A stretch of DNA of 64,000 nt, from positions 210,117 through 274,116 of the forward strand of contig JAIQGK010000004.1 of the NCBI GenBank assembly GCA_020072645.1. Reading direction: 5' to 3'. Shown here one piece after another: positions 1-64,000 of the stretch. Source of the stretch: Terriglobia bacterium. GTDB taxonomy: Bacteria; Acidobacteriota; Terriglobia; Terriglobales; Acidobacteriaceae. How positions within the stretch are numbered: the stretch's first letter is position 1; every line of letters begins with the position of its first letter. Below the pieces are notes generated by a model that saw only the letters and a list, made by a program, of their open reading frames with translations, did no database searches and had not been told where the DNA came from. Both the position numbers and the translations under genes were made by a program.

Positions 1-78
1 CGCGACCACGGTAGTTCCACCCGGCCTGAAATATCAAAAAGACCGGGCAGGAAACCTGTTGATTGAACTGTAACAGCG

Positions 79-273
79 TTAGCGTCCGCGCGAAGATTTC
101 CTGGCGGCGGTGCGTGTAGTGTGGGTTGGAGTCTGCCGCGTGGGCGTGCCTGACTTCTTCTGCGGATTGCTTTGTTCCGAGGCCTTTTTGGCCCACATCT
201 TTTCCAGCTCGCGCATGTTTTTGGTTTTCATGCCCATAAGAATGCCATAAGCAGGCCGCATATGGCGAGTCAC
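79..273 (-). CDS. small basic hypothetical protein
   Basis: Not recognised. The frame gives 64 residues. Its second half is rich in Lys, Arg, Ser and Thr and ends SSRGR, so it is probably disordered and may bind nucleic acid by charge alone. Internal Met codons at residues 13 and 15 (237, 231) would give a protein of about 50 residues beginning with a short amphipathic helix (MRELEKMWAKKA). No Shine-Dalgarno sequence is evident before any of the three starts. It lies beyond the csbD terminator on the same strand. It may be spurious. Confidence 0.3.
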   Translation of the reverse strand: MTRHMRPAYGILMGMKTKNMRELEKMWAKKASEQSNPQKKSGTPTRQTPTHTTRTAARKSSRGR

Positions 274-312
274 TTTGGTGATACGCCGCGCTTTGCGCTT
301 TTACACCAAACA

Positions 313-342
313 AAAAGGAGCGCCCCTAAGAACGCCCCTTTT
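313..342 (-). terminator. terminator hairpin downstream of csbD
   Basis: AAAAGGAGCG (313-322) pairs with CGCCCCTTTT (333-342) with one mismatch around a 10-nt loop. The A and T tracts on either side would make it work in both directions. It sits 20 bp past the csbD stop codon. Confidence 0.7.
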
Positions 343-361
343 GTTGCAGCAGCTATTGGAG

Positions 362-604
362 CTACGCCACGTCTTTATCGCGCTCAAGGCGTTCTTCGTC
401 ATGCTCGATCTTGGTTTCGTTTAGCTTGTCGGCGGCGTCGCGCACGGCATCTTTGGTTTTGCCGACGGCGTTGCGGGCCTTGCCTTCAGCCTGTTTCGCC
501 AGACCCTCGGCCTGGGCCTTATCGTTGCCGGTCCACTCGCCTACCTGGCGCTCAACGCGACCTGCAACGTCTTCAGCTTTCCCTTTAATGCGTTCCTTAT
601 CCAT
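362..604 (-). CDS. csbD: CsbD family stress-response protein
   Basis: A small, highly charged, Ala/Lys/Glu/Asp-rich cytoplasmic protein of 80 residues. The N-terminal half has the CsbD/YjbJ signature (start MDKERIKGKAEDVAGRVERQ, then GEWTGND, then KAQAEGLAKQAEGKARNAVG), and the tail continues as a charged helix. Family members are abundant small proteins induced by general stress, such as the sigma-B regulon in Bacillus and osmotic or stationary-phase stress elsewhere. Their biochemical role is unknown. The start is supported by a purine-rich GGGAAGGGG just upstream on the minus strand. The gene is monocistronic with its own terminator at 313-342. The next gene upstream on the same strand is another small stress-type envelope protein. 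Confidence 0.93.
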   Translation of the reverse strand: MDKERIKGKAEDVAGRVERQVGEWTGNDKAQAEGLAKQAEGKARNAVGKTKDAVRDAADKLNETKIEHDEERLERDKDVA

Positions 605-764
605 AAAATAAACCCCTTCCCTTGAGTTGGTTGTTCCTGCTATTGATGTCTTACGGGCAGCAAGGCAAACGCGTGCCTGCCGGTCCGTGGTTGCAAATAT
701 GTCCGAGGAGTTGCTCGGGTTGAAGTGCCTGCGGCTTGCCTGAACGGGCTTTGCCTGAAAAGGC

Positions 765-917
765 CTAGACCGCGGCGCGTCTGCCGGTGATCAACTGGAA
801 TACCAGCGCGATCACAGCCAGCACCAGAAGTATGTGGATAAATCCACCCATGGTGTAGCTGCTAACCACTCCCAACAGCCAGAGAACAAGCAAAACTACA
901 AATAGAGTCCAAAGCAT
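765..917 (-). CDS. lmo0937-type small membrane protein
   Basis: A 50-residue, very hydrophobic reading frame (MLWTLFVVLLVLWLLGVVSS ... LITGRRAAV). Two membrane segments (about residues 2-17 and 26-43) are separated by a short Gly-rich turn (YTMGGFIH), with a positive tail (GRR) that should face the cytoplasm. Length, start (MLWTL) and the GGFIHILLV turn match the small lmo0937/YqaE-like membrane proteins found in many bacteria, whose function is unknown. GAGGGTG lies 5 nt before the ATG and supports the start. csbD lies next downstream on the same strand, 160 bp away, so both may belong to a stress-induced group. Confidence 0.8.
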   Translation of the reverse strand: MLWTLFVVLLVLWLLGVVSSYTMGGFIHILLVLAVIALVFQLITGRRAAV

Positions 918-1138
918 GTCACCCTCACAAATACGTTTCTCGTCGGTTAACGTTTTCGTAAACCAGCTAACAATCTCGTCAATAGCTTGGAAGCTAATAG
1001 GGCTAAGGCGGTTGTAAAAAATCGAGAGCTGCTGGCGTGCGGGATGAGGAAACGGTTTGGCGTCAATGGATTAGCAGAGGGTATGGTAAAAGAGTCGTGG
1101 GAGAGCGAAGGAACCCCGATCATTTTGTCATAAAATAG

Positions 1139-1384
1139 ATGCTGGTTACTGCCATGGCTAATCCCACTATCACCATCCCGCTTGATCCCCAGACGGCGCA
1201 GGTGTACAACTCTGCGTCCGCAGAAGAGAAGCGCAAAATGCAAGCCCTTCTCAGCCTGTGGCTTCGCGAACTTGCGCGCAGCGAACAACGTTCCTTGCAG
1301 CAAATTCTCGACGAGGCAGGAAGCAAGGCGCAGGCTCGGGGACTTACGCCTGAGATGTTGGAGTCCCTGCTGAAAGGCGCATAA
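1139..1384 (+). CDS. antitoxin-like protein upstream of PIN toxin
   Basis: An 81-residue protein. The short N-terminal beta segment (NPTITIPLDPQTAQVY) resembles the DNA-binding or dimerisation strand of small antitoxins. A helical region follows (ASAEEKRKMQALLSLWLRELARSEQRSLQQILDEAG), then a C-terminal helix that ends exactly at the toxin start: the TAA at 1382-1384 abuts the TTG at 1385. An inner ATG at 1154 (MANPTITIPL) is an equally good start. The function as antitoxin is inferred from size, order and spacing relative to the PIN gene. I do not recognise a named antitoxin superfamily. If the partner toxin is inactive (next entry), this gene may be a relic. Confidence 0.65.
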   Translation: MLVTAMANPTITIPLDPQTAQVYNSASAEEKRKMQALLSLWLRELARSEQRSLQQILDEAGSKAQARGLTPEMLESLLKGA

Positions 1385-1800
1385 TTGCGCTGCGTCTTGG
1401 ATACAAATGTTCTTGTCAGCGCTTTGCTCGTGCCTGGTTCCAAGCCCCGGCAAGCTCTTGATCGGGCTTTTCGAGAGGGAAAAGTCCTGCTTTCATTTGC
1501 AACGCTCGCGGAACTCTATGATGTTTTGCATCGAAAACGGTTCCGCCGGTACATTGATGAAGAAGACGCTCGAAGTTTCGTAGCGGCTTGGCACGTGAGT
1601 CTGAGTGGATTGATGTGAGTATCTACACCAAGGTCTGCCGTGACCCAAAGGACGATAAGTTTCTTGAGGTCGCAGTGAGCGGTAAGGCAAATTATCTCAT
1701 CACCGGCGATGCAGATCTGCTGGTTCTTAATCCCTTTCAAGGTATTCGAATTCTTCTTCCGCAGGAGTTCCTGAATTTGGCATCGCCGCTGCCGCGCTAG
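1385..1800 (+). pseudogene. PIN-domain toxin (VapC-like), frameshifted
   Basis: The first part, from TTG at 1385, reads MRCVLDTNVLVSALLVPGS, the PIN beta-1 strand with its first acidic residue (D in LDTN). It then gives a helix with a conserved Glu (LAELYDVLHRKRFRRYI) and stops at 1618. The second half continues in another frame from about 1590: ARESEWIDV, then CRDPKDDKFLEVAVSGKANYLITGDADLLVL and a normal end at 1800. Together they make a full COG1569/TIGR00305-type PIN protein of about 135 residues carrying all the expected acidic residues (D, E, DxxDDKF, GDxDLL). The frames meet near 1588-1600, so a single small indel breaks the gene. PIN toxins of this type are RNases kept in check by the preceding antitoxin. 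Confidence 0.8.
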
Positions 1801-1900
1801 CGGCCAGTAGCAGGAAGCTGTATTGTTTTATCTGAGATTTGTCATTCGCTTGCGCTCAGGATTTCGGCAGCGGGCTCACCGCTGCGCTGAACGACTCAAA

Positions 1901-2026
1901 TTTGGAGCGAAGCGACAAGCCTCAAGGGCTGATGGCGAGGCCGACCACGCGCCGAGCCCGCCGCAGCAGGAGCGGAACGACTTTTGCTGACAGACGAAGT
2001 CACAGCGGTTTGGAGCAAAGCGACAA
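1901..2026 (+). repeat. 18-bp direct repeat pair before pheA
   Basis: TTTGGAGCGAAGCGACAA (1901-1918) and TTTGGAGCAAAGCGACAA (2009-2026) differ at one base and are 108 bp apart. The DNA between is GC-rich and open in the pheA frame but looks non-coding in composition. The second copy ends 4 bp before the pheA start. Confidence 0.6.
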
Positions 2027-2030
2027 AAAA

Positions 2031-2840
2031 ATGAAAATCGCCATTCAGGGCGAGCGGGGAGCATTCAGCCATCAGGCGGCTTTGCAGCTTGTGCGCGGCG
2101 CTGATGTGCTGGCGTGCGCCACGTCTGTCCAGGTGTTTGACGCGCTGGATTCTCGCCGTGCCGCCGCCGCGGTGATCCCCGTGGAGAATACGCTTGCCGG
2201 GCCCGTGGGTGAGCACCTTGATCTGCTGCTTGAGCGCGACGTTTTTATTCATGCGGAAATGCGGCTGCGGATCGCGCACAACCTGATTGCCGCTCCGGGC
2301 GTGAAACTAAAAGATATTCGCCAGGTGCTTTCGCATCCGGTGGCGCTGGACCAGTGCCGGAATTTTTTCCGCAAGCATCGCGGGGTGTCCGCCATTCCTT
2401 TTTATGACACGGCCGGCAGCGTGAAGCACATCATGGCGCAGGGCCTGCATGACACTGCGGGGATCGCCAGCAGCCAGGCAGCAAAAGAATACGGCGGCAA
2501 AGTGCTGATGTCCGGACTGGAGGACAACAAACAGAACTTCACGCGCTTCTTCCTGATCGACAAAAAGAAAAAAGTTGTGGCCGAAGCCAACAAGACCTCT
2601 CTGGTGTTCTCGCTCAAGAACGTTTCCGGAGCGCTGTTCAAGGCGTTGAGCGTTTTTGCCCTGCGCGATCTCGATCTGAGCAAGATTGAGTCGCGTCCGG
2701 TGCGCGGCAAGCCATGGGAGTATCGTTTTTACGTGGACGTTCTGTGCGGCGAACAACCAGCCATGAAACTGGCTCTAAAACATCTGGAAGAGATTGCGGG
2801 TTTCGTCAAGGTTCTGGGAGTGTACCCGGGGGCGAAGTAG
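2031..2840 (+). CDS. pheA: prephenate dehydratase
   Basis: Converts prephenate to phenylpyruvate, the committed step of phenylalanine synthesis, in the cytoplasm. The protein has 269 residues, the normal length for the monofunctional enzyme. It opens with the PDT domain (MKIAIQGERGAFSHQAAL) and carries the catalytic-loop motif NFTRFFLI at about residue 170. A C-terminal ACT domain follows, with the ESRP phenylalanine-binding motif in LSKIESRPVRGKPWEYRFY. The frame stays open further upstream to 1839, but that stretch is repeat-bearing and unlike the family, so ATG 2031 is chosen. The Shine-Dalgarno is poor. The ACT domain implies allosteric inhibition by Phe. No other aromatic-pathway gene is adjacent. 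Confidence 0.95.
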   Translation: MKIAIQGERGAFSHQAALQLVRGADVLACATSVQVFDALDSRRAAAAVIPVENTLAGPVGEHLDLLLERDVFIHAEMRLRIAHNLIAAPGVKLKDIRQVLSHPVALDQCRNFFRKHRGVSAIPFYDTAGSVKHIMAQGLHDTAGIASSQAAKEYGGKVLMSGLEDNKQNFTRFFLIDKKKKVVAEANKTSLVFSLKNVSGALFKALSVFALRDLDLSKIESRPVRGKPWEYRFYVDVLCGEQPAMKLALKHLEEIAGFVKVLGVYPGAK

Positions 2841-2951
2841 GGAAGATGATTTTGACCTTCGTATCCTTTACTGGATTGGCTTCTGACACCGAATAGGAGC
2901 GTTTTTGCGGTGTTAGCTGAGTGACATAAATCACAATAAGCCATAGAAAAC

Positions 2952-3006
2952 AATGGTACAATTCGGCTCTTTAGTCGCGCGGCTGCATCTTTTCGAATGG
3001 TACAAT
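2952..3006 (+). promoter_or_regulatory. two extended -10 elements before lon
   Basis: The 11-mer AATGGTACAAT occurs twice (2952-2962 and 2996-3006). Each copy contains TGGTACAAT, a good extended -10 (TGnTAnnAT). Neither has a clear -35. The downstream copy would start transcription about 30 nt before the lon ATG, the upstream one about 75 nt before it. Confidence 0.45.
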
Positions 3007-3043
3007 CATCAAATGTGAGCGTACTTATATCAAGGATAAATTT

Positions 3044-5497
3044 ATGGCGTCTGAAACAAAATCAACTACCAATATTGAGCCTATCGCTGTGACGCCTGAT
3101 CAGCGCCCAACATTAACTGAGGAACAGCAGAAGAGCATACCGGTCCTGCCGGTCCGTGACACAGTACTGTTCCCGCATGCGGTCCTGCCGTTAACGGTAG
3201 GGCGCGAGAGCTCCATTCAACTGATCAATTCGCTGGGTGAAGAGAAGACCATTCTGGTGGTCGCCCAGCGTGAAGCCCGCGTGGATGCACCGCAACCTAC
3301 TGATTTATATGCCATTGGAACGCTGGCCACCGTGCACAAAGTGGTCAAGATGCCGAACCAGAGCCTGTTTGTTTTTACTGAAGGCCTGACGCGCGGCAAG
3401 CTACAGGACTTTACCCAGCTCACGCCTTTCCTGCGCGCCAACGTAGAGCCGATTCCAGACACGGAACCGGAAACCTCGCCGGAGATTGAAGCGCTGCAAC
3501 GCAACGTGCTGACCTTGTTCCAGCAGATCGTGGCCGGTTCGCCAACGCTTTCAGACGAACTTCAGACCGTGGCCATCAACATTGAAGAGCCGGGCAGGCT
3601 GGTGGATTTTGTCGCATCGTCGCTGCCGTTTCTCTCGACCAAAGACAAGCAGGAAATCCTGGAAACGCCGGACGTAAGCCACCGCTTGCAGGCCATCAAC
3701 CATCATCTGGCGAAAGAGCTGGAAGTGCAGCAACTGCGCAACAAGATCCAGAATGAAGTGCAGGACCAGGTGCAGCAGTCGCAGCGCGAATACTACTTGC
3801 GCGAGCAGATGAAGGCCATACAGAAAGAACTGGGCGAGCAGGATGAGACCCAGCGTGACGTGGAAGAGTTGCGCCAGAAGATTGAAGCGGCCGGGATGCC
3901 GGAGGAAGTAAAGAAAGAAGCGACCAAGGAACTGAACCGGCTGGCCCGTATGTCTCCGATGGCGGCGGACTATTCCGTGACGCGCAATTACATTGAGTGG
4001 CTGGCGGTTTTGCCGTGGGCCAAGTCGAGCGGCGTTGTGGTTGACATCAAGAAAGCCGCCGAAGTGCTGGATGCGGACCATTACGATCTGAAAAAAGTAA
4101 AAGACCGCATTCTGGATTATCTCTCCGTGCGCCGGCTCAAGCCGAGCATGAAAGGGCCGATCCTCTGCTTTGTGGGACCTCCGGGCGTGGGCAAGACTTC
4201 TCTGGGACGCAGCATTGCGCGCGCGCTGGAGCGGAAATTTGTGCGCCTCTCACTGGGCGGCGTGCATGATGAAGCGGAAATTCGCGGCCATCGCCGTACA
4301 TACATAGGCGCTCTGCCGGGACAGATCATGCAAGGTCTGCGCCGCGCAGAGACCAACGATCCTGTTTTTGTGCTGGACGAAGTGGACAAGCTGGGGCGCG
4401 ATTTCCGTGGCGATCCGTCATCGGCGCTGCTGGAAACGCTTGATCCTGAACAGAACTCCACGTTCCGCGACAACTATCTGGACGTGCCGTTTGATTTGTC
4501 GAAAGTGCTTTTCATCTGCACGGCCAACATGCTCGATACGATTCCCGAGCCGTTGCGCGATCGCATGGAAATCATCGAGCTGCAGGGTTACACGGAAGAC
4601 GATAAGGCGCACATCGCCGAGCGCTACCTGGTTCCGAAGCAGATTGAAGAAAACGGCCTGACGCAAGAACAGATTGAAATTCCAGAAGATGCCGTCCGGT
4701 TTATCAGCCGGCATTACACGCGTGAAGCGGGCGTGCGCAACCTGGAGCGCAACATCGGTACCATGTGCCGCAAACAGGCGCGCCGCATTGCTGAAGGCAA
4801 CACAGAAAAGCTGACGGTAACGCGCGAAGTGGTGCAGGAATTTCTGGGCGGAATCAAGATCCGCATTGATACGGAAATTGCCGAGCGTACCAAGCGTCCC
4901 GGCGTGGCGGTGGGATTGGCCTGGACACCCGCGGGCGGCGACATTCTGTTCATCGAAGCCAACAAGATGAAAGGCAAGGGCGGCTTCACTATGACCGGAC
5001 AGATCGGCCAGGTGATGCAGGAATCCATGCAGGCGGCGCTGACATGGGTGCGGTCGAACGCGGAAAAGCTCGCGATCCCAGAGGAGTTTTTCAAGGACCA
5101 TGACATTCACATCCACGTGCCTGCGGGCGCCATTCCGAAAGATGGCCCCTCAGCGGGTGTGACGATGGCGACTGCGTTGGTTTCACTCTTGAAAGACACG
5201 CCTGTGCGTCCGCTGACCGGGATGACCGGTGAGCTGACTCTGAGCGGGAACGTGTTGCCGATCGGCGGAGTGAAGGAGAAATTTCTGGCGGCGAAGCGCG
5301 CTGGGGTGAAAGACATACTCTTCCCGGCGGAGAATCGCATGAACGTTGAAGAAGACCTGACTCCGGAACAGCTTGAGGGCGTGAACCTGCACTTCTGTAG
5401 CACGATTGAAGAGGTACTGGAGGTTGCGCTTCCGGGCTCGCGCCTGGAAGAGCGGCAGGACGCGGAAACGCGCGAGCGCGTGTTAAGCAACGCCTAA
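3044..5497 (+). CDS. lon: ATP-dependent Lon protease
   Basis: Cytoplasmic AAA+ serine protease that degrades misfolded and regulatory proteins. Its 817 residues are full length. The N-terminal substrate-binding domain begins near VLPVRDTVLFPHAVLPLTVG, and a long coiled-coil stretch (about 200-280) leads to the AAA+ module with Walker A GPPGVGKTS and Walker B VFVLDEVDK. The C-terminal protease domain carries the Ser-Lys dyad: S703 in PKDGPSAG, and K746 in GGVKEK, exactly 43 residues later as in E. coli Lon (S679/K722). An AAGGA sequence precedes the ATG. Two extended -10 boxes lie upstream and a strong terminator follows, so it is probably transcribed alone. Confidence 0.98.
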   Translation: MASETKSTTNIEPIAVTPDQRPTLTEEQQKSIPVLPVRDTVLFPHAVLPLTVGRESSIQLINSLGEEKTILVVAQREARVDAPQPTDLYAIGTLATVHKVVKMPNQSLFVFTEGLTRGKLQDFTQLTPFLRANVEPIPDTEPETSPEIEALQRNVLTLFQQIVAGSPTLSDELQTVAINIEEPGRLVDFVASSLPFLSTKDKQEILETPDVSHRLQAINHHLAKELEVQQLRNKIQNEVQDQVQQSQREYYLREQMKAIQKELGEQDETQRDVEELRQKIEAAGMPEEVKKEATKELNRLARMSPMAADYSVTRNYIEWLAVLPWAKSSGVVVDIKKAAEVLDADHYDLKKVKDRILDYLSVRRLKPSMKGPILCFVGPPGVGKTSLGRSIARALERKFVRLSLGGVHDEAEIRGHRRTYIGALPGQIMQGLRRAETNDPVFVLDEVDKLGRDFRGDPSSALLETLDPEQNSTFRDNYLDVPFDLSKVLFICTANMLDTIPEPLRDRMEIIELQGYTEDDKAHIAERYLVPKQIEENGLTQEQIEIPEDAVRFISRHYTREAGVRNLERNIGTMCRKQARRIAEGNTEKLTVTREVVQEFLGGIKIRIDTEIAERTKRPGVAVGLAWTPAGGDILFIEANKMKGKGGFTMTGQIGQVMQESMQAALTWVRSNAEKLAIPEEFFKDHDIHIHVPAGAIPKDGPSAGVTMATALVSLLKDTPVRPLTGMTGELTLSGNVLPIGGVKEKFLAAKRAGVKDILFPAENRMNVEEDLTPEQLEGVNLHFCSTIEEVLEVALPGSRLEERQDAETRERVLSNA

Positions 5498-5519
5498 GCA
5501 GTTCCTTTTTGATTTATCC

Positions 5520-5550
5520 GGGCGGGGAGCAATCCCTGCCCAGTTTTTTT
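5520..5550 (+). terminator. rho-independent terminator of lon
   Basis: GGGCGGGGA (5520-5528) pairs with TCCCTGCCC (5533-5541) with one G.U, around a GCAA tetraloop. AG and seven T residues follow. It lies 23 bp after the lon stop codon. Confidence 0.9.
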
Positions 5551-5657
5551 GTGGGCATTTTTCTTTACGTAGTCCCCAATCTAAGGTGAGCTTCCGGCCA
5601 GCAGCAGCACAGCTACGAGCATCCAATGCAGCATATAACCACCATTCCGAGGGACCC

Positions 5658-7304
5658 ATGTTGAAGGCTACAAATTCCGGAAGCAACTCTGCTTTTTCAG
5701 AGTGGCTGAAATTGCCGATGTGGATCTCTTTCAGCTTGTCGCTCCTTTTGCTTCTCGCGCTTGCCGGAGTTTCTTGCGTCGCGCAATCTGCAAGTAGCAG
5801 CATCAGCGCTTACGCTGACGCTATCAAGCAATCCACGATCTCCGAGCGCATCGCTGCCATGGATCGATATGTGGCGATGGCTGGCAGCAGCAAATTGAAA
5901 ACGGACGCGCTGGAGTTTCTTGTCTGGGACAATCTTCGGTTAGGACATCAGTCACAGAGTGCGCAGCGGGCCAAAGAATTGCTGGCTATCTCACCCGGCA
6001 ATCCGATTGCGGTGGCAGTACTCAATCAGGACATGTCGTCCGCATCGCGCGATAAAACCGCGACGGCGAACCGGCTGGCACAATTGAATTCCGCCATGAG
6101 CAGCCTTGATCAGTTGGGCAAGCCTGAAGGCATGCTGGATAGAAATTTTCAGGTGCTCAAGCAGCAGGTCGCCATCATGCTGAATGGCGCGGTTGGCCTG
6201 AGTTATCTGGCGATAGAAGATTACCCGCAGGCGCGCATGGCGTTGGAGCAGGCCGTAGCCAGTGATCCGAATAATGCGCAGTTAGTTTATGGCATGGGAC
6301 TGGCCCTGTTGAATGGCAAAAACCGCGATCAATATCGCGGCTACTGGTATCTGGCGCGCGCAGCAAATCTAACCGCAGGAACGCCGCAGGGGCAGGAGAT
6401 CAACAATTACGCATGGCAAGCGTATGTAAAAGACGGCGGAAAAGCTGAGGGCTGGCAGCGTTATCAGGCCAGCGCTGCTGCGTTGGACGCGCCACCCAAC
6501 CCCGACACAGGAAAGCCGCAGCCCGCAGCTAGCGTCGTCGCTTCCAGCCGCACCAATTCGCGATCGACGGGAAATTCTGCAGCGTCCGCGAATAGCGCAA
6601 GCGCGGCAAAGCGAACAGAGACGACCGAAGCGTCCAATCGAGGGAGTTCTTCGAAAAAGAAAAAAACGCCTTTTGGTTTTGAAGATACGCTGCATGAGCC
6701 GCCTTCACGTGAACCTGTCGTATCGGCAAATGCTCCTGCAAACCGGCCTAAAGTGATTGCTGCGCCCTCTGAAGCCGTGTCACTGGGCATACTGATTGAG
6801 ACTTCGCTGCTGACCAGCCAGAACAGGCGGGCGATTATTGCCACGTTGAAAGACATCGTAAGGAATCTGCGGGTCAATGATGAAGCCTGCATCCTGGTCT
6901 TTAGTGACCAGCTTGACTTTGAGCAGGACCTTACGGCCGACGACGCGCTTCTTGAAGAAGCGCTTGGCCAGATACGTCCCAAGCAGGGCAAGGCGCTGCT
7001 CTCTGGAGTGGCTTTTGCCGCGGGACACTTGAAGCGTATTGGCAAGAACAGTAACCGAGTCCTGCTGGTGATTTCCGATGGACGCAGCGGGCAGGCCACG
7101 TCAGATACCCTCACGTTCCGCAGCCAGGTAAGCGGTGTGCGCATTGACTGTATTGGGCTGAATGCTGGTGGCGCATCCGAGCGTGCGTTGCTGGAGCAGG
7201 TTGCGGCGTATTCCGGCGGCAAAGCGTCTTTCGCGTCTGATTCAGGCGAATTCCGCACCGCGGCGCTGCAAATGACTCGTAACATGGGAATCGCTGTACC
7301 GTAA
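5658..7304 (+). CDS. secreted TPR / VWFA-related protein
   Basis: About 548 residues from the chosen ATG, which has GAGGGA just upstream. The frame is open a little further, to 5586. Residues about 18-45 form a signal or anchor segment (MWISFSLSLLLLLALAGVSC). The middle holds TPR-like helices (GLSYLAIEDYPQARMALEQA, DPNNAQLVYGMGLALL), then a low-complexity Ser/Ala/Asn linker. The C-terminal 190 residues have the strand pattern of a von Willebrand A domain (LGILIETSLLTSQ, ACILVFSDQLDF, NRVLLVISDGRSG, VRIDCIGL). The metal-site DxSxS is replaced by ETSLLTS, so the MIDAS is probably not canonical. It resembles the VWFA family expanded in Acidobacteria (second member at 10546). Role unknown; export suggests an envelope function. 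Confidence 0.8.
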   Translation: MLKATNSGSNSAFSEWLKLPMWISFSLSLLLLLALAGVSCVAQSASSSISAYADAIKQSTISERIAAMDRYVAMAGSSKLKTDALEFLVWDNLRLGHQSQSAQRAKELLAISPGNPIAVAVLNQDMSSASRDKTATANRLAQLNSAMSSLDQLGKPEGMLDRNFQVLKQQVAIMLNGAVGLSYLAIEDYPQARMALEQAVASDPNNAQLVYGMGLALLNGKNRDQYRGYWYLARAANLTAGTPQGQEINNYAWQAYVKDGGKAEGWQRYQASAAALDAPPNPDTGKPQPAASVVASSRTNSRSTGNSAASANSASAAKRTETTEASNRGSSSKKKKTPFGFEDTLHEPPSREPVVSANAPANRPKVIAAPSEAVSLGILIETSLLTSQNRRAIIATLKDIVRNLRVNDEACILVFSDQLDFEQDLTADDALLEEALGQIRPKQGKALLSGVAFAAGHLKRIGKNSNRVLLVISDGRSGQATSDTLTFRSQVSGVRIDCIGLNAGGASERALLEQVAAYSGGKASFASDSGEFRTAALQMTRNMGIAVP

Positions 7305-7468
7305 TAAGCGTCACAATGAAGTCCATGAAAGCTCGCATGCGCTTCATCACGGGCGCAAAAAATTCCGGAGCAGTGCGTGAAACCACTCCGGATGAAGTTC
7401 GTAAACTGTGCAATAGCCTTAATGGCTTATACGAGATTAGACGCACAAAAATCGCCTCTGTATTCAAC

Positions 7469-9649
7469 CTAGCCATTGGCTTTTAGAGCCTCGGCCTCCT
7501 GCCGCTCAAAGCGTGCCATAATCCGTAGAATGCCAGACCCACCGACCATCACTGCTTCGAGTTCCAGCTTGCACGTGACCACATACCGGTAACTATCACT
7601 GTCGTTGAATCGAATTTGAAGTAAAACATTGCTCACATTCTGTGAGCGCATCACATCAAATAGTGCCTCTCCCGTAAATAACGTGCCTCCTGGGTTTTGG
7701 ATGGAGACTTCGCACAATTTTGATCCATCCTCTTTACTTAAGCGTGTAAAGTGTGGAACAAATTTTATTCTGAATTGGTTAATCTGAACGTCAGGAATCG
7801 AAATGTCGTAAGCCGGCTCTCCATCATTGGCAATGATTAAACCGACTGCGAAGCTCTTTTCGTTTTCTCGATCATAAGAGACCGGCCTGATCTTTGGGCA
7901 TTTAGTTGGCAATTCGTGTTTCTCGGCGGCCCGATCACAAGCAGCGAGCAATGCTTTCAGAGCAGCGTCTAATTCAGCACGGAGTTCCGGTTGGCCGTCT
8001 TCATGATCTCGCTTTGCAACAAACATGCGGTCAAGCACGTTTTGAAGATCTAACACAGCGGTGCGGACTTCAGGATATCGAACAAATCTGCCAGGAGCGC
8101 GACGAAATTCATCAAACCAAGGCACCAACGCCGTTCCATCCAAAGGTCTATAACTGCTGAGTTCCTCGACAAGCTGGCCAGCCAATTCCTCTAAAGCAAA
8201 AAATCGATCAGGCTCCTTAGCTGTCAGGATGCTTGGCTGCTCCTGACTTTCCTGCTGACGCGTGAACTCACGATTGAGTTCTTCAATTTCTGCCATTAGA
8301 TCGTGAGGAAAAAAATCAGTCTCAATGTTTGCTTTTCTCAGTGCCCTTTGACCACGGCCGCTGATCCTAGGATTCGGATCAAGAGTCCCGATTACAACCC
8401 GAGCCACTTTTCGATCAATCAACCGAATGGCACACGGGATCTTTGGGTCATTTCTGCTGGTGCAAGGTTCCAAGGTGGTATAAACAGTCGCGCCAGCAAG
8501 AGACTGATCCGCAAGCTTTTTCTCTAAGGCTATGAATTCCGCATGACAGCCAAAGATCTCTCCTCTGTGTGCTCTTGCTAACACTCTCCCGTCTTTAACA
8601 ACAACAGCGCCGACTTTTGGATGAAAGCGACCGTCCTCCGCTCTGCTCTTGCGAGCTTCATCGATCGCCATCTTCATAAATTGTCGATCGTCATTCGTGC
8701 GAGGGTTAAGTTGAAAAAATGCTTCTTCGATACCACTTTCTGTGGGCTCACCGAACACAATTTCGGCATCACTGAATACAGTTCTACCTCTCAATGACCG
8801 ACCTGTATTCGGATTGGCTTTGCCAAATCTATTGTTGTATTCGTCAAGATCGAAATGGCTGACGATGTTATCAGAATGGTCTAACAAATAAATTGATAAA
8901 GATTTGGCATCTTCAGGAATGTCAACCTCAATGCTCCCTGACTTGAGCGGAATAGATTGAGATCGATCCTTACTCTCAATATGAGAAATTCGAAGCTCAA
9001 TTTGTTCCGGTGGCACTTTCAGTTCGACTTCGAGATAGAGCTTCTTTTGTTGCCAATCTGCACTCAAAATGCGAGCTCGCGAATCAGGGAAAATGGTAAC
9101 AATAGTGTCTTTGGTCGGCAGATCAGCACTGGGCAAATTATAAGTGTCCTGATTGAAAATCCAGTCATTAATGGCATGATCCGGTCCCTGATAGGGACTT
9201 GCTCCGCGTCGGACTAAATCTCCTTGCGGAACATAAAGCTCTTTCCAAGTTTCGTCACGATCTCTCCTGCTTTTCAAGTCATAGCCAGTCCATAAATCTC
9301 TTCCCGCAGGATAGATACGCTGGCTAAATTCTGACCTGCTGAAGGTTGCCTTAATCCGATGACCCTCGATCTCGGCCTGCCCAGACAGGAGCCTTGACAA
9401 GAGACTTACGGCCTCCCATTGTTCGCGGCACCAATGTTCGACAAAAACGAACTTCCTGTCTCCCTGTCGATATGTTTCCGGAGCACGTGACGCAACATGC
9501 TGATCACGGAAAATCACAGCACCGGTCAAAAGCTGTTCTGCGCCGTCGCCTAAGAATGCGAGCCTAAATTGTGCACCTGCATATGGCTTGGTCGTGCGAA
9601 GGTGCTCAGAAATGGCGTTTATTGTGTCTCGGGGAGAGTTAAAGTCCAT
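7469..9649 (-). CDS. large cytidine/dCMP deaminase-fold protein
   Basis: A protein of about 726 residues (an upstream TTG at 9673 would add 8). The only recognised part is a zinc-dependent deaminase domain at about residues 325-450. It starts at RQFMKMAIDEARKS and VGAVVVKDGRVLARAHRGE, has the active-site H369-A-E371, and has the zinc ligands C396 and C406 in TTLEPCTSRNDPKIPC. The fold is closest to RibD and dCMP deaminases. No RibD reductase domain or P-loop follows. About 320 unrecognised residues precede it, and about 280 follow, ending in a beta-rich domain. It stands alone between unrelated genes. Some stretches are strikingly AT-rich (8881-8940 is 37% GC), which suggests horizontal origin. 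Possible roles are nucleotide-based defence, RNA editing or a specialised metabolite step; none can be fixed from sequence. Confidence 0.75.
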   Translation of the reverse strand: MDFNSPRDTINAISEHLRTTKPYAGAQFRLAFLGDGAEQLLTGAVIFRDQHVASRAPETYRQGDRKFVFVEHWCREQWEAVSLLSRLLSGQAEIEGHRIKATFSRSEFSQRIYPAGRDLWTGYDLKSRRDRDETWKELYVPQGDLVRRGASPYQGPDHAINDWIFNQDTYNLPSADLPTKDTIVTIFPDSRARILSADWQQKKLYLEVELKVPPEQIELRISHIESKDRSQSIPLKSGSIEVDIPEDAKSLSIYLLDHSDNIVSHFDLDEYNNRFGKANPNTGRSLRGRTVFSDAEIVFGEPTESGIEEAFFQLNPRTNDDRQFMKMAIDEARKSRAEDGRFHPKVGAVVVKDGRVLARAHRGEIFGCHAEFIALEKKLADQSLAGATVYTTLEPCTSRNDPKIPCAIRLIDRKVARVVIGTLDPNPRISGRGQRALRKANIETDFFPHDLMAEIEELNREFTRQQESQEQPSILTAKEPDRFFALEELAGQLVEELSSYRPLDGTALVPWFDEFRRAPGRFVRYPEVRTAVLDLQNVLDRMFVAKRDHEDGQPELRAELDAALKALLAACDRAAEKHELPTKCPKIRPVSYDRENEKSFAVGLIIANDGEPAYDISIPDVQINQFRIKFVPHFTRLSKEDGSKLCEVSIQNPGGTLFTGEALFDVMRSQNVSNVLLQIRFNDSDSYRYVVTCKLELEAVMVGGSGILRIMARFERQEAEALKANG

Positions 9650-9771
9650 AGTCTTTGCTGTGTTCAAGCCCAATTTTATTAGATTCTAGACCGCAATAAG
9701 GAATCTACACCCGCAAAAAAGAAGCAGTTCCCCAGCAAAAAGTTGTCGAGCACGCCAGGCTGAGTTTCCGC

Positions 9772-9777
9772 TATTCT
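9772..9777 (+). promoter_or_regulatory. -10 box of a probably leaderless moaD-moaE transcript
   Basis: TATTCT ends 6 nt before the ATG at 9784. No Shine-Dalgarno sequence is visible, so transcription would begin at or next to the start codon. No clear -35 is seen. Confidence 0.45.
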
Positions 9778-9783
9778 TATTTC

Positions 9784-10494
9784 ATGCGTGTTAAGGTGCT
9801 GCTGTTCGGGCAGCTCAAAGACATTGTTGGCCGGCAGGAAGAGTCTCTCGATCTGGATTCAGGGGCCCGGCTCTCAGCCGTGATGGACCATTATTCCGGT
9901 CTCTATCCCAAATTCCAAGGTCTCACCAAGTCGATTGCGTGCTCCATCAACCAGGAATATGCGCAGGGCGAGGCGCTGCTTAAAGAAGGCGACGAGGTTG
10001 GCCTGCTGCCTCCGGTAAGCGGCGGGAAATCCAAAGCGGCGGAACTCCAGTCCGCGCATTGCGCCATTGTGCGCAAACCCATTGATATTCAGGCGATTAG
10101 AAAGAACCTGGAGCGTCCGGAAGACGGGTCAGCATTATTTTTTGATGGAATTGTGCGCAATAATACGCGCGGCCGGCGTACTTTGTTTTTGGATTATGAA
10201 GCCTACGAATCCATGGCTTTAAATGAGATGGAAAAGCTGGCCCAGGCGGCACTTGAGCAATTTAAAGTGCGCGACGTTTGCCTGATCCATCGGCTGGGCA
10301 GACTGGAGATTGGGGAAACCAGCGTGCTGATCGGCGTTGCTTCTGCGCATCGAGTGGCCGCTTTTGAGGCCTGCCGATGGCTGATTGATACGTTAAAAAA
10401 GACCGTCCCGATCTGGAAAAAGGAGTATTTCGAGGATGGCGCGGTCTGGGCCGATGGTGAACCTTTTCCTGAACAAATTAGGGTAAATAAATAA
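9784..10494 (+). CDS. fused molybdopterin synthase MoaD-MoaE
   Basis: Makes molybdopterin by adding two sulfurs to cyclic pyranopterin monophosphate. The 236 residues hold both subunits. Residues 1-81 are the ubiquitin-like MoaD (MRVKVLLFGQLKDIVG ... EVGLLPPVSGG), with its Gly-Gly at positions 80-81. Residues about 88-236 are MoaE, with GIVRNNTRGR, YEAYESMA, HRLGRLEIGE, ASAHRVAAFEACRW and the catalytic Lys region PIWKKEYFEDG. In separate proteins the MoaD Gly-Gly must be the free C-terminus to be thiocarboxylated, so the fusion should need cleavage after G81, as reported for mycobacterial MoaX. No other moa gene is close. A leaderless promoter is suggested just upstream. Confidence 0.93.
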   Translation: MRVKVLLFGQLKDIVGRQEESLDLDSGARLSAVMDHYSGLYPKFQGLTKSIACSINQEYAQGEALLKEGDEVGLLPPVSGGKSKAAELQSAHCAIVRKPIDIQAIRKNLERPEDGSALFFDGIVRNNTRGRRTLFLDYEAYESMALNEMEKLAQAALEQFKVRDVCLIHRLGRLEIGETSVLIGVASAHRVAAFEACRWLIDTLKKTVPIWKKEYFEDGAVWADGEPFPEQIRVNK

Positions 10495-10545
10495 CTCTTT
10501 ACCGCCGTTTGCATCTAAGTTTGCCAGAATACCCGCTTGATAACT

Positions 10546-11535
10546 ATGAATCGGACTCGCGCTTTGTCGCCGTGGTTCAGTCTGGCTTGCCTGTTGGTCG
10601 GCCTGCTCTGTGTGTGGGGCCTGCATGCCGTGGCCCAGGACCCGCAGCAGGGAGACCGCATCCCTCCGGGATCACAATCGCAAAAAGATCAATCCACCTA
10701 CCGCGTGAACGTGCGGCTGGTAAACGTTTTTACCACTGTGACCGATTCCCGTGGTGCTCCGGTGGCCGACCTCACAAAAGACGATTTCCAACTGTTTGAA
10801 GATGGCATTCCGCAGACGATCAAAGTGTTTGAGAAAGAGTCCGCTATTCCGCTGAGCATCGCGCTGGCGATTGACACCAGCCCCAGCACCATGCGCGACT
10901 TTAAGCTGGAAACTACCTCGGCGCGCAGGTTTGTCCATTCCATCTTGCGGAATGAAGATCGCCTCTCAGTTTTTGAAGTGACGGAAAACATTGACCAGAT
11001 AACGCGTTTCACTTCTGACCTGAGGACGATTGAACATGGCATTGACAGTTTAAAAACAGGGCCGGGGACATCCATCTACGACGCAATTTTTCTCTGCTCA
11101 GAGTCGCTGCTGGACCGCGAAGGCCGCAAAGTTTTGGTCCTGATTACAGACGGCGGCGATACGACCAGCAAGGCCGACTACAACACCGCATTGCGGCGGG
11201 CGCAGCAAGCGGAGGCAATTGTCTATAGCATTATTGTGGTGCCGGTGGAAGCCGATGCCGGGCGCAACCTGGGCGGCGAGCACGCGCTCATACAGATTTC
11301 AAAAGATACCGGCGGAAAATATTATTACGCTGAAGGCCAGCAGCAGCTTGATGAAGCCTTCCGCAAAATCAGTGACGAATTGCGCACGCAATACCTGCTG
11401 GCTTTTTATCCCACCCGCAAGATTTCAGATTCGCCCTTCCGTAAAATCAAGGTGGAGCTTACCAAAAAAGATCCTGAAGGGCAGGCGTATCAAGTGCGCC
11501 ATCGTGCGGGATATTACACAGCGCCAGCGAGATAG
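10546..11535 (+). CDS. secreted VWFA-domain protein, acidobacterial type
   Basis: About 329 residues with an N-terminal signal peptide (SPWFSLACLLVGLLCVWGLHAVAQ). A conserved segment follows (YRVNVRLVNVFTTVTDSRG, VADLTKDDFQLFEDG), the hallmark of the acidobacterial VWFA-related family (TIGR03436). The VWA domain has an intact metal site: D-T-S-P-S in ALAIDTSPSTM, the Thr in GPGTSIYDAI, and the Asp in VLITDGGD. ATG 10546 is preferred over the in-frame TTG 10537. The protein is exported and probably mediates protein-protein contacts in the envelope; its partner is unknown. The gene starts 51 bp after moaD-moaE and may be co-transcribed with it. Confidence 0.9.
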   Translation: MNRTRALSPWFSLACLLVGLLCVWGLHAVAQDPQQGDRIPPGSQSQKDQSTYRVNVRLVNVFTTVTDSRGAPVADLTKDDFQLFEDGIPQTIKVFEKESAIPLSIALAIDTSPSTMRDFKLETTSARRFVHSILRNEDRLSVFEVTENIDQITRFTSDLRTIEHGIDSLKTGPGTSIYDAIFLCSESLLDREGRKVLVLITDGGDTTSKADYNTALRRAQQAEAIVYSIIVVPVEADAGRNLGGEHALIQISKDTGGKYYYAEGQQQLDEAFRKISDELRTQYLLAFYPTRKISDSPFRKIKVELTKKDPEGQAYQVRHRAGYYTAPAR

Positions 11536-11566
11536 TAGCTAGCAACCAGTAGTCGGCCAAATTTAT

Positions 11567-11756
11567 ACCGCAAAGGACGCGAAGGTCGCAAAGGAATATT
11601 GGGTTGAATTTTTTGGTGCGCTTACCGACCCTCGAAGTTAACATGCGCAAAGTTCCAGCATTCATCCGATGGCTTACCACAAAGGTCGCAAAGAACACGA
11701 AGGAGCAGGGAACGGCCCTTCGCTCCTTCGCGACCGTTGCGTCCTTTGCGGTTAAG
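11567..11756. repeat. CGCAAAGGwCGC intergenic repeat, one direct and one inverted pair
   Basis: Three copies of a degenerate unit, ACCGCAAAGGACGC-GAAGGTCGC-AAAGG, lie between two genes. Copy 1 is at 11567-11596 (+), copy 2 at 11676-11707 (+, with ACCACAAAGGTCGCAAAG and ending ACGAAGGAGC), and copy 3 at 11722-11756 (inverted). Copies 2 and 3 can form a long imperfect hairpin with a 14-nt loop. Reading frames across it are not convincing genes. Confidence 0.6.
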
Positions 11757-11838
11757 TCTTTAGTTGCTGATTGCGGGCCGCTGCCGGTTGAGTCCGTTAG
11801 TAACTGCTTTTTCTGCGACTGCTGGCGACTTTTTGCGC

Positions 11839-11844
11839 TAGAAT
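11839..11844 (+). promoter_or_regulatory. -10 box of a probably leaderless hfq-like transcript
   Basis: TAGAAT ends 6 nt before the ATG at 11851. There is no Shine-Dalgarno sequence in the preceding 20 nt. Confidence 0.45.
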
Positions 11845-11850
11845 ATCGGC

Positions 11851-12126
11851 ATGTCTTTCCGTGCAGCCGCCCCAGCCTTTACCAAAAAGACCACCAAAAC
11901 TCCGCCTCCGGATGATACGGGAATGGAGTCCTCTTACCTGAAAGCTCTGGGTGAGAAACAGACGCCGGTGACCGTGAAACTGGTCTGCGGAGAAGCGTTG
12001 CACGGCTGGATTGAATACTACGACGTAGGCATGGTACGCCTTACCCGCGAAGGCTCGCCCAATTTGTTTATCTTCAAGCACGAAATTATGTACATTGCGG
12101 AAGATACCGGGCGCCGCGCGCGCTGA
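11851..12126 (+). CDS. hfq: Hfq-like Sm-fold RNA-binding protein
   Basis: A 91-residue protein with a disordered, basic N-terminal extension of about 25 residues (FTKKTTKTPPPDD) and an Sm/Hfq core. The core starts with the helix SSYLKALGEKQTPVTVKLV. It continues through the Sm1 strands (CGEALHGWIEYYDVGMVRL) and ends in NLFIFKHEIMYIAED, the counterpart of the Sm2 YKHAI motif, in which the His contributes to RNA binding on the proximal face. The core is divergent from enterobacterial Hfq, and the extension replaces the usual C-terminal tail. Likely role: hexameric RNA chaperone in post-transcriptional control. It overlaps suhB by ATGA, so the two are translationally coupled. Confidence 0.85.
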   Translation: MSFRAAAPAFTKKTTKTPPPDDTGMESSYLKALGEKQTPVTVKLVCGEALHGWIEYYDVGMVRLTREGSPNLFIFKHEIMYIAEDTGRRAR

Positions 12127-12956
12127 TGTCCCCTAAAGAAGACTACATTCATCCCATGCAGGAACTGGCCCGTGAGGTCGGTGCTCTGCTCATGTCATTT
12201 TTCGGCAAAGTTTCCATCGAATACAAGGGCGATGCCGATCTGGTTACGAAGGCGGATCGGGCTTCAGAGCAACTGATTGTCGAGCGAATTCGCAAGCAGT
12301 GGCCTGAGCATGACCTGATTGGGGAAGAAGGCAGCCGCCGCGAAACCGGCAGCGACTTCCGCTGGCACATTGACCCGCTCGACGGCACAACGAACTTCGC
12401 CCATGGCTATCCGGTGTTTTGCGTTTCCATGGCGCTGGAGTACAAAGGCGATAGAATCGCGGGAGTAGTTTACGATCCTTCACGCGATGAGATGTTTGCC
12501 GCGGTAAAAGATGGCGGCTCATTTCTGAATGGCCGCGCGATTCACGTCTCTTCCGTCGCAAAGTTAAAAGAAAGTCTTGTGGCTACCGGCTTTCCCAGCC
12601 ACAAACGGCATAAGAACCCGAACATCCACTTTTATCACCAGATCACGTTGCGATCTCATGGTGTACGTCGCGCGGGCTCCGCGGCGCTTGACCTTTGTTA
12701 CCTGGCGTGCGGACGCTATGACGCTTACTGGGAGTTCAATCTCAACTCATGGGACACCGCCGCGGGCGTTCTGCTGGTGCAAGAGGCGGGCGGCACTGTC
12801 ACGAACTTTACCGGCGGGCCATTTAATATCGATAGCCGCGAAGTACTGGGCAGCAACACTTTGCTACATGCCGAACTGCTGCAAGAATTTCAGGCGATCA
12901 TCGCCGGACGCGTGGAAGGCCTGCCATCGGTAGCGGAATCGTTTCAGTCAAAGTAG
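12126..12956 (+). CDS. suhB: inositol monophosphatase family protein
   Basis: A Mg-dependent phosphatase of 276 residues, the normal size for the IMPase/SuhB family. It hydrolyses inositol-1-phosphate or a related sugar phosphate. Motifs in order: the VTKADRASEQLI substrate-lid region, the metal-binding Glu in IGEEGSRRE, the signature HIDPLDGTTNFAHGYP with its two metal-binding Asp residues, and the C-terminal ELNSWDTAAGVLLVQEAGG, in which the WD Asp completes the metal site. The ATG overlaps the stop of the hfq-like gene (ATGA). In E. coli SuhB also acts in rRNA antitermination, so pairing with an RNA chaperone may be meaningful, but that link is inference. Confidence 0.93.
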   Translation: MSPKEDYIHPMQELAREVGALLMSFFGKVSIEYKGDADLVTKADRASEQLIVERIRKQWPEHDLIGEEGSRRETGSDFRWHIDPLDGTTNFAHGYPVFCVSMALEYKGDRIAGVVYDPSRDEMFAAVKDGGSFLNGRAIHVSSVAKLKESLVATGFPSHKRHKNPNIHFYHQITLRSHGVRRAGSAALDLCYLACGRYDAYWEFNLNSWDTAAGVLLVQEAGGTVTNFTGGPFNIDSREVLGSNTLLHAELLQEFQAIIAGRVEGLPSVAESFQSK

Positions 12957-12974
12957 CGATTAGCTCAAGAAATC

Positions 12975-13220
12975 TCACTTGAGTTTTTTAGCAATCGACT
13001 TGGTAATCATCTCAAGTTCGAGCATGATGTCATCTTCCAGGTTGAGCCCGGCGGCGCGCATGGCGCCCAGCGGATCACGCTGGAACAAGGCCGCGTTTTT
13101 TGGTGAATCGCCGATCCATTTCTGTAGGTCCTGCTCAACCTTGCTCAAGTGATCAAGAAGGCGGTCGGGTTCAGCTGCGTGCGGCTTGCGTCGGCGCAAA
13201 TTAAACACCTCAACTAGCAT
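12975..13220 (-). CDS. conserved-looking hypothetical protein, 81 aa
   Basis: Not recognised. The protein is charged and mostly helical: a basic start (MLVEVFNLRRRKPHA), an amphipathic helix (DRLLDHLSKVEQDLQKWI), then NAALFQRDPLGAMRAAGLNLEDD and a final helix rich in Lys (MITKSIAKKLK). The middle phrase vaguely recalls the DP-x-x-A-x-x-x-AG phrase of NHLP/Nif11-type leader peptides. There is no Gly-Gly or Gly-Ala cleavage site and no biosynthetic gene nearby, so that reading is weak. The gene converges with suhB, with 18 bp between the stops. No clear Shine-Dalgarno sequence. Confidence 0.6.
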   Translation of the reverse strand: MLVEVFNLRRRKPHAAEPDRLLDHLSKVEQDLQKWIGDSPKNAALFQRDPLGAMRAAGLNLEDDIMLELEMITKSIAKKLK

Positions 13221-13611
13221 GATGGATCAATACTACCCGCGTGCGAGCAAGAATTGTTCACCTCGCAGTTTACTATTTGAGCAACTTAGGCAAAGTTGTT
13301 TACCCTTTCGAAAGAGAAAGCCAGCCAGATCCGGCAAAAAATAAGGTTTCCGCAGAAAATCGTGCAGGCAATGCAGTTATTTGAGCAGCCGGCGATCACA
13401 GCACAGGATCTTTAATCTGAGCGCCTCGGCAAGAACCACGTCTTGAGGAGTCTATTGCTCTCTTGCCGATCCGCATTTCATGAATCCGCTTCTTTGCAAG
13501 ATCAAACATCTTATAGCGCCCATAAATTTTTTTCGATTTCCCTCTATGCTCCGCAGTCGCTACAGTGTCTTTCAAGCTAATTCCTTCATGGCCGTGGAGC
13601 TGAACAACACT
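13221..13611. other. intergenic region upstream of amtB
   Basis: About 390 bp between divergent genes. The amtB frame remains open back to 13480, but that stretch (residues MNPLLCKIKHLIAPINFF and on) lacks a Shine-Dalgarno sequence and is not like the family. I see no convincing sigma-54 promoter, riboswitch or RNA gene. Confidence 0.4.
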
Positions 13612-15123
13612 ATGTCAAAGTTCCTGCGCTGTTTGTTGGCTTTGTTTTTCTTGTGCTCGCCCCTGGTTCTGCCGGCGCAATCTGCTGGGCTCACGCACGC
13701 GGACACCCAAAGCGACCGCATCGCCAAACTGGAGCAACAAATCGCAGACTCCAAAGGCTCCGCCGACAACGCATGGATGCTCATGAGCTCTGCACTCGTC
13801 CTGTTGATGACCGGCCCAGGGCTTGCGCTTTTTTATGGCGGCCTAGTGCGCAAGAAAAATGTTCTGGCCACCATGATGCAAAGCTTTGCCCTGATGGCCG
13901 TTGTGACCGTTGTTTGGGCCATCGTCGGGTATAGTCTGTCTTTCGGCGAAGGCAACAGTTTCATCGGCGGACTGCATAATCTCTTTCTCCATGGCGTAGG
14001 CGCGCAGCCTGATCCCGACTACGCTGCAACCATTCCGGCGCAAACTTTCATGATCTACCAGCTCATGTTTGCCATCATCACGCCCGCGCTCATCACCGGA
14101 GCTTTTGCAGAGCGGATGAAGTTCAGCGCCATGGTGGTTTTTATGGTGCTGTGGTCGGCCATTGTTTATAGCCCGATGGCGCACATGGTCTGGGGCAAAG
14201 GCGGTTTGCTCAACGCCGCGCTGGGTGGGCGCTTCCCGATGCTCGACTTCGCCGGCGGCACCGTTGTCCACGTCACCTCTGGAGTTTCCGCACTGGTCTG
14301 CGCGTTGTATCTTGGCCATCGCATCGGTTATCCGCGGCAGGCCATGCCGCCGCACAGCATGGTGCTGAGTTTTATTGGCGCGTGTCTGCTCTGGGTGGGA
14401 TGGTTCGGCTTCAACGCCGGCAGCGCACTCAGCGCGGGCAGCCTGGCCACCAGCGCTTTTGTGGCGACGCACTTTGCCGCTGCCACTGCCGTCATTGGAT
14501 GGGTAGCTGCCGAGTGGCTGCGCAACGGCAAGCCCAGCGCTCTTGGCGCGATCTCCGGCGCAGTCGCGGGTTTGGTAGCCATCACGCCTGCAGCAGGCTT
14601 TGTTACGCCGATGGCAGCTCTTGGCATTGGCGCGATCGCCGGAGTCTTCTGTTACCTGATGGTCGCACACGTAAAAGCTCGCTTCGGCTATGACGATTCA
14701 CTCGACGCTTTCGGCATTCACGGCGCAGGCGGAACTCTGGGCGCGCTGCTCACGGGCGTCTTCGCCAGCAGCGCCGTGAATCCCATCTTCAAAGATTCCG
14801 GCGGACGCGTGCTTGCCTCCGGCGCGCTGGAAGGGAACACACATCAGTTCGCCAATCAAGCAATCGGCGTTGGGATTGCCGCTGCGTTGGCGGTGGTGGG
14901 AACGCTGGCCATCTTGAAAGTGGTCGATGCCGTCATCGGTTTGCGTGTGCCTGAGCATCATGAGATTCAGGGTCTCGATCTATCTCAGCATGGAGAAGAG
15001 GGTTATGACTGGGAGCATCCGGCGCCGGTGGCTGCGGCAGCTTTCTCACAGGTAGCGACCCATGGCTCCGGAATGGCGCGTGATATCTCCCGCATCGACC
15101 CGCACGCAGCTATGGGCGATTAG
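13612..15123 (+). CDS. amtB: ammonium transporter
   Basis: Inner-membrane trimeric ammonium channel of about 503 residues. It begins with a signal peptide (MSKFLRCLLALFFLCSPLVL) and a short periplasmic coiled segment (DRIAKLEQQIADSKG). Eleven membrane helices follow, starting at WMLMSSALVLLMTGPGLALFYGG. Both pore histidines are visible: HVTSGVSALV and FGIHGAGGTLG. The Amt signature (DFAGGTVVHVTSGVSA) is intact. The C-terminus ends in a cytoplasmic tail rich in Ala and His. ATG 13612 is chosen because it starts the signal peptide and has GGAG 12 nt upstream. No glnK lies beside it, unlike many amtB operons. Confidence 0.95.
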   Translation: MSKFLRCLLALFFLCSPLVLPAQSAGLTHADTQSDRIAKLEQQIADSKGSADNAWMLMSSALVLLMTGPGLALFYGGLVRKKNVLATMMQSFALMAVVTVVWAIVGYSLSFGEGNSFIGGLHNLFLHGVGAQPDPDYAATIPAQTFMIYQLMFAIITPALITGAFAERMKFSAMVVFMVLWSAIVYSPMAHMVWGKGGLLNAALGGRFPMLDFAGGTVVHVTSGVSALVCALYLGHRIGYPRQAMPPHSMVLSFIGACLLWVGWFGFNAGSALSAGSLATSAFVATHFAAATAVIGWVAAEWLRNGKPSALGAISGAVAGLVAITPAAGFVTPMAALGIGAIAGVFCYLMVAHVKARFGYDDSLDAFGIHGAGGTLGALLTGVFASSAVNPIFKDSGGRVLASGALEGNTHQFANQAIGVGIAAALAVVGTLAILKVVDAVIGLRVPEHHEIQGLDLSQHGEEGYDWEHPAPVAAAAFSQVATHGSGMARDISRIDPHAAMGD

Positions 15124-15195
15124 TTTGGAGAACCGCCAGTCGCCAGTTGCTAGGTTTTCAAAGACCATTAACTTCTCCCGCCTGAGCGGATTGTT

Positions 15196-16515
15196 CTAAC
15201 TTCTGCTCGCCGCCCCAACCATCTGCGGAGACATCGCCGTAAAAGCCTGATCCATGATGCGGATCGCCTCATCCACATCTCCTTTGGAAATGTTCAGCGG
15301 CGGCGACGTGCGAATCACGTTTCCAAACAGGCCGCCTTTGCCCACAATCAAACCGCCTTTGCGGCACTGCTCCATGAACTGACTGGTGGCTTCCGGCGCA
15401 GGTTCTTTGGTCGTGCGATTTTTTACCAGCTCAATCGCCTGCAACAGTCCCATGCCGCGCACATCGCCAATAAGATCGTGCTTCTCTTTCAGAGCCTCAA
15501 GCCCGTCACGGTAGTAGCGGCCAACCGTGTCAGCATTGTCCATCAGGCGATCTTCTTCAATCACTTCAATCGTCGCTTTGGCCGCCACTGACGTCACCGG
15601 ATTTCCGCCGAAAGTCGAAATGTGCAGCCCCTTGAAACTGGCGGCAATATCCGGACGAGTCGCCGTCAATCCCACCGGTGAGCCGTTCGCAAGGCCTTTT
15701 GCGGCAGTGATAATGTCCGGCGTAACTTCCCATTGTTCGATTCCAAACCAGCGTTTGCCGGTGCGTCCCCAGCCGGTCTGCACTTCGTCGGAGATAAACA
15801 CTCCGCCATAATCCTTCACGATCTTAAAAACGATTTTGAAATATTCCTTCGGCGGCGTAATGAATCCGCCCACGCCCTGGATGGGCTCGGCCAGAAATCC
15901 GGCAATCTGTCCAGAAGTCGAAGTCTGGATCACCGCTTCAACGTCCTTCGCGCAAGCCACCTCACAGCTTGGGTAAGTCTTGCCCAGCGGGCAGCGATAG
16001 CAATACGCGTTCATGGCATGCACCACGCCCGGCGCGGGCACCGGCAGCGATTTCCGCCAGGTGTTGTGCGCCGTCAGCGACTGCGTTAGCTGTGAGCGTC
16101 CACTGTAGCCGTGCCGCAGCGCCACAATCTCAAATCGCCCGGTAAACATGCGCGCCAGTTGCACCGCGTATTCATTGGCTTCACTGCCGCTATTGGTGAA
16201 GAAACTCTGGCTAATCTCACCCGGAGTGATCTGGGCAATCTTTTCCGCCAGCGCCACCACCGCTTCATTAGGGAAGACCGTCGACGCATGCTGCAGCCGG
16301 TCTACCTGCGCCTTCATCTTGCCGGTCACGCGCGGGTTGGCATGCCCTACGGAAATCGTCACAATCCCGCCAAAGAAGTCCAGGTACTTGTTTCCGTCCA
16401 CGTCCCACAGGTGCTGCATGCTGGCGCGGTCCGTCACCAGCGGGTCAGAGTAATACGTAGAGACGGAAGGGAAGAGATACTGCTTGTGCTTTTTGAGGAT
16501 CTCGTCTTTGGTCAT
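15196..16515 (-). CDS. class III aminotransferase, AGXT2-like
   Basis: A PLP-dependent aminotransferase of 439 residues. The family order is visible: GGIVTISVGHANPRV near the N-terminus, the PLP phosphate site FFTNSGSEANEYAVQLAR, FLAEPIQGVGGF, the PLP-ring Asp in FISDEVQTGWGRTG, and the Schiff-base Lys in ITAAKGLANGSPVG. The Cys-rich insert YCYRCPLGKTYPSCEVACAKD is typical of the alanine-glyoxylate aminotransferase 2 branch, so transfer between alanine (or beta-aminoisobutyrate) and glyoxylate is the best guess. GABA or beta-alanine transaminase remains possible. The start ATG has GGAGCCACC directly upstream. The frame extends to 16596, but the extra residues do not resemble the family. Confidence 0.9.
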   Translation of the reverse strand: MTKDEILKKHKQYLFPSVSTYYSDPLVTDRASMQHLWDVDGNKYLDFFGGIVTISVGHANPRVTGKMKAQVDRLQHASTVFPNEAVVALAEKIAQITPGEISQSFFTNSGSEANEYAVQLARMFTGRFEIVALRHGYSGRSQLTQSLTAHNTWRKSLPVPAPGVVHAMNAYCYRCPLGKTYPSCEVACAKDVEAVIQTSTSGQIAGFLAEPIQGVGGFITPPKEYFKIVFKIVKDYGGVFISDEVQTGWGRTGKRWFGIEQWEVTPDIITAAKGLANGSPVGLTATRPDIAASFKGLHISTFGGNPVTSVAAKATIEVIEEDRLMDNADTVGRYYRDGLEALKEKHDLIGDVRGMGLLQAIELVKNRTTKEPAPEATSQFMEQCRKGGLIVGKGGLFGNVIRTSPPLNISKGDVDEAIRIMDQAFTAMSPQMVGAASRS

Positions 16516-16604
16516 GGTGGCTCCAAATGTGAAGGTTGCTGAGGAAATTGTAATCCTTCGGAACGTACAGGATGAAAAATAGAGCAGCAGGGTCACGGGG
16601 TGGA

Positions 16605-16654
16605 GCAGGCCTTTAGGCCTGCGGTAAGATCAGGTACTTAGACGGCTTCAGCCG
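16605..16654. repeat. REP-like pair of palindromes
   Basis: GCAGGCC (16605-16611) TTTA GGCCTGC (16616-16622) is followed by CGGCT TC AGCCG (16643-16654). This hairpin pair is a typical extragenic palindrome. It lies upstream of the aminotransferase on the minus strand. Confidence 0.6.
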
Positions 16655-16993
16655 CTGAGGTGCTTTTTGACAATTCCTCATCTAGGGACAACCAGCGAGC
16701 CCACGTACTTTGTTACCGCAAATGTGGTCATAGGACGTATGGTGTAACCGATGTCTGCTTTAGCTACTTCTCCGCCGGTCGCCAAAGCACAGCACGTAAA
16801 GGGAGCAATCGAGTTCAACATAGCGCAACCGCCGTGGCCTCTGTCCATCCGCGCGAAAACGGCGCCTGGACGGGGCCCGGTTGGGATTCCGTTGGGCTGA
16901 CCTCGGTTAAATCCTTTTGGAATGCTAGATTAGGCATGGGTGGGCTCGCGAGATTGGGTGATCGGAACACCTGAAGACGCTGAAGTTCTAGCC

Positions 16994-17014
16994 GAGGCGC
17001 GGAGACACGGAGAA
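16994..17014 (+). repeat. copy of the GAGGCACGGAGACACGGAGAA repeat
   Basis: GAGGCGCGGAGACACGGAGAA matches the arms of the inverted repeat at 55472-55611 with one mismatch. It is a single, unpaired copy here. Confidence 0.6.
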
Positions 17015-17171
17015 AAGGAACGGTCGGAACGTCCAAATGAGGACGCCAACATTTTCAGGGGGCAGTGGCTCACGGAGGCGGCATTTTGGCGCGGAGTGAT
17101 GTATCCTCTTAAGAGCACAATTTAAAGAGTCCCAATTAAGCATCCACTTAACTTTGGCACGGAGGAAAAGC

Positions 17172-17387
17172 TTGGCAGAAGTCCGATTACAGGAAGGCGA
17201 GCCGCTGGAAAATGCGCTGCGCCGGTTTAAACGTAAAGTCCAGACAGAGGACATTATTAAGGAAGTAAAGCGCCACTCGTATTATCTGAAGCCGGGCGAG
17301 AAGAAGCGCGTGAAACAGGCCCTAGCGCGCAAGCGGGCAAAGAAAAAGATCCGCAAAGACCGCGACTCCCGTTCTGACCGCGACTAG
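17172..17387 (+). CDS. rpsU: 30S ribosomal protein S21
   Basis: A small-subunit ribosomal protein of 71 residues that binds near the anti-Shine-Dalgarno end of 16S rRNA. The S21 signature is clear: EGEPLENALRRFKRKVQ, then KEVKRHSYYLKPGEKKRVKQ and a strongly basic tail (ALARKRAKKKIRKDRDSRS). The start is TTG at 17172 (TTG GCA GAA GTC), set by a near-perfect GGAGGA 5-7 nt upstream. It is transcribed in the same direction as ligA, which appears to have its own promoter. Confidence 0.95.
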   Translation: MAEVRLQEGEPLENALRRFKRKVQTEDIIKEVKRHSYYLKPGEKKRVKQALARKRAKKKIRKDRDSRSDRD

Positions 17388-17539
17388 CGTTTCTCCGCCC
17401 GCCTTGAATGCGCGGCATAGCTCGATCCCGAAATACATTGACGCCTTTACTCGGCCCTTCGCGAACCCAAAAAGCGAAGGGCACGGGCGCGTTTGTGCGC
17501 ACCACACTTCTCAATCCGCGAATCATTCTGGGCGAATAA

Positions 17540-19639
<2,100 letters not shown>

Positions 19640-19673
19640 GTCCGCTTATCTTTACTCGCAGAGCGTCAGGTAA

Positions 19674-20723
<1,050 letters not shown>

Positions 20724-20752
20724 GAAGGGTATCGCCTCGCCGTGCTGGAAGA

Positions 20753-20829
20753 TGGTAGGCCCGGCCCGATTCGAACGGGCGACCCTCTGCTTAGAAGGCA
20801 GATGCTCTATCCAACTGAGCTACGGGCCC
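20753..20829 (-). tRNA. tRNA-Arg (anticodon TCT)
   Basis: The minus strand folds as a complete cloverleaf of 74 nt followed by an encoded CCA (20755-20753). The acceptor GGGCCCG pairs with CGGGCCT, with a G1.U72 wobble. The D arm is GCTC-AGTTGGATA-GAGC, the anticodon arm TCTGC-CTTCTAA-GCAGA, the variable loop GGGTC, and the T arm GCCCG-TTCGAAT-CGGGC. The anticodon TCT reads AGA/AGG. It sits between gmd and the export gene. Confidence 0.97.
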
Positions 20830-21248
20830 GTGCGTTTATTTTATCAGCGTAAGGGAAATATCGAGCGCCAAATTATGCAGTCCCGCAGAAGGGGAATCTG
20901 ACGCGTACATCTCTTTGGATATCGGTTGCAAAATGACCTGGGAAGTTTCAGTGCAGAATCCTCACCGAACTTCCTCATCGATTCGTCGCTCTATTCGATT
21001 GTTACTTCTTGAATCCTGTAATTTCTCGGTCTTATTTTTATTGATCTTTACAATCTCCTGGGCCGCAAACCCCTCTGCCGACTATGCTTCCATTGCGCGA
21101 ATGCTAGGCAAAGCACAAGATTTTGCGATATAGTTCTGATCATTGACGCCTATCGTTTAACCCAACTGTTGACCCCGGAGATGCGTTGCAGGCGCGCCGG
21201 CTGGCTTAGTTTGCGTGAGCGTCATGTTTCGGAGACTTGCATCTCAAG
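20830..21248. other. intergenic region before the export gene, with a doubtful small ORF
   Basis: About 420 bp. A frame from ATG 20933 to 21133 would give a 66-residue protein with one hydrophobic segment (NFSVLFLLIFTISWAANPS). It has no Shine-Dalgarno sequence and no recognisable homology, so I do not call it a gene. The rest is presumably the promoter region of the export gene. Confidence 0.35.
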
Positions 21249-23729
21249 ATGAAATTTTTGCGCTATTCATTAGTTCTAATTTCTTTCTTCATTTGCGTTG
21301 GCCTTGGTTTCGCGCAAAGCCCGTCAGCTTCGCCCACGCCCCCTGACCGTTTTGATCGTCCGTCTAGCGGCATCCATATCACGAACATCCCAAGTTCACA
21401 GCCACCGCTGCAGCAACAACAACCATTTGAGGATCGCATCGAGGAATCGGCACAGGAACGGATGCAAAGAGAATCGGCGAGAGTTCCTGAATTTGTAGCG
21501 CCTCCCCCGGAGCCTGACATCGAATTCCAGGATTTTGTAACCAGTTCGCTTGGTTACCACCTCAACATATTCGGCCAAAGCCTCTTCCACAATGTTCCGT
21601 CCACTTTTGCGCCGGTGGACCGCATTCCAGTCACGCCAGATTATCTGATCGGGCCCGGCGACGAATTGCTGGTGCGCGCCTGGGGTCAGATTGACGTTAA
21701 CTATCGTGCCGTGGTGGACCGCACCGGCGCAATCTACCTGCCCAAAGTGGGCCCTATCAGCGTGGCGGGTGTGCGCTATGACCAGCTGAATGCATATATG
21801 AAGGCGGCAATCAGCCGCGTGTTCAAGAACTTTGATCTTGATGTCACGATGGGGCGCCTGCGCGCTGTCCAGGTATTTGTGGTTGGCCAAGTGCGGCGTC
21901 CGGGCTCTTACACAGTCAGCTCGTTAAGCACGCTGGTGAATGCGCTGTTCGCGTCCGGAGGCCCATCCAAGCGCGGCTCTATGCGGCACATCGTGCTGAA
22001 GCGCCAGGGCAAAGACGTGACCGACTTCGATCTTTACAACCTGATCGCTTTTGGCGACAAGAGCAAGGACGTGCAATTGCTTTCTGGCGATGTAATCTGG
22101 GTGCCGCCTGTAGGCCGCCTGGTTGCACTGGCCGGCAGCGTCAACGTGCCGGGGATTTACGAATTGAAAGAGCATGAGACGCTGGGCGAAGTCCTTGGCT
22201 ATGCCGACGGTTTTACCACTACCGCTTCCGGGCAGAAAACGTTTGTTAACCGCATTGACGATCGCAAGGTCCGCCATACCGCTGAGCTGGATCTTTCAAG
22301 CACTGGATTAAAGACGGAGCTGCGGGATGGCGACATCGTACGGGTCCTTCATATTTCGCCACGATTTGACAATGCCGTTACCTTGCGTGGCAACGTGGCT
22401 GTGCCGGGCCGTTACCCGTGGCGGCAGGGAATGCGCGTCAAGGACCTGATTCCCAGCCGCGATGCGCTGGTCACGCAAGAATTCTGGAAGCGCCAGAATA
22501 AGCTCGCCGTTGATCTGGAAAGCCTAACGTTCAAGTCGCGCGAAGAGGTTGAGCAGGACCAACAGCGCGACCAGGAGAACCGCGACAAAAACGCTCCGGC
22601 GAACCAGCCCGAAGCCCAGAATCCGCCGCCTTCCACTCCAGCAGGACGAAATCAAGCCACACCACCCGATCAACGCACGCAGCAACAACGCGACGAGGAC
22701 CTGGCATTGCGAGTTGGACGCACAGAAGCGCAGCGCATCAAGCAGGAAGAGCTTAAGAATGAAGTAAAGCGTTCCGCGGCTGAAATTAATTGGGAATATG
22801 CGGTCATTCTAAGAATGGATCCGCAGGACCTCAGTACTCATCTGGTGCCTTTTAACCTGGGCAAAGCCATTGCCGGTGACGAAAGAGAAAATGTAATTCT
22901 TGAGCCCGGCGACGTGATTACAATCTTTTCGCAGAACGATATGCAGGTCCCGGCGGGACAGCAGACCAAATTTGTTCGGTTGGAAGGCGAGTTTGTCACA
23001 GCCGGCGTTTATCAAGTCCAACCCGGCGAAACGTTGCGTCACCTGATCGCGCGAGTTGGCGGCCTTACGCCGCAGGCTTATTTATACGGCGCCGAATTCA
23101 TGCGTGAGTCCACCCGGGAAGACCAGCAGAAACGGCTGGACGAGTACATCAACGACCTGGAGCAATCGATTGAGAGAACCGCAGGTGCGCAAAGGAGTCT
23201 GAGCGGGGACGAAGCAGTGGCGGAAAGACAAACTCTTGAAGGCCAGCGTCGGTTGCTGGACAAACTCCGCCAGATGAGAGCGACTGGACGCATCGTACTT
23301 GAACTTAAACCTACAGCCGATGATGTGAGCAAATTACCGGACCTCCCGCTTGAGGATGGTGACCGATTGCTGGTCCCATTCAAGCCGGCCACGGTGAACG
23401 TGATTGGCTCGGTCTACAACAGCAACTCTTTTATCTTCAAACCGAACAAGACCGTCAGCGATTACATGCGTCTTTCCGGCGGTCCTACAAAAAACGGCGA
23501 CAAGGGCAGGTCGTTTGTAATCCGCGCAGACGGCACAACCGTGAGCAAGCATGGTCACAATGGGCTGCTGGTAAATAGTTTTGAACAGGCACGACTGATG
23601 CCGGGCGATACGATTGTGGTGCCGGAAAAACTGGACAAAGGCGCAACGCTGAGAGGCTTTAAGGATTGGACCCAGATCATCAGCACGTTTGTGATTGGAG
23701 CGGCAGCGGCCAAAGTGCTCTTCCCGTAA
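21249..23729 (+). CDS. polysaccharide export protein with SLBB domains (Wza-like)
   Basis: About 826 residues with a signal peptide (MKFLRYSLVLISFFICVGLG). A Pro/Gln-rich segment follows, then the polysaccharide-export domain (YLIGPGDELLVRAWGQID, DRTGAIYLPKVGPISVAGV). Next come several SLBB beta-grasp modules (VFVVGQVRRPGSYTVSSL, VALAGSVNVPGIYEL, VTLRGNVAVPGRYPW, VRLEGEFVTAGVYQV, VNVIGSVYNSNSFIF). It ends in a short hydrophobic helix (IISTFVIGAAAAKVLF). Canonical Wza is about 380 residues, so this is an enlarged form with extra SLBB repeats and a central charged linker. It probably forms the outer-membrane exit for the sugar polymer made by the flanking genes. It is followed at 9 bp by rfbB. 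ATG 21249 starts the signal peptide; the Shine-Dalgarno is weak. Confidence 0.9.
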   Translation: MKFLRYSLVLISFFICVGLGFAQSPSASPTPPDRFDRPSSGIHITNIPSSQPPLQQQQPFEDRIEESAQERMQRESARVPEFVAPPPEPDIEFQDFVTSSLGYHLNIFGQSLFHNVPSTFAPVDRIPVTPDYLIGPGDELLVRAWGQIDVNYRAVVDRTGAIYLPKVGPISVAGVRYDQLNAYMKAAISRVFKNFDLDVTMGRLRAVQVFVVGQVRRPGSYTVSSLSTLVNALFASGGPSKRGSMRHIVLKRQGKDVTDFDLYNLIAFGDKSKDVQLLSGDVIWVPPVGRLVALAGSVNVPGIYELKEHETLGEVLGYADGFTTTASGQKTFVNRIDDRKVRHTAELDLSSTGLKTELRDGDIVRVLHISPRFDNAVTLRGNVAVPGRYPWRQGMRVKDLIPSRDALVTQEFWKRQNKLAVDLESLTFKSREEVEQDQQRDQENRDKNAPANQPEAQNPPPSTPAGRNQATPPDQRTQQQRDEDLALRVGRTEAQRIKQEELKNEVKRSAAEINWEYAVILRMDPQDLSTHLVPFNLGKAIAGDERENVILEPGDVITIFSQNDMQVPAGQQTKFVRLEGEFVTAGVYQVQPGETLRHLIARVGGLTPQAYLYGAEFMRESTREDQQKRLDEYINDLEQSIERTAGAQRSLSGDEAVAERQTLEGQRRLLDKLRQMRATGRIVLELKPTADDVSKLPDLPLEDGDRLLVPFKPATVNVIGSVYNSNSFIFKPNKTVSDYMRLSGGPTKNGDKGRSFVIRADGTTVSKHGHNGLLVNSFEQARLMPGDTIVVPEKLDKGATLRGFKDWTQIISTFVIGAAAAKVLFP

Positions 23730-23738
23730 CAACGACAA

Positions 23739-24812
23739 ATGACAAGATCACAGCAATCGATTCTGGTGACGGGCGGGGCTGGTTTTATCGGCTCCAATTT
23801 CATATTGCATTGGCTGGCGCAGGAAGGTTCGCGCGTGGTGAACCTTGATAAGCTCACATACGCTGGGAATCCCGCCAACCTGGCTGAGCTTAGCGACGAC
23901 AATCGTTACGTGTTCGCGCGTGGCGACATCAATGATGCGGAGCTGGTAAGCGATTTACTGCAACGCCACAAGCCGGTTGCAATCGTTCATTTTGCAGCGG
24001 AAAGCCATGTGGACCGTTCCATCCACAATGCTCAGGAATTTATCCGTACCAACATTGAGGGAACGTTCCAATTGCTTCAGGCCGCGCGCCAGTATTGGAA
24101 CGGTCTCGCTGAAACGGAGAAGCAGAATTTTCGTTTTCTGCACGTTTCAACCGATGAAGTATATGGATCGCTTGGACCCACCGATCCGGCCTTTACGGAA
24201 AAGACGCCATTTGCTCCCAACAGCCCGTATGCGGCTTCAAAAGCTTCTGCCGATCATCTGGTGAGAGCGTTTCATCACACGTATCGACTGCCCACGCTGA
24301 CCACCAACTGCTCAAACAATTATGGCCCTTACCAGTTTCCGGAAAAACTGATTCCGCTGATGATCCACAATGCGACGATGGGAAAGCCTTTGCCGGTTTA
24401 TGGCGACGGGTTGAATGTCCGCGATTGGCTTTATGTTAAAGACCATTGCGAAGCGATTCGCCAGGTGCTAAGCAAGGGCCGCGTAGGCGAGTGTTACAAC
24501 ATCGGCGGCAACAGTGAGAAGAGCAATATCGAGGTGATCCGGGAGATTTGTGCGGTCCTTTCTGAGCTAAAGCCCGGCGGCGGATATGAATCATTGGTCA
24601 CATATGTCAAAGACCGGCCCGGCCACGATCGGCGATACGCAATGGACTGCACCAAAATCCGCAGCGAACTGGGATGGACACCGAGCGAAAGTTTTTCCAG
24701 CGGATTGCGCAAGACAGTCGAGTGGTATTTGGCGCATGAAGAATGGGTCGCATCCGTGACTTCAGGCGCATACAGGGAATGGATCAATCTTCACTATCAC
24801 ACCGCACCGTGA
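23739..24812 (+). CDS. rfbB: dTDP-glucose 4,6-dehydratase
   Basis: Second step of dTDP-rhamnose synthesis: oxidises and dehydrates dTDP-glucose to the 4-keto-6-deoxy sugar. The protein has 357 residues. The NAD motif is at the N-terminus ([18 protein letters not shown]). [10 protein letters not shown], the catalytic TDEVYGSLG region with the Asp-Glu pair, the YxxxK in [14 protein letters not shown], and [15 protein letters not shown] are all typical. No Shine-Dalgarno sequence is obvious, and the 9-bp gap from the export gene suggests translational coupling. rfbA follows 14 bp downstream. Confidence 0.96.
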
Positions 24813-24826
24813 AGGCCGGCATAGTT

Positions 24827-25726
24827 ATGGATCAGGGCATGAATCAGGAACGTAAGGGCATTATTCTGGCGGGCGGCTCGGGAAGCCGGTTGCATCCGGT
24901 AACCCAGGCTGTTTCCAAGCAACTGCTGCCCATTTATGACAAGCCGATGATCTACTATCCGATCAGTGTGTTGATGCTGGCCCGGATCAGAAACATTCTT
25001 ATCATTTCCACTCCTGCAGATACGCCGCGCTTTGAGCAGCTCCTGGGGGATGGCCGCCGATGGGGACTCAATTTAAGTTATGCCGTGCAGCCCGCGCCGG
25101 AAGGTCTGGCGCAGGCATTCATCATTGGCAAGCAGTTTCTTGCGGGAAGCGCGAGCGCGCTGATTTTGGGCGATAACATTTTTTATGGGCAGGATCTGTC
25201 AAATTGCCTGCGGAGCGCTTCAGCCCGGACTGAAGGCGCGACAGTCTTTGCTTATCCGGTCAACGACCCAGAGCGCTACGGCGTGATTGAGTTTGATCGA
25301 GCGGGCAAGGCATTAAGCATTGAGGAAAAACCCAAAGCACCCAAGTCCCGCTACGCCGTGACGGGGCTGTACTTTTACGATCCTGAGGTCGTGGAAGTTG
25401 CGGCGCAGTTGAAACCTTCAGCGCGTGGCGAACTGGAGATTACGGACGTGAACCGCTGGTATCTTGAGCGTGGCCGCCTTGCGGCAGAAATCTTTGGCCG
25501 CGGTATGGCATGGCTCGATACAGGCACACACGACTCTCTGCTTGAAGCTTCTTCCTTTATTCAAACCATTGAAAAGCGCCAGGGACTGAAAGTTTCCTGT
25601 CCGGAAGAGATAGCATTCAAGCTTGGGTTCATCAGCGCCGCGGAGCTTGAGGCCCTGGCGCAGGCGCACAGCTCCAATGGATACGGACAATATCTTCGCG
25701 GGCTGCTGGAGAGGCCTGCTTTCTAG
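24827..25726 (+). CDS. rfbA: glucose-1-phosphate thymidylyltransferase
   Basis: First step of dTDP-rhamnose synthesis: joins dTTP and glucose-1-phosphate. The protein has 299 residues, the normal length. The nucleotide-binding motif [20 protein letters not shown] is followed by [15 protein letters not shown]. The metal-binding Asp lies in [11 protein letters not shown], and [20 protein letters not shown] and [14 protein letters not shown] also match. The RfbA signature is complete. Start 24827 is chosen, with ATG 24839 the alternative; the frame continues upstream inside rfbB, but those residues are not RfbA-like. Confidence 0.95.
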
Positions 25727-25788
25727 CCTAATTTGACGTTCGAAAAAATCAATCGAGCAGCACTCACCATGGACATTGTCTTTGCAGG

Positions 25789-26715
25789 ATGAATCGAGCT
25801 GATCTAAAAATCGTGATTGTTGGCCGTAACGGTCAACTTGCACGGGAAGCAAACCAGCGATTTCAAGGGCTGGGCCAGATGATTTGTTTGGGACGGCCCG
25901 AGTTCGATCTGTTGGACGTAAATAGCGTGCGGGAAGAGATTCGCAAGATAAAACCGACGGTAATAGTCAATACCGCAGCTTATACGGCGGTTGACCAGGC
26001 AGAATCTGAGCCTGAAGCCGCAATGAAAATAAATTCCGAAGCGCCGGCAGCGATGGCGGATGAAGCAAAGCGGTTAGACGCATTATTTATTACCTACTCC
26101 ACTGACTATGTTTTCGACGGAAAGAGCGCCACGCCCTACAGCGAGACCAATCCGACAGCGCCGCTCAACGTGTATGGCGCGAGCAAGTTGAGTGGCGAGC
26201 GGGCTGTGGAAGCCGTGGGCGGAAATCATCTGATATTTCGCACGTCATGGGTGTATGGCGCGCGCGGCAAGAATTTTCTAAAGACCATTCTCAAGCTGGC
26301 TGCGGAACGACCGGAATTGAGAATTGTGGATGATCAAGTGGGCGCGCCGACCTGGAGCCGTGATCTGGCCGACGCAACAAGGAAGATTATCGAAAAGCTG
26401 GTGGCGCGATCCTCTTCAGCCAGGACTTCTATAGGCGAGGCGTTGGGTGATCGCCGCGGCATCTATCACATGACTGCCAGTGGAAGCGTCTCATGGTGCG
26501 GGTTTGCAGCCGCGATCCTGGAAGAGATGGGGAAGCATGGTTTATCGAGGGGCACTTTGGCGAAACTTGTGCCCATACCGAGCAGCGAGTATCCAACGCC
26601 TGCCGTGAGACCGCATAATTCACGCCTGTGTAATGAGAAGCTGAAGAATGCTTTTGGCGTGACGCTGCCAGCGTGGAGGGAATCCCTTGCAGCCGTAATG
26701 AATGAGCTTGGTTGA
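25789..26715 (+). CDS. rfbD: dTDP-4-dehydrorhamnose reductase
   Basis: Last step of dTDP-L-rhamnose synthesis: NAD(P)H reduction of the 4-keto sugar. The protein has 308 residues. It has the nucleotide-binding start IVIVGRNGQLAREA, PEFDLLDVNS, NTAAYTAVDQAES, the catalytic Thr-Asp-Tyr region YSTDYVFDGKSATPYSE, the YxxxK in NVYGASKLSGERAV, and FRTSWVYGARGKNF. The 3,5-epimerase RfbC that should act between RfbB and RfbD is not in this locus (only 62 bp separate rfbA and rfbD). It must be elsewhere or was lost with other genes of the damaged region that follows. Confidence 0.95.
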   Translation: MNRADLKIVIVGRNGQLAREANQRFQGLGQMICLGRPEFDLLDVNSVREEIRKIKPTVIVNTAAYTAVDQAESEPEAAMKINSEAPAAMADEAKRLDALFITYSTDYVFDGKSATPYSETNPTAPLNVYGASKLSGERAVEAVGGNHLIFRTSWVYGARGKNFLKTILKLAAERPELRIVDDQVGAPTWSRDLADATRKIIEKLVARSSSARTSIGEALGDRRGIYHMTASGSVSWCGFAAAILEEMGKHGLSRGTLAKLVPIPSSEYPTPAVRPHNSRLCNEKLKNAFGVTLPAWRESLAAVMNELG

Positions 26716-26857
26716 TTAAGGTTACGCTTGAAGTGCGAGTGTCCAGTTTTCAGCCATAATTCACTGGTCAATCCAGAGCACCAGCAATGGTACGATTAGA
26801 CATTCGGAAGCCTGGAAAGCAGTAATTGCTCGACGAGAAACAGGAGTAGGACTAAAG

Positions 26858-27290
26858 ATGTGTGGCATCGCAGGATTTTGGCAGACTAAACGGCAAGCGG
26901 AAATTCCTGCCGAAATTTTGCTCCGAATGGGTACCGCGCTCAAGCACCGTGGTCCAGATGACTCTGGTGTGTTCTATGACGATTCCACTGGTGTAGGGCT
27001 TGTCCATCGACGCTTGTCAATTCTTGATCTTTCACCCGCCGGCCATCAGCCGATGACCTCGCATTCAGGCCGTTACGTAATCATCTTCAACGGCGAAGTT
27101 TATAACTTTGAAGAAATAAGAAAAGAGCTTGTCCCTGGCCATGCCTGGCGAGGCCACTCCGATACTGAAGTGATGCTGGAGGCGTTTGAGCGCTGGGGCG
27201 TGGAAGGAGCTGTGCAGCGGTTTGTCGGCATGTTTGCTTTTGCTCTTTGGGACCGTAAGGAGCGGAAGCTTTATCTTGTTCGCGACCGAC
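26858..27290 (+). pseudogene. asnB: asnB head fragment (glutamine amidotransferase domain)
   Basis: The start of a glutamine-hydrolysing asparagine synthase. MCGIAGFWQ has the nucleophile Cys2, and LKHRGPDDSG, RRLSILDLSPAGHQPM, FNGEVYNFEEIRKEL and GHSDTEVMLEAFERWG show an intact class II amidotransferase domain of about 140 residues. The family sequence breaks off at VRDRL (27287), where LGIKPLYY should follow, and the synthetase domain of about 450 residues is missing. AGGAG precedes the ATG. In EPS loci such proteins amidate sugars or peptides. The remnant reads on for 68 junk residues to 27493. Confidence 0.85.
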
Positions 27291-27315
27291 TGCAGCAATT
27301 TGACTTCAGCCGTGA

Positions 27316-28033
27316 AATATTGCGGCAACAGCGGCTGGTAAAGATGGCATCATTTCCGTCTCCGTTGACGATCGCTGTCCCGGACGCGCGGCTGAAATGG
27401 CTAACGCGTACATTGACGAGCTGGAAAAACTTACCAGAACGCTGGCCATTACTGACGCCGGCAAGCGGCGCATCTTCTTTGAGCGCGAAGTAAAAGACGC
27501 CAATGACGAGCTGGCCGCCGCTGAATCGCAACTCAAGCAAACTGAAGAGAGCACCGGCATTATCCAGCTTGATAGCCAGGCCAAAGTAATGCTGCAGGCT
27601 TATGCCGACCTTCGTGCCCAGGTCGCCATGAAGCAGGTTGAACTTCAGTCAATGCGCTCTTTTGCCACTCCAGAAAACCCTGATCTCATCCGCGTGCAGC
27701 AGGAACTGGCCGCTCTGCAGACCCAGCTTTCGCGTTTTGAACGCGGACAGGGAACTCATTCTCCCACTGACCTGGCGCTGGAAAAAGTGCCCGGCGCCGG
27801 ACTTGAATACGTCCGCAAGTTGCGCGAAGTAAAGTACCGTGAGACCTTGTTTGAGCTTTTGGCCAAGCAATATGAAGCCGCCCGCATTGACGAAGCCCGC
27901 GACGCCTCCGTTATCCAGGTCATGGACAAGGCCATCCCGCCGGAAAAGCGGTCCTGGCCCAAGCGCGGGCTCTTTGTTATGGCCGTCACGTTATTTGCGC
28001 TATTGCTCGGCATTCTGCTGGCCTACCTCACTG
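27316..28033 (+). pseudogene. Wzz/GumC-type chain-length determinant, tail fragment
   Basis: The C-terminal half of a polysaccharide co-polymerase (chain-length determinant, GNVR type). The open frame begins without a start at AAGKDGIISVSVDDRCPGRAAEMANAY. Long coiled coils follow (LEKLTRTLAITDAGKRRIFF, FEREVKDANDELAAAESQLK). Then come the GNVR-like stretch near the membrane (KVPGAGLEYVRKLREVKYRE) and the last membrane helix (GLFVMAVTLFALLLGILLAYL). The N-terminal helix and periplasmic alpha/beta head are missing. There is no cytoplasmic tyrosine-kinase part, because glycosyltransferase sequence takes over right after the helix. A peptide from the internal ATG 27397 could still be made. Confidence 0.8.
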
Positions 28034-29062
28034 AAGGTGACGAGGGAACAATTGGCCCTCGCGCTGGGCGTCCCGGTCCATTGCCTGGGATTGAGGCGCA
28101 ATGCGCCGAACCCTTTTCGCGTCCTCTCCATCCTGCCGCTGGCCCGGCGCATTAGTCCCCAGCTTGTCCAGGGATGGATGTATCACGGCAACCTGATGGC
28201 CAGCATGGCCGCGCTGGCCTGGCGGAAAAATGCCGTGCGCCAGAAGCCGCCGGTGCTCTGGAACATCCGGCAGACCGTTTACGATCTGCGCCGTGAGCGA
28301 TGGCTGACCGCGAGACTCATTCGCCTGGGCGCGCGTCTTTCCGCCGGCCCCGCTGCCATCATTTACAACAGCCAAACCAGCGCTAGCCAGCATGAGAGTC
28401 TAGGCTATCGCGCGGAAAAACGAGTGATCATTCCCAATGGCTTTGACTGCCAACTCCTGCGTCCGGATGAAGCTGCGCGGAAGGCAGTTCGGGCAGAACT
28501 GGTCATCACCGACGATATTGTTTTGGTCGGCTTGGTAGCTCGCTACCATCCTATGAAGGACCATGTAGGTTTCCTCAAGGCTGCTGCCATGGTAGTTCGA
28601 TCTCATCCGCAAACTAGGTTCGTGCTGGATGGGAGCGGCATTAGCTGTAAGCAACCAGAGTTAGCGGAAGCAATCCAGCAAAATGAACTTCAAGCCCACG
28701 TTATCCTGCTGGGTGAGCGATCTGACATTCCACGCTTGAACAATGCATTCGATATCGGTTGTTCCGCCTCCGCCTGGGGAGAAGGTTTTTCCAACTCCAT
28801 TGGTGAGGCCATGGCCTGCGGCGTTCCGTGTGCGGTAACAGACGTGGGCGATAGTGCGTACATTGTGGCCGATAGCGGTTTTGTTGCTCCGCCGCGTGCA
28901 CCTGAAGCTCTTGCCCATGCTATTGTACGCCTGATTAACGTGGGTAGATCGGGCCGCCAGCAGCTAGGAGCCAAGGCGCGGCAACGAATTGAAACCGAAT
29001 TCAGCCTTCCGGCCATTGTCCAAAGGTATGAGGATCTTTACCTGACCCACTTCCAAAAATAA
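28034..29062 (+). pseudogene. GT4 glycosyltransferase lacking its N-terminus
   Basis: The family 4 (GT-B) glycosyltransferase sequence starts abruptly with DEGTIGP (28039-28059) in the Wzz frame. It then continues in a second frame from about 28061 (ALGVPVHCLGL) to the stop at 29062. The donor-binding half is intact: VIIPNGFDCQLLRPDE, VGLVARYHPMKDHVGFLKAA, LLGERSDIPRLNNAFDI, and the EX7E-type ASAWGEGFSNSIGEAMACG. Missing are about the first 50 residues (first beta strand and Gly-rich loop), so it is probably inactive. It would add one sugar of the repeat unit. There is a small out-of-frame lesion near 28057-28061 besides the truncation. Confidence 0.8.
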
Positions 29063-29214
29063 TTTTCGTCTTAGCATCAAAATGCCGCCTCAGGCGATGC
29101 ACCTAATTCGCTACGGAACACTCTTTGTTCATCCTAGGAGAAATAAGTCCGCAAACTTGTTCAATCCATCTGGTAAAGTACTTATTCATCTCCACTCCCA
29201 AAGAGAGGCTACTG

Positions 29215-30636
29215 GTGCAAATTGCTGTCATCGGTTCTGGTTATGTAGGGCTTGTTGCTGCGGCTTGCTTTGCCGAACTTGGCCACAAGGTTGTGTGTGT
29301 GGACAACAATGTAGAGAGGATCGCCGCCCTGAACGCCGGGGAAGTCTTAATCCATGAGGAATTTTTGCCTGAAGTGCTGGGACGCAACCATGGCCGGCGG
29401 CTGACATTCTCTTGTGATTCGGCTGAAGCCATCCGCGGGGCCACCGCCATTGTGATTGCGGTGGGAACGCCACAGGGGGCCGACGGGCAGGCAGATCTCT
29501 CCTATGTGGAATCCGTGGCCCATGAGATCGCGCAGCGGTCGAATGGCTACAAGCTGATCGTCGAAAAGAGTACCGTACCCGTCTATACCAATGCGTGGAT
29601 ACAGAAGTTAATGCTGCAAAACGGCTGCGCCATTGAAGATTTTGATGTTGTCTCCAATCCTGAATTTTTGCGTGAGGGAACTGCTGTAACTGATTTCCTT
29701 TATCCAGACCGGATTGTGGTTGGCGCGGACAGCGATCGGGCCAGAAAACTCATGCGGGAAATTTACGCACCGCTGCTCAACGGAAGCTATTCCCGTGAGT
29801 CCGGAGCTGTTCCCGGTCCGGATAGCGTTGAGGAGATGGAGTATCTGGAAACCTCGACGCAAAGCGCGGAACTCATCAAGCACGCTTCGAATGCTTTTCT
29901 AGCCATGAAAATCTCTTTCATCAACATGGTAGCCAATGTGTCAGAGCGTGTCGGGGCTGATATTGAAGAAGTTCGCCGCGGAATCGGAAGCGATAAACGT
30001 ATCGGCCAGAAATTTCTGAGGGCCGGAATAGGTTATGGCGGTTCCTGCTTTCCCAAAGACGTCGCTGCATTTCAATCTGTAGCGCGTGCGTGCGGCAGCC
30101 GCTGGAGCCTGCTGGAAGAAGTATCGCGTATAAACCAGGAGCAAATTGACCGGTTTTTGCAGAAAGTTCGTAAAGCAGTGGGAACACTCAAAGGCAAGCG
30201 CATTGCCGCCCTGGGGCTGGCATTCAAAGGCGGTACGGATGACATACGGGAATCACCGGCAATCAATGTCATCCAGGGCCTGCTGGCGGAAGGCTGCAAA
30301 ATAATCTGTTTTGACCCTGCGGCAATGGGAAAAGCAAAAGAAGTTCTGGGAAAGACCGTAACTTACGCCAGGGACGCTTATGCCGCGGCGGACAATGCTG
30401 ACGCGCTGCTTATCTTGACGGAATGGAAGGAGTTTGCGGCGTTGGACCTTAAGCGTATGAGTAGATTGCTGGCTGTTCCCCTGGTTCTGGATGGAAGAAA
30501 TTTATATTCTCCTGAAACGATGTCACAGGCTGGGATCACTTATTACAGTGTGGGACGGTCAAACCGCAAGAACCACTCCGTGGATTTTGCCATGCAGGAT
30601 GGAGCACTCCAGTTGCGGCCAATTTCCGGAGATTAA
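29215..30636 (+). CDS. ugd: UDP-glucose 6-dehydrogenase
   Basis: Oxidises UDP-glucose twice to UDP-glucuronate, a precursor of acidic exopolysaccharide. The protein has 473 residues. The NAD fold opens at once (IAVIGSGYVGLVAAACFAEL). Then come VGTPQGADGQADLSYVE, EKSTVPVYT, SNPEFLREGTAVTDFLYPDR, the central helix AELIKHASNAFLAMKISFIN, and the catalytic Cys in GIGYGGSCFPKDV. ALGLAFKGGTDDIRESPAI marks the C-terminal UDP-binding domain. The start is GTG 29215, fixed by AGAGAGG 6 nt upstream. It is the only complete gene between rfbD and the Wzi fusion gene. Confidence 0.96.
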   Translation: MQIAVIGSGYVGLVAAACFAELGHKVVCVDNNVERIAALNAGEVLIHEEFLPEVLGRNHGRRLTFSCDSAEAIRGATAIVIAVGTPQGADGQADLSYVESVAHEIAQRSNGYKLIVEKSTVPVYTNAWIQKLMLQNGCAIEDFDVVSNPEFLREGTAVTDFLYPDRIVVGADSDRARKLMREIYAPLLNGSYSRESGAVPGPDSVEEMEYLETSTQSAELIKHASNAFLAMKISFINMVANVSERVGADIEEVRRGIGSDKRIGQKFLRAGIGYGGSCFPKDVAAFQSVARACGSRWSLLEEVSRINQEQIDRFLQKVRKAVGTLKGKRIAALGLAFKGGTDDIRESPAINVIQGLLAEGCKIICFDPAAMGKAKEVLGKTVTYARDAYAAADNADALLILTEWKEFAALDLKRMSRLLAVPLVLDGRNLYSPETMSQAGITYYSVGRSNRKNHSVDFAMQDGALQLRPISGD

Positions 30637-30794
30637 AAAAACTTATATAGAAAACTATTGGCAATAGCGGTATATTGTTTTACTTTGATATATCAAAAAT
30701 GGGAAACGTTAACATTTCTTAATTATCCGTTTGTCTCAGTTCACTTGTACGATGGACGACACCCCGATAATAAAAACAGCTTTAGGAGAAGGCA

Positions 30795-30830
30795 ATGAGG
30801 GTTCTTATAACCGGTGGTGCGGGTTTTATT
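30795..30830 (+). pseudogene. NAD-dependent sugar epimerase, first 12 codons only
   Basis: ATG at 30795 with a strong AGGAGAAGGC before it. It reads MRVLITGGAGFI, the universal start of UDP-glucose/UDP-glucuronate epimerases. The expected next residues (GSH or GSN) are absent: IS sequence begins after the ATT codon at 30830. The rest of the gene is not seen in the window. Confidence 0.75.
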
Positions 30831-31297
30831 GTGAAGATGCACCAAAATAATGTCACCCCTTAACTGCAACGAAAAAATGTCACCCTTAAAGGATGGTGAC
30901 CTTGAGCCAGAAGGAGTTGCAGAGAATGCGAGTGATTGAAAAAGCAGTGGACGGGCGGCTGAGCGTACGTGAAGCCGCCGGTCTACTGCAGCGCAGTGAA
31001 CGCCAGGTGCAGCGCCTCAAGCGCCGTTACCGGCCCGACTCCGCCGACTGGGTGCGGCATGGCAATCGTGGTAAACCCAGAACCTGGGCCCTGGATCAAT
31101 CCCTGCGTCAGCGCGTGTTGGAATTAGCTACGGGCAAGTATGCCGGCTTCAATGACTCTCATTTGCGGCAAAAGTTGGTCGAGAACGAAGGCCTTACCTT
31201 GAGCCGAGAGAGCGTACGTCGCGTTTTACGCAAGGCCAAACGCCCCTCTCCCCAGAGCGTCGTCCACGTCAGTATCGCTCCCGTCGTCCGCGCCAGC
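30831..31297 (+). mobile_element. truncated insertion sequence, left end (ISNCY-like)
   Basis: The left end carries a twice-repeated AATGTCACCC-TTAA motif (30849-30863 and 30876-30889), as expected of an IS terminus with transposase sites. The transposase begins at 30893: MVTLSQKELQRMRVIEKAVD, the HTH region GRLSVREAAGLLQRSERQVQ, HGNRGKPRTWALD, and KYAGFNDSHLRQKLVENEGL. HGNRGKP and the FNDxHL phrase are typical of ISNCY-family transposases. The frame shifts near 31250: the continuation RRPRQYRSRRPRQPRFGL lies in another frame. The DDE catalytic domain and right end are missing, because glycosyltransferase sequence starts at about 31298. It cannot move by itself. Confidence 0.7.
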
Positions 31298-31619
31298 CCC
31301 GTTTCGGACTGGCGCTGATTGAAGCGGCCGCCAAGCGCGCAATTGTTGCCACTGACGTGCCGGGATGCAGAGATATTGTCCGGCATGGAACCAATGGGCT
31401 TCTGGTGCCGCCTAGAAATCCTGCCGCGCTGGCCGACGCCATTACGCAGTTATTGAATGACGCAGCATTGCGCGCTGAAATGGGCCGCCGCGGGCGCGAA
31501 ATAGTGGTGAACGAGTTCTCTGAGGAAAAGTGATTCAGCAAACGCTGGCCCTATACCGCCAGATGCTCAGTGGCGGCACGGCAACGGTGAATGCCGATAA
31601 CCCGGTCCGCGAACTTTGA
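31298..31619 (+). pseudogene. GT4 glycosyltransferase, C-terminal fragment
   Basis: The last ~100 residues of a second family 4 glycosyltransferase: ALIEAAAKRAIVATDVPGC, RDIVRHGTNGLLVPPRNP, and LADAITQLLNDAALRAEMGR. The joint with the IS lies in PRFGLALIEA, where FG-LALIEA fits the normal EGFGLALIEA of such enzymes. A one-base frame slip at about 31528 (EEK then stop) is followed in another frame by the normal end VIQQTLALYRQML and the stop at 31617-31619. Non-functional. Confidence 0.8.
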
Positions 31620-31858
31620 GCTACGCCTGTCGGCAATACCAGATACACTTTTCCTCATATTTATCATGAAATTTAATTTCTTAGTGCATCGCATTTTACC
31701 GGGCTTGCTCCTTCTGGCTGTGGCTTCCGACGAAAGGTGCGTTCCTGCCATGGCAAGATGAACAAACGGCAGTCCATGCGCCTGATTTACCTTCCGCCGA
31801 CCCAAAAACCGAGGCAGAGGCAGAGCAGGGAACAAGTTCATCTTCAAATTCCTCATCA

Positions 31859-34192
31859 TTGCCGGCAGCGCAATCTCAGCTGCCAGGCGAAAGCAAGAAA
31901 AAAACCGAAACAAAAAAGCAGGCAGAGCGCACACAAGGAACATCGTTCAAGAGAATGTTCCTGAATGTTCCTGGCGACCAAAAAGCCATCTGGACGAGCC
32001 CACTCCATATCCGCGCGATAGATTCTTTTTGGTTGTTGCCTCTGGGCGGGGTAACCGCAGGCCTGATTGGCAGCGACGAGCACAGCATGGCGCGGGCGCG
32101 CTCGAACGCGGATGCCATTAGGCTGGGGAAAAATGTTTCTGATATTACGTTGGTTGGCATGGCTTCTGTTCCCGCGCTGATGTATGCGTGGGGCGGACTC
32201 CACGGTTATCCCCGTGCAAAAGAAACGGGGCTGCTTTCCGGTGAAGCCCTGATCAACAGCTACATCGTAGATGAGGCGCTTAAACTTGCTTTCGCGCGCG
32301 AGCGCCCAACCACGGTTGACGGACAGGGCAGGTTCTACCAGACGTTAAGTGATCCATCGTTCCCGTCCGGCCACTCAATCCTGGGTTGGACGATGGCTTC
32401 AGTGATTGCCCATGAATATCCTGGGTGGCTTTCGCAGTCTCTTGCCTATAGCGGCGCTACAGCTATCAGCGTTAGCCGCGTCGCTGGTCGCAAGCACTTT
32501 CCTGCCGACGTGGTAGTTAGTGGCGCTATGGGGTGGCTCATCGGGCGCCAAGTTTATCGCGCGCACCATGATCCAGATATCGATGACGCTGAATACGGTT
32601 CGTTTGAATCCGATACGCAAGAAGACCGCCGGTCACGCATGGGATCGGTCTTTGTCCCTCTGGATAGCTGGATTTATCCTGAGTTAAAGCGCCTTGCCGC
32701 GATGGGATATGTCCGCACGCAATTCCTTGGTCTTGAGCCCTGGACGCGTGAAGAATGCCTGCGGCAGATACAAGAAGCGGAATACTTTGCGCAGGACCCC
32801 TCCACGCCTCACTGGATAGCGCGGACAGTTGAACTGCTCAAATCAGAATTCATCCAGGACGGGCAACACTTTTACAGCGCGAGCCTCGATTCTGTTTATG
32901 GCCGTTACCAGAATATTTCTGGTGTGCCATTGCGCGACAGCTATCATTTCGGGCAAACCCTCTGGAATGATTTTGGCAGGCCTTACGATCAAGGCAGCAG
33001 CATTGTTACAGGCGCTTCCGGTAGCGCTGTAGCCGGAAGATTTTTCTTCTATGCTCGCGGCGAGTATCAGCACGCTCCGGGGCGCGGGCCTTTGACCCAG
33101 GCGCAGAGCAACCTGATTGCCTCGCTGGACCAGAATCCGGTGTTGCCGCTCTCGCCGGTTTCCGCCATCAATCGTTTCTATCCTGTCGATATCTATGCTG
33201 GAGTTCAACTGGGTAAATTCGCATTTTCATTCGGAAAAGAAAGCATGTGGTTGGGTCCGGGCGAAAGTGGCCCGCTGATGCTGAGCAACAACGCTGATCC
33301 CATGTATGGTTTGCACCTGACACAGACCACCCCGATTCAACTGCCCTGGATCTTCCATTATCTGGGCCAGATCAGCACTGAATTCCAATTCACAAAATTA
33401 TCCGGCCACCAGTTCCCGGCGCGACCGTTCTTTAATCTCCAAAAAGTCAGTTTTCACCCCACAGAAAATCTTGAGCTTGGATTCACACGTGCTTCAATCT
33501 GGGCTGGAGTGGGCCATCCTTTTACAGCACAGGCATTGGCCAGGAACTTTGGATCGTTTGGCGATAGCGGCCTTCCAGCCAAAGATCCCAATGATCCGGG
33601 AGATCGCAAATCGGGATTCGATTTCTCTTACAAAATCCCCGGACTGAGAAATTGGTTAAATTTATATAGTGACTTTTATAGCGACGATGATCCTTCACCA
33701 TTGGCCAGCCCGCGCCGCGGCGCAATGAGTCCTGGATTATATCTCTCGCATTTTCCGGGACTGTCCCGGCTCGACCTTCGCGTTGAGTCCGCGTCAACGC
33801 AGCTCATGGGGGTGGACCATGGCGGGACATTCCTGTACTACAGCGTCGAATATCACGATTCCAACACCAACAAGGGAGTCTTGTTCGGAAATGCGACAGG
33901 ACGCGACGGCCGCAGCTATCAGGGCTGGAGCACATATCATCTTTCAGCCGGGACGAGCATCCAGCTAAGCTATCGAGAAGTGAAAGCCAGTTCGTTGTTC
34001 CTGCCGGGCGGTGGAACACAGAGTGACGCCAGCACGCACTTGCTGTGGAGAGTCCGCCCCGATCTCCAACTCGACGCATTCGTGCAATACGAGCGCTGGT
34101 TAATTCCCGCCCTCAGGCCCACGGCGGAGCACAACGTGACTGGCCAGTTGCAACTCACGTTCAATCCCAAGTGGCGCATTCATGCCGACTGA
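31859..34192 (+). CDS. PAP2 phosphatase fused to Wzi-like outer-membrane barrel
   Basis: About 777 residues. Residues about 40-260 are a PAP2 acid phosphatase domain with the complete signature: K-x6-RP in KLAFARERP, PSGH in PSFPSGHSI, and SR-x5-H-x3-D in SRVAGRKHFPAD. The remaining ~500 residues resemble the capsule-assembly Wzi family beta-barrel (SASLDSVYGRYQ, GKFAFSFGKESMWLGPGESG, LGFTRASIWAGVG). The combination suggests a lipid-pyrophosphate phosphatase tethered to a surface-polysaccharide anchor. The true start is uncertain. A signal-peptide-like frame begins at ATG 31666 (MKFNFLVHRILPGLLLLAVA) in a different frame and would join this one by a single frame slip near 31727. The long frame itself is open back to 31685, and TTG 31859 and ATG 31955 are candidate starts without export signals. 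Confidence 0.8.
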   Translation: MPAAQSQLPGESKKKTETKKQAERTQGTSFKRMFLNVPGDQKAIWTSPLHIRAIDSFWLLPLGGVTAGLIGSDEHSMARARSNADAIRLGKNVSDITLVGMASVPALMYAWGGLHGYPRAKETGLLSGEALINSYIVDEALKLAFARERPTTVDGQGRFYQTLSDPSFPSGHSILGWTMASVIAHEYPGWLSQSLAYSGATAISVSRVAGRKHFPADVVVSGAMGWLIGRQVYRAHHDPDIDDAEYGSFESDTQEDRRSRMGSVFVPLDSWIYPELKRLAAMGYVRTQFLGLEPWTREECLRQIQEAEYFAQDPSTPHWIARTVELLKSEFIQDGQHFYSASLDSVYGRYQNISGVPLRDSYHFGQTLWNDFGRPYDQGSSIVTGASGSAVAGRFFFYARGEYQHAPGRGPLTQAQSNLIASLDQNPVLPLSPVSAINRFYPVDIYAGVQLGKFAFSFGKESMWLGPGESGPLMLSNNADPMYGLHLTQTTPIQLPWIFHYLGQISTEFQFTKLSGHQFPARPFFNLQKVSFHPTENLELGFTRASIWAGVGHPFTAQALARNFGSFGDSGLPAKDPNDPGDRKSGFDFSYKIPGLRNWLNLYSDFYSDDDPSPLASPRRGAMSPGLYLSHFPGLSRLDLRVESASTQLMGVDHGGTFLYYSVEYHDSNTNKGVLFGNATGRDGRSYQGWSTYHLSAGTSIQLSYREVKASSLFLPGGGTQSDASTHLLWRVRPDLQLDAFVQYERWLIPALRPTAEHNVTGQLQLTFNPKWRIHAD

Positions 34193-34235
34193 GCAGTTGC
34201 GCCTAGCCGCAGGTCTGATCCCCAACCAAAAGCCT

Positions 34236-36689
34236 TTACGGTCGCGCCATGTTTTGCAGGAACGCCGGCAGCGGCATAGCTCCATTCTTGCCATTTGAGG
34301 GAATGGTCATATATATATCCTGGGCTTGCCCGGGATTGTTGGGATCCGGCAAAGGATACCCGTTGCTATCCACCGGATGACCATTTGGCACCATGAGCGA
34401 CGGATGATCAAACGGCGCTACCTGGTTCAATGTGCGCGCATCCAACAATCCGTTGCGCATGAAGTCAACCAGGTCGGTCTTCTCCTGCTGCGTAAGACCC
34501 AGCACCTGGATGTTGGGATCCATCAGACAGTTGATAAGGCTGGTGGTCGCGGGGCAGTTTGGCTCGTCGGAAGCCAGCGGAAAATCTCCGCCACGATCAT
34601 AGAACTCTACTACCTGTTCCAGAGTGAGTTGTCCTCCATTATGAAAATACGGTGCAGTCAGGGCGACATTGCGCAGCCCCGGAGTCTTCACGTCGGCATA
34701 AGCCGCGATAGGGTCGTAACAGCCCAGCGGTGACGGCGGAATTCCGTCGCCGGGGCGTCCGGGAATAATGGGCGCGGTACCGCCGGCACAAACGCTGATC
34801 TGGGCAGTTGCTGCGTCAGAGAGAGGCAGACCGGAACTGGGAATGCCATCAACGTCAGACAATCCGATATCTTCGTGTCCTGACCGCGCGCCAATGTGGT
34901 AGAACCCGGAATCGTAAACCCGGATCGTGAGATCGCCCATGATCATGCGCTCCATGGGCGACTGGCTCACGTGGGTGACGGAAGCGTTCGTCAGTTCAGA
35001 TCCTCCGTGGCACAGGATGCAGCGGCCTTTGGTTTCAAAAACCAGCAAGCCACGAAGCTGTGGCGTTGTCATGGGCGTGGTTCCAACACTGTAAGCAACT
35101 TTGGTCGGGAAGCCGGTGGGCGGCGGCAGCTCAAAAAATATTTGTCCCTGGCCTGTGGAGTAGTTGATGAAGCCTGACACTATGCCGACGCCGGTGATGC
35201 CGCCACTTCCATTATCAAAAGCGAAAACGTTCTGGTCGCTCTTGTCCAGGGCGGGATTGAAGGCCTGCACTGACACGCTGTAGGGAACCACATTCTTGGT
35301 CAGAGTGAAGCTGAATGAGTTGGTAACGTTATCAGCCGGAATGTTAAACACGCTCTGCTGGGCCAGATACTGGTCCAGCGGCGTCTGGTCCGCGCGCAGA
35401 GTGCTCTCATAGGCCTGTATGGCTATACCCCAGAACAACGAGAAGTTATATTCCATCTGGGAATAATCTGACGTGCCTGCCGGACAAGTCTGGGCAGGCT
35501 TTGCTGTTGGGTTGATCAGGGTTTCTGAGCCGTCTCCGGCCACGCAGATGTGCCAGACGGATTGCCACCACTGCGGCTGGAAAGCGCTCTTAATCAACGC
35601 AGGATAGCTGATGTTGATGCCGCGCTTGGGCGACTTACTGTTCTTGCCCAGGACGCTGTCGTTGGAATCAACCAGTTGGGCGGCCAGCGGACCGCCTGTG
35701 GCTGACAACGGATTTAGAGACATCAGCTTTCTCCCGAGTAACGGGAAATTGCGCCCAGCGGCGGACATTTCAAAATTGCTGAGCGCCGGTCCAAGGGCTT
35801 GGGAACACAATGCCGAGTTATTCAAACGAACCAGCCCCGCCGTTGGCACGGAGGTAGTGGTGGAGGCGGAGAAAAAATGCGACGAAGCGTCCCGCTCGCC
35901 AAAAGGATTTGCGCCGTTGCAAATGTTGCGCGCGCGTCCATCCCAGAAATTGCGGAAATTAAATACTGCATTGACTACGCTCGGAGAGTTGCGTGGCTCA
36001 ACTTTTCTGGTGTTGATGAGCTGCCCTGGATGGCTGGGGTCAGGATAAGAAAAGTTAGCGTCGGGAGTGGATGTGCTGTTGTCAACGCTGGTGCCCAAAG
36101 TTACTGAGTTGAAGTTCCTGGCGAATACACCCTGCGAGGAGATCACGTCATGATGGTTTGCGCCGGTATTGTAAGGAACCGTGTCGAGATCACTCGTGGG
36201 TTTATACAATGGGAAATCGCCATCGTGGTAGCCGCCAAAGCCTGCGCCCGGAGTCCCGGCATGCATTTGGTAATTCGGATAGTACTCACTTCCCATCAAG
36301 ACGCCCATCGTGAATATGTTGAAATTAGGTGAGCTGGGGTCCTTGTCCCTCAGCCCGGGATCAATCTGGTTAAAGGTGCGGCTGTCAGCGCCCGCATTGA
36401 AGTGGCAGGAAGCACACGCCTGCACGCCGTCGCTGCCCACTTGCTGTTCCCAGAAGAGAGCTTTGCCCAGAGCGATAGCGGAGGTTTGATTGGCCACGTA
36501 AGTACTCAAGCCGTTCACGGAAGGATTAGGTACGGCAGAGAGCGGCTTGATTGGAAGTTCCGGGAGCGCCTTCTTGGGGGAAGAGGGAGCCATCTGCGCC
36601 CGCACAATGGTGAATGAAAAGAGCACCGCACCGGCCAGCATTAATATCAGCAAAAAAATTCTATAACTGCGTTTCATAGTCTTATTCAT
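34236..36689 (-). CDS. long di-haem cytochrome c peroxidase-like protein
   Basis: An exported electron-transfer protein of 817 residues with signal peptide (YRIFLLILMLAGAVLFSFTIVRAQ). There are two haem-c sites, CASCH near residue 90 in SDGVQACASCHFNAG and CILCH in FETKGRCILCHGG. The latter is followed by the CCP/MauG-type GLRNVALTAPYFHNGG and LEQVVEFYDRGGDF. Bacterial di-haem peroxidases have about 320-350 residues, so several hundred residues of insert separate and follow the haem sites. GGGAG lies 6 nt before the ATG. Likely role: periplasmic or surface peroxidase or electron acceptor working with the multicopper oxidase genes upstream. It converges with the Wzi-fusion gene. Confidence 0.88.
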   Translation of the reverse strand: MNKTMKRSYRIFLLILMLAGAVLFSFTIVRAQMAPSSPKKALPELPIKPLSAVPNPSVNGLSTYVANQTSAIALGKALFWEQQVGSDGVQACASCHFNAGADSRTFNQIDPGLRDKDPSSPNFNIFTMGVLMGSEYYPNYQMHAGTPGAGFGGYHDGDFPLYKPTSDLDTVPYNTGANHHDVISSQGVFARNFNSVTLGTSVDNSTSTPDANFSYPDPSHPGQLINTRKVEPRNSPSVVNAVFNFRNFWDGRARNICNGANPFGERDASSHFFSASTTTSVPTAGLVRLNNSALCSQALGPALSNFEMSAAGRNFPLLGRKLMSLNPLSATGGPLAAQLVDSNDSVLGKNSKSPKRGINISYPALIKSAFQPQWWQSVWHICVAGDGSETLINPTAKPAQTCPAGTSDYSQMEYNFSLFWGIAIQAYESTLRADQTPLDQYLAQQSVFNIPADNVTNSFSFTLTKNVVPYSVSVQAFNPALDKSDQNVFAFDNGSGGITGVGIVSGFINYSTGQGQIFFELPPPTGFPTKVAYSVGTTPMTTPQLRGLLVFETKGRCILCHGGSELTNASVTHVSQSPMERMIMGDLTIRVYDSGFYHIGARSGHEDIGLSDVDGIPSSGLPLSDAATAQISVCAGGTAPIIPGRPGDGIPPSPLGCYDPIAAYADVKTPGLRNVALTAPYFHNGGQLTLEQVVEFYDRGGDFPLASDEPNCPATTSLINCLMDPNIQVLGLTQQEKTDLVDFMRNGLLDARTLNQVAPFDHPSLMVPNGHPVDSNGYPLPDPNNPGQAQDIYMTIPSNGKNGAMPLPAFLQNMARP

Positions 36690-36764
36690 AACCTTCTCCC
36701 CAAGGGGACATCCCCAGGCTCACATCCACGTCAGCGAGCACGTCGACATGTAAAACAAGTTCAT

Positions 36765-36815
36765 GGCTGGCAGCCCTGGCTTGCGCTTGCGCGTGCTGAT
36801 TCAAGGCTGCCAGCC
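36765..36815 (-). terminator. hairpin terminator between secreted-protein and peroxidase genes
   Basis: GGCTGGCAGCC (36765-36775) and GGCTGCCAGCC (36805-36815) are perfectly complementary with a 29-nt loop. On the minus strand the hairpin starts 10 bp after the stop of the gene at 36825-39188 and is followed by ATGAACTTGTTTTAC. Confidence 0.6.
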
Positions 36816-36824
36816 GCTAATTTC

Positions 36825-39188
36825 CTACTTAATTCTGGTTATAGCCGAGCTTGCCGATCCGCCATTCCCAGATGTGACCGTCACAAGATTCGGCGGCGCG
36901 ATACCGACGAACGTAACCGTGTAATTGCCCGCGCCCGCATTCGTCATCAATGCTGCGTAGGGTTGGCCGGTGGACGTATTAATAATGTCAAGCGTGGCCA
37001 GCATGCAGCCGGGCAGCACGTTGGTTACAGTGCAACCTGTTGGACTAGCGAGCACCACGTTGGTAGTTGCATTTACATCGAGCCGCGCTTTGCTGGTCCG
37101 ATAAACGGCGCTGGTGATGGTGACAACATCCGATTGTTTAACGTTGGTGACTTTCAGGGTGAAAGTGGAAGTGGCTGTGCCAATCACAACTCCATTGAGC
37201 AGCTGTGTCGCTACCAGAGTAATGTCCATGTTCCCCGAGCTGAAGGGCGTAAACGTCGCTAGCGAGCAGTTGAACGTCACGCATTGCAATGCCGCTTGCG
37301 GCTTCAGCGTCCATACAAAGTTTGTGGCGCCGGATTCAACAGACGCTCCGGCATCCAGAGTTACGGGATTTCCCACCGTGGCAGGAGACGAGATGCCATC
37401 CGGTGTCACGGTGAAATTGGCGTTCAGTGCAGGCGCCGTGCCGGGGGTACAACTGGTCGCCGGCGCAACCAGATCGGGCCACGGAGAAAGTTGGCCAGTC
37501 ATGTAGGTCGGGTTGCCGCTCAGTGGCCCAGAACCATTTACCAGCCACGGAAAATCCAAAAAGTTGAACGTCACAACAGGACCGCCAACGATCAATGTTT
37601 CAGGGAAAATAAACGTGAAATCAGGCGCGTTGTATTGTCCATAGGCAATCCCGTTGGCGGAAATCGTGGGACTTGCCAGAGGCACGCCGTTTGGATCGGT
37701 GGTGCTGGCGCTGAGATAACCGGCATAACCGGATAACCGGACGCGCACCAGGCTTACCGGCGGCAGAAAGGCCCCGCCCGCGGGAACGAATTTAAAGCGC
37801 CCTTTCTTTGCGCCGATCGGCGGACCTTGATCAACAGAAAACGCCAGACTCCAGGGCGCTGAGAGCCGGTCCGTCAAGGTGCCATTGCAGTCCTGATCCA
37901 GAGCCAGAATGTCCAGAGGGCGAGAGGGGTCTGTCATGAAACCTTCCACTCTCACTCTTGAAGTTGCTTCCTGGGGAAAGTTCGGATTAGGAACGCCGCC
38001 AGTGCCCTGCAGCAAAACGTCAATCGCGATATAGGCAGGATTGGATCCCGGCGAAGTGTATACGCCCACGTTGCCGATTACCTGATAGGCGGCAATGATG
38101 TAATTATTTTGGGAAGCGGTCAGATCGAGCACGCAGGCGGAGCTGGTGCCGGGCCCGGTTCCTGCCGCGCATGGAGGCATCAGCACTCCTGCATACGTGA
38201 CAAAGTCACCTACTTCAAAAGGCATCTGTTCCCAGGGATCGGTCACGCCACTCGGCGGTGTAGTAATGGGATTGGAGCGGGCCGCCGCCATGGTGAAAGT
38301 GAGAGCAAAAGCTCCTGACGTATCCAGCGGACGGTTGCGCTGGGGACAACGGTCATCTTCAGTAGAAAGAATCGAAGAGCCGGGAATGATCGGGTGCGGT
38401 GCAGCAGTGCCCGGCGCTACGCGAGGAATGCACATGGGATAACCGGTCACGCTGCGAATCGTTGGATTGGATTGATCGACCGTGAAGCGTATGTCCGGGC
38501 TTTGGCCCATGGAAAAGCGGCCTACATTTCTGCTGGGAACGGCTGGATTTGTGAGGCCTGCAATCGGCGGGTCATTGAGCATTACCGCCCTGCCGTTTAC
38601 GACCATGATTCCGTTCGCGTAGTCGATTGCAGTGATGAATCCCGAAGAGGAGTTCAGCGACTGTTGCGATAGGAAGATGAGGCCCGCGATGTAACACGGC
38701 GATGTTAAGGGAAGGCCCGTGCTGGGATCGGTGTGCGCTCCGCAGACGGCACTGGCTACGATGTTGCCCTGAACGTGGGCCTCCCACGTGCCGGGCATGC
38801 AACCAACGCCCACGCCGACGGGCGGCAAGCAATCGGCAAGCGCCAGGCCGGAAGCCGTGCCAAACTTGCTTACCGTTGCGGGCGCCTGAGCAAAGACCTG
38901 TCCCCAACTCAACGTAGCCGCCGGCATTTGCACAATGCTATTGGCCGGCACGATGATCACATGATCGTTGACTTTAATTGTGCCGCCGGAGAGGAGGTCT
39001 CCCGCCGTGCCTATGGGGCGATCAATGGTGGCCGCCTGAATAAAGCCAACTGTATCAAAGCCGGCCGACTCAGTTGTAAGGGCGCCACTTTGCGGCACTG
39101 CGGGTATGTTTGCCACGAATAAAAGCAGCGAGATACAAACGAAGCCGGCGATGGCCAACATCGTTTTTTTACTAGTGCATGAATACAT
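36825..39188 (-). CDS. large secreted protein of unknown function, paralogue B
   Basis: Not a family I can name. It has 787 residues with signal peptide (MLAIAGFVCISLLLFVANIPAV). The whole length parallels the gene at 43387-45930. Shared phrases include GFIQAATI, GGTIKVNDHVIIVPANSIV, WGQVFAQAPA, YIAGLIFLSQQSLN, VDQSNPTIRSVTGYPMCIPR, PFEVGDFVTYAGVL and NNYIIAAYQVIGNVGVYT. The first 450 residues look like small beta modules, and a later PKD/Ig-like stretch (VTLDAGASVESGATNFVWTL) precedes a C-terminal beta domain. It carries no haem or copper motif. A Shine-Dalgarno GGAG lies 6 nt before the ATG. Its position between peroxidase and SCO genes points to an extracellular structural or substrate-binding role in the same system. 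Confidence 0.85.
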   Translation of the reverse strand: MYSCTSKKTMLAIAGFVCISLLLFVANIPAVPQSGALTTESAGFDTVGFIQAATIDRPIGTAGDLLSGGTIKVNDHVIIVPANSIVQMPAATLSWGQVFAQAPATVSKFGTASGLALADCLPPVGVGVGCMPGTWEAHVQGNIVASAVCGAHTDPSTGLPLTSPCYIAGLIFLSQQSLNSSSGFITAIDYANGIMVVNGRAVMLNDPPIAGLTNPAVPSRNVGRFSMGQSPDIRFTVDQSNPTIRSVTGYPMCIPRVAPGTAAPHPIIPGSSILSTEDDRCPQRNRPLDTSGAFALTFTMAAARSNPITTPPSGVTDPWEQMPFEVGDFVTYAGVLMPPCAAGTGPGTSSACVLDLTASQNNYIIAAYQVIGNVGVYTSPGSNPAYIAIDVLLQGTGGVPNPNFPQEATSRVRVEGFMTDPSRPLDILALDQDCNGTLTDRLSAPWSLAFSVDQGPPIGAKKGRFKFVPAGGAFLPPVSLVRVRLSGYAGYLSASTTDPNGVPLASPTISANGIAYGQYNAPDFTFIFPETLIVGGPVVTFNFLDFPWLVNGSGPLSGNPTYMTGQLSPWPDLVAPATSCTPGTAPALNANFTVTPDGISSPATVGNPVTLDAGASVESGATNFVWTLKPQAALQCVTFNCSLATFTPFSSGNMDITLVATQLLNGVVIGTATSTFTLKVTNVKQSDVVTITSAVYRTSKARLDVNATTNVVLASPTGCTVTNVLPGCMLATLDIINTSTGQPYAALMTNAGAGNYTVTFVGIAPPNLVTVTSGNGGSASSAITRIK

Positions 39189-39300
39189 GGGAAGCTCCTT
39201 GGCGGACGCGCCTCAAACTCGTGTTGGCTTACAGGAACGGTGCCGGCGTGGCTGGTGAGTGGGGATTGAACCAGCTTTTCCGCCGGCACTTCTCAACAAT

Positions 39301-40281
39301 TCATCTTGGTTGCTCTGGCATGGGTGCCTCGGTTGTCGGCGCTGCAACAGCTGATTGCTTTTCCATATAGCCGATCAGCAGCTCCGTGGTCGCAGCATCG
39401 AAATGCAGGTTTGGCATGCGCACATCTTTGTATTTTTTCAACAAGGCATTGGCCAGCGGATCGCCATTGTCCAGCAGTTCCTCCGGCACCTGGACGATTT
39501 TCCGGAGCCACTGGGGATCGCGGATCTTCGTTAGGCCCTTCAGGTCCGGACCAATGGATTCTCCGCCACCAATGGTGTGGCAGGCCGCGCATTGCGTGAA
39601 GAAGACATATTTGCCATGATCGTCGTATTTGACAGCAGGCGCATCGGCATAGCTCTTGCCCGATGTCATCTTTTTGGTGCTGGTCCAGCTATTCATCCAG
39701 TCACCAATCATGATGGCCAGGAAGCGCGGGTTATCCAGGGCATTGTTGCGCAGCCACTGTCCGGTAGCTTCATTGCCCAGCAGCAGATGAGCCGAGTGGC
39801 CATCGCGGTCACCCGGAATGGGGTCTTGAAACCCAAGCTTCTTGTTGATGAGCGTGATGTCTTCTTTCTTGCCAGTAAGGAAGAGCCAGCCGGGGCCGGC
39901 GTGGTATGTGTCGGCATATTCCTTCATGGCCGCCGGAGTGTCGCGTTTAGGATCAATGCTGATGGAATAAAAAAAGATATCTTTGCCCACGCGGTCGCCG
40001 AGCATCTTCTGCACCTGGGCCAGGCGCGCGGTTTCCAGAGGACAGATGTCTATGCAGTGGGTATAGAACTGTTCAATGGCCACGGTCTTGCCCTTGAGCA
40101 GATCGTCATAAAAATGCAGCTTGCGGCCAAATTGGTCAGTTAGTTCAACGTTAGGAAAATAATTGGCTCCCCAGTGGTTTTCATAGGCGGCCGCCGGGGC
40201 GGGGCCAAAAGAAATAAGAATTGTGGACGCAAAAATCATGGCGGCCACGCCGGCAAGACTTGCCCAACTCTTCGGTCGCAT
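39301..40281 (-). CDS. SCO1/SenC copper chaperone fused to cytochrome c
   Basis: An exported protein of about 326 residues. A signal peptide (WASLAGVAAMIFASTILISF) leads to a thioredoxin-fold SCO domain with the copper ligands Cys-x3-Cys in THCIDICPLE and a distal His in GHSAHLLL. A C-terminal cytochrome c domain follows, with CAACH in FFTQCAACHTIGGGESIGPDL and a probable Met ligand in VRMPNLHFD. SCO proteins load copper into oxidases, and the haem domain may supply the electrons to reduce copper or cysteines. ATG 40281 is set by GGAG 8 nt upstream. Immediately downstream of the multicopper oxidase gene, which is its likely client. Confidence 0.92.
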   Translation of the reverse strand: MRPKSWASLAGVAAMIFASTILISFGPAPAAAYENHWGANYFPNVELTDQFGRKLHFYDDLLKGKTVAIEQFYTHCIDICPLETARLAQVQKMLGDRVGKDIFFYSISIDPKRDTPAAMKEYADTYHAGPGWLFLTGKKEDITLINKKLGFQDPIPGDRDGHSAHLLLGNEATGQWLRNNALDNPRFLAIMIGDWMNSWTSTKKMTSGKSYADAPAVKYDDHGKYVFFTQCAACHTIGGGESIGPDLKGLTKIRDPQWLRKIVQVPEELLDNGDPLANALLKKYKDVRMPNLHFDAATTELLIGYMEKQSAVAAPTTEAPMPEQPR

Positions 40282-40422
40282 CGTACTGCTCCTTTCACGG
40301 TTCATTCGGACTCTTGAAGAACCCGGCGGGCCGTCCCACGCTGCCAGTCACTTTTGTGCGGGAAGTGAAGGGCAACGCAGACGGTCTGCCGGATTTCCTG
40401 TTACGCCTTAGCCAGCGGCTCT

Positions 40423-42663
<2,241 letters not shown>

Positions 42664-42805
42664 GGTGGCTGCTCTCCGTCTTTTGCAGAGCTTGTCTGCT
42701 TGAATGTGCCGGCTGCGATTTCTCGCCGCCCGCCTGTGTCTTTCATCACCCACCCGGAAGGGATTGCCAAGTCTGTTTCTCATCAGCTCGGCTGGGGTTA
42801 TTGGG

Positions 42806-43297
42806 TTAAATGCGTGTGCTGCCGGAAGCAGGTAAACCTGAAACGCGCTGGTTGCCGTTTTCAGATAATTGACTGTGAATCAGGACTTGGTGCTTGCTGC
42901 ACTGGATACTGCTGAAAAATTCTTTGTTCGCGACAGGGCCCGATGTCGGCTGCCATTTTCGGCACATCTCCAATTTTCTAAACTTGGGGCTTCTTCCAGG
43001 AAAGTTAGCTTGGTTGAGACTCGGGCGTGAATCAACTTGAATTTCCCCGGAAGAAGAGCCTGCTGCAAATTCAAAAATCGAACCTGCAGAGTAGCTGCAC
43101 ATTACCAACGTGAGATTGTCGCTGTCTGTGACGGCGGTCACTGGATTAGAGTGATTTAATGATTTTGTCGCTCGACTATCCAGGCAGACGAAATCAATTT
43201 TCTCTTCGCGGAGCCGGCACGCGTTAGCATCGAACAAACTTGCATCTGCAGGGCGTGTGCTATGTGCGTTTTCCGGAATGAGAACTCTACGTTTCAT
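42806..43297 (-). CDS. hypothetical protein upstream of the oxidase
   Basis: Not recognised. It would be a 163-residue, soluble-looking protein with scattered Cys (LREEKIDFVCLDSRA, TLVMCSYSAGS, KLEMCRKWQP) and no signal peptide, membrane segment or domain motif. AGAGAGA 6 nt before the ATG and its orientation with the flanking redox genes favour it. Its plain composition and lack of motifs do not. It could equally be the leader region of the multicopper oxidase gene. Confidence 0.35.
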   Translation of the reverse strand: MKRRVLIPENAHSTRPADASLFDANACRLREEKIDFVCLDSRATKSLNHSNPVTAVTDSDNLTLVMCSYSAGSIFEFAAGSSSGEIQVDSRPSLNQANFPGRSPKFRKLEMCRKWQPTSGPVANKEFFSSIQCSKHQVLIHSQLSENGNQRVSGLPASGSTRI

Positions 43298-43340
43298 CGG
43301 GAATCTCTCTCTGCGGGGTAGTTGTCAGCCTTGATGAATC

Positions 43341-43372
43341 AGGACTGCCGAGCCGTTTAGCTCGGCAATCCT
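43341..43372 (-). terminator. hairpin terminator after paralogue A
   Basis: AGGACTGCCGAGC (43341-43353) pairs with GCTCGGCAATCCT (43360-43372), 13 bp with one G.U, around a 6-nt loop. It begins 15 bp past the stop codon of the gene at 43387-45930. There is no long T run on either side. Confidence 0.6.
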
Positions 43373-43386
43373 GGTTAGGTGTTGGG

Positions 43387-45930
43387 TTATTGAATTTTGG
43401 TAAGTGCAAAGCCTCCGCTATCGCCATTCAGGTTGGACTTTACGTCCAGCGACTTGGTCGGACAGGGAGTCGTGTTACCAGCGGGATTGCCGCAGGCGGG
43501 CTCTGGTACTCCGTTCAGGGTGATGGTGTAAGCGCCCGCGCCGTTATTGGTAAAGAGATTGCCTGCTCCACCTGCTGCGGGATCTGGGTTATAGGTGGTC
43601 CCAGTAGTCGTCACATAGGACTGCAGGAACAAGTTCACGTTTGGACTGACCACTGAGGAATTCGCGGTAATGATCAGCCGCTTGTTGTTGACGCGGTATT
43701 GCGCCGACGTGGGCGTGATGAGATCGGGCAGCGGCGTGACTGTGACCGACGTGAATTCCGGCGCTGAAACCAGGTTGGCCGTATTTGTTGCCGTAATCGT
43801 GAGATTAACCACGGACGTAGTTACCTGGCCAAGAGGAAGTACAGGAGCGTTGAAAGTTATGGTTGCACTCGTTCCCGGCGGGTTCGGTCCCTGGGTCACG
43901 GTGAAGTTATTCAGGGCAGGCACGCCCGCCTGAGTGGCAGCAAAGAACAGCGGAACCGCAGCTGGTACATTGGGATCAGATCCGGTAACGGCCAAGTTGC
44001 CTGCCGCGCCAGAGAACAGTGTGAGCGGCGCTACATGGTTAACCGTGGGAGCGGATGCCCCATTCACGGCGACGATAGTGCCGGAGACGCCGGTTCCACC
44101 GCAGGTTGTAACTGTCAGCGTCAGGCCAACATTCGTTAATGTTCCGACTGTGGGCGCTGTGTAAACCGGATTCGCTATGTTTGGATTGGAGAAAGTTCCC
44201 GCTGCTGCGGTCCACAGGAACGTTACGGGTGTATCGGCAGTAACGGCGCTGCCGTTCAGAGTAATCGATCCACCAGAGGAATCAGTATAAGGTCCGCCGG
44301 TTACAGCCACGGGCGCCACGGTGCAGGGCGGTGGTGGTGGCGGAGTGCTGCTGGGCCATGGATCAAGTACTTTCACCAGCGTACCCGCTGAGGACGTATA
44401 GCCACCTGCCGCCAGGAATGGGATGCTGTTGAAGTTGTTTTCTACTACCGGTTTTCCCGGCAGGTTTTCCGGGAAGCGGTAGTCTGCCATGGGAGCGTGA
44501 TACTGTCCGGCGATGATGCCATTGGCATACGTGGTTTGTGGTCCACCCGGTGTCCATGCGCCTTCCACTACCGCGCGCACTTCGCGCGTGGGTGGCAGGT
44601 AGCTGTTGCTTGGTGGAGGAGTGCAATCCTTGAAATTGGATGGGGTTGGCACGGTCAAACCGCAGGGTGGGCGATAGCGCCACCGTCCCGTAGCTGCGCC
44701 TATGGTGGGGCCGGGATCCACGCCGATGGTGCCCCAGTCGCGGTCGCTCGGGGCGCCGGTTGATGGATTCAGATCGATGCCGTACAAATGGACGACCCGG
44801 CTTGTATCAGTGCTGAAGCCTTCGAAGCGGGTCATGATCGCCGCTTCATTGGCGCCTATCACCGTCAATCCGCCAGTGCCGATAAAGGAAACGTCAATCG
44901 CCACATAAGCTGGACTGGTTCCCGCCCAGGTGTAAATGCCAACGTTGTTAACGATGGTATGTGCGGAAATATAAGTGTTTGCGATTCCAGGCCACGGGCC
45001 GGCGGTCGGGGTAGCGGGAGTGGCATCCTGCACCAGCGTTCCCGCGAACGTCACATAGTCGCCAACTTCAAACGGGGCTTGTATCGTGGGATCGGGTGGC
45101 ACGCCAGGAAGCGTTACCGGATTGTTCATCGTGTAGAGCGTTAGAAAGACCGGTGGATTGCCGGCAACGGAGATGGGCCGCTGAGTCAGCGGACATAGTG
45201 GATCGTCCGGATTTCCTGGAATTTGTGGATCGGCCAGAACGCGGGGTATGCACATAGGAAAGCCTGAAACGCTTCTTACCGTTGGATTATCCTGGTCCAC
45301 CATGAAGCGCTTGTCAGGGGTTACCGCACGGCCGTAACGGCCTGTACCGGTAAGGCCTACTGCTGGATCGTTGAGCCGAATACGAGTGCCGGCCGCGCAA
45401 TTGCCGATGGCGCCACCGACACGAATTTCGCCCGTGGCGTAGTTAATGCAGTTGATGAACCCCTGGCCATTATTCAGGGCCTGTTGTGAAATCCAAATCA
45501 GTCCGGCAATGTAAACATCAGCGCCACCCGGGCCGCCTATTACGCGGTTGCCGACAATGCGCGCCTCATAAGTTGTGAGGGGCGCAGGAACGTCGGCCAG
45601 CGCCATGCCGGTTGCCACGCCTGTGTATGGAGCGGGGGCTTGTGCGAAAAGCTCCTGCCACGTCAGCGCATTTGCTGGCAGGATTACTATGGTTTCCGAC
45701 GGTACCGTGACCACATGGCCATTAACGGTGATAACGCCGCCTTGGTGCGCGCCAGTTCCGGCGCCTGTTCCCGGTCCGCCCAGCGTAGCCGACTGGATGA
45801 ACCCTGTAATGTCAAACTGCGACGATGATGGAACCGGTAACTGCGCGCCAGCGACACTTGCCATAACCAGAAGGCTGAAAAGCAGGACGGTGGCAAAACG
45901 GAAAGGTGTATTTCTTGTGTAACTTTTCAT
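43387..45930 (-). CDS. large secreted protein of unknown function, paralogue A
   Basis: 847 residues with signal peptide (FRFATVLLFSLLVMASVAGAQ). It is the paralogue of the gene at 36825-39188, with matching order of phrases (FDITGFIQSATLGG, GGVITVNGHVVTVPSETIV, WQELFAQAPAPYTG, YIAGLIWISQQALN, VDQDNPTVRSVSGFPMCIPR, PFEVGDYVTFAGTL). In the second half it has Ig/PKD-like repeats (GGPYTDSSGGSITLNGSAVT, TFLWTAAAGTFSNPN). There is no catalytic or metal motif. GGAGTGAGAT directly precedes the ATG. It is the first gene of the minus-strand redox set and lies next to the response-regulator gene. Its function is unknown; an extracellular scaffold or sheath for the oxidase is one possibility. Confidence 0.85.
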   Translation of the reverse strand: MKSYTRNTPFRFATVLLFSLLVMASVAGAQLPVPSSSQFDITGFIQSATLGGPGTGAGTGAHQGGVITVNGHVVTVPSETIVILPANALTWQELFAQAPAPYTGVATGMALADVPAPLTTYEARIVGNRVIGGPGGADVYIAGLIWISQQALNNGQGFINCINYATGEIRVGGAIGNCAAGTRIRLNDPAVGLTGTGRYGRAVTPDKRFMVDQDNPTVRSVSGFPMCIPRVLADPQIPGNPDDPLCPLTQRPISVAGNPPVFLTLYTMNNPVTLPGVPPDPTIQAPFEVGDYVTFAGTLVQDATPATPTAGPWPGIANTYISAHTIVNNVGIYTWAGTSPAYVAIDVSFIGTGGLTVIGANEAAIMTRFEGFSTDTSRVVHLYGIDLNPSTGAPSDRDWGTIGVDPGPTIGAATGRWRYRPPCGLTVPTPSNFKDCTPPPSNSYLPPTREVRAVVEGAWTPGGPQTTYANGIIAGQYHAPMADYRFPENLPGKPVVENNFNSIPFLAAGGYTSSAGTLVKVLDPWPSSTPPPPPPCTVAPVAVTGGPYTDSSGGSITLNGSAVTADTPVTFLWTAAAGTFSNPNIANPVYTAPTVGTLTNVGLTLTVTTCGGTGVSGTIVAVNGASAPTVNHVAPLTLFSGAAGNLAVTGSDPNVPAAVPLFFAATQAGVPALNNFTVTQGPNPPGTSATITFNAPVLPLGQVTTSVVNLTITATNTANLVSAPEFTSVTVTPLPDLITPTSAQYRVNNKRLIITANSSVVSPNVNLFLQSYVTTTGTTYNPDPAAGGAGNLFTNNGAGAYTITLNGVPEPACGNPAGNTTPCPTKSLDVKSNLNGDSGGFALTKIQ

Positions 45931-46156
45931 ATCTCACTCCAGTCGACTCGTATCTTGGCCCGTTTGAAATTCACGTTTGTAAGCTGGCTCCAGGAATACC
46001 TTTTGCTGGCATTCACGCAGCTAGCTCATACGTGGCCGGAATACAGGACATCAAGACTTGAGCAGCATGGCTCACAGTTGAAATGCGGGCCATCCGGTGA
46101 TGTTGGCATTTTGGGGTGGTTCAATCCCTGATTAAGGAGGGTCGAAGGGGTTGTTT

Positions 46157-46170
46157 CCTGAATTTTCAGG
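46157..46170. promoter_or_regulatory. palindrome CCTGAA-TT-TTCAGG upstream of paralogue A
   Basis: Perfect 6-bp arms around TT, in the 294-bp gap between the secreted-protein gene and the response-regulator gene. It could be an operator for the redox genes or the regulator gene's terminator. It differs from the palindrome upstream of the kinase. Confidence 0.3.
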
Positions 46171-46224
46171 TTCTGACGGCGGTAATAAACAGTGGTTCAG
46201 TTGGGATAGAGATAGGCGGCGATC

Positions 46225-46857
46225 TTAAGATTCAATTAATCCGATTCGTATGGCGTAACGGACCAACCCCGCGGTGTCATGGATGTTGAGTTTATCCATC
46301 AGATTGGAACGGTGTGATTCAGCAGTCTTGACGCTGATTCCCAGCAGCGAAGCAATTTCCTTGGTGGTTTTTCCCTCCGCAACCAGTTGCAGCACCTGTC
46401 GCTCACGGTCACTGATGGGATTGCCCGGCACCGGCGCGTTCTGCAAAAACGCCTGGACAATCGTGCGGGAGATGCTCTGCGTCAAAAACATCTCGCCCCG
46501 GCAAACGGCGCGCAATGCCTGCACCAACTCGCTTGCGGCCTTTGTTTTAAGCACGTATCCGGTCACCCCTGCGCGCAAGCTCTCCAGAATCAGGTGATCT
46601 TCCGTATGCATGGTGAGCAGCACAACTTTGGTGCGCGGATTGGATTTCATGATCTCGCGCGCGGCGTCCACTCCGTTCAGCAGCGGCATGGACAAATCCA
46701 GGATCGCAACTTCTGGATGGTTCGCGTCACATAGCTTCAATGCATCGTGGCCATCAGAAGCCTCGCCAACCACTTGAAACCCTTCCCGCTCCAGGAGCAC
46801 ACGTAGCCCTTGACGGACTATCTCATGATCGTCAGCCAGCACCACTCGAACTGCCAT
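46225..46857 (-). CDS. NarL/LuxR-type response regulator
   Basis: A two-domain DNA-binding response regulator of 210 residues. The receiver (VVLADDHEIVRQGLRVLLER) has the phospho-acceptor Asp at 54 in VAILDLSMPLLNG, the conserved Thr in VVLLTMHTED and Lys in YVLKTKAASEL. The C-terminal LuxR helix-turn-helix is ISDRERQVLQLVAEGKTTKE and IASLLGISVKTAESHRSNLM. Divergent from the PAS histidine kinase at 47319, its likely partner, with a 461-bp gap. The redox genes follow on its strand after 294 bp. Its probable binding site is the palindrome at 47096-47118. Confidence 0.94.
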   Translation of the reverse strand: MAVRVVLADDHEIVRQGLRVLLEREGFQVVGEASDGHDALKLCDANHPEVAILDLSMPLLNGVDAAREIMKSNPRTKVVLLTMHTEDHLILESLRAGVTGYVLKTKAASELVQALRAVCRGEMFLTQSISRTIVQAFLQNAPVPGNPISDRERQVLQLVAEGKTTKEIASLLGISVKTAESHRSNLMDKLNIHDTAGLVRYAIRIGLIES

Positions 46858-46929
46858 CTACGCACACCTCTTATGCGACCGGAACGAACTAGATAAAAAT
46901 GGGGTCTCCGCCTCGCTTTACACCTGGGA

Positions 46930-46948
46930 TAAGCTGCTTTGCAGCTTA
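46930..46948. repeat. short hairpin TAAGCTGC-TTT-GCAGCTTA
   Basis: Perfect 8-bp arms with a 3-nt loop, in the divergent region. It is flanked by GGGA and CACCC and looks like an extragenic palindrome rather than a regulatory site. Confidence 0.5.
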
Positions 46949-47095
46949 CACCCAAGCGCAAGAATCCTCTCATCAAAACCTTTTAAATCTCTAGGCTTGA
47001 CCACAACCAACCCTGCTGATTGAACGATTGGAATGAATGGTTTCAGCCGCGAATCAGCACAAAGTAGCGCCCAGCCACCGCTAATTAGGTTTGCT

Positions 47096-47118
47096 ACACA
47101 TTAGAATCTCTAATGTGT
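47096..47118. promoter_or_regulatory. operator-like palindrome ACACATTAG-N5-CTAATGTGT
   Basis: A perfect inverted repeat with 9-bp arms (ACACATTAG 47096-47104 and CTAATGTGT 47110-47118) in the divergent gap between regulator and kinase genes. It is flanked by further CTAAT copies (CTAATTAG at 47081, CTAATCAC at 47121, CTAATACT at 47132). A near copy of its core precedes the receiver gene at 49440-49458. NarL-family regulators bind such inverted heptamer or nonamer sites. Confidence 0.6.
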
Positions 47119-47318
47119 TTCTAATCACTTTCTAATACTTGAAGCGCCAAATCAGCGTTATATTAAGGGTATAGCTCTGGGGCGCGCAGCCTTTCGTTCC
47201 AAGTGTTCCTGGCTGCCTGAGAAACGAAAACATCAAGGCCTCAGACGACGGACGACTATCTCTTCCTCTCAATAGTCGAAACACTCAATCAATCACCCCC
47301 TTTGGAGGGAGCTGCTGC

Positions 47319-49355
47319 ATGGGCCAGGATCGGAGTGCCACTGGGCCCGTGGCATCGAAATTAGTATTGGCCGTATTGTTCATCAGCCTGACCGGCACGC
47401 TTATCTGCTGGCGGCTGGCGGTAGGTAATGAGCGCGCCCATATTCAAAGGATGACTCATCTCGCCGCTTCTGCGGTCGCAGCCGATCTCCGCTCTGACAT
47501 GGACGCACGGCTGCTGGGGCAGGTTCGGCTCGCGAAGATGTGGGAGTTCGATGAGCCCAACTACGATCAATGGATGGCTTTCGCCGGACTCTATGTTGAG
47601 CATCATCCCGGCTGCCTCGCCATTGAATGGCTTGATCCCAAATATCAGGAACGCTGGATCGTCAGATCCCCTGGAGAAACTTCTCCTCTCCCCGGCAACG
47701 GCACGCGTGAAAGTTTGCTGCAAAGCGCGTTGCGATCCAAAGAGCCGGCGCTCTCAAATTTGCTGAAGTCGCCCGGCGGCCGGAAGCAATGGCTCAATGT
47801 TGTGCCGATCTACCAAAAAGGACAGTTTCGGGGATTCGTCCTCGCATCTTTTGACGCCCAGCGTTCTCTCGACACTATGTTTGAGGACATCAAAGGCCTG
47901 AATTTTTCCGTCGCCATTGAAGAAAACGGCATGGAGGCGTTTCGTCTGGATGGCAGTACAACCAGGAACGAACAAGAATGGCCGCAAACCATCGATGTTC
48001 CTCTCCAGGGCCGGACATGGCGTTTGAAGGTCTGGTCCAAGCCGGAAGCAATGGGGGAAATGCGCTCCAACCTGCCAATGGTGACTTTGTTGGCTGGCCT
48101 GAGCGCCTGCCTGCTGCTGGTAGTGATTGCGCAAATGGTGGAAAAGCTAAGAGCGGAGATCGGGGAACGCAAGCGCTTTGAGGCTTCATTGCGTGCGTCG
48201 CAAGCCCGGTTCGCCGGCATTCTGGCGATCTCTGCTGAAGCCATCATCTCGGCTGATGCGGACATGCGCATCACGCTGTATAACCAGTCCGCCGAAAATA
48301 TTTTTGGGTTTTCCGCCAGGGAGGCGTTGGGACAGCCCCTCGATATATTGATCCCCGGGCACTTCCACACGGCCCACGCGCGGCACGTGGCAGAATTTTC
48401 AGAATCGGCAAAGCAGAGCTTGCACATGTCAAAACGCCGGCGGGTGTTTGGTCTGAGAAAAGACGGAACAGAGTTTCCCATGACGGCTTCAGTGTCACGG
48501 CTCGACCTTGGCGAGGAAAAAATTTTCACCATCATTTGCAGCGACATAACCCAGGAGGTACGCGCCGCCGAGGAACTCCGCAAGGCGCATGACGAGTTGG
48601 AACTCCGTGTTCGAGAGAGGACCGCTGACCTGGAGCAAAGCAATCTGTTACTGCAAAACGAGATCATCGAGCGCAAGGAAGCCGAGCAACAGGTGGAGGA
48701 CCTTTCCCGGCGCATGATGCGCGTCCAGGAAGAGGAACGCCGGAATCTGGCCCGTGAACTCCATGATGGCGCCACTCAGAACATGGTTGCACTCACACTG
48801 AATATGGCCCCTATTCTGGATTCGATTGATGTCGCTCCCGCCACCCGTTCCGTGATTGAAGAATGCATGCGGCTGATCGACGAAAGCACCAGCGAACTGC
48901 GCACAATTTCTTATCTACTGCACCCACCGCTTCTTGAGGAACTGGGCTTGAGCCGGACTCTCCGCGGTTATGTGGAGGGCTTCAGTAGACGCAGTGGTGT
49001 GGCCGTCTCCCTGACCACACAGGGTGAATTGGACAGGCTGGGCTTTGACGTGGAGTTGGCGGTCTTTCGCATTGTGCAGGAGTCGCTCTCCAACGTCCAT
49101 CGCCACTCCCATAGCTCAACCGCCAATATCCTGCTGATTCGCCAAGGCTCGTCTTTGAATCTGGAGATCGCAGACCAGGGCAGGGGAATGCCGCCGGGCA
49201 AGGACAAAGCGGGGGTTGGCATTGGCAGCATACGGGAGCGTGTACGCCTCTTGAAAGGCACCGTGAATATCAGCTCTGATGCCTCGGGTACTATCATCTC
49301 AATCAGCCTGCCCGTGCCCGAGGACCAAGCAGCTTCTTCCGGCGCGGTTGCCTAG
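47319..49355 (+). CDS. PAS sensor histidine kinase, NarX/DegS class
   Basis: A membrane sensor kinase of 678 residues. TM1 is about residues 14-32 (LVLAVLFISLTGTLICW). A CHASE-like extracytoplasmic sensor region follows (residues about 35-245), then TM2 (VTLLAGLSACLLLVVIAQMV). A PAS domain (RFAGILAISAEAIISADADM, IFGFSAREALG) and a coiled coil lead to the HisKA_3 dimerisation domain with the phospho-His at H482 in NLARELHDGATQN. The HATPase domain is recognised by ADQGRGMPPGKDKAGVGIGS. GGAGG about 10 nt upstream supports the ATG. Likely phosphorylates the divergent NarL-type regulator (46225-46857) and perhaps the receiver at 49554. Confidence 0.94.
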   Translation: MGQDRSATGPVASKLVLAVLFISLTGTLICWRLAVGNERAHIQRMTHLAASAVAADLRSDMDARLLGQVRLAKMWEFDEPNYDQWMAFAGLYVEHHPGCLAIEWLDPKYQERWIVRSPGETSPLPGNGTRESLLQSALRSKEPALSNLLKSPGGRKQWLNVVPIYQKGQFRGFVLASFDAQRSLDTMFEDIKGLNFSVAIEENGMEAFRLDGSTTRNEQEWPQTIDVPLQGRTWRLKVWSKPEAMGEMRSNLPMVTLLAGLSACLLLVVIAQMVEKLRAEIGERKRFEASLRASQARFAGILAISAEAIISADADMRITLYNQSAENIFGFSAREALGQPLDILIPGHFHTAHARHVAEFSESAKQSLHMSKRRRVFGLRKDGTEFPMTASVSRLDLGEEKIFTIICSDITQEVRAAEELRKAHDELELRVRERTADLEQSNLLLQNEIIERKEAEQQVEDLSRRMMRVQEEERRNLARELHDGATQNMVALTLNMAPILDSIDVAPATRSVIEECMRLIDESTSELRTISYLLHPPLLEELGLSRTLRGYVEGFSRRSGVAVSLTTQGELDRLGFDVELAVFRIVQESLSNVHRHSHSSTANILLIRQGSSLNLEIADQGRGMPPGKDKAGVGIGSIRERVRLLKGTVNISSDASGTIISISLPVPEDQAASSGAVA

Positions 49356-49385
49356 TTAGGGTCTTCCGGAGTTTCCTTTTTCAAA

Positions 49386-49403
49386 ATCAGGAATCTACCT
49401 GAT
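49386..49403 (+). terminator. weak hairpin after the kinase gene
   Basis: ATCAGG (49386-49391) pairs with CCTGAT (49398-49403) around AATCTA, 31 bp after the kinase stop. The stem is short and has no T tract, so this is a weak terminator candidate. Confidence 0.3.
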
Positions 49404-49439
49404 GCGCCCGCTTCAATTTTCCACTAGAAGTGGAGTGCG

Positions 49440-49458
49440 ACATTAGAAATTCTAAAGT
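49440..49458. promoter_or_regulatory. second copy of the ACATTAGAA-NN-TCTAA operator core
   Basis: ACATTAGAAATTCTAAAGT matches the core of the divergent-promoter palindrome (ACATTAGAATCTCTAATGT) at 16 of 19 positions and has TTAGAA/TTCTAA half-sites. It is 96 bp before the start of the receiver gene at 49554. Confidence 0.55.
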
Positions 49459-49553
49459 TTCGCGCTCCTACACGCCACGGGCAGTGTATCGACACGCATG
49501 ACTTTATCGTCCCATGCAGGGCGGACTGTACGGGATGCTGACTGGAGCCAAAG

Positions 49554-49958
49554 ATGACAGCTGATGTCAGTCACATTCGCACCATGATAGTGGACGATTC
49601 GCCCAGGTTCATTCGTACCGTATGCTGTTTTCTCGCGCAGTGTAAGGCAGTTGAAGTGGTTGCCACCGCGAATGGCGCCAGCGAGGCGCTCCGGGCTGTA
49701 GAAAGGCTAAGGCCTGACCTCGTTCTGATGGATTTCCATATGCCATTGGTGAACGGTCTTAAAGCCATGGAACTGATTCGCCGCCGTTCTCCGTCAACGC
49801 GTGTTGTTATTATCACCGGATATGACTCGGCAGAGCTGCGCGAAGCATCGCTGGAAAGCGGCGCTCTGGCTTTCATCCCCAAGTTGTATGTAAGCCGGGA
49901 ACTGCCGCATCTGCTTGCTGAAATTGCTGCCAGCTTGGCTGCCAACCAAGTTCACTGA
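49554..49958 (+). CDS. single-domain response-regulator receiver
   Basis: A stand-alone receiver of 134 residues: MIVDDSPRFIRTVCCFLA, phospho-acceptor D60 in LVLMDFHMPLVNG, the conserved Thr in VVIITGYDSAELRE, and Lys in FIPKLYVSREL. There is no output domain, so it may act by protein interaction or as a phosphate sink. GGAG lies 7 nt before the ATG. The gene is 199 bp after the histidine kinase and has a copy of the operator found in the kinase/regulator promoter, so it is probably part of the same signalling set. Confidence 0.9.
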   Translation: MTADVSHIRTMIVDDSPRFIRTVCCFLAQCKAVEVVATANGASEALRAVERLRPDLVLMDFHMPLVNGLKAMELIRRRSPSTRVVIITGYDSAELREASLESGALAFIPKLYVSRELPHLLAEIAASLAANQVH

Positions 49959-49996
49959 AATCAAGGCTGTTTCAATGCTGAAGAAAGGCTGCGGTT

Positions 49997-51457
49997 CTAG
50001 GGGCGAGATCTCCTCGCAGCAGCGCGATTCGGCATGGGACACACCAGTACAGGAAGGCCGCAGATCATTTCCAATAAGTGACGGCCTGCGGCAATCTTTT
50101 CTGCCAGCATGTTGTCCTGGCGCAGCCCTTGGGCCTGTATCAAGATATAGTTTGCGTGGTGACTCACTTTAATGCGCTTGATCTGGCCATCACGCTCGTC
50201 GTCCAAAGCATTGGCCAGGCGCAGAATCCCGGCCAGCAGCATGATGATCTTCCGCTGTGCGGTGGGGATATCCCGCAACCGTGCGGCTTGAGGAAGGGCG
50301 CCGCGATGATAGCGTGCTACGCTGGCCATGGTCATCACTTCCAGTCGCGTCCATCCCACGATGCGATCAAGACTACTGACCATCTGCTGAGTGCTTTTGT
50401 GATGATTCTTTTCGCCGGCAAACCTGCCAACTTCATGCACCATGGCGGCGGCTTTCAGCAGCTCGCGTGAATTTTTGTCGGCGCCCTTCAACAGCCCCAG
50501 GTGCGCCAGGCTGTCATGAATTTGAATGGCGAACCGGGTAACGCGGCGGTTATGCTGCAAATCGCTATCCATGAAAGAGGACCAGGCTTGCAGCCTTTTA
50601 AGCGACGCCTCTCGCGCAGCTTTCCCTTGAGGCAGCGCGGACCGCCAAACGCGCCACAAGGAGCTTTCTCCAACCATAACCTCGGAATAAAGATTGGCTC
50701 GTTGCAGGCGCTCCGCCGCCACAGCTTCTTCCCATCGTTGCAGCGCCGCAGGCGCGGCGGAAGCGCATACTGACAAGACCGTCTCGCGTACTACATCCAG
50801 ATCATGGATTTCACCCAGCAGGTCCTGGATGTGTTTAAGCCCGGCTTTCCATTCGTGGTGCAGCTGTGGCAAAAAGTTTTCCACCACGTAACGAAACTTC
50901 TTTAGTCCGATACGCAGCTTATGAAACGCTATGTCATTGCCCGACTTCAGCGCAGCAGCTTCCAATCTTCGCGCAGCAATCAATTTCTCCAGGGCAAGCA
51001 CCTGAAACACGTGCGATCCCAGCGGCAGGCGTCGAGCACGCTGGCCCAGTTGGCGAGTCCAACTCTGCCATTGTTTTCGATCAAAGACATCAATCGCGGA
51101 TTTAGCCTGTTCTTGTAAAGATGCTTCCTGCCTGCGCAGATGGTCTAGAAGTTGTCGTGTGATCGGATCGTCAGCCTGGCCGAGCTTCTGTGTCCATTCC
51201 GTAATGACGTGGCAGTCACGCAACGCACCCAGGTTGTCAAATAGCGCCGTAGCCTGCCGGCGCATCCTCTTCCAGTCTTTGTGCGGGTCGATGGCGCGGA
51301 ACCCGTCTGCCATGGAACGGCATCTGCGGAGAGCAACGCGAAGATCGTGGACTGCTTCGCTATCGAAGCCGTCTGCAGCTTTGTCCGCTTCCTTTGGGAC
51401 CTGGTTCATCCAATGGACCAGGCCAGAGTCTTTGCGAATTGGACGTTTGGCAGTCAC
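49997..51457 (-). CDS. CHAD domain fused to a Ppx/GppA-type HD domain
   Basis: 486 residues. The N-terminal ~300 residues are a CHAD domain, helical with the conserved His and basic residues (VHDLRVALRRCRSMADGFR, LGALRDCHVITEW, FHKLRIGLKKFRYVVENFLP, HIQDLLGEIHDLDV). CHAD domains bind polyphosphate. The C-terminal ~180 residues resemble the HD-like domain of Ppx/GppA phosphatases (LLKAAAMVHEVGRFAGEKNH, HHKSTQQMV, LAGILRLANALDDER). The usual HD pair is H-E here, so catalysis is uncertain. The start is GTG 51457. It lies downstream of a Nudix gene on the same strand (111 bp gap). Likely role: polyphosphate binding or sensing, possibly hydrolysis. Confidence 0.88.
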   Translation of the reverse strand: MTAKRPIRKDSGLVHWMNQVPKEADKAADGFDSEAVHDLRVALRRCRSMADGFRAIDPHKDWKRMRRQATALFDNLGALRDCHVITEWTQKLGQADDPITRQLLDHLRRQEASLQEQAKSAIDVFDRKQWQSWTRQLGQRARRLPLGSHVFQVLALEKLIAARRLEAAALKSGNDIAFHKLRIGLKKFRYVVENFLPQLHHEWKAGLKHIQDLLGEIHDLDVVRETVLSVCASAAPAALQRWEEAVAAERLQRANLYSEVMVGESSLWRVWRSALPQGKAAREASLKRLQAWSSFMDSDLQHNRRVTRFAIQIHDSLAHLGLLKGADKNSRELLKAAAMVHEVGRFAGEKNHHKSTQQMVSSLDRIVGWTRLEVMTMASVARYHRGALPQAARLRDIPTAQRKIIMLLAGILRLANALDDERDGQIKRIKVSHHANYILIQAQGLRQDNMLAEKIAAGRHLLEMICGLPVLVCPMPNRAAARRSRP

Positions 51458-51568
51458 AGCAAAGCTCTTTATCGCACAACATTAGGTTAACAGTTTGGCT
51501 TTGCTCTGCGCCAACAGATATCCGGACCAGGCACCGGAAAGAGCAGGTCAGGAAGCGCGGCAAGTTGC

Positions 51569-52114
51569 TTATCGCGCGGAAGCCAGCCGTCTCCGTCCCT
51601 GTATGCGAACCAGAAATTCGGTCTGCTTTCTGCTTTTCACCGTGAGTTGGTCTAGCGCACCGTCAATCATTCTCGCGATTTGCTTCGAGTACGGCGAGGG
51701 GCGACCTTCTGCAAGGCGCTTTCTGGCCTGGTGAGCGGAAAACCAGGTTGGATTGCGATCGCTTTCCTGCGGATCCTCCGTGCTGTGGACCTCCAGAAGG
51801 AATGCTGCGATGCGAACTTCCCGCGTGAGGGAATCGTGCCCTAGTGTGCGCTTGGTGTCCAGATAATGTCCGAAATGACTGTTTTCAATCCTGCCTTTAA
51901 CGCCCGCTTCCTCCCAGGCCTCGCGCGAGGCGCTTTCACTGGGTGACAGGCTGGGACACAGCCGGCCTTTGGGAAAAGTCCATTTGCCTGAGCTGGTATT
52001 TACGAGCAGGAATTCCACAGATGGGCCGTTCAGCCGATAACACACGGCTGCCACTTGCACCGGCAGCTCCGTACCCATCGCAAGCCGCGCCAAACCAGCA
52101 AAAAATTGCGCCAC
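51569..52114 (-). CDS. Nudix hydrolase
   Basis: 181 residues; pyrophosphohydrolase of the Nudix fold. The core is VAAVCYRLNGPSVEFLLVNT, then GKWTFPKGRL and the Nudix box region SPSESASREAWEEAGVKG. The REAWEEAG half is intact, but the first Glu of the GX5E part is replaced. WTFPKGRL resembles diphosphoinositol-polyphosphate and Ap4A hydrolases. The C-terminal ~40 residues are an Arg/Lys-rich extension. The start is GTG 52114, with AAGGAGGG upstream. It is followed on its strand by the CHAD-Ppx gene, so a joint role in phosphate-rich polymers or nucleotides is plausible. Confidence 0.88.
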   Translation of the reverse strand: MAQFFAGLARLAMGTELPVQVAAVCYRLNGPSVEFLLVNTSSGKWTFPKGRLCPSLSPSESASREAWEEAGVKGRIENSHFGHYLDTKRTLGHDSLTREVRIAAFLLEVHSTEDPQESDRNPTWFSAHQARKRLAEGRPSPYSKQIARMIDGALDQLTVKSRKQTEFLVRIQGRRRLASAR

Positions 52115-52521
52115 TAAGCCCTCCTTGATGCGGCGGTGCGGCGGCCTCTAAACAGGGCTGCACAACGTCCGCTGCAGTCACCTTATGGTAATAGGATGGC
52201 GCAAATCAATAACTTTGGTAATACTCCCTGCACTTTTCACCAGAGTTTAACCTTCTGTACACAAATTGAGGCTTGCAAAGGGCACCAACGCGAATCTTCT
52301 TTGATCGGGAGGTTGGACCGGCGGAACAGGCAGGGGAAGTGTTTGAGGGGGCATAATTCTCTCGCTGGCAGAAGAGGTAGGAAGCCAAGGTCAAAACGGC
52401 TGCTCCCAACTTAGATCGTCTCTCATCGGGCGCCACACATACCTTGTGGAGTTTCTGCCATCGTGCTTCTGCTATCCAATTTTCCGTCAAGCCCGAAGAT
52501 TTACGCAGCATCGTCCCGTGA
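52115..52521. other. intergenic region, nothing clear
   Basis: About 400 bp between the Nudix gene (divergent side) and the end of the barrel gene. Frames crossing it do not look like coding sequence. No RNA gene, repeat or clear promoter motif was seen. Confidence 0.35.
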
Positions 52522-53211
52522 TCAGAAGCGAACTCCTGTTGTGACAGGAATGACACGAGTAATGAATGTGCTGCTGGGTATGTAGTGATAACGTGCCTCG
52601 AAGTATAAGCGGTATCGTGGGGTGTCACCGACCTTAATGGTGAAGCCAACTCCGGCATTGCCGCCAAAAACCGCGTCAGAAAAACCCGTATGGGTTGTTG
52701 CCACCACCACGGTCCCGGATGAACAGGTAAAACCCCACCATGTCCAGGCGGAAGTACACGTGGTTCCGGCAGGCGGAGTAACGGTTTTGCTGAAGCTTGC
52801 GTTACGGTAATAAACCCCTCCGCCGGCGATCAGATAAGCCCCAACCCGCTTGCCGCGCGCTTCCAGTTTGTAGTTGCCGGTGAGCGAAAAAAGATTGCTG
52901 TGGCCATTTAAATCCGTGGATTGCAGAGCTGTCCGCAACGGTCCCAGGGCGGCATCCGTGGGATACAGCCAGTTCCACATGAATTCGCCAACAAATGCGT
53001 TATAACGATTGAAGTTATATCCAGCGCCAGCAACTACGCCAGTGCCGAACGTGACAAACTCAGAGGTGCTGCCTGCAGGTACCGTGACGGGGAAGCCAAG
53101 GTTCGTGTTGAGTTTGCTGTTCTCATCATATTCATGCTGGCCAAACAAAGGCGTGGTGCATAAGAAAGTTATTAGACTGGCTGCCAGCAACAACCTGTAG
53201 GAGCTGCGCAT
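52522..53211 (-). CDS. outer-membrane beta-barrel protein
   Basis: 229 residues with signal peptide (MRSSYRLLLAASLITFLCTT, ending PLFGQ). Alternating hydrophobic strands are typical of OmpA/OprF-like barrels (GTGVVAGAGYNFNRYNAFVG, FSLTGNYKLEARGKRVGAYL, GNAGVGFTIKVGDTPRYRLY, FEARYHYIPSS) and end in the aromatic C-terminal strand VTTGVRF, as needed for BAM insertion. The family is common in Acidobacteria and function is unknown. ATG 53211 is set by GGAGGG about 9 nt upstream. The frame extends to 53298 without a start resembling a signal peptide. Confidence 0.88.
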   Translation of the reverse strand: MRSSYRLLLAASLITFLCTTPLFGQHEYDENSKLNTNLGFPVTVPAGSTSEFVTFGTGVVAGAGYNFNRYNAFVGEFMWNWLYPTDAALGPLRTALQSTDLNGHSNLFSLTGNYKLEARGKRVGAYLIAGGGVYYRNASFSKTVTPPAGTTCTSAWTWWGFTCSSGTVVVATTHTGFSDAVFGGNAGVGFTIKVGDTPRYRLYFEARYHYIPSSTFITRVIPVTTGVRF

Positions 53212-53547
53212 AAACCTTAACCCTCCACGTTTTCCTGTCGCCGCGATCCCGATTTTCCTGGTTTTTGCAGAAGCCGCCAATCTAGTGCACATCAACACTG
53301 CTTTGCTGTGATATAGGTCACTGCTCTAGCGCAGTCTCTGCTTGCCTTTACCGGTGTAATCGGAAGTTATATCGGGAAAGCAATTCTGCTGGAGTGCGAG
53401 AATTTAGCGAGATCAACAGTACTGGGTTGAGATCGATGAAATCTTTTTGCACGGTCTCGATTCGGTGGACGTATTGGGATGTGCGCCATCTATCCCACAA
53501 GCAAGCGTGCATGCAGTATGCAGTTGCGTGATATACCATTGGAACTG

Positions 53548-54321
53548 ATGACAAAGAGATTGCTGCTCGCAGGCGCATTGTGGTGCGTGATCATTAACAG
53601 CTTTTCGCAACGGGTGTGCGGGCAGGGAACTCAGCCTCAATCGTCGAACTCTCAACAGGCACCGCAGGCAGCGGATCAAGACAGTCATCCAAAATCCGCT
53701 CCTCTGCCTCCATCGGATGCAAAAAAGGGAACTGCTTCCAGCGCGACCACCAATCAGAGCAGCACCGTAGGGGATCCAGCATCTTTCAGGCCGCTCAATG
53801 TAAAAGACAAGCTGCGTTACTTCGCCGTCGAGTCATTTCGGCCGGGTATTTATCCGGTGGCTGCGTTTTACGACGGATTAACCATGGCGAATCCGCCAAA
53901 GGCTTATCCGCCGGAATGGCGACAGGGTTTCCCCGGCTTTGCCCGCAACTATGGCGACTTTATGGCAAGCTGGGCGTCTGTGCAGGGTGGAAAATTTGTG
54001 GCTGCGTCAATTCTGCATGAAGACCCGCGATATTTTATCTCGACAAACAAGAATTTTTTTGCGCGAGTCGCCAATGCGGTCCGCTATGCTGTGATTGATC
54101 GCAGTGACTCCGGGCATCCACGGCTGGCTGTGGCGAATGTGGCTGGCGCGTTTGCCGGCGGCTTTGTCGGCAATGCCTATTTGCCGGATCCGTATGCTAA
54201 CGCTTCGCACGGATTCACCCGCAGCGCGCTCGCATTGACCGGTTTTGTCACCAGCAATCTGGCCGACGAGTTTCACCCGGAAATTCACAGACTTGCCAGA
54301 AAATTCCATCTGCCGTTTTAG
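53548..54321 (+). CDS. exported protein of unknown function
   Basis: About 257 residues from ATG 53548 (alternatives at 53518 and 53479). A signal peptide (KRLLLAGALWCVIINSFSQR) is followed by a disordered Ser/Gln/Pro-rich linker. A conserved-looking domain comes next: KDKLRYFAVESFRPGIYPVA, RNYGDFMASWASVQGGKFVA, ILHEDPRYFIS, then NVAGAFAGGFVGNAYLP with small-residue-rich hydrophobic helices. I do not recognise the family, though proteins of this type are frequent in Acidobacteria. It is divergent from the barrel gene, with a 336-bp gap that shows nothing else clear. Confidence 0.7.
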   Translation: MTKRLLLAGALWCVIINSFSQRVCGQGTQPQSSNSQQAPQAADQDSHPKSAPLPPSDAKKGTASSATTNQSSTVGDPASFRPLNVKDKLRYFAVESFRPGIYPVAAFYDGLTMANPPKAYPPEWRQGFPGFARNYGDFMASWASVQGGKFVAASILHEDPRYFISTNKNFFARVANAVRYAVIDRSDSGHPRLAVANVAGAFAGGFVGNAYLPDPYANASHGFTRSALALTGFVTSNLADEFHPEIHRLARKFHLPF

Positions 54322-54393
54322 CAGTTAGGTAGCTCTGCTGATCTCCGATCTTCCCGAATGCTTCCACTTCCTGTTAAGCTACTTCCTTCCTGA

Positions 54394-54912
54394 ATGCCGG
54401 TCTCTCTCGCCAACTCCGGAGTGGTTTACGACGCGCTGAAGAAATGCGGCATCGGCCTTGTCTCTGCTCTGCCTGAGACGTGGCTGGTGCACCTGATTCG
54501 CATGGCTGAAGACGATCCCAAAATGATCCTGGTACGTCTTGCCAAGGAAGAAGAAGGCGTGGGAATTTCCGCGGGCGCACACTTTGCGGGCGTGAAGTCC
54601 GCCATGCTGATGCAGAACCACGGCTTCCTTGCCAGCATTAACGGAATTGTTTCTTTCGCGCAGCTCTACCGCATTCCGTTGCTGATGCTCATCAGCTATC
54701 GCGGCCACTTTGGCGAGCGCGATCCCTGGCAGACGCAGGGCGGCGGTGTGACGGAGCCTCTGCTGCGTGCATTGGGCATTCCATATTCATTTTTAGATGA
54801 TCCCGCAAAAGTAGAAAAGCGCATTGCTGAAGCCCAGACTTGGGCCTATGCCAGTTTGCATCCCGCTGCGTTGCTGCTCACGCGTGAACTCATGTGGGAG
54901 GAGCCCGCATGA
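54394..54912 (+). CDS. comD: sulfopyruvate decarboxylase-type alpha subunit
   Basis: 172 residues. This is the PYR-domain half of a split TPP enzyme, as in sulfopyruvate decarboxylase ComD or phosphonopyruvate decarboxylase. It has the helix VVYDALKKCGIGLVSALPE, the catalytic Glu region RLAKEEEGVGISAGAHFAG and QNHGFLASINGIVSFAQLYR. Its stop overlaps the ATG of the partner gene (ATGA), so the subunits are co-translated. The substrate is not certain: no phosphonate or coenzyme M genes are present in the window, and a cyclase-family hydrolase follows. Confidence 0.85.
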   Translation: MPVSLANSGVVYDALKKCGIGLVSALPETWLVHLIRMAEDDPKMILVRLAKEEEGVGISAGAHFAGVKSAMLMQNHGFLASINGIVSFAQLYRIPLLMLISYRGHFGERDPWQTQGGGVTEPLLRALGIPYSFLDDPAKVEKRIAEAQTWAYASLHPAALLLTRELMWEEPA

Positions 54913-55511
54913 TGCAGCGCCTTGAATGCCTGCGCGCGATCTATGACCAACTGGAAAACTGTTTGGTTGTTACCATCATGGGCGCTGTCGCATGTGAGCT
55001 GCAGTCGCTGGGTCACAAGCCGAACTTTTTCTACCTGCAACATGCCATGGGACTTGGATCGTCCACCGGCTTGGGCCTTGCGCTCTGTCTTCCTCAACAG
55101 AAAGTCGTGGTCTTTGATGGCGATGGCTCCATCCTGATGAACCTTGGCGGATACACGACGCTGGCGCGTTATCGCCCCAGGAATCTGGTGCATGTTGTTT
55201 TTGACAATGAGAGCCTGCTCTCTGTCGGCGGCTTTCCCACCGCTACTTCTACCGGCAGCGACCTTGAAGGCGTGGCTCGCGCATCCGGCATCGCGCGCAC
55301 CAAGACCGTTAGCACAATCGAAGAGTTCAAGCATGCTTTTGACGAAGCGTTAAGAACCAATGATCTTACTTCCATGGTGGCAAAAGTCGAGGCGGTGGGG
55401 CCAAAAGGATACGTGACGGAATTGGCGTTGCTGGAAAACCGGTTTCAGTTCAAGCGGTATATCGAGAAGCTCACCACGGAGGCACGGAGACACGGAGAAA
55501 GCAAAAGCTAA
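54909..55511 (+). CDS. comE: sulfopyruvate decarboxylase-type beta subunit
   Basis: 200 residues. This is the TPP-binding PP-domain half: CLRAIYDQLENCLVVTIMGA, LQHAMGLGSSTGLGLALCLP, and the TPP/Mg motif VFDGDGSILMNLGGYTTLAR. The start is ATG 54909, with GGAGG 6 nt upstream and a 4-bp overlap with the alpha gene. The last ~12 residues (TTEARRHGESKS) are encoded by the left arm of the inverted repeat at 55472-55611, so the natural C-terminus has been extended or replaced by repeat DNA. Forms the active enzyme with the alpha subunit. Confidence 0.86.
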   Translation: MMQRLECLRAIYDQLENCLVVTIMGAVACELQSLGHKPNFFYLQHAMGLGSSTGLGLALCLPQQKVVVFDGDGSILMNLGGYTTLARYRPRNLVHVVFDNESLLSVGGFPTATSTGSDLEGVARASGIARTKTVSTIEEFKHAFDEALRTNDLTSMVAKVEAVGPKGYVTELALLENRFQFKRYIEKLTTEARRHGESKS

Positions 55512-55611
55512 CGAATTGCTCATCGCTCCTAATTGACCAGACGCGAAATGTTTTTATTTTGCTCTTCAGTTTTCAAAAAGCTATTCTCTGTGTCTCCGTG
55601 CCTCCGTGGTG
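55472..55611. repeat. inverted repeat CACCACGGAGGCACGGAGACAC, 28-bp arms
   Basis: The left arm (55472-55499) overlaps the end of comE. The right arm (55584-55611) is its reverse complement with one mismatch (CACGGAGAA versus CACAGAGAA). The spacer is 84 bp. A single copy also occurs at 16994-17014. It looks like a mobile or extragenic palindrome family. As RNA it would form a long hairpin between comE and the cyclase gene. Confidence 0.75.
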
Positions 55612-55639
55612 GATTTTAGTTTTGCAAGAGGAGTCACAT

Positions 55640-56419
55640 ATGGCAAACGTCCTTGCTGAACTCGTTACCCAACTCAACAGCGGCGCTCTGCGTGTGGTTG
55701 ATCTCACTCAGCCGCTTAGTCCGCAGACGCCGCTGCTGCCGCTGCCGTCGCAATGGCCGAATACGCCGGCATTCAAGATATGGGAGCTTTCGCATTATGA
55801 CGATCGCGGTCCCGCCTGGTATTGGAACGGATTTGAAACCGGCGAACATACGGGAACGCATTTTGACGCTCCCATCCACTGGGTGAGCGGCAAAGACCTG
55901 CCGGAAAACAGCGTGGATACGATAAATCCTAAAAAGTTTGTTGGCCCGGCCTGCGTGATTGACGTGACTGCCGACGTAAAGAGCAATCCTGACTTTCTGC
56001 TAACGGTGGAACGCGTGCAGCAATGGGAAAGAAAATATGGGCGTATTCCGTCCGGCGCGTGGATGCTGCTGCGCACCGACTGGTCCGCTCGCACTGACCC
56101 CAAGCAATACATCAACCTGCAGGATGACGGCCCCCACACTCCCGGATTTGTGAAAGAATGCTCAGACTTTCTGGCCAAAGAGCGAGACGTTCTGGGCGTG
56201 GGCGTTGAGACGGTCGGAACGGACGCTGGCCGCGCCGCGACATTCGATCCACCGTTTCCTAATCATTACGTGATGCACGGTAGTGGCAAATTTGGGCTGG
56301 CCGGGTTGTGCAACCTTGATCAATTGCCGCCAACCGGAGCAGTCGTGATTGCTGCGCCGCTGAAGATTGTGAATGGATCGGGCAGTCCGTTAAGGGCGAT
56401 TGCGATCGTTAGCAGCTAG
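55640..56419 (+). CDS. cyclase family protein (kynurenine formamidase-like)
   Basis: 259 residues of the metal-dependent cyclase/KynB fold. The signature HTGTHFDAPIH (H-x-G-T-H-x-D-x-P-x-H) is intact, and DLTQPLSPQTPLLPLP and AWMLLRTDWSAR fit the family. It hydrolyses an amide or lactone-type bond. The substrate is unknown. ATG 55640 is set by AGAGGAG 6 nt before it; the frame runs further upstream into the repeat. Same direction as comDE, but the hairpin repeat lies between, so co-transcription is uncertain. Confidence 0.88.
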   Translation: MANVLAELVTQLNSGALRVVDLTQPLSPQTPLLPLPSQWPNTPAFKIWELSHYDDRGPAWYWNGFETGEHTGTHFDAPIHWVSGKDLPENSVDTINPKKFVGPACVIDVTADVKSNPDFLLTVERVQQWERKYGRIPSGAWMLLRTDWSARTDPKQYINLQDDGPHTPGFVKECSDFLAKERDVLGVGVETVGTDAGRAATFDPPFPNHYVMHGSGKFGLAGLCNLDQLPPTGAVVIAAPLKIVNGSGSPLRAIAIVSS

Positions 56420-56550
56420 CAATTTAGCAAATAGCAATTGGCTTAGGCTCTTAAGATCGTGGCATCCGCGTATTCCCGACAGAAATCCATTTTGCTTTCA
56501 AAAATGAATATTGCGGGGACACGAACTGCCACTTCACCAGGACAAAGGCT

Positions 56551-56592
56551 AATTGCTAATTGCCAATTGCCAATTGCCAATTACTAATTGCT
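56551..56592. repeat. six tandem 7-bp units (AATTGCC)
   Basis: AATTGCT AATTGCC AATTGCC AATTGCC AATTACT AATTGCT from 56551 to 56592. The inverted phrase GCAATTTAGCAAATAGCAATT lies nearby at about 56419. The array is in the gap between the cyclase gene and the end of the M56 gene. Confidence 0.75.
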
Positions 56593-56596
56593 GGAC

Positions 56597-59500
56597 CTAC
56601 AGCGTCGCCCTCTTCACCACAGCAGCCAGCGCGCGATTGCGTTCGAATTCGCCCTGGATGGAGTTCGCAGCTTTGATGTAGCTTTCGCGCAAGGCACCAT
56701 CCAATGAATAGGAGTGCGCCACCGTTGAGAGTACACGCGCCTTCTCATAGTCAGACGTGATACGGCCGACTGCATTGAGGACTTTGCCAACTGAATCGTT
56801 GTTCAGCTTGTTGTGTTCCATCAGCGCGATCAGGCAGCGCGAGCGCTCATAATCGCTCGACATGGAGTCCGTTACGCCAAGATAGATATTCATCTGGCTT
56901 TCATCAAATTTGTTGGCCTTGAGCAGCGTGGTGAGCACACGCGACTTCTCATAGTCATTTCCGGCTTTTGCCATGTTCTGCATGGCTTTAGTCATGGACG
57001 CGCTGCTCAAGCTGTTGTTCTGCATCAATTCCAGCAGGCTGCGCGAACGCTCATAGTCAGATTTCATGGAATCGACCACTTTCAGGTAGTTCGCCATTTG
57101 CGCTTCATCAAATTTGCCCTGTTTCGCCAGCCCCAGCAGCAGGCGTGACTTCTCATAGTCAGAGCCAATACTGGTAGTTGCGTCCATGATTCGGTTGGTC
57201 TGGTCCGCAGTCAATTTGTATTTCTGCATTGGAGCCAGAAGGTCGCGCGATTTTTCATAGTCGGAATGAATAGACGATACGAGCTTCAGGTAGAAATCGA
57301 GCTGCGATTGATCAAAGGCCTTCTGGTCGAGCAGCGACAGCAGAATGCGCGACTTTTCGTAATCACTCTTGATGCTGCCGGCTGAGTTCAGCGCCATGCT
57401 GACGTTTTCCTTCGAAATGTTGGGCCGGTGCAGTAGTTCAATCAACACACGTGAATGCTCATAGTCACTCTTGAGGTGGTTGGCCGCGGTAAGGAAGGCC
57501 GTGCGTGAAGCTTCGTCAGGCAGGTCATATTGCTTGCTCACCGTCATCAAAACGCGGGCCATTTCGTAATCCGAACTGATCTGTTCGCCAGCCTGCTTGA
57601 TCACGCGCTGCACCACCGGTGAAGGCAGCTTGGGTTGCTCCAGAAGCTTGCGGAAGTAGATGCCACGAACGTAGTCAGATTGCAGATTGCTGATTTCGTC
57701 CAGCACAGCGTTTGGCCCGCCCTTGGCCAGCAGTGCGGGGACGCGCGCATCGGCGGCAAAGCCGGTGCTGCGTTCCAATGCCAGAAGGAATTGTGCGAAC
57801 CAGGTCTTGGCTTCACCTTCAAACGGTTGCTGCTTGCCATTGACCTTGTAAACATATTGCAGGCCATTGGCGGATGGCGTGACTTTTACCTGCTTCAGCG
57901 TGTCATCCTGGCGCAGATTTACTTCAAACAGGCCGCCGGGAGAAATGCTCTGAATGTCTGTGGCTTCCGCATTGAATTTCACTTCGCCTTCAGCGTGAAG
58001 ATCAAGACTGCAGTTGCCGCCGGACCAATTGGCTGTCCAATGCTTATAGCCGTTGTTAGACTCCATGCTCATGTTGTGGAGCTTGGCGCGCGTTCCGCAA
58101 ACACTGATATCTCCGCCCGGAACTGCAGGCACGGCTGGTACGGCTGGCACTGCCGGAACACCGGGGACTGCGGGAACAGCAGGTGCAGGGGCCGCCGGTG
58201 CACTACCGCTTTGGTACGCAGGCAATGCAGGCGGCTCCGGTGCTTCAGGAGCTTCGGCGGCCTCGGGCGCTTCAGGGGCCTCAGGAGCTTCAGGAGCCTC
58301 GGCTATTTCAGCTGGTTCAGCGGGCTCGGAATCGCTGCCAAAAGAAGGCCTGGCTTCCGGCGCTTGTGATCCGTTGCCCGGCGTGGCTGCGGAGGGATAG
58401 TTCGCTCGGGGTGCGCTGGCTGGAGTCGTGGCAGGACTCGGCTTGGCTTTGCCATTCTTGGCGGAAGGCGTAGTGCTTTGCGATGCAGGCCGCATGGCCG
58501 AAAGAGGCAATACAATGCAAAGCGTCAATATACCCAGAGCTAGAGCGGCCCTGCGGGAAACTGATCCACGCGGCAAAGCCGGATTGAGAACCGCTAGAAC
58601 GCGCCCTTCCAATTGTGATTTGCGTGCCATGGCCAGCGCCGCTGCCAGTTCAGGTTCGCGCAATCCGGAAACAATATCCAGCAACTCATGTGCGTAGTCT
58701 GAGGCTTTGGTCCCCGCCGCGAGCACATGATCGTCACAGGCGCGTTCGCGCTCCGCGCGCATCGCGCGCACCATGAGCCACACCAGTGGATGGAACCAAT
58801 ACAACGATGCTGCCAGATTCGCCAGCGCCTGCGTGAATGCGTCCAGCCGTTTGATGTGCGCCAGTTCGTGGTTGAGAATGGCGGAGCGCCGCGTCGGAGA
58901 CCACTCCGGGTAATCGAGCGAGAGCACGATGCGTGGGAACAGGATACCCGTGGTTATCGGCACTTCAATTTCGCCGCTTACCAGCAAAGCAACGTGGCGA
59001 TCAATTCTCAGTTCAGCGCAAACCGCGCGTACCTGCGCGTTCCAGCCTGAATCAGTAAGCACCGCAGCGCGACGTACCAGAGCTGCCAGACGCATGGCGT
59101 TCAAACGCCAACGTGCCAGGAAAAACAAGGCACCGGCGATCCACAGGCCAAGGAGCAGCCTGGGCAGAAAAGAGGGGATAGACTCTGTTATGGATGTGGC
59201 GGGCCGAGTTTTCTCAAATGAACCTGTACTCGCGGATGTCGGGAAATTGGAAACGGCCATCGTGTCGGCAGAGGCGGTTCGTTTTGGCTGGTGTCCTGCA
59301 CGGTGAGACTCAGGGTTGACTCGCGAACGGACAGCCGCAGTAGGCGAAGGTGTCGATGCGAGTGGCTCTGCAACCGCTGCCGGAGCATTGTGTTCCGTCA
59401 TCGGTGAAGTCGGGATAACGGGCTGCTGGCCAGAGAGATTTTGCGTCGAAGGCCGTCTGTTGGGATATTGAGGCAGCCCCTTTATATGCCATGTGGGCAC

Positions 59501-59677
59501 CACCATCACGGAGAAGGGAAGCAGTAGCAGAGCGGCCAGCGCAAACGTCCGCACCATGTGCTGCGTCGCGGCAGAGCGTTTTTTCAGGATCAGTGCCGCG
59601 CACCAGGCAATCGCCAGCAGGAGCGTTGACTTCACCACTGTATCCAAAATGATTGCGGATGATGAAAGAGAGTGCAT
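56597..59677 (-). CDS. BlaR1-like M56 metallopeptidase with SDYE repeats
   Basis: 1026 residues. The N-terminal ~400 residues are a BlaR1/MecR1-type M56 peptidase with four membrane helices and the zinc motif H270-E-L-A-H274 in NHELAHIKRLDAF, with the third ligand region RAERERACDDHVL. A Pro/Ala/Glu-rich linker follows (about 430-545: repeated EAPEAPEA and VPAVPA). Then comes a beta-type domain, and about 370 C-terminal residues made of about eleven ~36-residue units. Each unit has the phrase SDYE-K/R-SR-x-L-x-x-L (for example SSDYEMARVL, KSDYEKSRILLSLL, SSDYERSRCLIALM). BlaR1 proteins have about 600 residues, and the penicillin-binding sensor domain is absent here. GGAGGG upstream. It overlaps nothing but lies 2 bp after blaI, so the two form a sensor-repressor operon. 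Confidence 0.9.
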   Translation of the reverse strand: MHSLSSSAIILDTVVKSTLLLAIAWCAALILKKRSAATQHMVRTFALAALLLLPFSVMVVPTWHIKGLPQYPNRRPSTQNLSGQQPVIPTSPMTEHNAPAAVAEPLASTPSPTAAVRSRVNPESHRAGHQPKRTASADTMAVSNFPTSASTGSFEKTRPATSITESIPSFLPRLLLGLWIAGALFFLARWRLNAMRLAALVRRAAVLTDSGWNAQVRAVCAELRIDRHVALLVSGEIEVPITTGILFPRIVLSLDYPEWSPTRRSAILNHELAHIKRLDAFTQALANLAASLYWFHPLVWLMVRAMRAERERACDDHVLAAGTKASDYAHELLDIVSGLREPELAAALAMARKSQLEGRVLAVLNPALPRGSVSRRAALALGILTLCIVLPLSAMRPASQSTTPSAKNGKAKPSPATTPASAPRANYPSAATPGNGSQAPEARPSFGSDSEPAEPAEIAEAPEAPEAPEAPEAAEAPEAPEPPALPAYQSGSAPAAPAPAVPAVPGVPAVPAVPAVPAVPGGDISVCGTRAKLHNMSMESNNGYKHWTANWSGGNCSLDLHAEGEVKFNAEATDIQSISPGGLFEVNLRQDDTLKQVKVTPSANGLQYVYKVNGKQQPFEGEAKTWFAQFLLALERSTGFAADARVPALLAKGGPNAVLDEISNLQSDYVRGIYFRKLLEQPKLPSPVVQRVIKQAGEQISSDYEMARVLMTVSKQYDLPDEASRTAFLTAANHLKSDYEHSRVLIELLHRPNISKENVSMALNSAGSIKSDYEKSRILLSLLDQKAFDQSQLDFYLKLVSSIHSDYEKSRDLLAPMQKYKLTADQTNRIMDATTSIGSDYEKSRLLLGLAKQGKFDEAQMANYLKVVDSMKSDYERSRSLLELMQNNSLSSASMTKAMQNMAKAGNDYEKSRVLTTLLKANKFDESQMNIYLGVTDSMSSDYERSRCLIALMEHNKLNNDSVGKVLNAVGRITSDYEKARVLSTVAHSYSLDGALRESYIKAANSIQGEFERNRALAAVVKRATL

Positions 59678-59679
59678 GC

Positions 59680-60069
59680 TTATCGTCCCTCCTGCTGCGC
59701 CTTTTTGATTAACTGAGAAAGGTATTGTTTGTCCTTGGTGGAAAGCGTGCTGTCAGACATTTCCAGCAGCGCGGCCACGGCCTGCTCAGGAGAGCCGCCA
59801 AAAAATGTTTTCACCATGTGCTTCAGAGCGTTGGCGCGGACCTGGCGCGTATCGTCGGCGGGCAGGTAGACATACTTCAGTCCTTCCTGCTCATGCCGCA
59901 GGTATCCTTTATCTTCCAGCAGGCCCAGCATGCCGCGCACGGCGGAATAGCTGGGTGGATCCGTCAGGTCGGCCAGGACTTCAGTCACTGATGCGCGACC
60001 CCGCCGGTAGATCACGTCCATAATCTGGCGTTCGCGCCGCCCAAGTTGAAGATGTTTCTCGTTGCTCAT
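59680..60069 (-). CDS. blaI: BlaI/MecI-type transcriptional repressor
   Basis: 129 residues. Winged helix-turn-helix repressor of the BlaI/MecI/CopY family: LGRRERQIMDVIYRRGRASV, TEVLADLTDPPSYSAVRGML and LEDKGYLRHEQEGLKYVYLP, then the dimerisation helix (FGGSPEQAVAALLEMSDSTL). Cleaved or released when the M56 partner senses its signal. Start ATG 60069 has AGGAGA 5 nt upstream. It precedes the M56 peptidase (2 bp gap). Two matching palindromes lie at 60101-60134, so it probably represses its own operon. Confidence 0.95.
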   Translation of the reverse strand: MSNEKHLQLGRRERQIMDVIYRRGRASVTEVLADLTDPPSYSAVRGMLGLLEDKGYLRHEQEGLKYVYLPADDTRQVRANALKHMVKTFFGGSPEQAVAALLEMSDSTLSTKDKQYLSQLIKKAQQEGR

Positions 60070-60100
60070 GGTTCTCCTGATTCGAATGCCGCTTCGCATG

Positions 60101-60134
60101 TGCTAGTGCACTAGCACATGCTAATACATTAGCA
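60101..60134. promoter_or_regulatory. double BlaI operator
   Basis: TGCTAGTGCACTAGCA (60101-60116) is a perfect 16-bp palindrome. TGCTAATACATTAGCA (60119-60134) repeats it with two central mismatches, with 2 bp between them. They lie 32 bp upstream of the blaI start and resemble the TACTACA-type dyads bound by BlaI/MecI dimers. Confidence 0.8.
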
Positions 60135-60270
60135 GGAGTTGTCAAGAGGCAAAACGGATATAGACGAAGTCACAAGCGCCTGGTTGTGGGACAAGATGAC
60201 CGTACTTCGGGACGACTAGCTCGAAGCAGCCGGAGAGACAAGCTGCCGATCCAGTTAAAATGAGTCCGTC

Positions 60271-61032
60271 TTGCCAACTTCTCTTGATTTCGACCGCCTC
60301 TGCGTGGTGCTAGTCTCCACGCGCAATCCCCTTAATATCGGGGCTGCGGCGCGGGCCATGAGCAACCTGGGTTTTCTGCGCTTGCGCGTAGTGAATCCCT
60401 ACGAAGCCTCGTTTAGAGAAGCCCGCTCCGCTGTGGGAGCAGCGCCGCTGCTGGCAAAAGCGGAACAATACTCGAACGTGGCGGAAGCGGTGGCTGACTG
60501 TTCGCTGGTGATCGGAACCACAGCGGCGGGAAATCGCGAACTGCACCATCCGCTACGGCTGCTGCAAGAGGCTGCGCCGGTGATTCGCAAGAGGCTCCGA
60601 GCAGGAGGCCGCGTGGCGTTGTTGTTCGGATCGGAAAAGCGCGGGCTGTCCAATGACGATTTCAGCCATTGCCACTGGCTGTTGCATATCCCCACGCGTG
60701 AAGAGCATACGTCGATGAATCTTGGGCAGGCGGTAGCGGTGTGTCTTTACGAACTGGCACGCAGTTCTAAGACCGGGAAGTACCCTGACAAGAAACCAAT
60801 ATTCAAGACAGAGAAGCTCAAGGTCGCGACGGCGGCCGAACTCGAACGCATTACGGCAGCGCTGATTGAAGCGCTACGAGCCAGCGGCTACCTGGGCGAG
60901 CGCTCCGTTGCGGCGAAGGAAGAAAAAATCCGCCGGATGGTCCGACGCCTGGAACTCTCTTCAGCCGATGCCGAACTCTGGCTGGGCATGCTGCGCCAGA
61001 TGCTCTGGAAGATGAAGCCGCCCGGGCGATAG
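60271..61032 (+). CDS. trmJ: TrmJ-like SPOUT RNA methyltransferase
   Basis: 253 residues. SpoU/TrmJ class: the start VVLVSTRNPLNIGAAARAMS (TrmJ-type N-P-x-N-I-G-A-x-A-R-x-M), LVIGTTA, and the knot region VALLFGSEKRGLSNDD and HTSMNLGQAVAVCLYEL. It methylates a 2'-O-ribose in tRNA (position 32 in E. coli). The C-terminal helical region (AELERITAALIEALRASGYL) is typical of TrmJ dimers. A TTG start at 60271 is used. The ATG 12 bp upstream is in another frame. Confidence 0.93.
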   Translation: MPTSLDFDRLCVVLVSTRNPLNIGAAARAMSNLGFLRLRVVNPYEASFREARSAVGAAPLLAKAEQYSNVAEAVADCSLVIGTTAAGNRELHHPLRLLQEAAPVIRKRLRAGGRVALLFGSEKRGLSNDDFSHCHWLLHIPTREEHTSMNLGQAVAVCLYELARSSKTGKYPDKKPIFKTEKLKVATAAELERITAALIEALRASGYLGERSVAAKEEKIRRMVRRLELSSADAELWLGMLRQMLWKMKPPGR

Positions 61033-61117
61033 AAGGTAGACCTCCTAATCTATACAAAATTGTGTTGGGGCCGGGCGCAGCATGAGATAACATGAGGCCT
61101 TCAATATTGAATTATCT

Positions 61118-61510
61118 ATGAGGCTTCCCCCAACCACGTCCGAGTTGCTTGCTCTGCAGGAAGCAACGAATGCTGAATTGCGCGTGCGTCTCAGTGGGGT
61201 TTTCCAGCGTTATCGCAAGCTGGCATTCATCGGTCGGAACGACAATCTCTTTACCGAACACTGGACACCCGAAGTTGCCGCAGCCGGCTATGACTTTGAT
61301 GGATTTGAAATCAAGGCTGCAAATATTGTTTTGCACGGCGTTGAGAATGCCTGCGGTTTTATTTACCGCATCAACATCACCCTGCCACTGGAAATAATTG
61401 ACGACGCGAATGCCATTGAAGCTTATTTCCAGCGCCAAATAGACGAGAGCAAGGCTGAAGCAGAACTTACCACAGCAACGTCTGAACCCGCCAATCCTAC
61501 AGCTCTCTAA
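61118..61510 (+). CDS. hypothetical protein, 130 aa
   Basis: Not recognised. A soluble-looking alpha/beta protein: an N-terminal helix (SELLALQEATNAELRVRLSG), the phrase FIGRNDNLFTEHWTPEVAAA, then strands (FEIKAANIVLHGV, GFIYRINITLPLEII) and an acidic C-terminal helix. It has no signal peptide or metal motif. It begins 86 bp after trmJ in the same direction and ends 6 bp before the convergent membrane-protein gene. Confidence 0.7.
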   Translation: MRLPPTTSELLALQEATNAELRVRLSGVFQRYRKLAFIGRNDNLFTEHWTPEVAAAGYDFDGFEIKAANIVLHGVENACGFIYRINITLPLEIIDDANAIEAYFQRQIDESKAEAELTTATSEPANPTAL

Positions 61511-61516
61511 TTAGCT

Positions 61517-62308
61517 TCATGATCTGAAGATAGGGTAGTGGCTGGCAACCGCCATCATCAGCAGCATGGGAAACGACAAAATGAAATTTGCCTGCGCTGC
61601 CAGATGGGCGATGCGCGCAAGCTTCGCTGCTTCCGGCGGCATAGGTGTGCCGTCCGCCGCGCTGACCTCAGTCCAGCGGATGATTTTTTTCTGCATGCGC
61701 CAAACGATTCCCCAGACGTTCAATAGCATGAACCAGCCCAGCCCGCCGCCAATGCCAATAGCCAGTAGTCGATTGCTTTCCCATCCGTGAGCGTTAAGCG
61801 CCAAGTAAAGCCACGCGGCAGCTATCACCACAACCGCTATCAGGGTTCCAAACACCGGCTTCTTCTTTAATGCTTCGGCCGGCGACATAAGAAGACCCAT
61901 TTCAATCGCGAATGCTACAGTCCATATGCCGAAGAAGGTTCCAATAGCTCCGCCGCCGCTGGCCTGCGCGTTGCGCGCGTCGGCAGTTACGATCATCATC
62001 CAGTACCAGATGCCGGCCAGCACCGTTACTACTGAACTCCAGCGGAACCACCACAGCGCCCGAGGCATCAGCAGGGGCACAACTTTTATGCGTGTGGGAG
62101 CGTCCAGTGCGGGAAGAAACTTGGCGTTGATGAGAACAAAGAAATACAGCAGCCCAACCCATGTAATGCCTGCGGCAAAATGGATCCAACGCAGCAGGAG
62201 CTGGATGTGCGGCGTAGAGCCTTCAGGAAAAACGATCTGCGGAGAATGAAACATCATCAGCGCCAACGCTTGCATATGGCCTCCCATGTGTTGTGAACTG
62301 GTCATCAT
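61517..62308 (-). CDS. PuuD-like membrane protein (urate hydroxylase N-terminal domain)
   Basis: 263 residues with about six to eight membrane helices (LLLRWIHFAAGITWVGLLYF, SSVVTVLAGIWYWMMIVT, IGTFFGIWTVAFAIEMGLLM, GTLIAVVVIAAAWLYLAL). The conserved phrase RWIHFAAGITWVGLLYF with paired His and Trp matches the urate-oxidase N-terminal membrane domain (PuuD/COG3748). In PuuD this domain is followed by a cytochrome c domain and hydroxylates urate. Here the protein stops without a haem motif, so it may be a partner of a separate cytochrome or have another role. It is divergent from arsR (86 bp). Confidence 0.8.
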   Translation of the reverse strand: MMTSSQHMGGHMQALALMMFHSPQIVFPEGSTPHIQLLLRWIHFAAGITWVGLLYFFVLINAKFLPALDAPTRIKVVPLLMPRALWWFRWSSVVTVLAGIWYWMMIVTADARNAQASGGGAIGTFFGIWTVAFAIEMGLLMSPAEALKKKPVFGTLIAVVVIAAAWLYLALNAHGWESNRLLAIGIGGGLGWFMLLNVWGIVWRMQKKIIRWTEVSAADGTPMPPEAAKLARIAHLAAQANFILSFPMLLMMAVASHYPIFRS

Positions 62309-62359
62309 GGTAGCTGATCCTTCATTTATTGCTCCGATATTTCTGGCAAGAGCGCCACG

Positions 62360-62394
62360 TTGACAACTGAAGTTATTTCGATAATAATAGAAAT
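62360..62394 (+). promoter_or_regulatory. arsR promoter with overlapping ArsR-type operator
   Basis: TTGACA (62360-62365) and TAATAA (62382-62387) with 16 bp between. The inverted repeat ATTTC (62375-62379) / GAAAT (62390-62394) straddles the -10. Transcription would begin at about 62394-62395, i.e. at the ATG, so the message is probably leaderless. A repressor on the dyad would block RNA polymerase. Confidence 0.6.
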
Positions 62395-62748
62395 ATGGAA
62401 ATTAAATTGGCATCGGCCAGTGACCAGAAGGTATCGCGCTATGCAGAGATGTTTTCCGCTATGGGCGCGGAGCCGAGGCTGCGTATCCTTCGGTTGCTGC
62501 TGGCGGCTCATCCCGGAGGGATGGTGGTAAATGAGATTGGCGAGGAATTGGAAATCGCAAACTCAACGCTTTCTCACCATCTGGATAAGTTAAAGAATGA
62601 AGACCTGGTGGAAGTGCGGCGGGAAGGGACTTTCCTGCGTTATTCGGCAAACACCAAAGCGCTGGCTGAACTGCTGGGCTTTTTGTATGCCGAGTGCTGC
62701 ACCCGCAACAAAGCAGTAGAGCCGCAGCGTATTACATGCTGCAAATAA
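62395..62748 (+). CDS. arsR: ArsR-family metalloregulator
   Basis: 117 residues. Winged-HTH repressor: EMFSAMGAEPRLRILRLLLA, HTH NEIGEELEIANSTLSHHLDK and the wing VEVRREGTFLRYS. It lacks the classical ELCVCDL arsenic site. Instead it has vicinal Cys pairs near the C-terminus, C101-C102 and C115-C116, like the Acidithiobacillus-type ArsR that binds As(III) with C-terminal cysteines. It is followed 30 bp later by arsM, and the operator at 62375-62394 implies autoregulation. Confidence 0.92.
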   Translation: MEIKLASASDQKVSRYAEMFSAMGAEPRLRILRLLLAAHPGGMVVNEIGEELEIANSTLSHHLDKLKNEDLVEVRREGTFLRYSANTKALAELLGFLYAECCTRNKAVEPQRITCCK

Positions 62749-62778
62749 TCCGTATTCATAGATTTGAGGAGAAGCAAA

Positions 62779-63651
62779 ATGAGCGCACAAGATATCAAGG
62801 AAGTCGTAAAAGAGCGCTACGGCGCGGCTGCCCGGCGCGTGACCACAGGTGAAGGAAGCTCCTGCTGCGGCGCGTCCGCACAGTGCGGCACAGACATCGA
62901 TCCCATCACGCGCGATCTGTATGACGCTTCGCAAACCGGAATTTTGCCCGAAGAGGCGGTAAAAGCTTCTCTGGGATGTGGCAATCCAACGGCGCTGGCT
63001 GAACTCAAGCCGGGCGAGACGGTGCTGGACCTAGGGTCGGGCGGCGGGATTGACGTTTTGCTTTCCGCACGCCGAGTTGGGCCAACCGGCAAAGCTTACG
63101 GCCTGGACATGACTGATGACATGCTGGCGCTGGCGCGTGAGAACCAAAAGAAATCAGGCGTTACGAACGTTGAATTCCTGCGCGGCGAAATTGAAAACAT
63201 TCCGCTGCCGGCAGATTCCGTGGATGTAATCATCTCCAACTGCGTCATCAATCTTTCTGCCGACAAGGATCGCGTGCTCAGCGAGGCCTTCCGTGTGCTT
63301 AAACCGGGTGGCCGCCTGGCGGTTTCCGACGTTGTGGTGCACGGCGACGTACCGGAGGAGATCCAGCAGAGCTTGCTGCTGTGGGTCGGCTGCATTGCCG
63401 GGGCGCTGCGTGATGAAGACTACGTGAGCAAATTGAAAGCTGTGGGCTTTGAGTGCGTCAGCATCGAACCCACGCGCGTTTACCAGATTGAAGATGCAAG
63501 AGCTTTTCTGACCGGGCAGGGAATGGACGTTGACGCAATCGCGCCGCTGGTAGAAGGCAAGTTTATGAGCGCCTTCATCCGTGCCAGCAAACCGCCGTTC
63601 GGGACGGTACTGAAACAAAGCCTGGGACTGAATGTCTTGAAGTGCTGCTAA
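62779..63651 (+). CDS. arsM: arsenite S-adenosylmethionine methyltransferase
   Basis: 290 residues. It methylates As(III) stepwise to volatile or less toxic forms. The SAM fold is clear: VLDLGSGGGIDVLLSARRVG, YGLDMTDDMLALAR. Conserved Cys are C67 in GCGNP, the Cys in SNCVINLS and the Cys in LLWVGCIAGAL, the three positions used for As(III) binding in ArsM. Extra Cys are CC at 29-30 and at the C-terminus. ATG 62779 has TTGAGGAG 8 nt upstream. Second gene of the arsR-arsM operon; no arsB or acr3 pump is seen here. Confidence 0.95.
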   Translation: MSAQDIKEVVKERYGAAARRVTTGEGSSCCGASAQCGTDIDPITRDLYDASQTGILPEEAVKASLGCGNPTALAELKPGETVLDLGSGGGIDVLLSARRVGPTGKAYGLDMTDDMLALARENQKKSGVTNVEFLRGEIENIPLPADSVDVIISNCVINLSADKDRVLSEAFRVLKPGGRLAVSDVVVHGDVPEEIQQSLLLWVGCIAGALRDEDYVSKLKAVGFECVSIEPTRVYQIEDARAFLTGQGMDVDAIAPLVEGKFMSAFIRASKPPFGTVLKQSLGLNVLKCC

Positions 63652-63689
63652 GCCGGGAAGCGAACGCCGCTGAACGATCCTTAAAATTC

Positions 63690-63757
63690 AAGCCCTGTGA
63701 CAAAACGGCTGGGCGCATGGCGCAACAGCCTGTGCCAACTTGTCACAGGGCTTTTGT
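63690..63757 (+). terminator. long hairpin with T-rich tail after arsM
   Basis: AAGCCCTGTGACAA (63690-63703) is the exact reverse complement of TTGTCACAGGGCTT (63740-63753), giving a 14-bp stem with a 36-nt loop. TTGT and a short T run follow. The stem begins 38 bp past the arsM stop codon. Confidence 0.7.
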
Positions 63758-64000
63758 TTACCAATGACGGTCCCTTTATTTTCATCAACTTACGCGCATC
63801 CTCGTTTGGTCTCGGTCTTGCAATAAGAATAGGCAGACGGTAGCTGACTAAGAGCGACGCGCACTGTGCTTGGGTCGGTAGGTGAAGAGTGGCGCTGACG
63901 CTGGTAGCAAATGAGCTTTGCGGAGGAGAAGTATGGTGGGTGAGATAAAAGGACATCGGCTGTGGCGTTTTCCGGGGAAGGTGCCTCCAAGCCTTTTCTT
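63758..64000. other. window end, no gene seen
   Basis: No reading frame on either strand resembles a known protein or has a convincing start. It is probably the promoter region of a gene beyond the window. Confidence 0.35.

Follow-up and report, generated by a model that had tools for sequence, protein, structure and literature searches.

The window gene, which encodes a deaminase fusion protein, sits between a TPR/VWA-like gene and a MoaD/MoaE-like molybdopterin synthase gene in the 64,000-nucleotide stretch of DNA that we analysed as a whole (the window). An alternative upstream TTG start would lengthen the product to 734 residues. The gene is convergent with the TPR/VWA gene and divergent from MoaDE, in keeping with the first-pass annotation, which had described it as solitary with no riboflavin gene nearby; reference RibD loci do have such neighbours. 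The genes around it, as read from their open reading frames, are lon, moaDE, IMPase, amt, ligA and polysaccharide genes, and no defence gene lies near the window gene itself. Elsewhere in the window, two adjoining plus-strand frames (26858–29062) may be a split gene; the product of the first begins with MCGIAGFW, resembling asparagine synthetase.

Table 1. Coordinates of the deaminase fusion gene, its parts, the inserted segment and the flanking genes (window positions).
Feature	Coordinates	Strand	Basis or remarks
Deaminase fusion protein, whole ORF, 726 aa	7469..9649	-	ATG start
N-terminal module, residues 1–277	8819..9649	-	Common to AlbA_2 proteins
RibD-like zinc deaminase core, residues 317–482	8204..8701	-	Profile matches, PDB matches, tree
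H369-A370-E371, zinc ligand and catalytic glutamate	8537..8545	-	H and E in 16/16 members
C396 to C406, zinc cysteines enclosing clade-specific R399 and K403	8432..8464	-	Cysteines 16/16; R399 and K403 15/16
Predicted helical linker, residues ~481–577	7919..8209	-	Single-sequence model alone, low confidence
C-terminal β-rich domain, residues ~575–700	7550..7927	-	31–35% identity to L049–L051
Inserted segment	7450..9733	.	Left junction ~7450, right junction 9733–9758
Left neighbour, TPR/VWA-like protein	5586..7304	+	Conserved in genus
Right neighbour, MoaD/MoaE-like molybdopterin synthase	9784..10494	+	ORF reading, genus comparison

Composition sets the gene apart from its surroundings. Its GC content is 0.475, and its GC3 of 0.44 is the lowest among the 38 window frames of 150 residues or more (median 0.618, s.d. 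0.055); the second-lowest value (0.48) belongs to a 163-residue frame at 42806–43297. Two genomes of the same genus have a near-empty site. The TPR/VWA and MoaDE neighbours of G520 align on both sides, with 57 bp in place of the 2.3 kb between 7450 and 9758, and in G624 ~57 bp separate the VWA and MoaDE genes. At this site the closest relative, G609, carries 785 bp of unrelated sequence (L076 205–990) without a clear intact gene. No repeats were seen flanking the inserted segment. Because of the near-empty sites, we conclude that the window gene is a horizontally acquired single-gene insertion, a transfer that its lower GC had already suggested.

The core belongs to the zinc-dependent cytidine deaminase superfamily fold, with the HxE and PC...C zinc/catalytic motif at the positions first assigned to it (H369AE371, C396 and C406) and a PF00383 match over residues 319–422 (E=1.4e-15). 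Its closest solved relatives are PDB RibD chains (residues 320–466, E ~1e-19), identity to reference RibD cores is ~33–40%, and the TIGR00326 (RibD) model aligns with residues 325–471 at 85.9 bits, below its 156.35-bit cut-off. The protein also passes the Pfam gathering cut-offs for the MafB19-deam (PF14437) and Inv-AAD (PF18785) families, both more weakly than for PF00383, and Pfam recognises no toxin-delivery domain in it. Searches of the whole protein returned only deaminase-type families from Pfam (no reductase domain and no AlbA_2), only RibD and TadA models from NCBIfam (no anti-phage dCTP deaminase model) and no match from PADLOC.

A tree places 16 cores of the family in a clade separate from RibD and TadA (branch support 99/99). 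H369, E371, C396 and C406 are invariant across all 16 aligned members, and L032 and L033 have HGE where other relatives have HAE. Three basic residues mark the clade: R362 is found in 16/16 members, against H in 8/10 RibD and N in 14/14 TadA proteins, and R399 and K403 are each found in 15/16, at positions where RibD has Y/H and P. Residues of the substrate pocket are unlike those of either RibD or TadA. The window protein thus shares fold family and zinc motif with the RibD deaminase domain but differs from RibD in clade, in these residues and in having no reductase domain; with the tRNA adenosine deaminase TadA it has the zinc-deaminase fold in common, but not the clade or the residue at 362. 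A Streptomyces deaminase/DHFR pair that falls near the clade, on a branch of length 2.79, was left out of the family. Judged by sequence, the core lies outside RibD, TadA and the known dCTP-deaminase defence proteins, in a separate clade with its own marker residues. We found no account of this clade in the open-access papers searched, and an earlier description elsewhere is possible.

The flanking regions had been said to match nothing known, which proves too strong for both. Homologues of the N-terminal module (residues 2–280) occur in 6/298 genomes, none of them joined to a deaminase. Five of the six instead carry SLFN_AlbA_2 (one being N-terminally truncated), whereas no domain is recognised in the sixth; none was found in plasmids. 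A model of the module (pLDDT 77, pTM 0.73) predicts an α/β part (~1–165) followed by a β-sandwich (~182–270). The Foldseek search proposed in the first-pass annotation, run on this N-terminal part, returned Ig/FnIII-like and other matches at TM ~0.2 with RMSD mostly >14 Å; a β-sandwich is possible, and the matches are otherwise uninformative as to the whole fold. A single-sequence structure of the full-length protein was discarded (pLDDT 40.6), and a 25-row composite alignment was set aside with its domains misaligned. At the other end, residues ~575–700 have their homologues in the soluble part of small two-TM-like proteins, whose N-termini bear apparent transmembrane helices. Frames resembling IS transposases adjoin two-TM-like proteins that have this domain, at L049 2181–3166 and L051 1–306.

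The same exchange recurs with other partners. In L011 and L012, the deaminase stands at the AlbA_2 position of plasmid AlbA_2–HATPase_c_4–wHTH proteins and the remainder is collinear, HATPase_c_4 being recognised by Pfam in both and wHTH weakly in L012. Proteins of this AlbA_2–HATPase_c_4–wHTH arrangement are described as widespread defence-linked Schlafen RNases with a minimal histidine kinase and a wHTH (PMC12839542). They share partner modules with the window protein (the N-terminal module) and with L011 and L012 (HATPase_c_4), and differ in having AlbA_2 where the window family has its deaminase. Read from the domain alignments, deaminase and AlbA_2 take each other's place in two independent architectures; this domain swapping is the main new point of our analysis.

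One N-module/AlbA_2 gene, in genome G440 (L042 9770–11170), lies ~850 bp upstream of lon, after which come moaDE and a VWA gene (L042 12018–15982); this chromosomal neighbourhood is also that of the window insertion. The two sites may represent a shared insertion hotspot.

The clade is sporadic in Acidobacteriota. Three overlapping samples of genomes from the phylum or order contained relatives in 4/396, 7/298 and 5/396 cases, and further ones were found in viral contigs and in one Bryobacterales MAG; the IMG/VR viral contigs with members are L013–L015, L086 and L087. A tblastn search of plasmids and phages gave no member as close as the listed relatives, most matches inspected being ordinary RibD loci. 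The source genome encodes a second copy of 381 residues (core 49% identical), adjoining SIR2-like and Mrr genes, and also a distinct RibD-like protein of 392 residues. Other fusion partners include a sub-threshold DUF4062 match (L028), a weak, below-cut-off MazG match (L031, E=0.0017) and regions that are unrecognised or β-rich (L005, L009, L010, L029, L030 and L033). The short deaminases L086, L087 and L027 (~270–290 residues) form a branch that is more divergent; two of the three come from viral contigs, and a C-terminal extension is common to L087 and L027.

Defence genes recur around the relatives. An individually checked defence gene lies within ~6 kb at 5/12 cellular loci, the co-location that the first-pass annotation had suggested looking for. 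The L012 deaminase gene sits between hsdM with a putative hsdS and hsdR (the HsdS frame, without a Pfam match, is so called on its position and size alone), and L010, in a prophage-like region, has a REase_II (type II) and methylase pair nearby. L028 is accompanied by Cas1, a HEC-01A-like ATPase and an LmuA-like protein, L009 adjoins SIR2-like and Mrr genes, and an Old/AriA-like ATPase lies near L005. Phage contig L013 has an AbiLi-like ATPase nearby, L011 adjoins a UDG gene, and L029, L030 and L031 are without an established defence neighbour. In the surroundings of the family, 269 PADLOC models were matched, compared with 2 across ten control stretches chosen arbitrarily in these genomes rather than as matched mobile sites; redundant models inflate the first number, so 5/12 is the fairer figure. 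No riboflavin gene was recognised in the relatives' neighbour lists.

Because relatives often adjoin anti-phage genes and the deaminase occupies a Schlafen-type RNase position, we regard the window protein as probably a horizontally acquired single-gene conflict effector, most plausibly anti-phage, with a deaminase in place of the Schlafen RNase. This context agrees with the defence or conflict role guessed at the outset. The N-terminal module and the C-terminal β-rich domain would serve as sensor or adaptor parts, and the RibD-like deaminase as the warhead, at the position held by the AlbA_2 RNase in sister proteins. A phage-associated trigger would unleash the deaminase, which would convert cytosine nucleotides (dCTP/dCMP or CTP being the leading guess) to uracil forms; phage replication, and possibly the host as well, would thereby be starved or poisoned. 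We lean towards cytosine nucleotides because the core is of RibD type and has additional basic residues, and in view of the weak MazG fusion, the UDG neighbour of L011 and the precedent of AvcD. Triphosphate-specific deaminases accumulate Lys/Arg (compare CDADC1; PMC12088426), and AvcD acts in phage defence as a deaminase of dCTP/dCMP (PMC10511110), which the nucleotide depletion proposed here would resemble. The window protein nevertheless differs from the AvcID system in having neither a PADLOC nor an AvcD-type NCBIfam match and no Rfam match near its gene (window 5000–12000; Rfam may or may not include AvcI).

Nucleic acid would be nearly as likely a substrate, since the domain that the deaminase replaces is an RNase and Pfam models of nucleic-acid-type deaminases match. 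An effector with the same defence role that edits tRNA, mRNA or invading DNA in place of free nucleotides is a possible reading, though one we hold at well under even chances. Replacement of an RNA-cutting domain by a deaminase fits a nucleic-acid substrate equally well: the Schlafen RNase is replaced in two architectures, and Schlafen-linked systems are described as tRNA-cutting (PMC12839542). Nearly all scanned members exceed the gathering cut-offs for MafB19-deam and Inv-AAD, and the clade-specific basic residues are also compatible with editing. Against it, RibD, to which the nearest solved relatives belong, is an enzyme that acts on small molecules, and the weak MazG-like fusion is a hint of nucleotides; a UDG neighbour is compatible with either. 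More tentatively still, the deaminases of this clade and the Schlafen RNases could be exchangeable between defence architectures, the deaminases disabling infected cells through editing of tRNA or another nucleic acid; if so, two chemically distinct warheads share a single set of sensor modules.

Readings outside host defence fare less well. Members in the five viral contigs and the prophage-like region of L010 would suit a module that is selfish or serves the phage, for instance a superinfection exclusion or anti-defence protein on mobile elements. We consider this unlikely, as many members are chromosomal and some lie with restriction genes, but defence carried by prophages would look identical. 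The RibD-like core with its intact catalytic residues would befit a metabolic or salvage enzyme that merely happened to be passed on horizontally; the missing reductase domain, the want of riboflavin genes near the window gene or recognised near relatives, the separate 392-residue RibD-like protein, the sporadic distribution and the highly varied fusion partners make this improbable. Least probable of all is a degenerate or regulatory pseudo-enzyme, to which the HGE of L032 and L033 would point, as the zinc ligands and catalytic glutamate are invariant in every one of the 16 aligned members.

As the window protein has no PADLOC match, it would probably escape defence finders that rely on this library. 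If the probable role as a conflict effector is right, a RibD-derived branch would be added to the deaminases of bacterial immunity, and Schlafen-type sensor modules would be able to bear a different warhead. Proteins with the common N-terminal module should then answer the same trigger, regardless of which warhead they carry.

Follow-up and report, generated by a model that had tools for sequence, protein, structure and literature searches.

An M56 Peptidase of Acidobacteriota with a Predicted Alpha-Solenoid in Place of the Penicillin Sensor, Encoded beside a BlaI-Family Repressor

We found that a contig of a Terriglobia bacterium, a soil acidobacterium, encodes an M56 (BlaR1-like) membrane metallopeptidase whose C-terminal part consists of a beta domain and a long array of helical repeats, next to a gene for a BlaI-family repressor and two putative operators. 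The best explanation is an autoregulated one-component signalling operon, akin to BlaI/BlaR1, whose sensor has been exchanged; the solenoid-bearing part of the protein would do the sensing, and we give this reading a probability of about 0.55. All coordinates (table 1) refer to the window, that is, the whole stretch of 64,000 nucleotides that was analysed.

Table 1. Features of the blaI-M56 locus, with their positions in the window
Feature	Position	Strand	Basis
M56 (BlaR1-like) membrane metallopeptidase with beta domain and helical repeat array	56597..59677	-	open ORF, 1,026 aa
Alpha-solenoid (predicted), residues 641-1026, 11 SDYExSR motif copies at residues 667-1015	56600..57757	-	motif positions, lag test, AlphaFold2 (AF2)
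Beta domain (predicted, eight to nine strands) and following helix, residues 526-640	57758..58102	-	AF2 models, pLDDT 92 and 89
Pro/Ala/Glu-rich linker, residues 398-525	58103..58486	-	composition
TM4, residues 377-395	58493..58549	-	hydropathy
Peptidase_M56 domain match, residues 135-362	58592..59275	-	Pfam PF05569, E=7e-37
ExxxD motif, E311-D315, third zinc ligand	58733..58747	-	alignment to BlaR1 ExxxD
HELAH zinc motif, residues 270-274	58856..58870	-	alignment to BlaR1 HEYAH
TM3, residues 170-188	59114..59170	-	Kyte-Doolittle window
TM2, residues 42-60	59498..59554	-	Kyte-Doolittle window
TM1, residues 13-31	59585..59641	-	Kyte-Doolittle window
BlaI-family repressor	59680..60099	-	PF03965, E=1.4e-24
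Operator 1 (putative), TGCTAGTGCACTAGCA, perfect palindrome	60101..60116	.	dyad conservation
Operator 2 (putative), TGCTAATGTATTAGCA on the - strand, 18 bp from operator 1	60119..60134	.	dyad conservation
TTGACA -35 element	60140..60145	-	sequence; TTGAC[AT] kept in family loci

The M56 Protein and Its Topology

The HELAH and E311xxxD315 motifs of the protein aligned with the zinc motifs of Staphylococcus aureus BlaR1 (8exs), which are known as HExxH and ExxxD (PMC9834060). The four transmembrane segments predicted from hydropathy follow the BlaR1 pattern, and a low-complexity insert of ~107 residues lies between TM2 and TM3; by analogy with BlaR1, this insert would be extracytoplasmic. Based on the homology to BlaR1 and the four predicted segments, the zinc protease would face the cytoplasm and residues 396-1026 would lie outside the inner membrane. 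The linker contained 30 Pro and 34 Ala among its 128 residues and AF2 modelled the beta domain with high confidence, so that both the Pro/Ala-rich linker and the beta domain claimed for this protein in a first-pass annotation, made from the letters alone, hold.

The transpeptidase domain (PF00905) was absent from the 1,026-aa protein when searched with Pfam, even at E<=1, in agreement with the earlier claim that the penicillin-binding domain is missing. The NCBIfam model blaR1_generic scored 95.5 bits against a cut-off of 400 bits and covered the protease part alone. Because the defining sensor domain was looked for and is absent, the protein is, as judged from its sequence, a member of the M56/BlaI kind of signalling proteins and not BlaR1 proper. 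Other M56 proteins in the same genome (L005, G000:C15:5570-6328; L004, G000:C9:173130-173753) had short unrelated tails, and a simple motif detected no BlaI-like ORF near their genes in the stretches scanned.

The Repeat Array

The motif copies start at residues 667, 702, 737, 771, 805, 839, 873, 907, 941, 975, and 1009, the first (SDYV) and the last (GEFERNR) being divergent. Successive copies are therefore 34 residues apart, with 35 for the first two intervals, in place of the roughly 36 given previously. The mean BLOSUM62 score was +0.82 at lag 34 and +1.21 at lag 68, far above the maximum of 1,000 shuffles (-0.14); together with the 11 copies and the PF05569 match, these scores bear out the description of the gene product as an M56 peptidase with an array of SDYExSR units. 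Since lag 68 scored above lag 34, the units alternate in pairs: the best pairs of same-parity units reached 55-61% identity, and adjacent ones shared about 26-41%. Close relatives are shorter by exactly 68 residues, which is two units. The first-pass annotation had proposed comparing array lengths, predicting the fold and searching for the repeat elsewhere; the first of these gave 7, 8, 9, 11, or 12 motif copies among the relatives, mostly two apart. Considering these copy numbers and the 68-residue differences, arrays appear to gain and lose units mainly as pairs.

AlphaFold2, run with a 12-sequence alignment, returned a model in which an antiparallel beta domain leads into paired helices (pLDDT 91.7, pTM 0.79), and the units are thus predicted to be helical hairpins that form a HEAT/ARM-like alpha-solenoid, as the hairpin shape suggested earlier would have it. 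Compared with the PDB by VIA-align, the array resembled HEAT/ARM solenoids with Z up to 15.8, at which many unrelated helical solenoids tie; for long helical repeats, such likeness probably reflects the general arrangement only. In the DSSP assignment of the model, the Ser of SDYE stands directly before helix A and the Glu is helix residue 3 in the clear units. The phrase would thereby cap helix A of every unit at its N-terminus (a classical S-x-x-E capping box), and its role is probably at least partly structural.

No credible match to a repeat family was obtained in the Pfam, NCBIfam, and PDB sequence searches, whether with the protein, a 12-member profile, or diverse arrays. HEAT/ARM profiles did not match the 1,026-aa protein (Pfam, E<=1); weak matches were limited to ARMH5 in one of 11 relatives (E=0.2) and HEAT_2 in one stand-alone module protein (E=0.059), and no Pfam TPR match was present in any array scanned. 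A known repeat family (TPR or HEAT) with a studied role in M56 proteins, which had been named as the finding that would speak against a new sensing domain, was encountered neither in these profile searches nor in the literature searched. Matches to SpoIIIAH, TIM21, GPP34, and similar families were discarded, being under the cut-off and inconsistent across relatives. DUF4476 (PF14771), considered as a possible relative, appeared in one protein of the family at a weak E=0.41, and a search of 60 genomes of the phylum gave no match to it.

BlaI, Operators, and the Extent of Control

The M56 gene starts 2 bp after blaI. The ATG at 60069 is the likelier start of blaI, because only 1 bp would separate the start of the longer ORF from an operator. 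Two tandem 16-bp dyads, the putative operators, lie upstream of blaI, and TAGCAT at 60118-60123 is a plausible -10 element that would overlap operator 2. The tandem dyads and TTGAC[AT] were kept upstream of blaI in ten distinct loci in which the surrounding DNA diverges, and a locus from another family carried TGCTAA-N4-TTAGCA twice. The BlaI partner and operators reported in the first-pass annotation are thus both present.

With one mismatch allowed, the dyads at blaI were the sole copies in the 6.4-Mb genome. When eight genomes were scanned for TGCTAR-N4-YTAGCA, the pair spaced by 18 bp occurred at the blaI promoter only, and other single matches stood at or below the level of a reversed-pattern control. 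A wider BlaI regulon was considered and rejected: the weaker single matches in this genome, with two mismatches, lie within unrelated ORFs or at their ends. Because the next downstream gene is convergent in most relatives, the operon would consist of two genes, blaI and the M56 gene. Since the operator pair occurs nowhere else in the eight genomes, this operon appears to control only itself; an effector gene turned up neither in the operon nor beside matching operators. A BlaI gene adjoined every M56-solenoid gene whose upstream flank was read.

Elsewhere in the window, a split thiamine-diphosphate decarboxylase (54394-55511, + strand), like the alpha and beta halves of sulfopyruvate/phosphonopyruvate decarboxylase and under the curated cut-offs, is followed by a cyclase/arylformamidase-like gene; the decarboxylase beta half and the cyclase also adjoin the M56 operon in L028 and L082. 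At 62395-63651 (+ strand), an ArsR-type repressor precedes an arsenite methyltransferase (PRK11873, above cut-off), which is an ordinary arsenic-methylation pair.

The Beta Domain and the Exchange of Modules

The beta domain itself spans residues 526 to about 620 and was conserved across 33 aligned segments; modelled alone from these diverse segments, it reached an AF2 pLDDT of 89.4. None of the Pfam, NCBIfam, or PDB sequence families covered it, and Foldseek with the domain alone gave no match at E<=0.001. The best VIA-align score, Z 5.3 to p32/C1QBP, was within background, a weak result that does not show a new fold. The M56 proteins L050 and L059 carry the domain twice, with the second copy at the extreme C-terminus, and the domain therefore behaves as an independent unit. 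In L054 and L057, M56 and the beta domain are followed by a different short repeat (SxRGQISS-type) and then by coiled-coil-like sequence.

A scan of genome contigs with exact peptide seeds recovered three close relatives only. The search for the module in other genomes showed that it recurs across Acidobacteriota, in which all relatives were found (named records being Acidobacteriaceae or Terriglobia metagenome assemblies). It was present in 7 of the 9 genomes of the genus and 12 of the 150 genomes of the family, and was scattered in the phylum (29 of 396 genomes at E<=1e-5, some of them matching by the beta domain alone); a plasmid collection contained no match. Three architectures were distinguished, namely M56 with beta domain and solenoid, stand-alone exported proteins with beta domain and solenoid or solenoid alone, and M56 with beta domain and something else. 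The stand-alone modules (L017, L034, L037, L040-L042, L119, L120, and others) had signal peptides, and some of them (L041, L042, L119, L120) had lipoboxes, both judged by eye. Their export supports an extracytoplasmic place of the module, and because they lack M56, the beta-solenoid module is, at the sequence level, not M56-specific. No BlaI gene lay beside the stand-alone genes whose flanks were read. The stand-alone genes at L066 8214-9509 and L067 4774-5928 adjoin large MacB/ADOP-like ABC permease genes, so named from the appearance of their sequences.

L049/L081 (571-2997 of L049, - strand) combines M56 and the same beta domain with a complete PF00905 transpeptidase (E=1.4e-46), and a BlaI gene adjoins it. 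This protein apparently links the solenoid form to classical BlaR1. Because the beta domain is common to solenoid and transpeptidase M56 proteins, the solenoid form looks like a sensor swap in which the distal sensor was exchanged.

The alternative that survives best, which we regard as possible but unlikely, is that beta domain and solenoid are an effector and not a sensor. The module would then be a periplasmic scaffold, chaperone, or envelope binder anchored via M56, the protease would sense the membrane or wall through its TM helices or the TM2-TM3 insert, and derepression would yield more solenoid. Exported modules that exist without M56 or an adjoining BlaI gene fit such a role, as does an operon that is itself the only detectable output of the switch. 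However, fusion exactly at the position of the BlaR1 sensor and the replacement by a transpeptidase in a relative form the pattern expected of a sensor. Within a sensing protein, too, it could be the membrane part or the TM2-TM3 insert, instead of the solenoid, that reads the signal.

Evolution of the Motif within and between Arrays

The motif was near-uniform inside an array and varied among arrays (SDYE, TDYE, SDFE, SDGD, SDGE, SNYD, SSSE). Across 19 arrays, the identity of units within an array at position 3 was 0.87, against 0.43 for randomly dealt units, and none of 500 shuffles reached 0.87; kinship between arrays inflates this test somewhat, the other positions serving as an internal control. 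Positions 1, 2, 4, 6, 7, and 10 were above all 500 shuffles and positions 5 and 32 above all but one. Units were recognised by a loose motif at 1, 2, and 4 and by a hydrophobic or small residue at 9, which biases these four positions but leaves 3, 5-8, 10, and 32 free of bias. Almost all remaining unit positions in the 19 arrays showed no within-array excess. At position 1, equivalent units of close relatives had a likeness of 0.35 between proteins versus 1.00 within one protein.

Recent unit duplication or gene conversion was rejected as the source of the uniform motif in the present array, considering that the unit bodies are just 26-61% identical and that Ser is encoded by both TCN and AGY. 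Asp, Tyr, and Glu are likewise each encoded by both of their codons, and such mixed codon use favours selection acting on the residues over gene conversion. These patterns point to coupled selection along the array, for which two readings remain: either adjacent rungs touch and must match, or the rungs touch a repeating ligand.

They also bear on the rather doubtful alternative that the beta domain alone senses and the array serves passively, as a spacer or dimerisation stalk whose length can vary. The varying copy number, changing mostly by two units, suits a stalk, and in other M56 proteins the beta domain precedes coiled-coil-like sequence or nothing; but the motif-face residues are uniform within arrays despite mixed codons, beyond the apparent need of a spacer, and the same kind of array is present in stand-alone proteins.

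Proposed Mechanism

In the swapped-sensor reading that we prefer, BlaI bound to two tandem operators over the promoter would keep the blaI-M56 operon low, a step strongly supported by the sequence. The beta domain and the solenoid of 34-residue repeats, held outside the inner membrane on the flexible linker, would engage a ligand outside the cytoplasm. The likeliest candidate would be an extended or periodic molecule, for example a polypeptide, a glycan, or an envelope protein. By homology, ligand engagement would activate the cytoplasmic protease, BlaI would be cleaved, and the operon would be derepressed. Because the operator pair is unique in the genome, the main output would be more receptor, either as a sensitising feedback loop or with the solenoid as a useful periplasmic product. 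Some points sit uneasily with this mechanism. The cleavage site of S. aureus BlaI (Asn101-Phe102) is not obviously retained, and it would be strange for a sensor to have no effector gene, unless its output comes from feedback or from degenerate sites that escaped the scans.

A more specific proposal, which we offer as speculation with the odds against it, is that the solenoid reads, unit by unit, an extracytoplasmic ligand that is itself repetitive. The residues that open helix A would form a ladder with one rung per unit, and the rungs would change together in evolution because they touch the same repeating ligand or one another. M56 would respond to an occupied ladder with cleavage of BlaI, and the receptor would be the sole regulated product.

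Least probable of all is a sensor still devoted to cell-wall or beta-lactam stress, in which the solenoid would bind a penicillin-binding protein or wall fragment and beta-lactams would act indirectly: wall stress is the usual role of BlaI/BlaR1 systems and the Mycobacterium tuberculosis BlaR1 homologue, also without a sensor domain, may use another protein (PMC9834060), but the operon contains no gene for a beta-lactamase, a PBP, or wall functions, and the eight genomes showed no further operator pair. The alternatives are not all mutually exclusive.

Comparison with Known Systems

BlaR1 serves as a model of how regulated proteolysis transmits signals, and it is also a target in drug resistance. 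With BlaR1/MecR1 and BlaI/MecI of S. aureus and Bacillus licheniformis, the present system shares an M56 protease with HExxH and ExxxD, four (here predicted) TM segments, a C-terminal domain that would be external, a BlaI partner, and palindromic operators. It differs in carrying a beta domain and alpha-solenoid instead of a penicillin-binding transpeptidase sensor, and no beta-lactamase or PBP target gene was found here. Self-limited control has a precedent in BlaI_1845 of Clostridium thermocellum, a single-operon regulon in which two inverted-repeat pairs precede the blaI operon and the genome has no further complete site (PMC8457756). That operon also contains two hypothetical genes, one possibly for wall synthesis (PMC8457756), whereas here it holds blaI and the M56 gene only.

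The predicted geometry of stacked helix pairs resembles that of the HEAT/ARM solenoids (for example IntS4, the PP2A scaffold, importins), although here the units are fixed at 34 residues with an S-D-Y-E cap, and the rmsd to the best matches was mostly about 5-16 A, a likeness at the level of the fold only. TPR repeats also have 34 residues and two helices per unit, but no Pfam TPR match was obtained. Our literature search returned no paper on solenoid-bearing M56 proteins, and this form appears to be undescribed in the literature searched and unmodelled in Pfam and NCBIfam. Its co-varying motif is unusual in that the units of an array change in step at a few positions and diverge elsewhere. 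This pattern may help to identify the contact face and the ligand. The natural BlaR1-like set offers chimeras for testing how a signal passes across the membrane, and the exchanged external domains, transpeptidase or solenoid on the same beta domain, show the M56/BlaI core as a general chassis.
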